DNA of 21,775 nucleotides, taken from positions 1 through 21,775 of IMG/VR virus record IMGVR_UViG_3300044797_000062; one strand, 5' to 3'. This document shows positions 1 through 21,775 of the stretch, one piece after another (position 1 is the first letter of the stretch; every line of letters starts with the position of its first letter). The notes beneath the pieces are model-generated. The model worked only from the letters and a program-made list of their open reading frames with translations. It had not been told where the DNA came from and made no database searches. Position numbers and translations under genes: made by a program. This DNA comes from a virus.

Positions 1-2
1 TC

Positions 3-569
3 GAGGCACCCGCCAACACGCCCTACCCGCAGTTCACCGGCTACATGGCTGAAGTCCTGCACGAAGCAGGCGTGCCGGCCGCGCAAGCCCCGCTCCTCGT
101 GCAAGGCTACGAGAAGGCCATCCAGAAGATGGAAGCCGAGATCCGCGCACAAGAAGATCGTAAGTCCGGTGAGGATCTGCGTGCGCTGGAGGTCGAGTGG
201 GGACCGAACTACAAGGAGCGCGTGCAGATTGCCGCGCGCGGTAAAGCGTGGCTCGCGAACGAGGTCGGCGGCTTGGATGAGCACCAACTCCGCGTGCTCG
301 AAGGCGTGATGACGACGCCGAAATTCATGAAGGCGATGTGGAAGCTGGGGTCAGGCAATCAGGAGATTGGCACGCCGGGCGGCAATAACCCCCCGGGTAA
401 CTTCGATGGCGGCGGCGTGGCCGCGGCGCAGGCCGAATATAATCAACTGATGGCGGATCGCTCGTCAGGGAAAATCACGGATGCGCAGTGGCGTGCGACG
501 GGCTCGAAGCGCGAGCAGGAGCTCGCCGGAATCATCTCGAGCGGATATCCCTCCACCACGACGCAATGA
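3..569 (+). CDS. Putative capsid scaffolding protein (5' end missing)
   Basis: The reading frame is open from the left edge, so the gene begins outside the window; 188 codons are visible, ending in TGA. An internal ATG lies at 45, but the in-frame residues before it (EAPANTPYPQFTGYM) look like ordinary coding sequence, so it is probably not the start. The visible part is rich in Glu, Ala, Gln and Lys, with a helical segment around EKAIQKMEAEIRAQEDR, a Gly/Asn/Pro-rich linker (GTPGGNNPPGNFDGGG) and a short helical C-terminus. That composition and the position just before the major capsid gene match phage scaffolding proteins, which template procapsid assembly and then leave. I recognise no diagnostic motif, so the role is inferred from position and composition. 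Confidence 0.6.
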   Translation, partial: EAPANTPYPQFTGYMAEVLHEAGVPAAQAPLLVQGYEKAIQKMEAEIRAQEDRKSGEDLRALEVEWGPNYKERVQIAARGKAWLANEVGGLDEHQLRVLEGVMTTPKFMKAMWKLGSGNQEIGTPGGNNPPGNFDGGGVAAAQAEYNQLMADRSSGKITDAQWRATGSKREQELAGIISSGYPSTTTQ

Positions 570-772
570 TTTTGTGAACTCGATGTGCCCGGGTGCTTGC
601 ATGTGCCCGGGCATGTCAGTAGCGTCCTACTCCAAGCGGATAAGGTCACGGCCCCCGCTGACGATGCGAAAGCGCATAGCGTAAGCCGGACTTCTCCGGC
701 TAGAAGCGCCCCCCTCACGGGACAAGGCCTTCGAGAACGAAGTGATTACTTCCTTTTCGGAGCCCTTGTTTC
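570..772 (+). promoter_or_regulatory. Structured intergenic region with serial hairpins before the capsid gene
   Basis: This is the longest gene-free stretch in the plus-strand virion block. It contains a run of perfect or near-perfect inverted repeats: 582-593 with 606-617 (12 bp including two G-U pairs, around TGCCCGGG/CCCGGGCA); 618-622 with 627-631 (AGTAG/CTACT); 645-651 with 655-662 (GTCACGG/CCG-c-TGAC); 664-668 with 673-677 (ATGCG/CGCAT); 684-690 with 695-701 (AGCCGGA, loop CTTC, TCCGGCT); 729-733 with 738-742 (CTTCG, loop AGAA, CGAAG). A competing stem pairs 739-743 with 748-752 (GAAGT/ACTTC). A Shine-Dalgarno GGAG lies at 759-762, ten bases before the capsid ATG. No T-run follows any stem, so a simple intrinsic terminator is unlikely. 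It may be an mRNA leader, processing site or small RNA; no known family is assigned. Confidence 0.45.
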
Positions 773-1690
773 ATGTCAACCAATATCGTTACGTTCTACG
801 TCCAGCAGTTCGCCAAGCAGCTGAACGAACTCGTGCAACAGAAGACTTCCCGTCTTCGCAAGTGGTGCACGGAGGACAAATACGTCGGTCAAGCCGCATC
901 CCCGGTCGAGCAGGTGGGACCGATCGCGATGCAGCCCGTTACGCAGCGCTATGGCCCCATGCAGCGGGTCGATGCGCCGACCAATCGGCGCTGGGTGTAT
1001 CCGTCGGACTTCGACTTGCCGCAGTTGTTCGACAACTTCGACAAGCTGCGCTTGCAGATCGACCCCAAGGGCAAGTTCACGAACAACGCGAAGAACGCCG
1101 CGAATCGTCAGTATGACGACCTGATCATTGCCGCACTGTCCGGTACCGCTCAGACGGGCGTGGCGGGTGCGACTTCGGTGGTGCTGCCTGCGGGCAACGT
1201 CATCTCTGTCCAGCAGGGCGCGACCGCTCCGACCGGTCTCACCGTCGCGAAACTTCGCCAGGCGAAGATGCTCGCGGAGCAAAACGAAGCCTATTCCGAT
1301 GAGGAGGGTGATCCCGGCGACTCGAATTCGGGTCTCGTTGTCGTGGCGGGCGCGCGCCAGCTGGATAACCTGATGGCAGAAGCACAGGTTGTGTCTCGCG
1401 ACTTCAACGACCAGCCGGTGCTCGAGGAAGGGCGCGTGAAGCGCTTTCTCGGCATCGACTTCGTGCGCTCAGAGCGCTTGCTCACCGGCACGGACGATCA
1501 GTCGGGCACTTCCGTCAAGGTGCACCTCTGGCAGCGCGAGGGCATGCATTTGGGCATCTGGAACGATATTTCCACGAACATCAGCCAGCGGCATGACCTG
1601 CAGTCAGAGCCGTGGCAGTGCTACGTATTCATGACGGCAGGCGCGACTCGCTTGGAAGAGAACCGCGTCTACCAGATCTGGGCTCGGTAA
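773..1690 (+). CDS. Major capsid protein
   Basis: This 305-residue protein resembles the HK97-fold major capsid proteins of short-tailed phages (the group annotated as 'phage capsid protein', Phage_capsid_2 type). The N-terminal segment (STNIVTFYVQQFAKQLNELVQQKTSRL) is followed by PMQRVDAPTNRRWVYPSDFD and DNFDKLRLQIDPKGKF, both typical of this group. A later segment reads LGIDFVRSERLL, and the C-terminal part has GATRLEENRVYQIWA, the usual final strand region. It forms the shell of the head. ATG at 773 has GGAG at 759-762. It follows the scaffold-like gene and opens the virion operon. Family recognition is from sequence resemblance, not a search. Confidence 0.88.
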   Translation: MSTNIVTFYVQQFAKQLNELVQQKTSRLRKWCTEDKYVGQAASPVEQVGPIAMQPVTQRYGPMQRVDAPTNRRWVYPSDFDLPQLFDNFDKLRLQIDPKGKFTNNAKNAANRQYDDLIIAALSGTAQTGVAGATSVVLPAGNVISVQQGATAPTGLTVAKLRQAKMLAEQNEAYSDEEGDPGDSNSGLVVVAGARQLDNLMAEAQVVSRDFNDQPVLEEGRVKRFLGIDFVRSERLLTGTDDQSGTSVKVHLWQREGMHLGIWNDISTNISQRHDLQSEPWQCYVFMTAGATRLEENRVYQIWAR

Positions 1691-1700
1691 GGAGTAGGGA

Positions 1701-2393
1701 ATGGCGGTAGTCACTCGGCTTTCAACCCTCGTTTCGAACTACGAGGCGCAGCCCCGCGTCCTCTCCAGCGGCTACCTGGCCGGTGGAAACGATACGATCA
1801 CGGTCGGCACGGTCGGAGCGGTATCGACCGACTCCATCGCCTCGGTGTACAAGTTCGGCTTCGTCCCCTCGGGTGTTCGTGTGCAGGACATCCAGCTGAT
1901 GAACGACGCCACCACCGCGGGTGTGTGGAAATTGGGCGTGTACACGAACGACCTGCAGTCGCTCAACATGGGCGGACCGGGGTATTCGGTGCAGACATGG
2001 AACTCCACCACGGCCTATGTACCGGGCAACGTCGTCCAGTACAACAACGTCATCTACTACTGCACGACCGGCAACACGAACAGCGCGCCGCCTTCGGGCA
2101 ACTGGACGACCGGGGGCAGTGTGACCGCAGCCCCCGGTGTCGTGCCGATTCCGAATGCGGACCAGATCTTCGGGACCGGTATATCCACCGCCGCAGCGAA
2201 CACCACATGGAAGAGCGTCTATACGCCTTTGATCGGCGCGGTGGGTGCCTCCGCATCGAATGCAAGCCTTCGCGTATGGGAACTCTTGGGCATGGTGCAG
2301 GACCCGTTCTACGAGTTCCTGCTGACCGCCACCGCGACGACCGCCCCCACGGCGAACGGCAACATCACGCTGCAGTACTCCTGGGTCCGGTAA
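1701..2393 (+). CDS. Virion-associated protein with a carbohydrate-binding-like module
   Basis: This 230-residue protein starts ten bases after the capsid stop, with GGAG in the gap. Its first ~95 residues (MAVVTRLSTLVSNYEAQP, then SVYKFGFVPSGVRVQDIQLM) resemble small proteins often encoded just after phage capsid genes. Residues ~99-137 contain a CBM5/12-like pattern: W100, N-S-T-T-A-Y, G109-N-V-V, Y-N-N-V-I-Y-Y-C, A-P-P, W135. That arrangement of aromatics and Gly-x-x-V is typical of small beta-sandwich chitin- or sugar-binding modules. The C-terminal ~90 residues are Ala/Thr-rich and beta-like. A head decoration or surface protein is a reasonable inference; the module may make it a weak glycan binder. 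No enzyme motif is seen. Confidence 0.7.
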   Translation: MAVVTRLSTLVSNYEAQPRVLSSGYLAGGNDTITVGTVGAVSTDSIASVYKFGFVPSGVRVQDIQLMNDATTAGVWKLGVYTNDLQSLNMGGPGYSVQTWNSTTAYVPGNVVQYNNVIYYCTTGNTNSAPPSGNWTTGGSVTAAPGVVPIPNADQIFGTGISTAAANTTWKSVYTPLIGAVGASASNASLRVWELLGMVQDPFYEFLLTATATTAPTANGNITLQYSWVR

Positions 2394-2639
2394 ATGGCGG
2401 CGGTCAGTTATAACGTCACCTTTGCGTTGCTGACAACGGGTCAGGGCTTGGAGGCCGTGCAAGTCGGCACCAATGCGCCTGCCGCGGGTGAGCTCGAGAT
2501 TCGCATCGACCAGACCGCGACCGCGATCACCGATGCGCAATCGACCACAGGGACGCGTGCCTTGAGGAAAGGCGAGGTGATTCAGCTCTTGAATTACCTG
2601 CAGCAGTACCTGATTCGCGATACGAACGTACTGGAATAG
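2394..2639 (+). CDS. Small hypothetical virion-region protein
   Basis: An 81-residue protein whose ATG directly follows the TAA of the previous gene (TAAATG), so translation is probably coupled. It has a beta-like N-terminal half (VSYNVTFALLTTGQGLEAVQ; GELEIRIDQTATAITD) and a helical C-terminus (RKGEVIQLLNYLQQYLIRD). I recognise no domain. Its position between the capsid gene and the tail tubular A-like gene makes a head or connector accessory role plausible but unproven. Confidence 0.65.
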   Translation: MAAVSYNVTFALLTTGQGLEAVQVGTNAPAAGELEIRIDQTATAITDAQSTTGTRALRKGEVIQLLNYLQQYLIRDTNVLE

Positions 2640-2642
2640 GCT

Positions 2643-2960
2643 ATGGCCGCATCCTGGGCCGCGATCCTCGCAAACCCAAACACGGCGGCCGGTACTGCGA
2701 TCCAGGCCGGCACGCAGGTCGATTGCCCGGGCGGCATCATGGTCATTGCGGCCGTGTCTTCTAACTGGAACGGCGCAACGGCAACCTTGAACATGCTCGG
2801 GCCTGATGGCGCGACGCTTCTCCCCGTATCACCCTCGCAAGCCGTATTCACCGCGAACGGGGTGGGCATCGTCTACCTGCCTCCCTGCGTGATCGTACTC
2901 ACCGTCACAGGCGGCACACCGACGGCGCTCTATGCCTCGATTGCTCGGGTGGTGTGGTAA
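2643..2960 (+). CDS. Hypothetical virion-region protein
   Basis: A 105-residue protein starting three bases after the preceding stop. It is rich in Gly, Ala, Thr and Val with alternating hydrophobic residues (IMVIAAVSSNWNGATATLNM; VIVLTVTGGTPTALYASIA), which suggests an all-beta structural fold such as a decoration or head-tail joining protein. There is no signal peptide or catalytic motif. It is part of the tightly packed run 1701-3872 and is presumably cotranscribed with the capsid gene. The function is not recognised. Confidence 0.65.
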   Translation: MAASWAAILANPNTAAGTAIQAGTQVDCPGGIMVIAAVSSNWNGATATLNMLGPDGATLLPVSPSQAVFTANGVGIVYLPPCVIVLTVTGGTPTALYASIARVVW

Positions 2961-3221
2961 GTGTCGGGTGATCTTGGCGTATTGACGAGCGGTGGCTCAC
3001 CGACGTTCACCAACGTAGCGGCGAGCGGGACTGTGACCTCTGCCACGGAAGTCTTGACAGCGGCAGCGCCCACGGTGAGCTCGGGTCAGGTCGGGTTCGG
3101 TGCGACTACGGCGGCGAGCGCCACCGCAGGTTCCGGCGGCGCATTGCCTGCCACCGTACAGGCGTATCTCGTGATCAACGTCGCGGGGACAAGCTTCAAG
3201 GTTCCGTACTTCGCGGTTTGA
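2961..3221 (+). CDS. Small structural protein with C-terminal strand motif common in phage tail genes
   Basis: An 86-residue protein with a GTG start directly after the TAA of the previous gene (TAAGTG). The N-terminal half repeats Ser/Thr/Ala/Gly patterns (GGSPTFTNVAASGTVTSATE). The C-terminal half, VSSGQVGFGATTAASATAG followed by QAYLVINVAGTSFKVPYFAV, resembles a conserved ending found on many small phage virion or tail-associated proteins and fibre tips. It is probably all-beta. The exact role is unknown; a head or tail attachment protein fits the location. No alternative in-frame ATG exists, which supports the GTG. Confidence 0.65.
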   Translation: MSGDLGVLTSGGSPTFTNVAASGTVTSATEVLTAAAPTVSSGQVGFGATTAASATAGSGGALPATVQAYLVINVAGTSFKVPYFAV

Positions 3222-3872
3222 TTGTGCCCGCTGATTTCCCTAGCTTCGGGAACCGTGAGTTCACAGATCGACATCGCGAATTTGGCTTGTACGATTCTCG
3301 GCCAACCGGGCATCACGAGTCTTTTTCCGCCTGATCCTTCGGACCGCGCGCAGCAGATTTCCTCCGTCTACGACACGATCCGTCGCGGGATGCTCGAGGG
3401 GCCCGGCATCTGGCGATTCTCGGTCAAGCGGACATCTTTGGCCGCCTCGACCACCGTTCCGGCCTCGGGTCCGTTCACTACGTGCTACGCGCTGCCGTCA
3501 GACTATATCCGCGTCCTGCAGGTCGGCGATATGTATGCGGGGCTGGACTTGTCCGACTATCGTCAGGGGCCGACGGATGCCGACTATTCGATAGAGGGGA
3601 ATTTGCTCCTCTGCGACTACGGCTCGCCTGTCTCGCTTCAGTACATCGCCGATATCACGGATACGACGTTTTTCAACGCGAACTTCTGCATCGCCTTTGC
3701 GGGGCAGCTGGCGTGGACGACGTGCGAGCGCATCACGGGGTCCGATGCCAAACAGGCGACCGCCGAGAAGCGCAAGGATAAGGCAATGGCGGATGCGCTG
3801 GCCTCCGGTGCGCTGGTCAATCCGCCCGGTTATCCGGGGGACAGCGAATGGATTCTTGCGAGAATGCAGTAG
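3222..3872 (+). CDS. Tail tubular protein A-like (T7 gp11 type, head-to-tail adaptor)
   Basis: This 216-residue protein matches the tail tubular A/adaptor family by its opening IDIANLACTILGQPGITSLF, which fits the 'N-x-A-L-x-x-L-G' start, then SDRAQQISSVYDTIRRGMLEG, IWRFSVKRTSL and the 'CYALPSDYIRVLQV' segment. T7 gp11 is about 196 residues. In that family the protein forms the dodecameric ring joining portal to nozzle. The frame begins with TTG directly after the previous TGA; a GTG at 3255 (VSSQIDIANL) is an equally possible start, and neither has a strong Shine-Dalgarno. The next gene's ATG follows the TAG immediately. The nozzle-like partner downstream supports the call. Confidence 0.8.
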   Translation: MCPLISLASGTVSSQIDIANLACTILGQPGITSLFPPDPSDRAQQISSVYDTIRRGMLEGPGIWRFSVKRTSLAASTTVPASGPFTTCYALPSDYIRVLQVGDMYAGLDLSDYRQGPTDADYSIEGNLLLCDYGSPVSLQYIADITDTTFFNANFCIAFAGQLAWTTCERITGSDAKQATAEKRKDKAMADALASGALVNPPGYPGDSEWILARMQ

Positions 3873-6626
3873 ATGGCGCGCGCCTCGCCCGCCATCGCAT
3901 CTTTCGGGAGTGGGGAATGGTCCCCCCAGATGGAGGGGCGCGTCGATCAGGAGCGCTACCCGACTGCGAGTCACATCTCGCAGAACATGATTTCCTTGAA
4001 ACAAGGACCCTCGACCTTTCGGCAAGGGACGGCGTATGTCCAGCCCGTCAAGAATTCAGCGAATCGCTCCTGGCTCGTCCCCTTCGAGTTCTCCCAGCTC
4101 CAGGCCTTCGTCATCGAGTTCGGGAATTACTACGTTCGCTTCTATACCAATCACGGCCCGCTGCTCTCGACTGGTGTGGCTGCTTGGAATATCGCGACGC
4201 CTTACGCTATCGGAGCGAGCGTACTTGAGTCAGGTGCTCAGTACTATTGTGTCCAGGCAAATACCGGAGAGGCCGTTACTAACACCGCCTACTGGTATCC
4301 CATGCCCTCATACAACGGCTCAGCCACGGTCGCGATTTATGAGATTCCTTCGCCATATGCGGCGGTGGATCTCACTGACTCCCTAGGCGAATTTACCTTA
4401 CAGGTGAAGCAGTCAGGCGATGTCTACTACATCGCGGGCGGGGCTGCAGGTACGGGTCCCGCGGGTGTCGGATATGCCCCCTACACGCTCACGCGCTACA
4501 ACAACGCGCCGCCGAATTGGGTGTTCGCGCAATACTCGCCGACCGATGGCCCTTTCGCTGATCCGCTGCCGCTCACCCCGGGCTCTGAGATCGCGCTCAC
4601 CGTCTCCGCCGAGCAAGGTTTGGGTATCACCATCAACGCCTACGGCGGGAATGTCTTTGCCTCGACCGATGTGGGGCGGTTGGTGCGCATTGCCTCGCAG
4701 TTGTTCAACCAGATCCCCTGGCAGACTGATGTGGGCTGGACCACGGGCCAGATCTGCACGAATAACGGAAACAACTATATCGCTCTGACCTCGGGGACTT
4801 CCGGCGTTTCGCCTCCGGTGCATACCGCAGGTTCTGTGACCGACGGCATGGGGACCTCGGGAATCATCTGGCTCTACACCGATTCGAACTATGGTATCGC
4901 GCAAATCACCGCCTATATCTCGCCGACCCAAGTCACCGCGAATGTATTAAAACGCTTCCCGGCGAACGTGGTGGGGTTGGTAGGCTCGATATCTGCGATC
5001 ACGAACGCGTATCCCTGCGTCGTGACGACGAGTCTCGGGGCGAGCTCCATCCCGCAGGGTTCCGCGATCTTCATCACGGGCGTCCAGGGCATGACGCAGT
5101 TGAATGGCAACAATAACCCTGTGGGGTCGTTCCTTTCCGCTCAGGCGCAAGGTGGCCCCTCTGTACAGTTGGCGGGCACCGATTCGACCACGTTTGGTAC
5201 CTACACCTCCGGCGGCACGTTCGTCATGAACGCGACCACCGAATGGCAATTAGGAGCATGGTCCAACACCACCGAGTGGCCACGCGCGGTGGATGAGTTC
5301 AAGGATCGGCTGTGTTGGGCCACCAAGCACCAGGTTTTCGGGTCCGTTCCAGGTCTCTACAACTCGCATACCCCGGATTTCAACAACGTCCAAACGACCG
5401 ATTCGGCGATCAATATCACAGTTCCCGGGTCAGACAATATCGTGTGGCTCTCCGCGGCGATCATCCTGCTGGTCGGGACAACGGGCGGGGAGTACGGCAT
5501 CGACTCGGCGAACTATTCGGCCTCGCCCTTGGGACCTGCGAACATCGAGTGCCTACGGCAGAGTCAGTGGCGCTGCCGGCCGATCACGCCGCAGCTCGTC
5601 GGCACCACCGTTCTTTACGCGCAGCGCGCGGGGCGAAAGATCTTCGCCATGGACTACAACTTTTACCTGAATCGGTACGACTCGACCGATCAAAATAAGA
5701 GCGCCTATCACATCACGATTGGTGGGTTGTCAGGCTTTTGCTACCAGCAAGAGCCGTGGTCAATCCTTTGGGGCTGGCGTCAGGATGGGACGCTTCTCTC
5801 GTACACCTTCAACCGTGAGGACGCCGTGACGGCATGGGACCGCCACAACATGGGCAATGGCGGCTTGGTTGAGTCCGCTGTCTCGATCCCCGCACCTGAC
5901 GGCCTGCGCGATGAAATCTGGCTGATCGTCAACCGCACGATCAATGGCCAGACGGTGCGCACCGTTGAGTACATGGTCAAGCAGTACGAGGGCCCCCAAG
6001 CGGGTTATGCGGGAGATGCCCAGTCCTCAGCCTGGTACGTCGATTGCGGGGTGCAATATGCAGGATCTCCCACGACGACCATTACCGGCCTTCCCGCGGT
6101 CATGTGGGGACAGACGGTATCCATTCTGGCGGATGGCGGCGCGCAGCCGCAGCAGGTCGTGCCCATGGGCGGCACGATCACGCTGCAAGGCTCCTTCAGC
6201 ACCGTGACGGTGGGTTTCCCATATCAGGGGAATTTGGTGCCGATGCGTATCGAGGGCGGCGCGGCGGTGGGAACCGCGCAAGGGAAGATCAAGACCGGCA
6301 CAAAGCTCGTGATTCGCTTGGTCGATTCCTTCGGCTGCACGATTTCGCAATTGACCAACGTCAACACGACAACGGGCGTGTATCAGGATCCCTTGGGGCT
6401 TACCACGATCACCCCGCAGCAGTCCGAGATCGTGCAGATGAACATGACCACGACGCCATTGAACACGGCGCCCCCTATTCAATCGGGTGATTTCCCTGTC
6501 GCGTTCCCCGCATGCCCGAACTCCCCGCAGGACAAGAGCGATTTCTACATCTTGGTGCAGCAGAACTTGCCCCTCCCCCTGACGGTAGTCGGACTTTTCC
6601 CGATCTACAACGTGGCGGACCCATGA
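3873..6626 (+). CDS. Tail tubular protein B-like nozzle protein
   Basis: This 917-residue protein starts with the family signature: 'F-G-S-G-E-W-S-P-Q-M-E-G-R-V-D' (residues 11-25), then KYP-like and 'LKQGPSTFRQGT' (42-53), corresponding to the 'GE.SP...GR.D..Y..g...N.....G....R.GT' pattern of T7 gp12-type nozzle proteins. T7 gp12 is 794 residues, so this one is longer. Extra modules are visible: residues ~104-145 look like a small carbohydrate-binding fold (W105, GA-S-V, Y-Y-C), and ~283-337 a second W/Y-rich module ending in 'DGMGTSGIIWLYTD'. A central part (DFNNVQTTDSAINITVPGSDNIVWL) is typical of the family's beta-propeller region. It builds the tail tube tip. ATG directly follows the previous TAG. 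Confidence 0.82.
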   Translation: MARASPAIASFGSGEWSPQMEGRVDQERYPTASHISQNMISLKQGPSTFRQGTAYVQPVKNSANRSWLVPFEFSQLQAFVIEFGNYYVRFYTNHGPLLSTGVAAWNIATPYAIGASVLESGAQYYCVQANTGEAVTNTAYWYPMPSYNGSATVAIYEIPSPYAAVDLTDSLGEFTLQVKQSGDVYYIAGGAAGTGPAGVGYAPYTLTRYNNAPPNWVFAQYSPTDGPFADPLPLTPGSEIALTVSAEQGLGITINAYGGNVFASTDVGRLVRIASQLFNQIPWQTDVGWTTGQICTNNGNNYIALTSGTSGVSPPVHTAGSVTDGMGTSGIIWLYTDSNYGIAQITAYISPTQVTANVLKRFPANVVGLVGSISAITNAYPCVVTTSLGASSIPQGSAIFITGVQGMTQLNGNNNPVGSFLSAQAQGGPSVQLAGTDSTTFGTYTSGGTFVMNATTEWQLGAWSNTTEWPRAVDEFKDRLCWATKHQVFGSVPGLYNSHTPDFNNVQTTDSAINITVPGSDNIVWLSAAIILLVGTTGGEYGIDSANYSASPLGPANIECLRQSQWRCRPITPQLVGTTVLYAQRAGRKIFAMDYNFYLNRYDSTDQNKSAYHITIGGLSGFCYQQEPWSILWGWRQDGTLLSYTFNREDAVTAWDRHNMGNGGLVESAVSIPAPDGLRDEIWLIVNRTINGQTVRTVEYMVKQYEGPQAGYAGDAQSSAWYVDCGVQYAGSPTTTITGLPAVMWGQTVSILADGGAQPQQVVPMGGTITLQGSFSTVTVGFPYQGNLVPMRIEGGAAVGTAQGKIKTGTKLVIRLVDSFGCTISQLTNVNTTTGVYQDPLGLTTITPQQSEIVQMNMTTTPLNTAPPIQSGDFPVAFPACPNSPQDKSDFYILVQQNLPLPLTVVGLFPIYNVADP

Positions 6627-7060
6627 CGTTTCACGTGAAACGCTTCGAGCCGTATCACATCGAGCTGATGCGCGCGCAAGGCCCGCAGGAGGCGCAGAAG
6701 CGGGAGTTGTCGATGGCGGGTGAAATGATCCAAGCACCACCCGGTGCGGCCGTGACGGCGTTCTGGGGCGACCGGGTGCTCATCTGCGGCGGAATCATCG
6801 AGACTTATCCGAAGCATGGAATCGTGTGGGGCTTGTTGGGTGAGATACCGAAAATGCTCATGCCGCGCATTCACTTCGGTGTGAAGCGCTTTATCACCGC
6901 GCGCGAGTGGGTTCGACTTGAAGCGACGGTTGAACTGGGATTCAACCAGGGCTGCCGATGGCTCGAGCTATTGGGATTTCGGCGTGAGGGCGAGATGCCG
7001 GGATACGGGTTGAAAGGAGAAACGCACGTGCGATTCGGACGGACCCCATGGCTTTCTTAG
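6623..7060 (+). CDS. T7 gp13-like protein with GNAT-like fold
   Basis: The 145-residue protein begins at ATG 6623, which overlaps the TGA of the nozzle gene (ATGA). An ATG at 6512 in the same frame is rejected because it would run 115 bases into the nozzle gene. It resembles the T7 gp13/DUF2833 family (gp13 is 138 residues): start MTFHVKRFEPYHIELMRAQG, an 'AFWGDRVLICGGII' strand pair, 'VWGLLGEIP', 'RLEATVELGFNQGCRW' and 'LLGFRREGEMPGYGLKGE'. The latter parts follow a GNAT acetyltransferase layout, although no activity is shown for the phage family. T7 gp13 is needed for virion morphogenesis. The gp14-, gp15- and gp16-like genes follow in T7 order. Confidence 0.8.
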   Translation: MTFHVKRFEPYHIELMRAQGPQEAQKRELSMAGEMIQAPPGAAVTAFWGDRVLICGGIIETYPKHGIVWGLLGEIPKMLMPRIHFGVKRFITAREWVRLEATVELGFNQGCRWLELLGFRREGEMPGYGLKGETHVRFGRTPWLS

Positions 7061-7536
7061 CCGTCGCTGCCCCCTACCTCGCCGCCGCCTCTGCGGTCTA
7101 TAGCGCGGGCAAGTCTGCGCAAACATCCCTCTATAACGCGAAGGTCGCGCAGAACGAATCGAACCTGGCGGTCAATCAGGGTGCGGCCCAAGAAGGCATG
7201 GTCATTCGCGCCGGACGCCAGCAGATCGGCCGACAAGCGGCGGCCTTCGGTGCGGCGGGTGTGGGGTATGGCGGGTCGAGTGAGACCGCGCTCGATAACT
7301 CGGCCGTGAATGACGAGTTGGACGCCCTGAACACCAAGTATCACGGCACGCTCACCGGCTACGGCTACGGGGTCGAATCCCAGAACATGGAGAACCAGGG
7401 AAATCAGCAGAGCCTGCTGGCGGGCGCGGCACTCTTGAAAGGCATCGGCAGCAACTACACCGCAGGCATGCCGCAGATGATTCAGCCCTCCACCGCGCAG
7501 AACAACCCGCAGTTGCTCCCCGGGGATAGCGGCTGA
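7048..7536 (+). CDS. Internal virion protein B-like (T7 gp14 type)
   Basis: The 162-residue protein overlaps the previous gene by 13 bases. Its N-terminus is hydrophobic and Ala-rich (FLAVAAPYLAAASAVYSAG, residues 3-21), followed by a helical Gln/Asn/Ala stretch (YNAKVAQNESNLAVNQGAAQ) and a Gly-rich centre (AAAFGAAGVGYGGSS). This composition matches the gp14-type ejection protein, which forms an outer-membrane pore during DNA entry; T7 gp14 is 196 residues. Its place between gp13-like and gp15-like genes is the strongest evidence. ATG 7048 is the first start in frame. Confidence 0.75.
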   Translation: MAFLAVAAPYLAAASAVYSAGKSAQTSLYNAKVAQNESNLAVNQGAAQEGMVIRAGRQQIGRQAAAFGAAGVGYGGSSETALDNSAVNDELDALNTKYHGTLTGYGYGVESQNMENQGNQQSLLAGAALLKGIGSNYTAGMPQMIQPSTAQNNPQLLPGDSG

Positions 7537-9719
7537 TGGCGCGTGGGGTACCCGATGAGGAGGTTGCGGCACCGAATGTGACGCCGGAGGACTTCCCGCG
7601 CAAGGTCGTTCCATACATGGAGGAGCCGCCGAACGTGGTCGGTGGCTTCGCGGACGCAGCGACTGCCACGGCCAAAAAATACACCGCGGATTCGGCGAGC
7701 TGGGCGGGCGATCAGATTGCGCAGTTTCGCACCCAAGCGATTCAGCAGCTGCAGCAGGCGAAGGACAACGCACCCACCGGCGACCCCGGGGAATTTGCTG
7801 CGAACTTCAAAGCTCAGATCGATAAAGCCGGCGCGACCATGGTGCAGAAAGCGCAGGGCAATCCTGTCGCCTCCACCATGCTACAGAAAGGCATCTCAGA
7901 CCTTTCGGACACGCTTTTTGAACATAACCTCCAGTGGGAGGCGCAGCAGCGAGTTGCCGCAAGGTTCGATTCGATCCAGACGAACCTCAAGACGCAAGCC
8001 GCCGTGGTCGAGGCGCATCCGGAGCTTGCGCAGAGCGTCGGCTCGACCCTCATGGATCAGATCAATACCGCAGGCGGCGATCCCTCGACGCGGCTGCGCC
8101 TTGCGCGTGCGGTGAACGAGCAGCTGTCCCAGTCGGCCGCCGCGGGCATGACTCGGCAGAATCCCGCCGGAATGCTCGCGGCGCTCAAGGACCCGGAGAA
8201 TGCACCGGCCAATCTCAAAAGCGTCCTATCGAGCTTGAATGACGAGCAGCGCGAGGCGATCCAATCCCACGCCACCGCGCAGTATTCGAATCAGGTGTCA
8301 GACGGGGTGGTCAATACCTACCGAAATCAGGGACCCATCGCGGGCGCGCAGGCGCTATCCGCCATCGACAAGCTCCACCAGACGGATGAGGTAAAGGCGT
8401 CCATACGATCGGACGTAGAGCGCGGGTTGCAGCAGTGGCACGCTGAAGCGCGCCAAACCCACCAGCAAGACATCATGGGCCTCGAGGAGCGCTTGGGGGA
8501 GGGTAAGCCGCTTCCCAGCGATTCAGGCTTGGCGCTATCGCTCTGGCGCAACGGCGCCTTCACGGGCGAACAGGCGGGGGAATATCGCGGGCGCATCGGC
8601 CGCGCGATGGAATCCCAAGCGGGCGATCAAGCGGACCTCTCGGCTTATTTGGACGCGTACAAGAACGGGAAGCCGCTCGACCCGAAGGACAAAGATGTCA
8701 AAACGGGTGTCGCGGCGCTCTTCAGTCAGCTGACGAAGAACGTGCAGCCCGGGTCAGCCGAATGGACCAATCGCGGTGCCGATATCGCCTCACGCACCGG
8801 GGTGGTTCCGGAACCTGTCCTCTCGTGGGCGCGCGCGAATCTCGTGAGCGGCGATCCGCAGTCGGCCGCGCAGGGCGCACAAGCCATCAGCCGCATGGAG
8901 GAGGCGAGCCCGCTGGGTATCGGCTACGCGCTCGAGGATAAGGAAAAGGCGCAGGCGAAGATGATCAACGACATGACGCAGGCCGGGACACCGGCGCAAC
9001 AAGCCGTCGAGACCGCGCGCAAGATCAATGATTTACCTGACGCAGCGCTCAAGCGCTTGGACGAGACCTACAACGCAAATCAGCATGCCTTTGCCTCGAG
9101 CGCGCCGACTGCGCTCAGGAGCGAACTCAAAACCTTCAAGTCCTGGGGTCTTGGGAGCCTGCCTAACATCCCGCCCGCGATGGAGGGTGAGTTCGAGCAG
9201 CTGCAGCAGAGCTACTACAAAGCGACGGGCGGGAATATCGCGCAGGCGCGCGATCTGGCCGCGCATGACCTGCGACAGTCGTGGGGTGTGACCCAGGTCA
9301 ACGGTCAGCGCGAGTTCATGCAGTACGCACCGGAGGCGATGTTTCCCGGCCTCACCACGAAGATGATCCGCGACGACATCGCATCGTCCGTGACAGCCGC
9401 GGGACCGTATGACCCATCCAAGGTGCGCTTGACGCCAACGACCGATACAGCGACCACACAGGGGCGCGTGTGGGGGCTTTCCGTTCCGGATCAGTTCGGT
9501 GCCTACGATGTGATTCGCGGACCGGACAATAAGCCTATTCGTTACCAGATCCCGGATGCGACGGATGCGGTGCGCGCGGAGCGCGATCGGTTGGCGAAGG
9601 AAGGCTTGGCGAAAGCGAAGGCGCTCCAAGAGTCCGACTACATCGCGCACAAAGCGGAGTACGACGCTTTCAGCGGTGCGCAGGAGAAGGGAGGGCGGGC
9701 GCCAGTGCCCGGATTCTGA
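7536..9719 (+). CDS. Internal virion protein C-like (T7 gp15 type)
   Basis: A 727-residue, largely helical protein rich in Ala, Gln, Glu, Lys and Asp, with no transmembrane segment or signal peptide. T7 gp15 is 747 residues, so the length fits. In T7 this protein forms the periplasmic tube of the ejectosome with gp16. Motifs are loose; typical stretches are DQIAQFRTQAIQQLQQAKD, KAQGNPVASTMLQKGISDL and, near the C-terminus, RVWGLSVPDQFGAYDVIRGP. Its ATG shares one base with the previous TGA (TGATG), and its own stop shares one base with the next ATG, so gp14-, gp15- and gp16-like genes form a coupled set. The assignment rests on length, composition and synteny. Confidence 0.75.
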   Translation: MARGVPDEEVAAPNVTPEDFPRKVVPYMEEPPNVVGGFADAATATAKKYTADSASWAGDQIAQFRTQAIQQLQQAKDNAPTGDPGEFAANFKAQIDKAGATMVQKAQGNPVASTMLQKGISDLSDTLFEHNLQWEAQQRVAARFDSIQTNLKTQAAVVEAHPELAQSVGSTLMDQINTAGGDPSTRLRLARAVNEQLSQSAAAGMTRQNPAGMLAALKDPENAPANLKSVLSSLNDEQREAIQSHATAQYSNQVSDGVVNTYRNQGPIAGAQALSAIDKLHQTDEVKASIRSDVERGLQQWHAEARQTHQQDIMGLEERLGEGKPLPSDSGLALSLWRNGAFTGEQAGEYRGRIGRAMESQAGDQADLSAYLDAYKNGKPLDPKDKDVKTGVAALFSQLTKNVQPGSAEWTNRGADIASRTGVVPEPVLSWARANLVSGDPQSAAQGAQAISRMEEASPLGIGYALEDKEKAQAKMINDMTQAGTPAQQAVETARKINDLPDAALKRLDETYNANQHAFASSAPTALRSELKTFKSWGLGSLPNIPPAMEGEFEQLQQSYYKATGGNIAQARDLAAHDLRQSWGVTQVNGQREFMQYAPEAMFPGLTTKMIRDDIASSVTAAGPYDPSKVRLTPTTDTATTQGRVWGLSVPDQFGAYDVIRGPDNKPIRYQIPDATDAVRAERDRLAKEGLAKAKALQESDYIAHKAEYDAFSGAQEKGGRAPVPGF

Positions 9720-12700
9720 TGCCGCTCCTGCCACAAGATACCGATTTGGAGATGCAGAAGGGCGCACCGCTCTCTCTCCCGGCGAAGCCTGCTGCGCCGG
9801 CGTCTCCGTCATTCCTCGACACTGCCGCAGCCGCCGAGCGCACGTCCAACCTTGCCGGCACGCTGTATGACTACATCTCGCAGCCGCCGCCGGACGCCAA
9901 AGCCGTTCCCGGCTTCGACCCACTCACCAGCATCCCGAAGGGCTACGAGTCGCAGGCTTCAGCTTTCGTCGGGGCCACCTCGCCCCAGGAAATGCAGTGG
10001 CGTAAGGAAAAGGTGGATCGCGAGAACGCCGACCGCAAGACCATCGCCGCTGCGGGCTGGCCGGGCGTCGCCACCACCATGGCGGCTGGCCTCACCGATC
10101 CATTGACGATCGCGAGCATGGCGCTGCCGTTGGGCGGCGAAACACGGCTAGCACAGGCCGGACGATTCGCGCTGGCCGCCGGCGCGACTACGGCGGCGCA
10201 GGAAGGTGCGATGCAGGGCATGGAATTGACTCGCACGAAGGGCGAATCAGCTCTCAATATCGCCGCTTCCACAGTCGTCGGTGGCATCCTCGGCGCTGCT
10301 ATTTCACCGCATGTCTCGAAATCCATATTCGATCGACTGGGCGCGGATCTTCAACCGGAACGTACACCAGGGACAGGATCACTATGGTCTGGCTCTGAAA
10401 AAGTTCTCGGCCCCATTGACGGTATCCAGCGCATCATCCCAGAAGAGAGCGTGAAGGTTCCGGCTGCGCATCCCGCATCCGAACCTGCCCCCATCAAAGC
10501 GCCGGAACCTGTTGAGGGTGAAATGGCGAAGGAGGGCGGTGCGCATGACCACGGCAACGGCACATCGACGGTCAAAGTAGGCGACACGGAAGTGCGGGTT
10601 CCGAGTGAGCAGGCCGAAAAGATCGGCGCGGAAGCCGCGCAGGCACAGCAATTGAAACTCCCCGAAGTCCCGCAGGCCATAACGGAAATCCCCGAAGAAT
10701 CGGGATTCAAGGTCAATCCCACCGATGAACAGTCCTTCGGTGCCGCCGGTGTTTCAGGCCCCACGATGCGCGGTGAGACCATCGCGCGCGGCGCGCAGAC
10801 ATTGGCCGAGGGCCCGCTCGGCCAGGTCTCCCCCGGCGCGCGGCTCATGGCATCGCCGTCCCTACAGTCCCGCCGACTCATCCAAGAGCTTGCCAACATC
10901 CCCGAGACGACGACCAAGAACCACGAGGGGATCGCCACAGCGTCGCCCATCGAGCGCGAGTTGTGGAAACAGAAGGGCGTGCATTGGCAGGGTATGCTGG
11001 CACGCGGCAAGGCGTTCAAGGCGTACCGAGAACGTATTGCCGGGACCGGCGAGCAGCCGCTCTCGCGTAAGGAATTCGGCGAGGAAGTCGCAAAGGCGAT
11101 GCGCCGCGGCGACACCCACCAGATACCAGAAGTCGCAAAGGCCGCTAAGGATACGCGCCGGATCGTGTTCGAGCCGTTGAAAGTGCGTGCGCAGAAAGTA
11201 GGTGCGCTTCCCGAAAATGTCCGGGCGAAAGGTGCGGAGTCCTACCTCATGCGCCAATACGATGGCCAGAAGATCCGCGGCAACCTCTCCGACTGGATGG
11301 ACAGGCTCACCCGCGGCTTTATGGGACAGGGCGTCGATGTGGCCGAGGCGCGCGATATCGCCCATTCCGTGACGCGCAACGTCTTGGGCTCAGAGCGCGG
11401 CACGATGGATTGGAAGACGCTCGAATCTGTACCTGGATCGGGACAGTTGAAAGAGCGCACGCTCGATTTACCCGACACGCTGCTTGAGCCGTACTTGAAC
11501 AACAACATCGATTCTCTATCGGACTCCTACCTGCGCTCGCTTGCCCCGGAAGTCGAGATGCGTGAACGCTTTGGCTCGATCGACATGGCGGACCAGCTCG
11601 CCGACATGAAAGACGATTACGCCCGGATGATCGAACGCGAGACCGACGATGGCAAGAAGCAGGATCTGTACAAGCGCATGGAGGCCGATGTACGCGACCT
11701 CGCCGCGGTGCGCGACCGCCTTTACGGTATCTATGGCCAGCCAAAGGATCCGGGAAGCTTTGCGGTGCGCGCCGGACGGATACTGCGATCGGTCAACGCG
11801 CTGCGCCTCTTGGGCGCTGCGACCCTCGCGCATTTCCCTGATATGGCGAATGTCATGATGCGCTACGGCTTGCCGCAGACCTTTTCGGCCATCGGCAAAG
11901 TGCTGACCAGTCCCGAAGCCTTTAACCTGACGCGGAGCCAAGCGAAGCGCATGGGGGCCGGGCTCGATATGAGCATGAACGCAACTGCTTCCATGCTCGG
12001 GGACTATTCGAATCACTCCGACTGGCTACCGCAGCAGATCGCGAACCGCATGTCGAAGGCGTTCACGATCACGACCGGTGAGACGCCGCTGATCACCGCG
12101 GTCCAGCAGCTCACCTCGACCATGGCGCAGGACGAGCTCATCCGAACCGCCGGCAAGGTGGCGGCCGGCACGGCGGTGAACAAGAACCTGCTCGCGCGCA
12201 TGGCCGCAGCGGGGATCGATCAGAACATGCTCACCCGCATCGCCGCTCAGCACGAAGAGTTTGGCGCGAAGGTCAACGGCCTCAATTTCGGTATGTCGGA
12301 TCAGTGGACTGACAAGGAAGCTGCTTCCGTGTTCGAGTCAGCCGTCCTGCGCGATGCGCATTCCGTCACCCTCCACCCCGGGGTGGGTGATACGCCGCTC
12401 TTTATGTCAACGGAGTGGGGCAAGACCCTCCGTCAGTTCACGACGTTCGGTTACGCCGCGCAGCGCTCTGTCGTCAATCCGCTGATGCAGGGATTGGCGC
12501 ATGGCGACCCCCGTGCCGCGCAGGCATTTCTCGCGCTCACGGCCATGGGAACGCTCTCCTATGTCTCGAAGCAAACCGCAGCTGGCCAACCCATCGAGCC
12601 GTGGGATTCGCCGAAGTTCGCCCTTGAGGTGCTCGACAAATCGAACCTCATGGGCTGGACGTCGGACTATGTATTCCCCTCGCTTTGGATGATGGGGATG

Positions 12701-12994
12701 AAGAACCTGTCGCGGTGGTCGGATCGGGACCCTGTCGAGACCATCGGCGGCCCGACCGCGGGGACGTTAGCATCGCTTTACTCAAAGCAGCTCCCTGCGA
12801 AATTCTTGGCCGATACCGAGAACGGTGAGAAAGGTGTCTCGCGCGCCGATCTTCACTTCATGCGGCGCCTTGCTCCAGGGCAAAACCTCTGGTACGCGCG
12901 TAACGGCATCAACGCACTCGAAGATGCGGTCGGCGATTCCTTCGAACTACCTGGAAAATCTAACGCGGACCGATTCGCGGAGAATGTGCAATGA
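9719..12994 (+). CDS. Internal virion protein D-like (T7 gp16 type) without visible transglycosylase domain
   Basis: A 1091-residue protein in the place of T7 gp16 (1318 residues), the channel-forming ejection protein. The N-terminus is Pro/Ala-rich. Two hydrophobic, Gly/Ala-rich parts follow (about 113-165, including MAAGLTDPLTIASMALPLGG, and 179-196, IAASTVVGGILGAAIS), suited to membrane insertion. A Glu/Pro-rich spacer with HDHGNG (residues ~275-280) precedes a long helical body. The C-terminal third contains 'SVNALRLLGAATLAHFPDMA' and 'TLRQFTTFGYAAQRSVVNPL', features seen in large podovirus internal virion proteins. I do not see the lytic transglycosylase motif (E-S-x-F) that opens T7 gp16. 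The start shares one base with the previous stop; the next gene overlaps by four bases. Confidence 0.75.
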   Translation: MPLLPQDTDLEMQKGAPLSLPAKPAAPASPSFLDTAAAAERTSNLAGTLYDYISQPPPDAKAVPGFDPLTSIPKGYESQASAFVGATSPQEMQWRKEKVDRENADRKTIAAAGWPGVATTMAAGLTDPLTIASMALPLGGETRLAQAGRFALAAGATTAAQEGAMQGMELTRTKGESALNIAASTVVGGILGAAISPHVSKSIFDRLGADLQPERTPGTGSLWSGSEKVLGPIDGIQRIIPEESVKVPAAHPASEPAPIKAPEPVEGEMAKEGGAHDHGNGTSTVKVGDTEVRVPSEQAEKIGAEAAQAQQLKLPEVPQAITEIPEESGFKVNPTDEQSFGAAGVSGPTMRGETIARGAQTLAEGPLGQVSPGARLMASPSLQSRRLIQELANIPETTTKNHEGIATASPIERELWKQKGVHWQGMLARGKAFKAYRERIAGTGEQPLSRKEFGEEVAKAMRRGDTHQIPEVAKAAKDTRRIVFEPLKVRAQKVGALPENVRAKGAESYLMRQYDGQKIRGNLSDWMDRLTRGFMGQGVDVAEARDIAHSVTRNVLGSERGTMDWKTLESVPGSGQLKERTLDLPDTLLEPYLNNNIDSLSDSYLRSLAPEVEMRERFGSIDMADQLADMKDDYARMIERETDDGKKQDLYKRMEADVRDLAAVRDRLYGIYGQPKDPGSFAVRAGRILRSVNALRLLGAATLAHFPDMANVMMRYGLPQTFSAIGKVLTSPEAFNLTRSQAKRMGAGLDMSMNATASMLGDYSNHSDWLPQQIANRMSKAFTITTGETPLITAVQQLTSTMAQDELIRTAGKVAAGTAVNKNLLARMAAAGIDQNMLTRIAAQHEEFGAKVNGLNFGMSDQWTDKEAASVFESAVLRDAHSVTLHPGVGDTPLFMSTEWGKTLRQFTTFGYAAQRSVVNPLMQGLAHGDPRAAQAFLALTAMGTLSYVSKQTAAGQPIEPWDSPKFALEVLDKSNLMGWTSDYVFPSLWMMGMKNLSRWSDRDPVETIGGPTAGTLASLYSKQLPAKFLADTENGEKGVSRADLHFMRRLAPGQNLWYARNGINALEDAVGDSFELPGKSNADRFAENVQ

Positions 12995-15243
12995 CTATCG
13001 CATCCCCCACCGCCCGACAGTCTTTTCAGTGCAACGGCACAACGACAGTGTTCGGCATCGACATTCAAGCCTATCTCGAGACTGACTTCGTGGTGCTGCT
13101 AACGAACGTCTCGACGGGTGTCTCGACGATGCTCGCGCTCGGCGGCGATTACACACTCGCGTCCACCGGTAGTGACTCACCGCAACAGTGGAATCTCACG
13201 ACGCAGACGGGTCAGTTCACGTCGCCCTTTGCGAGCGGTTATACGCTCCAGGTCATTCTCGACCCCACGCAGACGCAGCAGACCCAGTACAGCTATGGCG
13301 TTGCATTTCCCTCAAGCGCCGTGCAGCAGAACATGGACCGCCTCACGCAGATGGTATTGAGGCTTCAGGATCAGGTGAACCGCGCGCTCAGGGCGCAGGA
13401 TGGCGACGTAGCACCCTCAATGCTCCTGCCGCCATCGCCCGCGCGCGCGCTCCAGTATCTTGGGTTCGACACGAACGGTAACGCGATCGTTGTTGCTGCT
13501 CTGCCAGGATCGAATGTCACGCAGCAGTCGATCGGCGCGGCGCTCTATCCGATCACTCCTGGCGAGTCCGCTGCTGGTGTCGTGCCGGCCAACCTTGGTT
13601 ACGCGCCTGGCAACGTGCTGCGCTATGCGGGAGCCGATCCCACAGGTGCATCTGATTCCACCGCCGCATTCATTGCCGCGCACGCCTCGAATGCTTCGGT
13701 GTACGCACCGGCGGGCACGTACCTTTTCAACCAGACGCAGTTCGCATCTGCCTTCGTTATATGGAAATCTAATTTTACCCTGTTCGGCGATGGCTCTGCT
13801 TGCACGCAGATCATTCGCACCGAGAACAGCGTACTCTCCCTTGCGACAGGTCTCGGCGCGGTCAATGTCTTTCCGATCTTCGGCAATCAGAGCACGGTGC
13901 GCATTTACGGGATCCGGATCACCGGACCTTTCCCGCCGGCGCTTGTCGGACAGCAAGCAGCGAACGCGCGGAACTACGCAAGCATGCTACAGATCCACGG
14001 TTATCCGGTCCCCTACACGATCACTGATTTGGTGTGCGATGATGTGATTTGCGAGTACGGCATGATGGCTGGATTCGCAATCGGCGGTTATGAGCCAAAT
14101 GGCGCCTTCAGCAATCCCTACTACAGTGCTGGCGCAAAGTTCGTCAATTGCCTTGCGCGCTACAACGGCGAAGACGGCTTCAACTGCTTTGCGTGCGCGA
14201 ACGGACTGCAGTTCTTTGGTGTGGTCGCCCACGACAATAACGGTTTCGGCCACGAGCACGGCACCGGGAGCCTGCTGATCCAAGGCGGCAAGACCTATAA
14301 GTGCGGCCAGGGCGGTATTGGCACAGACTACAACTCATTCTTAGGAGCCAATCAGCGTACAGTGATCATGGATCACGAGATCCACGACATCGGCAACGCC
14401 TTCTATACCCAGCAACCTGGCATCTCGTTAGGTCAGGCTTTTTCGCCATTCAACACGCAGATCATCGGCTGCTCGATCGCTCGTACTGGAGGACCCTCGA
14501 TCATCGTCAATGGGGGCGCTCCAGGGAACGTCACGATCATGGGCAATGCGTTAGAAGACTGCGGTTCTGGAGTGGCGTGCCCCGCGATTCAGATGGACGC
14601 GGGCATGGACATGGTCGTACTCGGCAACTCCATCAAGACACTTACCGCGGGCTACAACATGACCTACGGCGTCGGGTGCATAGGCACTCCGGGCACCGGA
14701 ACTATTGTCGATGGCAACCGGGTGATCGGCGCAAGCCTCGGCAACTACAATTTTGGACAACCTGCGGCGCTCTGTCGCAATATTCCGTCCTTCATCCAGC
14801 AAACCGCATTCCCCAACTCGGGCACGAACCAGGGGAGCTCGACCACGACGGTTGCGAGTTACACGGTTGTAGGCAATCTTCTCGAAGCACTCAATATGAC
14901 GATGCGCGTACGCATCTCGGGAGTGACGGCTTCGAATGCCGATGCCAAGTCGGTGGCTATCGAGTGGAACGGCAACGTGCTTTTGAATACCGGCAGTCTC
15001 TCGGCGAATGGTAAGCCGTGGGTTCTCGAGGTGTTGCTGACGGTCCAATTCGCTGGAGCTAGCGGAATCTTGGGCTACTCAGGCCAGGGGCAGTTCAATG
15101 GAGCAATCGTACAAGCCGTGTCGTCATCGTTGGGGGGCGTTGACTTCCTCACCGCAAACACATTGACCGTGGTAGCGACCGGGACCACCACTGGGGATAC
15201 CACGATTCAGGCGCTGGAGATCGATTACCCGAACACGTACTAG
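12991..15243 (+). CDS. Tailspike: T7 fibre-type N-terminus plus pectate-lyase-like beta-helix
   Basis: A 750-residue host-recognition protein. Residues 1-~133 match the T7 tail fibre N-terminal domain that docks on the tail: FQCNGTTTVFGIDIQAYL, then 'LTNVSTGVSTMLALGGDYTL' and 'FPSSAVQQNMDRLTQMVLRL' ending in RAL. A connector around 184-212 (ALYPITPGESAAGVVPANLG) resembles one common in phage tailspikes. 'LRYAGADPTGASDSTAAF' (~210-227) opens a Pectate_lyase_3-type right-handed beta-helix, running to about 600. The last ~145 residues (from TNQGSSTTTVASYTVVGN) look like a beta-sandwich trimerisation or binding domain. It may cleave or bind surface polysaccharide; catalytic residues cannot be placed from sequence alone. 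ATG overlaps the previous TGA by four bases. Confidence 0.85.
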   Translation: MTIASPTARQSFQCNGTTTVFGIDIQAYLETDFVVLLTNVSTGVSTMLALGGDYTLASTGSDSPQQWNLTTQTGQFTSPFASGYTLQVILDPTQTQQTQYSYGVAFPSSAVQQNMDRLTQMVLRLQDQVNRALRAQDGDVAPSMLLPPSPARALQYLGFDTNGNAIVVAALPGSNVTQQSIGAALYPITPGESAAGVVPANLGYAPGNVLRYAGADPTGASDSTAAFIAAHASNASVYAPAGTYLFNQTQFASAFVIWKSNFTLFGDGSACTQIIRTENSVLSLATGLGAVNVFPIFGNQSTVRIYGIRITGPFPPALVGQQAANARNYASMLQIHGYPVPYTITDLVCDDVICEYGMMAGFAIGGYEPNGAFSNPYYSAGAKFVNCLARYNGEDGFNCFACANGLQFFGVVAHDNNGFGHEHGTGSLLIQGGKTYKCGQGGIGTDYNSFLGANQRTVIMDHEIHDIGNAFYTQQPGISLGQAFSPFNTQIIGCSIARTGGPSIIVNGGAPGNVTIMGNALEDCGSGVACPAIQMDAGMDMVVLGNSIKTLTAGYNMTYGVGCIGTPGTGTIVDGNRVIGASLGNYNFGQPAALCRNIPSFIQQTAFPNSGTNQGSSTTTVASYTVVGNLLEALNMTMRVRISGVTASNADAKSVAIEWNGNVLLNTGSLSANGKPWVLEVLLTVQFAGASGILGYSGQGQFNGAIVQAVSSSLGGVDFLTANTLTVVATGTTTGDTTIQALEIDYPNTY

Positions 15244-15251
15244 GAGATCGT

Positions 15252-15398
15252 ATGCATATTGCTTTAAACGCTCACCTGTTCTTTCTGATCCTCGCCTTGG
15301 TGCTTGGGATCTTGGCGACGATCAATATCCCATCGAGCCGTATAAATCTGCTCGCCGGGTCCTTTACCGCGTACTTGCTCGCGGTGTTTTTCACGTAA
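15252..15398 (+). CDS. 48-residue two-helix membrane protein
   Basis: ATG at 15252 has AGGAG at 15242-15246, overlapping the tailspike stop (TAGGAG). The product has two predicted transmembrane helices, residues ~9-25 (LFFLILALVLGILATIN) and ~31-47 (INLLAGSFTAYLLAVFF), separated by a short polar turn PSSR. The TAA overlaps the Shine-Dalgarno of the next gene. Size and placement between tailspike and endolysin suit a small holin or an accessory membrane protein, but no family is recognised. Confidence 0.7.
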   Translation: MHIALNAHLFFLILALVLGILATINIPSSRINLLAGSFTAYLLAVFFT

Positions 15399-15408
15399 GG
15401 AGAATCAC

Positions 15409-15573
15409 ATGACCGATGAACTCAAGACCGCAGAGACCGACGTCAAGAGCTATGTAGCGAAACTGAAGGACGATGAAATTGCAGCGATGGGATGGGTCAA
15501 GGCACACGTGCTATATCTGTCAGTGTTTGGTGCGCTCGTCGCGGGACTTGTGGTGGGGCATTTCCTCAAGTGA
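15409..15573 (+). CDS. 54-residue single-helix membrane protein, holin candidate
   Basis: ATG at 15409 follows a strong Shine-Dalgarno (TAAGGAG, overlapping the previous TAA). The product has a charged, amphipathic N-terminus (TDELKTAETDVKSYVAKLKDD) and one transmembrane helix at ~32-52 (AHVLYLSVFGALVAGLVVGH), ending in FLK. Its TGA overlaps the GTG start of the endolysin (GTGA), so the two are probably translated together. Holins often precede endolysins this way, and T7 gp17.5 is similarly small with one helix. Another candidate is the two-helix protein at 16031. Confidence 0.7.
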   Translation: MTDELKTAETDVKSYVAKLKDDEIAAMGWVKAHVLYLSVFGALVAGLVVGHFLK

Positions 15574-16034
15574 CCCCGAATGTCTCAGCGTTCCTTTCCC
15601 TGGTGAGCCATAGCGAGGGCACTGATCGGCCGCCGGCGCCCTTGGACCCGTACCGTTGCGTCTTTGGGTTCGGTTGCGTGATTCAGGACTTATCCAATCA
15701 TCCCGCGATTACGGGGGAATGGCGCGGAGCGGCTTACGGCAATTCGTTCTCGACCGCCGCGGGGCGGTATCAGATCATCCGTGCGACCTGGGCGGATGCG
15801 CAGCACGTACTCTCTCTGCCTGACTTCACCGCACCCTCACAGGATGATGCGGCGGTGTGGTTGATCAAGGGGAAGGGGGCGCTTGACCTGATCAACATGG
15901 GGCAGGTAGAGCAAGCCATCGCCCGCTGCTCAGGTATCTGGGCATCCCTTCCGGGCAGCACCAGTGGCCAGCCACAGGCCAAGCTCGCGGATCTCATGGA
16001 TGTCTACATGAACAACGGCGGGGCGGTTGCGTGA
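15570..16034 (+). CDS. R: Endolysin, lambda R-type lytic transglycosylase (GH104)
   Basis: This 154-residue enzyme aligns along its length with lambda R (158 residues). Shared blocks are SHSEGTD (lambda AWSEGTD), LSNHP (lambda YSDHP), TAAGRYQ (lambda GAGRYQ), LPDFTAPSQDDAAV (lambda LKDFSPKSQDAVAL), KGALDLI and RCSGIWASLPG (lambda RCSNIWASLPG). Glu16 corresponds to the catalytic Glu19 of lambda R. It cleaves the MurNAc-GlcNAc bond of peptidoglycan with 1,6-anhydro product. The start is GTG at 15570, overlapping the previous TGA; an upstream ATG at 15492 would put an unrelated 26-residue extension inside the preceding gene and is rejected. No signal peptide is present, so release needs a holin. 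Confidence 0.92.
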   Translation: MTPNVSAFLSLVSHSEGTDRPPAPLDPYRCVFGFGCVIQDLSNHPAITGEWRGAAYGNSFSTAAGRYQIIRATWADAQHVLSLPDFTAPSQDDAAVWLIKGKGALDLINMGQVEQAIARCSGIWASLPGSTSGQPQAKLADLMDVYMNNGGAVA

Positions 16035-16339
16035 AGTGCAAGGCGGCATGGTTGGACGCGGCAGAAGTGTTCGACACTTGGCGCATCGTGCCGCGCATCG
16101 TGCTCGCCGTCTATGGAGTGTGGATGATTCGCCTCACCGACTGGATGGTGAAGTGGTACGAAAACCTCCCATCCTCCGAGCGTACGGTGCAGGTGACGGC
16201 ATTCGTGACCGTGGTACTGCCGGGAGTCTATGGGATCGGGGCGTGGGTTTATCGGATCTATAGCGACGGGGGACGAGATTGGACAGGGCAGACAATGGTT
16301 TCGAGCTCGACCGTTTCTTCAACCACGGTGTCGAAGTAG
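16031..16339 (+). CDS. Two-helix membrane protein, holin candidate
   Basis: A 102-residue protein starting with GTG at 16031, overlapping the endolysin TGA (GTGA). Two hydrophobic helices are visible, ~17-40 (WRIVPRIVLAVYGVWMIRLT) and ~55-76 (VTAFVTVVLPGVYGIGAWVY), joined by a short loop with KWYENLPSSE. The tail (YSDGGRDWTGQ, then a Ser/Thr/Val run) is polar. The layout resembles small two-helix phage membrane proteins found near endolysins and often called holins; I infer a holin or antiholin role from context. The next gene starts one base after the stop. Confidence 0.65.
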   Translation: MKCKAAWLDAAEVFDTWRIVPRIVLAVYGVWMIRLTDWMVKWYENLPSSERTVQVTAFVTVVLPGVYGIGAWVYRIYSDGGRDWTGQTMVSSSTVSSTTVSK

Positions 16340-16340
16340 T

Positions 16341-16700
16341 GTGGATCAGGATCAATTCCGGCTCATCGATGACGAGACCATGCGCAGGCTCCGCACGCTC
16401 GCTGCGGCACCCGGTGAGTTTGAATGGCGCGTCGAGCTCCTCGCCAAGCTCGCCCGCATGGATACCCAGCGCGCGATCGATACGCGCGCAATCCTTAAAA
16501 GCCAGTCCGACATGGCGAAGATACTCAAAGGGCTTACCCCGGTCGAGTTGGCCAAAGCCATCAACAGGGAGATCGATGAACGCGAAAAGGCTAAAAACAG
16601 CAAGCGCTACCTCGACGGTTGGAAGACTTTCAGAAACCACGTTATCACCGCAGCCACATCGATTGTCGTTGCCTATCTACTCTGGAGACTCAAGAAGTGA
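16341..16700 (+). CDS. Tail-anchored helical protein of the lysis cassette
   Basis: The chosen start is GTG 16341, one base after the previous TAG, giving 119 residues; an in-frame ATG at 16230 lies deep inside the previous gene and is rejected. Residues ~10-90 are highly charged and helical (DDETMRRLRTL; FEWRVELLAKLARMD; LAKAINREIDEREKAK), and the C-terminus carries one transmembrane helix at ~99-116 (HVITAATSIVVAYLLWRL) followed by KK. This is the topology of a protein facing the cytoplasm with a C-terminal anchor. It might modulate the holin. No family is recognised. Confidence 0.65.
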   Translation: MDQDQFRLIDDETMRRLRTLAAAPGEFEWRVELLAKLARMDTQRAIDTRAILKSQSDMAKILKGLTPVELAKAINREIDEREKAKNSKRYLDGWKTFRNHVITAATSIVVAYLLWRLKK

Positions 16701-16861
16701 CTGCGAAGGCGCAACAGGAAATGCTCGAGGAGATCCTCTCCTCGGTCAGAGGACTCCGTCTCGAGGTGGAGGGATACCGCCAGCACGTAGGCTCATCCAC
16801 CGAATTCATTCTCATCGAGCTCGACCGACTCATCGAACTACTCATGGATAGAATTCAATGA
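16697..16861 (+). CDS. 54-residue helical/coiled-coil protein
   Basis: GTG at 16697 overlaps the previous TGA (GTGA), and the stop overlaps the Rz-like ATG (ATGA), so the gene is fixed in a chain on both sides. The product is almost all helix: KAQQEMLEEILSSVRGLRLE followed by FILIELDRLIELLMDRIQ, with heptad-like Leu/Ile spacing. No membrane helix or cysteine is present. A partner of the tail-anchored protein upstream is a possible but untested role. Confidence 0.6.
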   Translation: MTAKAQQEMLEEILSSVRGLRLEVEGYRQHVGSSTEFILIELDRLIELLMDRIQ

Positions 16862-17322
16862 CCAGCCTAGAGCGCACCGCGTGTGAGATCGTCGTGGGAT
16901 TGATGATGCTGTTCGGCTTCGTCCTCTACGAGCGCCACGAAGGGGCAAAGCGCTGCGAGAATGCGGACAAGACCGCCGTTGCGGCCCAGGTTGCGCACAA
17001 CGAAGTCATCCAAAAGAGCGATGCCCAAACCATCAACCAAGAGGCGATCGACTATGCAAAAGCTATTGCCGCCACTCCTGATCCTGTCCCTGTGCTTACC
17101 TGCGTGCGTTACTACACGCCCGCAGCTCTGCCCAAAGCCACCACCGCCCAACCCGCAGGCCATGCAGCCCCCGAACTACCAACAGCAGCTGGACCAAGCT
17201 TTGACCCCGCCCCAGCCGTTGCAAAAATAGGGCAGGCGGCGGATGCGCAGATTGCCGAGCTTCAGGACTACGTCAGGCGCGTTTGCCTCGCCGAACCAGC
17301 AGCAAGCCACCCAGCAAAGTAA
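16858..17322 (+). CDS. Rz: Rz-like inner-membrane spanin (i-spanin)
   Basis: A 154-residue protein with an N-terminal anchor at ~10-25 (EIVVGLMMLFGFVLYE) and a charged periplasmic segment (RHEGAKRCENADKTAVAAQ). A Pro/Ala-rich part follows, and the C-terminal helix IGQAADAQIAELQDYVRRVC is a coiled coil of the kind seen in prophage Rz proteins. i-Spanins join o-spanins across the periplasm to fuse inner and outer membranes in the last step of lysis. Two features support it: its place after the endolysin and small membrane genes, and the nested lipoprotein at 17054. The last 50 bases overlap the convergent gene on the other strand. Confidence 0.8.
   Translation: MTSLERTACEIVVGLMMLFGFVLYERHEGAKRCENADKTAVAAQVAHNEVIQKSDAQTINQEAIDYAKAIAATPDPVPVLTCVRYYTPAALPKATTAQPAGHAAPELPTAAGPSFDPAPAVAKIGQAADAQIAELQDYVRRVCLAEPAASHPAK
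17054..17230 (+). CDS. Rz1: Rz1-like outer-membrane lipoprotein (o-spanin), nested in Rz
   Basis: Entirely inside Rz in the +1 frame, as in lambda. ATG 17054 has AAGAGG at 17039-17044. The 58-residue product begins with a lipoprotein signal peptide (MQKLLPPLLILSLCLPAC) with lipobox LPAC, lipidation at Cys18. The mature part of 41 residues is proline-rich (12 prolines, including KPPPPNPQAMQPPNY), like lambda Rz1. After lipidation it would sit on the inner face of the outer membrane and bind the C-terminus of Rz. A longer frame reading from 16961 has no lipoprotein start and is not preferred. Confidence 0.85.
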   Translation: MQKLLPPLLILSLCLPACVTTRPQLCPKPPPPNPQAMQPPNYQQQLDQALTPPQPLQK

Positions 17323-17746
17323 GCGCTGCGAGCGCCGTCCCCGAATCCATCTCCGGTGCCGCTGCCGGCGGATCGACGACTGATCCCTTGCACGCCCCCA
17401 AGTAATCGTTACCCCCGCTCGGCGTATCGTTCCCGCACGACCATCCGTTATTCCCATCCTGCGTATAGAACGCCCCCACGATTTGCGTACCCGATAGCGT
17501 GTATTGCAGCGTCCATATTTCCGATCCCGCCGCCTGAGCTGAGGAAGCCCCCTCGAGATTAATCAGCACCCCACCGCTAGAGCCCGTATTGGCCTCAGTC
17601 AGCATCCCGCCGCCGATCCCGTCTGTGACTGCTACGGTAGGCGATATCGTTCCATCGAACGAGTAAGAGCCCATCGTTAAGTCGAAATCAAACGTCTGTG
17701 CACTCGCCACCCCAGAGAATAGGGCTAGCGCTATCATTGTTTTCAT
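17273..17746 (-). CDS. Secreted protein with PEP-CTERM-like sorting tail
   Basis: A 157-residue protein with a cleavable signal peptide (MKTMIALALFSGVASA, cleavage before Gln17), a beta-rich Gly/Ser/Thr body with two cysteine regions (GWSCGNDTPSGGNDYLGACKG) and a C-terminal tripartite tail from ~131: PEMDSGTALAALTLLGGLLL followed by VRRGKRA. Short Pro-Glu motif, membrane helix and Arg/Lys tail are the layout of PEP-CTERM sorting signals, which exosortase recognises in some Gram-negative bacteria. The ATG has a strong Shine-Dalgarno (AGAGGTGAT). It is the last gene of the minus-strand train, 41 bases after its neighbour, and its 3' end overlaps Rz by 50 bases. It may be a lysogenic-conversion or moron gene; its binding target is unknown. 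Confidence 0.7.
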   Translation of the reverse strand: MKTMIALALFSGVASAQTFDFDLTMGSYSFDGTISPTVAVTDGIGGGMLTEANTGSSGGVLINLEGASSAQAAGSEIWTLQYTLSGTQIVGAFYTQDGNNGWSCGNDTPSGGNDYLGACKGSVVDPPAAAPEMDSGTALAALTLLGGLLLVRRGKRA

Positions 17747-17787
17747 GGTCCATCACCTCTTTTTGATATTCGAACAAGTCCCACTTT

Positions 17788-17985
17788 TCATCCCACCTCA
17801 AGCTCACCTGGCCTATCAGACTGTGATCCATAGGCATTCACCGCCCTCACAATGCGAGCCGCGTTTTCTTTTGCAACCTCGCCAGCATTGGAAGATCCGT
17901 AACACTCGCCTATTGGCACGCCATCGGCATCACAAAATGCCCATGGGAAGTCGTCTTGGACGCGCCAGGGTAATTTCCTATACAT
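17788..17985 (-). CDS. Small hypothetical protein (65 aa)
   Basis: ATG 17985 is chosen because GGAGGGGGAG lies directly upstream; a longer frame from 18045 has no such signal. The product has the sequence feel of small prophage proteins with 'W.V.D..G..I.....' and 'NAARIVRAVNAY' (residues ~43-54). Such proteins recur in phage accessory regions without assigned function. The start overlaps the end of the upstream gene by eight bases. Confidence 0.65.
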   Translation of the reverse strand: MYRKLPWRVQDDFPWAFCDADGVPIGECYGSSNAGEVAKENAARIVRAVNAYGSQSDRPGELEVG

Positions 17986-18283
17986 GCTCTCCCCCTCCGC
18001 TGGCCTGTGAACGCAGATGCTCTTTAAGCTCCGCCACGGCGTCACTTATTAAAAGCTCTCTACCGGAATCAGAATCTGGATCGGCCGACCACGCCGTGCA
18101 GACCAGCTTCATGATTTTTCGCCAGTCGGCCTCCCGGATGACGCGAGCCTTGATCTTCCTGCGCGGCGGGTGCGTTGCCATGGTAAGCGTGCCCAAGGGG
18201 GTCTCGCCCGCGTCTATCGGAACAGTCTCGAACTTGGCTCGTACTGCTCTGGCGTGGTTGTAGGCGGTTTGGAGTTTAGCCAC
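17978..18283 (-). CDS. Small hypothetical protein (101 aa)
   Basis: GTG 18283 is preferred over ATG 18373 because GGAGGGGGAG precedes it, the same signal as for the next gene downstream, and because the longer form would overlap the upstream gene by about 100 bases. The product is basic in the first half (HPPRRKIKARVIREADWRKI) and acidic-helical in the second, ending SGGGEHV. No domain is recognised. The gene overlaps both neighbours by eight bases. Confidence 0.6.
   Translation of the reverse strand: MAKLQTAYNHARAVRAKFETVPIDAGETPLGTLTMATHPPRRKIKARVIREADWRKIMKLVCTAWSADPDSDSGRELLISDAVAELKEHLRSQASGGGEHV
17986..17998 (-). repeat. Repeated ribosome binding segment, copy 1
   Basis: The minus strand reads GGAGGGGGAGAGC directly before the ATG at 17985. 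The same 13 bases precede the GTG at 18283. Both also encode GGGE near the C-terminus of the gene upstream. Confidence 0.75.
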
Positions 18284-18518
18284 GCTCTCCCCCTCCATCG
18301 GACGGTGAGTCTGCCGTCCAGTAAATTTTGCGGGCCTGCGCGAGCAGATCATTGATCTGATTTCGAAAGCCATAGACCAAATCTCGGTGCGGCAGGAGGC
18401 TCTTCATAACAAAGTCGTCAAGACAATCGCGGAAGTGCCCCCACTCGGCGGCGGTCGCAGTCGTCGTTACCGTGTAGACGATCTGATTAGGATCTTCACA
18501 CTTCAATCGCATCTTCAT
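18276..18518 (-). CDS. Small hypothetical protein (80 aa)
   Basis: ATG 18518 has AGGAACG in the end of the upstream gene and shares ATGA with that gene's stop. The product reads MKMRLKCEDPNQIVYTVTTT, then 'AAEWGHFRDCL' and 'FRNQINDLLAQARKIYW', a layout seen in small proteins of prophage accessory regions (strand-rich start, then helices). It ends SDGGGERG, which encodes the Shine-Dalgarno for the next gene. No enzymatic motif is seen. Confidence 0.65.
   Translation of the reverse strand: MKMRLKCEDPNQIVYTVTTTATAAEWGHFRDCLDDFVMKSLLPHRDLVYGFRNQINDLLAQARKIYWTADSPSDGGGERG
18284..18296 (-). repeat. Repeated ribosome binding segment, copy 2
   Basis: Identical 13 bases (GGAGGGGGAGAGC on the minus strand) directly before GTG 18283. 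The flanks differ, with partial similarity about 13 bases further upstream. Confidence 0.75.
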
Positions 18519-18676
18519 TGCTTCGTTCCTGTTTCGGCGGTAGCAAAAATCCAGTCGTGCCACAGCAGTCCTGTAATCAGACCGGACGGGAATGCAAATC
18601 GCCACGTAGGCAAAAGCGTTTCGAGGATGGCGAATACAAGCCATACCACGAGCGTCAAGAGAATCTTTTTCGTCAC
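18515..18676 (-). CDS. Small membrane protein (53 aa)
   Basis: GTG 18676 overlaps the TGA of the upstream gene (GTGA), with AGGAG nine bases before it. The product starts with a Lys pair and a transmembrane helix at ~5-21 (ILLTLVVWLVFAILETL), then a second, weaker hydrophobic part (FAFPSGLITGLLWHDWIF). It has no known family. It might be an inner-membrane protein such as an exclusion or holin-like factor, but only its topology is supported. The C-terminal AETGTKQ codons supply the next gene's ribosome binding site. Confidence 0.6.
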   Translation of the reverse strand: MTKKILLTLVVWLVFAILETLLPTWRFAFPSGLITGLLWHDWIFATAETGTKQ

Positions 18677-18891
18677 GGTTCCGCTCCTGTTTCGGCAGTA
18701 CGTTGCGGCTCGATATCGAATCGCACTGACTTGCAGATGTGCCACACGCGAGCCGTCGCGATGTCCTCTAGCGCCTCGGCTATCGTGCCCGCCAATTGGA
18801 TCTCGCTCGTCACGGGCTTCCACTGTTTCTCAGGCACGGCGCGCGGCAAATTGTCGGGCGGCTCGACCGTCATGCGCACGATGAACTTCAT
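18673..18891 (-). CDS. Small hypothetical protein (72 aa)
   Basis: ATG 18891 overlaps the upstream TGA (ATGA) and has AGAGGCAAAGGA just upstream. The product begins with a strand (MKFIVRMTVEPPDN), continues with a helix (TIAEALEDIATARVWHICK) and another strand (VRFDIEPQ), and ends in AETGAEP. It looks like a compact alpha/beta protein. I recognise no family. Confidence 0.6.
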   Translation of the reverse strand: MKFIVRMTVEPPDNLPRAVPEKQWKPVTSEIQLAGTIAEALEDIATARVWHICKSVRFDIEPQRTAETGAEP

Positions 18892-19088
18892 TCCTTTGCC
18901 TCTGGATTGACTGGAAAGCTCCGTAGGTCCGCGAGACACTTCTCGCAGATATGGTGCTCAACGGCGCGCATTGGCTTTTCCACCATGCATTCTTTGGTGG
19001 CTTCCTGTCTCCAGTAGATACCGCGCAATGGCTCGGCAGCGCCGTTGGAGCCGCAAAGATTGCAGTAGTAGGCTCGCGTCACGGTCAC
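18888..19088 (-). CDS. Cysteine-rich small protein, probable zinc-binding (66 aa)
   Basis: GTG 19088 overlaps the upstream stop (GTGA) with CGGAG nine bases before it; the longer frame from 19151 lies inside the upstream gene. Two CxxC knuckles are present, C9-N-L-C12 and HHIC-E-K-C near residue 50, with an extra Cys (KECM) and two His in between. That spacing fits a small zinc ribbon or treble-clef-like domain. Proteins like this in phages may bind nucleic acid or host proteins; no partner can be named. Confidence 0.65.
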   Translation of the reverse strand: MTVTRAYYCNLCGSNGAAEPLRGIYWRQEATKECMVEKPMRAVEHHICEKCLADLRSFPVNPEAKE

Positions 19089-19270
19089 TTGGGCTCCGAA
19101 GTTGAAGTATGAGTAGCTCGCCACGCGCGCAGCTCGTCGGCCAGCGCCCATCGCTTCGGGCCTTTGCCGCCGCTGAACAGCCGGGGGAAATCAAGCCTGC
19201 CCTGGTTCTCGACAGCCGTAAAAAGTGCCAGTTCAGCATCGGTCACTTCGGCGTATTTGTCAGTGCTCAT
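19085..19270 (-). CDS. Small hypothetical protein (61 aa)
   Basis: ATG 19270 (ATGAGC) is preferred to GTG 19279 because the same ATGAGC junction with the same 11-base overlap occurs at 19803. The product is a charged helical protein (TDAELALFTAVENQGRLDFP; KRWALADELRAWRAT) ending TSTSEPK. No motif is recognised. Its stop overlaps the start of the cysteine-rich gene. Confidence 0.55.
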   Translation of the reverse strand: MSTDKYAEVTDAELALFTAVENQGRLDFPRLFSGGKGPKRWALADELRAWRATHTSTSEPK

Positions 19271-19739
19271 TTGCGTCACTCGATGGGAGGCCGAGGCTCA
19301 CGTTGTCGGGGCGTGAAGGTGAGCGTGCCAATGCGGCTATTTTGGCCGTCGCAAGCTCGGCTTTTGCTTTCCGTAATTCTGCGACATAGCCGGTGCGCAA
19401 GGTGTCCCGCTCGTTCTCGGCGTCTACGCGGGCGTTCACTTCGTCTTGATAGCGAATCTTGAATGATTCCAATTCACCGGCAATCGTCACGCGCAGATCG
19501 TGTTCGCGCTGTCGGCTGTTGCGACACTCGGCAAGCTCGGTCTCAAGCTCACGGATGCGGCCCTTTGCCGCCACGATCATCTTGTGGTGATGCAGTTCAG
19601 GATACGGCGTCTCTGTGTCGTACTTCAGGTTCTCAATCAGCCTTTGTAGCTTGATTGAATACTCGATATCGACCACATCACCCCGGCGCGCCCAGATGCC
19701 ATCCGGCGACTCGAATCCCATGCTGTCGTAGTACTTCAT
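19260..19739 (-). CDS. Coiled-coil hypothetical protein (159 aa)
   Basis: ATG 19739 has GGAGAAG eleven bases upstream. After a 60-residue N-terminal part (MKYYDSMGFESPDGIWARRG, then YSIKLQRLIENLKYD) the protein is one long coiled coil, about residues 55-142 (GRIRELETELAECRNS; ESFKIRYQDEVNARVDAENE; ELRKAKAELATAKIAALA), ending in a Pro/Ser tail. It has no membrane segment or catalytic motif. A scaffold-like or host-protein-binding role is conceivable. Confidence 0.65.
   Translation of the reverse strand: MKYYDSMGFESPDGIWARRGDVVDIEYSIKLQRLIENLKYDTETPYPELHHHKMIVAAKGRIRELETELAECRNSRQREHDLRVTIAGELESFKIRYQDEVNARVDAENERDTLRTGYVAELRKAKAELATAKIAALARSPSRPDNVSLGLPSSDANEH
19265..19282 (-). repeat. 18-base junction repeat, copy 1
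   Basis: The plus strand reads GCTCATTTGCGTCACTCG, covering the start ATGAGC of the 61-residue gene and the last codons of the coiled-coil gene. The copy at 19798-19815 differs at one base. Confidence 0.75.
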
Positions 19740-19803
19740 GGCTTAACTTCTCCGCTAGCTCCGGGCCTGAAATAATCACAAAATGGTCCTTGTTACCGCT
19801 CAT
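19678..19803 (-). pseudogene. Gene ghost or 41-residue mini-ORF between two genes
   Basis: ATG 19803 opens inside the end of the upstream gene with an 11-base overlap identical in layout to that of the gene starting at 19270. The frame reads MSGNKDHFVIISGPELAEKL and then runs into the coiled-coil gene, stopping after 41 residues. A second frame between the same genes ends at 19736-19738 with codons for GASGEVKP and a stop that overlaps the next ATG, exactly like the other gene ends here, but has no start codon. A start in one frame and a typical end in another, 68 bases apart, fit a gene that lost its middle through a frame-shifting deletion. A real 41-residue protein cannot be ruled out. Confidence 0.4.
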
Positions 19804-19999
19804 CTGCGTCACTCGCCTTGATGCCTAAAGCTGCCCCAAGAAAATTGCGCAGCGCGGCGGCCTCGGATGGCTCAAGCGCGATACTGTGATCGCCGTCGGA
19901 TTCCTCGACTAGTACGAACAGCCGGTCTCCCTCGCCTTCGTAGACCGAGGCCGCCACGTCGTGGCATGTCATCTTGGGAACCTTGCGGAATTTCCTCAT
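19793..19999 (-). CDS. Small acidic hypothetical protein (68 aa)
   Basis: ATG 19999 overlaps the upstream TGA (ATGA), with GGGGAA eleven to sixteen bases upstream inside that gene. A basic start (MRKFRKVPK) leads to a compact acidic alpha/beta part (DRLFVLVEESDGDHSIALEP) and a helix (SEAAALRNFLGAALGI). It ends ASDADER. No family is recognised. Confidence 0.65.
   Translation of the reverse strand: MRKFRKVPKMTCHDVAASVYEGEGDRLFVLVEESDGDHSIALEPSEAAALRNFLGAALGIKASDADER
19798..19815 (-). repeat. 18-base junction repeat, copy 2
   Basis: The plus strand reads GCTCATCTGCGTCACTCG, one mismatch from the copy at 19265. In both copies the ATG lies 11 bases before the end of the upstream gene's stop codon. 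Confidence 0.75.
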
Positions 20000-20265
20000 G
20001 GCTTCGTTCCCCGGTCAGAAGTAATCGCCTCGAATTTCACCTCGACGCGCACGAGTCTTGCGTGAGGCAGTGACGCCCGCGCGAGTTTCAGATACGGAAG
20101 CGCCTCACGCCGCGTATGCCAGGTTGCGGTACGCAGACCCGCGACCGGCGGCTCAGGGATGCGCCTGCCATCCTCGAACCACCAGCGGCCGATGAGCCCG
20201 TGCCCTTCATCGGTGTTCATATCGATGACCCAATAGGGCTTGTGTGCCTTCCAGTGGTTGTTCAA
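19996..20265 (-). CDS. Small hypothetical protein (89 aa), TTG start
   Basis: TTG 20265 overlaps the upstream TGA (TTGA) with CCGGAG in the correct place, so it is preferred to the ATG at 20220. The N-terminal part that the TTG adds (NNHWKAHKPYWVIDMNTDEG) flows into HGLIGRWWFEDGRRIPEPP and 'TATWHTRREALPYLKLAR', which looks like one small domain rich in aromatic residues. It has no recognised function. The last codons, DRGTKP, contain the ribosome binding site of the next gene. Confidence 0.6.
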   Translation of the reverse strand: MNNHWKAHKPYWVIDMNTDEGHGLIGRWWFEDGRRIPEPPVAGLRTATWHTRREALPYLKLARASLPHARLVRVEVKFEAITSDRGTKP

Positions 20266-20648
20266 GGCTTGGCTCCGGTTTTCGATGTATGACCGTCGTC
20301 CGCCACGTGAGGGCCGTCATGGGCGTGAGGCAGACGACAGCAGTAATGCCACCCATTCATGGCCTGCATAAATGAACAATGGCCATTTTCGAGATAGCCA
20401 GCGTCGAACCAATTTGTAGGCTTCGCAATCGTTTCCGACTGAGACGGCAGCAATGCTTCGGCCTCGCGCAACCGCAGTTCGATACACTGGAAATTGGTGT
20501 TGCCGATGACCTGGCGCATCTCTGGCTCGTTCATGTACAGAGAGCCATGAACTTCGTTGCGCAGCTTACGCAGCGCCTGCTCGAGCGCCGCGATGCGGGC
20601 CCGTAATGCGGCGACAGTTCCAACGGATTCACCGTATTCCTTGATCAT
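20262..20648 (-). CDS. Hypothetical protein with coiled coil and Cys/His-rich C-terminus (128 aa)
   Basis: ATG 20648 shares ATGA with the stop of the mini-gene upstream; upstream in-frame TTG 20708 and ATG 20678 lie within that gene and lack good ribosome binding sites. Residues ~10-33 form a coiled coil (VAALRARIAALEQALRKLRN). The C-terminal part has WHYCCRLPHAHDGPHVADDG, a Cys/His cluster resembling short 'CRLP..HDGPHVADDG' endings in small actinobacterial and phage proteins, which may bind a metal. It ends KTGAKP. Confidence 0.6.
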   Translation of the reverse strand: MIKEYGESVGTVAALRARIAALEQALRKLRNEVHGSLYMNEPEMRQVIGNTNFQCIELRLREAEALLPSQSETIAKPTNWFDAGYLENGHCSFMQAMNGWHYCCRLPHAHDGPHVADDGHTSKTGAKP

Positions 20649-20773
20649 GACTTCGGCTCGTTTTGCGCAGGAAAGCATCCGCGAACGGTCCAGTACAGCC
20701 AGAGCCAATGATCCAGCCTGCCGGCTCCTCTACCGCGCCATGCGTTCCAATAAATAGCGGCACGATAAATCAT
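20645..20773 (-). CDS. Aromatic-rich 42-residue protein
   Basis: ATG 20773 overlaps the methyltransferase TGA (ATGA), and its own TGA overlaps the next ATG (ATGA), so it is linked on both sides. The product is MIYRAAIYWNAWRGRGAGRL followed by DHWLWLYWTVRG and a short tail QNEPKS. Eight Trp/Tyr residues cluster in a stretch that could lie on a membrane surface. It has no family I recognise. Confidence 0.5.
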   Translation of the reverse strand: MIYRAAIYWNAWRGRGAGRLDHWLWLYWTVRGCFPAQNEPKS

Positions 20774-21450
20774 GCGAACAGCCTCCCTTGTGCATACGCG
20801 GCTTTGATGCGTGTACATGCGATATCGAAGTATTTCTCTTCGATCTCGATCCCAATGAATTTTCGTCCTAAATTGGCGCAGGCTATGCCCGTGGTACCCG
20901 ATCCCATGAACGGATCAAGAATCGTAGCCGCATCGTGTTTGTCGATTAGCGCGCACAGAAGGGAAACCGGCTTTTGATGTGGATGCGACCGACTTTCGCG
21001 GTCGCCAAGCCCCTTGAATTGAGTTTCCCAGCTAACCTGAACATGGCCGCGCAGCACGCCCTCATCGCGTTTGCCGCTCCAATTCTGACCTCGAATATAG
21101 ATCAGTTCGAAGCTGGGCTTCCAAGGGAAGGCAAGATCCCCCATTCCGAACGCTGGCCCCTTATCAAAAACAAGACACCCTCGCGTATTTGCAATCGGTG
21201 GCGTTTTCCAAGTGCCGAATGAGGCGACCTCGGAGAATGGCTGCAGCATTTCGTCACGCAGCGTCGTATCGCTGTCGCCCGCAATGACAGTATTCTGCCA
21301 AGACGCCCCATACGATGATTTGTGAGCGATCCCATATGGTGGGTCAGTTATCACCGCGTCAACCCTCGGCAGCGTCGGCAGGATCTCCCGGCAGTCTCCG
21401 AGATAGAGCGTGGCATCGCCAATTTGTACGGGATCAATGGACATCGCCAT
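20770..21450 (-). CDS. DNA methyltransferase, DPPY type (N6-adenine or N4-cytosine)
   Basis: A 226-residue enzyme when started at ATG 21450, which has GGAGG eight bases upstream; ATG 21480 would overlap the upstream gene by 47 bases with no such site. The catalytic motif DPPYG is at residues 36-40. A short target-recognition region follows, then a HPHQKPVSLL segment and the AdoMet-binding motif DPFMGSGTTG (179-188), then 'GRKFIGIEIEEKYFDIA'. Catalytic motif before AdoMet motif is beta-class order. It is short for the family. It probably methylates phage DNA and so may resist host restriction; no endonuclease partner is seen. The target sequence cannot be predicted. Confidence 0.85.
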   Translation of the reverse strand: MAMSIDPVQIGDATLYLGDCREILPTLPRVDAVITDPPYGIAHKSSYGASWQNTVIAGDSDTTLRDEMLQPFSEVASFGTWKTPPIANTRGCLVFDKGPAFGMGDLAFPWKPSFELIYIRGQNWSGKRDEGVLRGHVQVSWETQFKGLGDRESRSHPHQKPVSLLCALIDKHDAATILDPFMGSGTTGIACANLGRKFIGIEIEEKYFDIACTRIKAAYAQGRLFA

Positions 21451-21637
21451 GCTCGCTGCCTCCGCGTTGTGGATCGTCATGCACGTAGATAACGCCCTTG
21501 GAATCGTGATCCTTACGGGGAAGGCACACTAAACATCCAATGTCGGCAATATGGCCACCAAGGATAGTTCCGTCATCAGTACACGGAACAATGTGCCGAT
21601 TGCCATCGCGATCCTCAATTGTTCCCCAATGACTCAC
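21434..21637 (-). CDS. Small hypothetical protein (67 aa), upstream of the methyltransferase
   Basis: GTG 21637 is preferred: AAGGAA lies six bases upstream and the GTG overlaps a TGA (GTGA). ATG 21724 would lie inside the methyltransferase remnant. The product opens SHWGTIEDRDGNRHIVPCTD and has one CxxC-like pair (GCLVCLP), an acidic middle and 'VIYVHDDPQRGG'. Short proteins of this type occur in phage accessory regions. Its 3' end overlaps the methyltransferase start by 17 bases. Confidence 0.6.
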   Translation of the reverse strand: MSHWGTIEDRDGNRHIVPCTDDGTILGGHIADIGCLVCLPRKDHDSKGVIYVHDDPQRGGSEHGDVH

Positions 21638-21669
21638 TTCGATTCCTTGATGGATGCGGAGCCTTTCAT
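21634..21669 (-). other. 11-codon mini-ORF between methyltransferase remnant and next gene
   Basis: ATG 21669 overlaps the TGA of the methyltransferase remnant (ATGA) and the frame ends in TGA overlapping the next GTG (GTGA), coding MKGSASIKESK. The position mirrors the 42-residue mini-gene after the intact methyltransferase. It might be a translational relay carrying ribosomes to the next gene, or the remnant of a longer gene. I cannot show it is a functional peptide. Confidence 0.3.
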
Positions 21670-21775
21670 GCAAATAGCCTCTTTTGCTTTTGTGCCTGCT
21701 CAATGCGCTCGCAAGCGATATCAAAATATTCCGGCTGCATTTCTATCCCGGTGAATTATCTTTGGAGATTCGCGC
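21666..21775 (-). pseudogene. C-terminal end of a second DNA methyltransferase, with in-frame stop
   Basis: Reading leftwards from the window edge, the frame gives ANLQR, a TAA at 21756-21758, then FTGIEMQPEYFDIACERIEQ and a tail ending KQKRLFA before TGA. The intact neighbour ends ANLGRKFIGIEIEEKYFDIA and finishes QGRLFA, so the two align residue by residue and the TAA stands where a Lys is expected (AAA or AAG to TAA). This second copy is therefore truncated by a nonsense codon about 29 residues before its natural end, unless the base is a sequencing error. Only the last 36 codons are in the window, so the state of the rest is unknown. Confidence 0.65.

Follow-up and report, generated by a model that had tools for sequence, protein, structure and literature searches.

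The capsid locus and its relatives

What is the structured interval in front of the major capsid protein (MCP) gene of this phage, and does it act on capsid synthesis? The DNA analysed here is the whole IMG/VR virus record IMGVR_UViG_3300044797_000062 (21,775 bases; hereafter the window, to which all coordinates refer). An initial annotation of the window described a run of consecutive hairpins at 582–752, between a scaffold-like gene and the capsid gene, and proposed an RNA element that tunes capsid expression or, alternatively, a phage small RNA. The annotated relatives of the MCP belong to HTVC010P-type Pelagibacter phages and other small podoviruses. HTVC010P-type pelagiphages rank with the most abundant marine viruses, and their capsid proteins are distant relatives of the MCP encoded in the window; a nucleotide search found no match between the window and annotated phages. 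In total, 32 IMG/VR loci with close MCP relatives were collected and many more were added by wider searches, all of these relatives being metagenomic or deposited sequences. The 28 close leaders compared below share kinship, and counts among them are therefore not independent events.

Two other genes of the window, both on the minus strand, were noted. The first (17273–17746), an ORF of 157 aa, has a signal-like N-terminus and carries at its C-terminus a tail similar to a PEP-CTERM sorting signal (PEMDSG...LLGGLLLVRRGKRA), which is odd in a phage; it showed no Pfam or NCBIfam match. The second (20770–21480) encodes an N6_N4 DNA methylase (PF01555, E 5.7e-22). No tRNA or tmRNA was found in the window by ARAGORN.

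Anatomy of the leader RNA

Folding confirmed the hairpins at 582–616, 664–677, 684–701 and 712–721 and the 729–762/739–752 set. The segment 560–790 folds at -97.1 kcal/mol, compared with a mean of -70.2 kcal/mol for dinucleotide-shuffled sequences (z -6.25; none of 200 shuffles as good), in energies that leave out tertiary contacts. The structure is thus real, but the hairpins do not form a single run as first described: the strongest of them, 582–616, lies upstream of the likely transcription start and outside the conserved RNA. When this palindrome is left out, 634–781 folds at z -4.54. The initial list was also incomplete, as the conserved hairpin A and the extended form of hairpin B were overlooked because both hold internal loops.

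The conserved RNA spans 636–769, probably forms the leader of the MCP mRNA, and consists of hairpin A, hairpin 1, hairpin 2, hairpin B, and a hairpin containing the Shine-Dalgarno (SD) sequence (Table 1). The same parts were recognized in 28 leaders by a parse anchored on sequence motifs only, and a long helix comparable to the SD hairpin is present in all 28 close relatives. In hairpin A, an internal loop of AUAA lies opposite C654, and the fold given in Table 1 is exactly the minimum-energy fold (MFE) of 634–662. In extended hairpin B, the internal loop ACAA lies opposite C711 and the apical loop is UCAC. Hairpins A and B, each folded alone, both form this 4x1 internal loop. Stem positions 3–5 of hairpin 1 are paired in 28 of 28 leaders, with three to four pair types each (best of two registers).

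Table 1. Features of the capsid locus in the window (x, pairing between the segments on either side)
Feature	Position	Strand	Composition and basis
15-bp palindrome	582–616	.	Loop is the -35 hexamer TTGCAT; fold of -29.1 kcal/mol
Promoter-like element	597–625	+	TTGCAT (597–602)-N17-TAGCGT (620–625), spacer starting with GTGCCCG; conserved layout
Hairpin A	636–658	+	GCGG (636–639) x CCGC (655–658), GGU (644–646) x GCC (651–653); covariation, MFE
Twin internal loop (AYNN), copy 1	640–643	+	In hairpin A
Junction UGAC	659–662	+	Nearly invariant; UGA invariant in 28/28
Hairpin 1	664–677	+	Fully variable stem (here AUGCG/CGCAU), invariant AAAG loop
Hairpin 2	684–701	+	Perfect 7-bp stem; compensatory changes in all six pairs counted
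Extended hairpin B (ON fold)	703–732	+	GAAG (703–706) x CUUC (729–732), GCC (708–710) x GGC (726–728), CCC (712–714) x GGG (719–721); RNAalifold on the 28 leaders
Twin internal loop, copy 2	722–725	+	In hairpin B; in the OFF fold, 722–727 x 764–769 toward the start codon
SD hairpin (OFF fold)	729–762	+	CUUCGAGAA (729–737) x UUUUCGGAG (754–762), apical stem 739–743 x 748–752
SD of the capsid gene	759–762	+	GGAG, 10 nt before the ATG at 773
MCP gene	773–1690	+	305 aa; PHROG 3437 major head protein, E 1.7e-62

A promoter-like element precedes the RNA

The layout TTG-N20-TAGNNT, with GTGCC after the -35 hexamer and a variable -10 hexamer, is found in 26 of the 28 leaders and is located 8–14 nt (23 nt in one leader) before hairpin A. 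The element fails a strict sigma-70 consensus scan, and it is its conservation that suggests a promoter here, with a predicted RNA start at approximately 631–636. The conserved RNA begins at about the position where transcription should begin. Because this conserved sequence lies just upstream, the RNA is probably the 5' leader of a separate capsid transcript, which makes the initially proposed tuning of capsid against scaffold dosage within one polycistronic message less likely.

The palindrome at 582–616 was rejected as a part of the RNA, since it overlaps the -35 box and, as judged by eye, a similar palindrome occurs only in L002 and L006 among 27 aligned relatives. In these two leaders and in the window, the palindrome loop is exactly the -35 hexamer and the right arm is the conserved GTGCCCG. 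In L002, a T run comes after the palindrome, which may therefore also serve to terminate transcription of the upstream genes.

The putative promoter class TTGNNTGTGCC-N12-TAGNNT has two copies in the window, one at 597–625 and the other at 3218–3246, the latter overlapping the tail tubular protein gene where it begins at 3222. Matches to this pattern were found in 8 of 11 related records, and a reversed control pattern gave none. Two more distant members of the close clade (L028 and L029) keep the leader RNA and lack the TTG..GTGCC motif, so that the RNA is conserved more widely than the promoter class.

Covariation supports the folded leader

Compensatory changes are strong in the 28 close relatives. 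The 30-pair model was scored on a MAFFT alignment that was not fitted to structure (A3), in which 88.5% of the cells in the model are paired. Changes on both sides of a pair were seen in 19 pairs and 114 cells (14.3 and 38.6, respectively, in shuffles), and a control in which the pairing partners were slid reached at most 13 pairs and 44 cells. The A3 count of hairpin 1 is lowered by its pairing in two registers. RNAalifold independently recovered the outer stem of hairpin A, hairpin 2, and the GAAG x CUUC extension of hairpin B. In a second alignment (A4), comprising 39 mostly divergent leaders and fitted to the model, 272 cells changed on both sides, against 77.

Hairpin A varies among G-C, A-U and C-G and between C-G and A-U and also covaries in its inner stem, and the pair 705–730 of hairpin B is changed from A-U to G-C in five sequences. 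In divergent phages, GAAG/CUUC is swapped for GGAU/AUCC and other pairs. A helix CCGCU x AGCG that would close a three-way junction was rejected, as it shows no compensatory change, lies at shuffle level in all five measures, and is broken in several members; one of its strands is shared with hairpin A, which does covary.

No Rfam family matches the RNA. At the gathering threshold of Rfam release 15 none was found in the window, and a permissive search of 540–800 returned only chance-level matches (E 1.1 and worse); none was found in 14 annotated relatives, nor in 10 divergent loci at E up to 0.5. The lack of any Rfam ribozyme match in these same sets includes the hammerhead and other described self-cleaving ribozymes; visual inspection shows CUGANGA-like and AAAG pieces, but hairpin 1 is not followed by the GAAA of the hammerhead core.

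Occurrence in front of capsid genes

A covariance model (R1) built solely from the 28 close leaders was run on loci recruited by the capsid gene and yielded 50 matches beyond the window, in divergent leaders (E up to 1, E-values being rough because calibration was short). All 50 are on the coding strand and directly before the MCP gene, and no match was found elsewhere in approximately 640 kb searched on both strands. Among 14 near-complete phage records, 13 contain one strong copy; one of these has an extra match at E 0.9, which is not credible. A further model (R2) gave 41 matches in 99 loci, all just before the MCP gene, with a marginal match (E 0.62) in Pelagibacter phage Lederberg.

A DNA pattern searched over all of IMG/VR identified 27 contigs, of which 26 were already-known MCP contigs; in the remaining one (L055), an MCP start lies just downstream. 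When a looser pattern was applied to bacterial genomes, only 1 of 21 matches clearly passed the model, and this match is likewise located before an MCP gene. It lies in a 197-kb contig of the Bacteriovoracaceae MAG UBA6200 (L259, 1–480), which carries both the leader RNA and the capsid gene. Either an integrated relative or a binning artefact could account for this copy, which would bear on host range and lysogeny in the group.

Two competing folds share one strand

The initial annotation had pointed to a mutually exclusive pair of hairpins beside the capsid ribosome-binding site. The competition is conserved, but the local hairpin 729–742 is not, as judged by inspection. What is conserved is a competition for CUUC (729–732), which can pair either with the SD-mimicking GAAG (703–706) or with the real SD (759–762). 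The leader therefore contains conserved, mutually exclusive SD-sequestering and anti-sequestering helices, the arrangement looked for in a translational riboswitch. The three strands co-vary: they read GAAG/CUUC/GGAG in 14 members, whereas in five (L002, L012, L013, L021, and L024) the first is GAGG, the second contains CUC, and the third is GAGG or GAGAGG. L021 and L024 are sisters on the MCP tree and the other three lie apart, suggesting that this GAGG-type change is likely to have arisen at least four times.

In transcripts truncated after CUUCG, the mean probability of extended hairpin B is 0.75 (>0.5 in 20 of 27 members), whereas in full-length leaders it is 0.05 and that of the SD helix is 0.94 (>0.5 in 27/27). 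In the window, accordingly, 634–734 folds with extended hairpin B and 634–781 with the SD hairpin. When each fold was forced, OFF was more stable than ON in 26 of 27 members, by a mean of 5.4 kcal/mol. For the full leader, the ON fold lies above the energy minimum, and several of the forced ON folds leave much of the SD region paired. Hairpin A and extended hairpin B are weakly predicted in some members (L008, L010, L017, and L028). The SD hairpin was found in most of 29 divergent leaders (mean z -2.0 against mononucleotide shuffles).

Twin internal loops change together

Positions 3 and 4 of the two AYNN loops are identical between the copies in 26 of 27 relatives (AC, AA, CC, or UA); in a permutation test, the mean was 10.9 agreements and the maximum was 20 in 100,000 permutations. 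Parsimony on the MCP tree assigns 10 and 11 changes to the two copies, respectively, which indicates that the loops co-changed many times, barring an exchange of leaders among lineages. No third strand covarying with the loops was detected by mutual information. Inspection of A4 shows AA at the end of most loops in divergent phages, and both loops appear to be ACAC in L155, which lies outside the close clade.

The one discordant member, L005, alone has a UUG start, and its second copy is ACAA, complementary to CCUUGUC at the start codon; this single case fits a compensatory change. In the full fold, the probability that copy 2 is paired toward the start region exceeds 0.4 in 14 of 27 members. 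Start-codon pairing was rejected as a full explanation of the twin loops, because only these 14 members pair and AA-type members mismatch GUG.

A probable two-state switch of capsid translation

Comparison of the leaders establishes, at the sequence level, a conserved and covarying RNA located exclusively before the MCP gene, in which two pairings of CUUC (729–732) exclude each other. Since one of the two competing shapes hides the capsid ribosome-binding site, this RNA probably sets the timing of synthesis of the most abundant phage protein. The initial idea of an RNA element that tunes capsid translation is thus well supported by a conserved and covarying structure, by the location of the SD within a conserved hairpin, and by its presence as a single copy at the MCP gene only. 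As a whole, the earlier interpretation held in part, and its account of the hairpins understated what exists. We consider it likely that 636–769 is the 5' leader of the capsid mRNA and acts as a two-state translational on/off element.

Such an element could work as follows. Transcription would start at approximately 631–636, and hairpins A, 1, and 2 and extended hairpin B would form first on the nascent RNA. Extended hairpin B would hold CUUC off the SD, giving what is presumably the ON state, with the upstream domain folded. The OFF state would follow once the rest of the leader has been made, when the more stable SD hairpin could form and copy 2 could pair toward the start codon. A factor bound to the folded upstream domain would stabilize hairpin B and keep capsid translation on, and without this factor the leader would relax to OFF. 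The surfaces that such a factor would recognize are the twin AYNN/C internal loops, the AAAG loop, and the UGAC junction. That the two loops are identical and change together suggests a protein that is dimeric or binds twice, or else a contact between the loops, and the strict association with the MCP gene is consistent with a putative autogenous protein-binding leader. The switch may instead be kinetic or constitutive. A more far-reaching proposal, which we regard as possible and hold only tentatively, is that the leader represents a new class of genetic switch RNA in phages with HTVC010P-like capsid genes; its two identical internal loops, as a paired recognition site, would sense either a host signal or a protein of phage assembly and thereby time capsid protein synthesis.

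The main rival is a leader that times itself without any ligand, being translated while extended hairpin B holds and then passing irreversibly into the SD-sequestered fold, so that capsid synthesis would follow new transcription only. The order of synthesis and the folding energies agree with this, extended hairpin B being favoured in truncated RNA and the SD hairpin in all 27 full leaders, but the invariant AAAG loop, the UGAC junction, and the co-changing twin loops are left unexplained and resemble a binding surface; we therefore judge it unlikely, though worth keeping in mind. Alternatively, the element could conceivably act in trans as a phage small RNA, but its end is the capsid SD, and a scan of 400–1000 revealed no terminator-like site, that is, no G+C-rich stem with an immediate U tract as in an intrinsic terminator or attenuator.

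A static stabilizer, protecting the 5' end of an abundant capsid mRNA against RNases without any switching, appears improbable: the fold is very stable and starts only a few bases from the predicted 5' end, but neither a pair of competing folds that covary jointly nor identical internal loops would be needed for such a function. HK022 put RNA, which forms two stem-loops near the 5' end of a phage transcript, acts in antitermination without SD control. An element of this kind at the 5' end of the late transcript, modifying RNA polymerase for readthrough of the late operon, is slightly less probable still. The single copy just after a conserved promoter-like element and at the head of the late structural genes would suit it, and the capsid leader shares with put the presence of stem-loop RNA near the 5' end of a phage transcript. 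However, the capsid leader is always joined to the capsid SD with its own conserved hairpin and competing mimic, and antitermination has no need of an SD. A site acting at the DNA level, for instance in packaging or recombination, is very hard to sustain, as direct repeats and palindromes do occur near the head genes but the compensatory changes preserve RNA pairing including G-U, on one strand only, and the structure is joined to the SD. For a G+C-rich region such as this one, structure arising by chance was refuted by the shuffle comparison (z -6.25, 0/200), the covariation, and the blind recovery of position.

Relation to known regulatory RNAs

The MS2 and Qbeta coat protein operator is a single RNA hairpin at the translation start. 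The capsid leader resembles it in placing RNA structure there, with possible feedback by an abundant structural protein, but belongs to a dsDNA phage with an unrelated capsid protein and has several hairpins and an SD switch. A simple RNA thermometer would share the SD helix, but the conserved upstream domain and the SD mimic would be unexpected in it. With translation-controlling riboswitches, the leader shares the 5' position, a conserved upstream domain, and an expression platform of mutually exclusive SD-sequestering and anti-sequestering helices; it differs in matching no Rfam class, in preceding a virion structural gene instead of a metabolic one, and in its twin co-changing internal loops. 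Autogenous ribosomal-protein leaders and the T4 gp32 and gp43 operators (PMC3014915) likewise place structured RNA at the translation start of a gene for an abundant or regulated protein; a protein ligand of the capsid leader, MCP or another, is plausible but putative. In its mode of action the leader may resemble either translational riboswitches or autogenous protein leaders, with membership in neither claimed.

According to a review of T4, no riboswitch of that phage has been functionally characterized (PMC3014915). Structured regulatory RNAs are present in other phages of aquatic bacteria: a glutamine riboswitch controls tmRNA in marine phage Melnitz (PMC9004378), and cyanophages carry manA and wcaG motifs (PMC2864571). 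Phage riboswitches in the literature searched sit at metabolic or tmRNA genes (PMC9004378, PMC2864571), so the genes differ from that studied here, and the scanned sequences gave no Rfam match to these families. In the openly licensed papers searched, we found neither a description of such a capsid leader nor a late-gene regulator of HTVC010P-type pelagiphages.

The family is not in Rfam and could be added from the present alignments. Co-change of two identical loops some ten times would represent a rare example of concerted evolution within an RNA recognition site and would point to an unknown partner. If the proposed function is true, a single-copy RNA switch at the capsid gene, conserved across a wide range of capsid relatives, would offer a testable handle on the timing of head assembly in small phages.

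Follow-up and report, generated by a model that had tools for sequence, protein, structure and literature searches.

The window, the whole stretch of 21,775 nucleotides analysed here, derives from an HTVC010P-type podovirus, as judged from its major capsid protein (PHROG 3437, E 1.7e-62), which matches that of HTVC010P at 34% over 99%; the relatives used for comparison are HTVC010P-type podoviruses as well. The minus strand carries an operon of small genes. From upstream to downstream, these encode proteins of 128 aa (20262–20648), 89 aa (19996–20265) and 68 aa (19793–19999), a putative 41-aa ORF overlapping the next gene (19678–19803), and proteins of 159 aa with a likely coiled coil (19260–19739), 61 aa with a distant homologue in relative G004 (19085–19270; 47% over 51 residues), 66 aa with CxxC pairs (18888–19088) and 72 aa (18673–18891). 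A hydrophobic protein of 53 aa (18515–18676), with a possible distant homologue in G003 (E 0.003–0.006), and proteins of 80 aa (18276–18518), 101 aa (17978–18283) and 65 aa (17788–17985) follow. The Pfam search of ten small genes gave nothing above the cut-offs and the PHROGs search of five gave no match at E ≤ 0.01; the 128-aa gene has neither. A comparison of 6.8 kb of the minus strand with a phage collection yielded no more than four matches, all weak; the annotation of three is methylase or methyltransferase. The methyltransferase was rejected as a marker of relatives: the phages found through it had only that gene in common among the minus-strand genes compared.

Between 17.98 and 20.29 kb on the minus strand, the top ungapped self-repeats sit on stop/start junctions, the methyltransferase duplication aside. 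In the self-comparison of the window, the highest score (190) joins the tail of the second methyltransferase to the first; it is followed by 102 (T3), 97 (junctions 19739/18891), 92 (T1), 88 (T2) and 81 (T1), while the maxima of ten dinucleotide shuffles were 73–85. An unprompted repeat search returned T1, T2 and T3 as its first, second and third families. These are the three within-genome junction families of the window, with four, two and two copies and with stop/start overlaps of the NTGA type, 8 nt and 11 nt, respectively; they were named post hoc, on data already seen.

T1 is a single 31-nt family whose copies are 68–77% identical to the reference copy. All lie on the minus strand, and all four start codons listed by the first-pass annotation (20265, 19999, 18676 and 18518) carry the string, with the C-terminal tails that it had read. 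Copy 1 (20259–20289; TTGA overlap, tail TSKTGAKP) ends the 128-aa gene and opens the 89-aa gene, which ends in copy 2 (19993–20023; ATGA, TSDRGTKP) where the 68-aa gene begins. Copy 3 (18670–18700; GTGA, TAETGAEP) ends the 72-aa gene, and the hydrophobic gene is bounded by copies 3 and 4 (18512–18542; ATGA, TAETGTKQ). Copy 2 has a counterpart in G003 (L057:3269, 20/24). The exact T1 motif, a 23-mer with RTGA, gave no match among viral contigs, a set that possibly excludes the window's own record.

The second proposed type, with GGGE tails at 18283 and 17985, was recovered as the second repeat family (GGAGGGGGAGAGC). T2a (18281–18308, minus strand; GTGGCTAA overlap, tail SPSDGGGERG) and T2b (17983–18010, minus strand; ATGTATAG overlap, tail SQASGGGEHV) enclose the 101-aa gene, and T2b opens the 65-aa gene. 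Two types had thus been rightly recognised, but the count was too low: a third repeated type, T3, had been missed. This pair, at 19803 and 19270 (CGAGTGACGCARATGAGC), is likewise a gene junction. Its first copy (19790–19815, minus strand; ATGAGCGGTAA overlap, tail KASDADER) follows the 68-aa gene and opens the 41-aa ORF, and its second (19257–19282, minus strand; ATGAGCACTGA overlap, tail SSDANEH) ends the 159-aa gene. Of three sites described as looser versions, 18891 belongs to another family, T4 (18888–18914, minus strand; tail VNPEAKE, ending the 66-aa gene), present once in the window and also in G005 and G009; 20648 is weak, and 19088 showed nothing convincing. The methyltransferase may have a weak T2-like leader (21448–21467, minus strand; GCGGAGGCAGCGAGCATG, 15/18), which scores 48–49, under the thresholds used. 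The start codon is free to vary, as had been suggested: TTG, ATG, GTG and ATG in T1, and GTG or ATG both in T2 and in pair Q of two relatives described below. The recurrence of junctions in this operon is confirmed and is larger than first noted.

Neither chance nor a Shine-Dalgarno sequence with an NTGA overlap alone, the objection raised at the outset, accounts for the recurrence; both are excluded by a strand control, by simulations and by label permutation. The strand control took junctions where the genes overlap or abut and the flanking genes are not homologous, and compared the early strand with the capsid strand of ten genomes. Pairs scoring at least 80 numbered 8/2973 on the early strand against 0/2088 on the capsid strand within genomes, and 18/27265 against 2/18727 between genomes. 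The further null models were position-specific Markov simulations, label permutation and composition-aware simulations; at the same score, 7/1511 within-genome pairs were observed against none in 30 simulation runs. When all 325 capsid-strand starts were taken, not just the overlapping ones, 3/5309 pairs within and 13/46612 between genomes reached 80, and these start-linked repeats are largely one intergenic GC-rich element. In a small outside control, the lambda O–Q region, the best of 55 pairs scored 52. Gene calling relied on a home-made program, and not all of the junctions listed are real (window 21354, e.g., is false). Adjacent junctions of the same family are only weakly enriched in the window, with P 0.07 or 0.012 depending on how the nested ORF is counted.

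Unrelated genes with common ends, as the first-pass annotation had noticed, occur both within the genome and between relatives, where junctions of this kind lie between different genes and keep their order. The order T3-T4-T2a-T2b is unbroken in the window, G003, G005, G007 and G009. T1 and T3 match their counterparts in relatives moderately well (20/24; 18/21 and 21/27), and support for T2b in G005 and G009 and for T3 in G004 amounts to about 10–14 nt. One case is the T2a-T2b slot. G007 has both junctions in order (L064:13097 and L064:13377), the second identical to T2b at 21/21 positions, and they enclose a 96-aa gene for which no homology to the 101-aa gene was detected (E ≤ 1e-2 filter). 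The T2b 21-mer matches one other viral contig, this same relative in a slot of like kind, and none of the GTDB species genomes searched. In G005, a weaker pair (T2a at L061:7073) holds a third gene; weaker T2b counterparts occur in G003 and G009 too. No relatives of the 101-aa gene were found among viral contigs.

A second case is found in G012 and G014, whose capsid genes are 84% identical in nucleotides overall and 72% identical at third positions. They have three collinear junctions in common, P, Q and R, with identities of 26/27, 30/32 and 34/41, and the genes that these enclose are apparently unrelated. No flanking homology was found for P and Q with blastp at E ≤ 1e-3; in a sensitive search of all three (E ≤ 5), no flanking-gene match under E 0.1 was among the matches listed, the best of which were the tails themselves. 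The 25-mer of Q is confined to these two contigs.

The reverse arrangement is seen at 18276–18518, the sole well-conserved small gene common to the window and a relative (74%, in G009). DNA identity begins at the ATG and stops about 30 nt ahead of the next start, hence the gene body and the junctions are separate. In this one gene, similarity stops at the junctions, yet each phage has different junctions there. The expectation that gene neighbours change at junctions thus holds for the one window gene that could be examined. No insertion or deletion event was caught in the window, as no near-identical relative lacking one of its genes was found.

These start/stop junctions probably serve as conserved connectors where short-homology recombination swaps single genes, a reading drawn from sequence comparison. 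The operon would be a chain of very small genes linked by self-contained connectors, each consisting of the last 8–13 codons of the upstream gene with a Shine-Dalgarno sequence and the stop and start that overlap there. A gene that ends in a connector could be followed by whichever gene starts in it, with the reading frame and ribosome re-initiation intact; translation would be coupled at each. Recombination between two copies of a connector, whether these lie in the same genome or in two co-infecting relatives, could add, remove or replace a single gene without damage, so that the cargo genes turn over but the connectors stay in order along the operon. A phage annealing protein may be the agent. 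In a search over a limited set of families, one not including RecT, such proteins were recognised in three of 12 records, as Sak4 in G014 and as Erf in G007 and G009; none was recognised in the window, itself a fragment. The first-pass annotation had proposed modular assembly through microhomology. The common ends of unrelated genes stand, but the shared tracts are 20–40 nt long, which is more than microhomology, and a recombinational origin is what we infer from them. Because these tracts keep their order in relatives, an inherited set of connectors is favoured over fresh microhomology joins. The fuller picture, in which the early operon has the junctions as its conserved, heritable frame and these serve as docking sites for harmless swaps of interchangeable cargo, has about an even chance of being right.

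Alternatively, the junctions could be selected translation-coupling or regulatory elements, between which the genes diverged in place past recognition. The conserved junction order fits this reading, as do the similar lengths of the slot genes (101, 122 and 96 aa) and the start-associated sequences of other phages. It is nevertheless unlikely, given the 18276–18518 gene, conserved in G009 where both junctions differ, and the paired CxxC motifs of the G007 slot gene, absent from that of the window. Several unrelated junction types within one genome, and exact sequences private to pairs of relatives wherever tested, also argue against it.

Adjacent repeated junctions would also be left if a gene had been duplicated in tandem together with its leader and the bodies of the copies had then lost their similarity. 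The best within-genome pairs of the window do flank one gene each, and the same operon holds two methyltransferase paralogues. Paralogy between the flanked neighbours was not detected, however, and a different process is needed for junctions that genomes share although the flanks are not homologous; this origin is improbable.

Selection on the protein is a very improbable source of the common tails, which would then be functional peptides such as degradation or partner-binding tags. Unrelated proteins do have common tails (TxxTGxKP, GGGE, SDAxE, VGKDGGT, AEHGK), but these are not alike between families, and the Q pair is also identical at synonymous sites. Among the T1 pairs, all but the closest tend to show more differences at third positions; over five independent junction pairs, differences are spread over codon positions 1, 2 and 3 (6/46, 10/48 and 6/45), so a protein-level signature is absent. 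Common C-terminal tails in small phage proteins need not imply common function. Finally, the Shine-Dalgarno sequence read in frame accounts for part of the tails GG, PE and DGG. That the similarity is merely this sequence, the NTGA overlap and codon usage is nevertheless scarcely credible beside the simulations and the near-private T2b 21-mer, and the first two alone are ruled out by the strand control (13/2973 early against 0/2088 capsid pairs within genomes at a score of at least 75).

Short intergenic regulatory sequences, the PeSL cassettes of T4-type phages, each an early promoter plus stem-loop, have been proposed to mediate single-gene shuffling. The junctions resemble them as short between-gene sequences proposed for shuffling single genes; the connector here, in contrast, is translational and coding, and a search limited to sigma-70-like promoters found no minus-strand site in 17200–21775.

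Start-associated sequences (SAS/ESAS) are described in cluster K mycobacteriophages and cluster EF Microbacterium phages (PMC3203893, PMC7302621). The SAS is likewise repeated at the ribosome-binding sites of numerous non-structural genes from different families, exceeding Shine-Dalgarno needs; it has one 13-bp consensus in 11–19 copies, cluster-wide, and mostly precedes genes that have a gap of more than 50 bp in front of them. The position, 3–7 bp before the start, fits the junctions, but T1–T3 lie inside the upstream gene with a 4–11-nt overlap, and the families of four, two and two copies differ in sequence.

In the literature searched (one library), no prior report of shared tails or start-linked shuffling was found. 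The closest parallel is the short conserved boundary sequences discussed for mosaic joints of lambdoid phages, possible sites of homologous exchange at module edges, which are reported not to be found at most such joints (PMC3029335). The junctions share the short edge sequence with non-homologous DNA on either side. Unlike boundary sequences, they lie inside coding sequence, join single very small genes, carry a Shine-Dalgarno sequence with overlapping stop and start, and give unrelated proteins the same C-terminal tail; they are a new, coding variant of that idea. They touch an old question, still debated (PMC3945230): whether mosaics arise through short shared sequences or through random illegitimate joining sorted by selection. 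In this phage group, such sequences occur at many single-gene joints and in coding DNA, which yields exact predictions for crosses and deletion variants.

The window, an IMG/VR virus contig of 21,775 bases, carries its structural module on the plus strand. Its capsid protein matches PHROG 3437 (E 1.7e-62) and points to the HTVC010P-type podoviruses (34% to HTVC010P); the closest named relative by this protein is MW202898.1 (48.7%). On the minus strand, a chain of very small genes, together with one for a DNA methyltransferase, runs from ~21.8 to 17.3 kb. The contig end falls within this operon; hence, a portion of the early region is absent from the window. The tail of a second DNA methyltransferase is visible (21775-21666, minus strand): 70 of its 110 nt are identical to the end (20879-20770) of the methyltransferase at 20770-21450, and GCATGA is the stop of both copies. 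The chain is unbroken at this point, as a putative 42-aa ORF (20645-20773, minus strand) joins the methyltransferase stop to the following ATGA start.

A repeat search over 17700-21775 yielded three top families, T1 (four copies of 31 nt), T2 (two of 28 nt) and T3 (two of 26 nt), and each copy falls on a gene junction. The overlap is constant per family: NTGA (4 nt) for T1, 8 nt for T2 and 11 nt for T3. The four T1 strings reported by the first-pass annotation are indeed present at 20265, 19999, 18676 and 18518, and its shared protein tails were recovered: the upstream proteins end in TSKTGAKP, TSDRGTKP, TAETGAEP and TAETGTKQ at T1 and in GGGERG and GGGEHV at T2. At T3, the tails are SDADER and SDANEH. 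In an ungapped all-against-all self-comparison of the window, the best match is the methyltransferase paralogue, and every match of ranks 2-6 (102, 97, 92, 88 and 81) pairs one junction with another; the maxima from ten dinucleotide shuffles were 73-85. Neighbouring junctions in the window share a family at 3 of 13 adjacent positions (chance 0.07) or 4 of 12 (0.012), depending on how a nested ORF is counted, which no more than hints that repeats flank single genes.

Relatives were gathered via the capsid protein (32 loci, then 80), their non-structural regions being obtained piecewise. Gene prediction relied on an in-house caller, which misses window genes; therefore, 15 window starts were curated by hand. 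The first-pass annotation asked whether the resemblance exceeds that due to a Shine-Dalgarno plus NTGA, and it does in the cleanest control, limited to overlapping or abutting junctions and cleared of pairs with homologous upstream or downstream genes (E<=1e-2): within genomes, 8 of 2973 early-strand pairs reach at least 80, versus 0 of 2088 on the capsid strand. Between genomes, the same control gave 18/27265 versus 2/18727. With all junctions counted, the contrast is weaker (10/4207 versus 3/5309 within, 18/38941 versus 13/46612 between), the capsid-strand matches being mostly one GC-rich intergenic element; the early-strand matches include a few false junctions, e.g., window 21354 within the methyltransferase. 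When the 218 opposite-strand junctions of 18 records were compared in a locked register, 7/1511 within-record and 5/22142 between-record pairs scored 80 or above (capsid strand, 5/8402 within-record), and thirty runs of position-specific Markov simulation produced no such within-record pair. The 20 pairs observed at 60 or above were never attained in 2000 record-label permutations (mean 3.3), which leave per-genome base composition uncorrected. A composition-aware simulation with offset-tolerant matching (295 candidate starts, ten records) gave one pair of at least 80 in each of four runs, versus 29 observed.

The GC-rich element (TTGATTGTGCCCG...CGGG) is hairpin-like and lies directly before the starts of various structural genes, at about 3218-3255 (plus strand) in the window and in several relatives (G003 L027:5680; G004 L028:5004 and 12303; G005 L030:12377; G012 L046:11820).

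Among the relatives, G007, whose capsid gene is 77% identical to that of the window in nucleotides, carries CGATGGAGGGGGAAAG (L064:13097) and CCAGCGGAGGGGGAGAGCATG (L064:13377) as an ordered pair. Their counterparts in the window are CGATGGAGGGGGAGAG at 18283 (T2a) and, at 17985, a 21-mer identical to that of G007 (T2b). The enclosed genes differ (101 aa in the window, a 96-aa protein with CxxC motifs in G007), as do those outside, and the pair is retained after the flanking-gene homology filter (E<=1e-2). This 21-mer occurs in a single scanned viral contig, that of G007 (the window's own record possibly lies outside the set), and in none of the GTDB species genome contigs scanned. In G005, T2a-like and T2b-like junctions enclose a third gene (122 aa), the T2b match covering ~10 nt. 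T3 matches at 23/25 between G003 (L057:3460) and G009 (L065:10332), with a lower match to the window; T4 is found at 18891 in the window, 6259 and 6537 in G005, and 11966 and 12300 in G009. Read through the operon, the series of families is T1-T1-T3-T3-T4-T1-T1-T2a-T2b for the window, T4-T4-T2a-T2b for G005, T3-T4-T4-T2b for G009, T1-T3-T2b for G003 and T2a-T2b for G007. No reversal of T3, T4, T2a and T2b occurs across these five, an order that is descriptive since the families were named after the data were seen.

A T1 counterpart lies at G003 L057:3269 (20/24 against window 19999). A T1 junction opens the genes of small hydrophobic proteins at L057 3269-3463 (reverse-strand coordinates) and window 18515-18676, which may be distant homologues (E 0.003-0.006). 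Elsewhere, TAATCCAGGAGGAAATGTGCCATGACC stands twice (25/27) ahead of two possible gene starts in G007 (L064 9117 and 9810).

Relatives G012 and G014 have in common three junctions, which succeed one another alike in both: P (34/41), Q (26/27) and R (30/32). Q and R are conserved above the core gene, as the capsid genes are 84% identical (72% at third positions). The Q 25-mer is confined to these two among the contigs scanned. At P and Q, blastp (E<=1e-3) found no homology between the genes on either side, R having dropped out of this comparison since the caller missed its G014 start; a sensitive search (E<=5) at P, Q and R listed no match below E 0.1, the best listed being the tails themselves. 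The upstream proteins at P show a weak N-terminal likeness by eye (MSxxxxTSNP) and may be distantly homologous.

The most direct breakpoint evidence is one gene, 18276-18518, with a single homologue among the records searched (G009, 74%). DNA identity extends from the ATG to ~30 nt short of the following start. Upstream lies T1 in the window and a different leader in G009; downstream, T2a (tail SPSDGGGERG) and T4 (tail ENQSGGGE), respectively. Thus, the body is common, and both connectors and the last dozen codons differ.

Sigma-70 promoters are an unlikely explanation of the repeats, as a scan of the minus strand over 17200-21775 revealed no promoter-like site. Selection on the tail peptide is not what the differences at codon positions 1, 2 and 3 in five independent junction pairs look like (6/46, 10/48 and 6/45). 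In the remaining, non-independent T1 pairs, differences tend toward position 3 (e.g., 3, 1, 5), and the T2b pair has 1, 1 and 3. We infer that the connectors, i.e., the upstream gene's last codons with Shine-Dalgarno and overlapping stop/start, are recombination sites. Each holds the full equipment for ending one gene and starting the next, so that a crossover anywhere within it would keep frame and ribosome binding. A phage single-strand annealing protein could carry out the exchange; among the families searched, such proteins were detected in 3 of 12 records (Sak4 in G014, Erf in G007 and G009) and none was recognised in the window, a partial record. Rad52-like phage recombinases work on short, diverged sequences, and the origin of phage mosaics is under debate, according to PMC3945230.

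No earlier report of shared coding junctions was found in the limited literature collection searched. The PeSL cassettes of T4-type phages are a further system for comparison. The nearest idea is that of boundary sequences at mosaic joints, described in PMC3029335 as unidentifiable at most joints. In relative G032, a similar, SAS-like leader stands at four gene starts (L170 5266, 6464, 6781 and 7329), three reading AGGAGAGACGAA-ATG. SAS (start-associated sequence) elements, as presented in PMC3203893 and PMC7302621, resemble the shared junctions in position but differ from them in their number, single consensus and intergenic setting.
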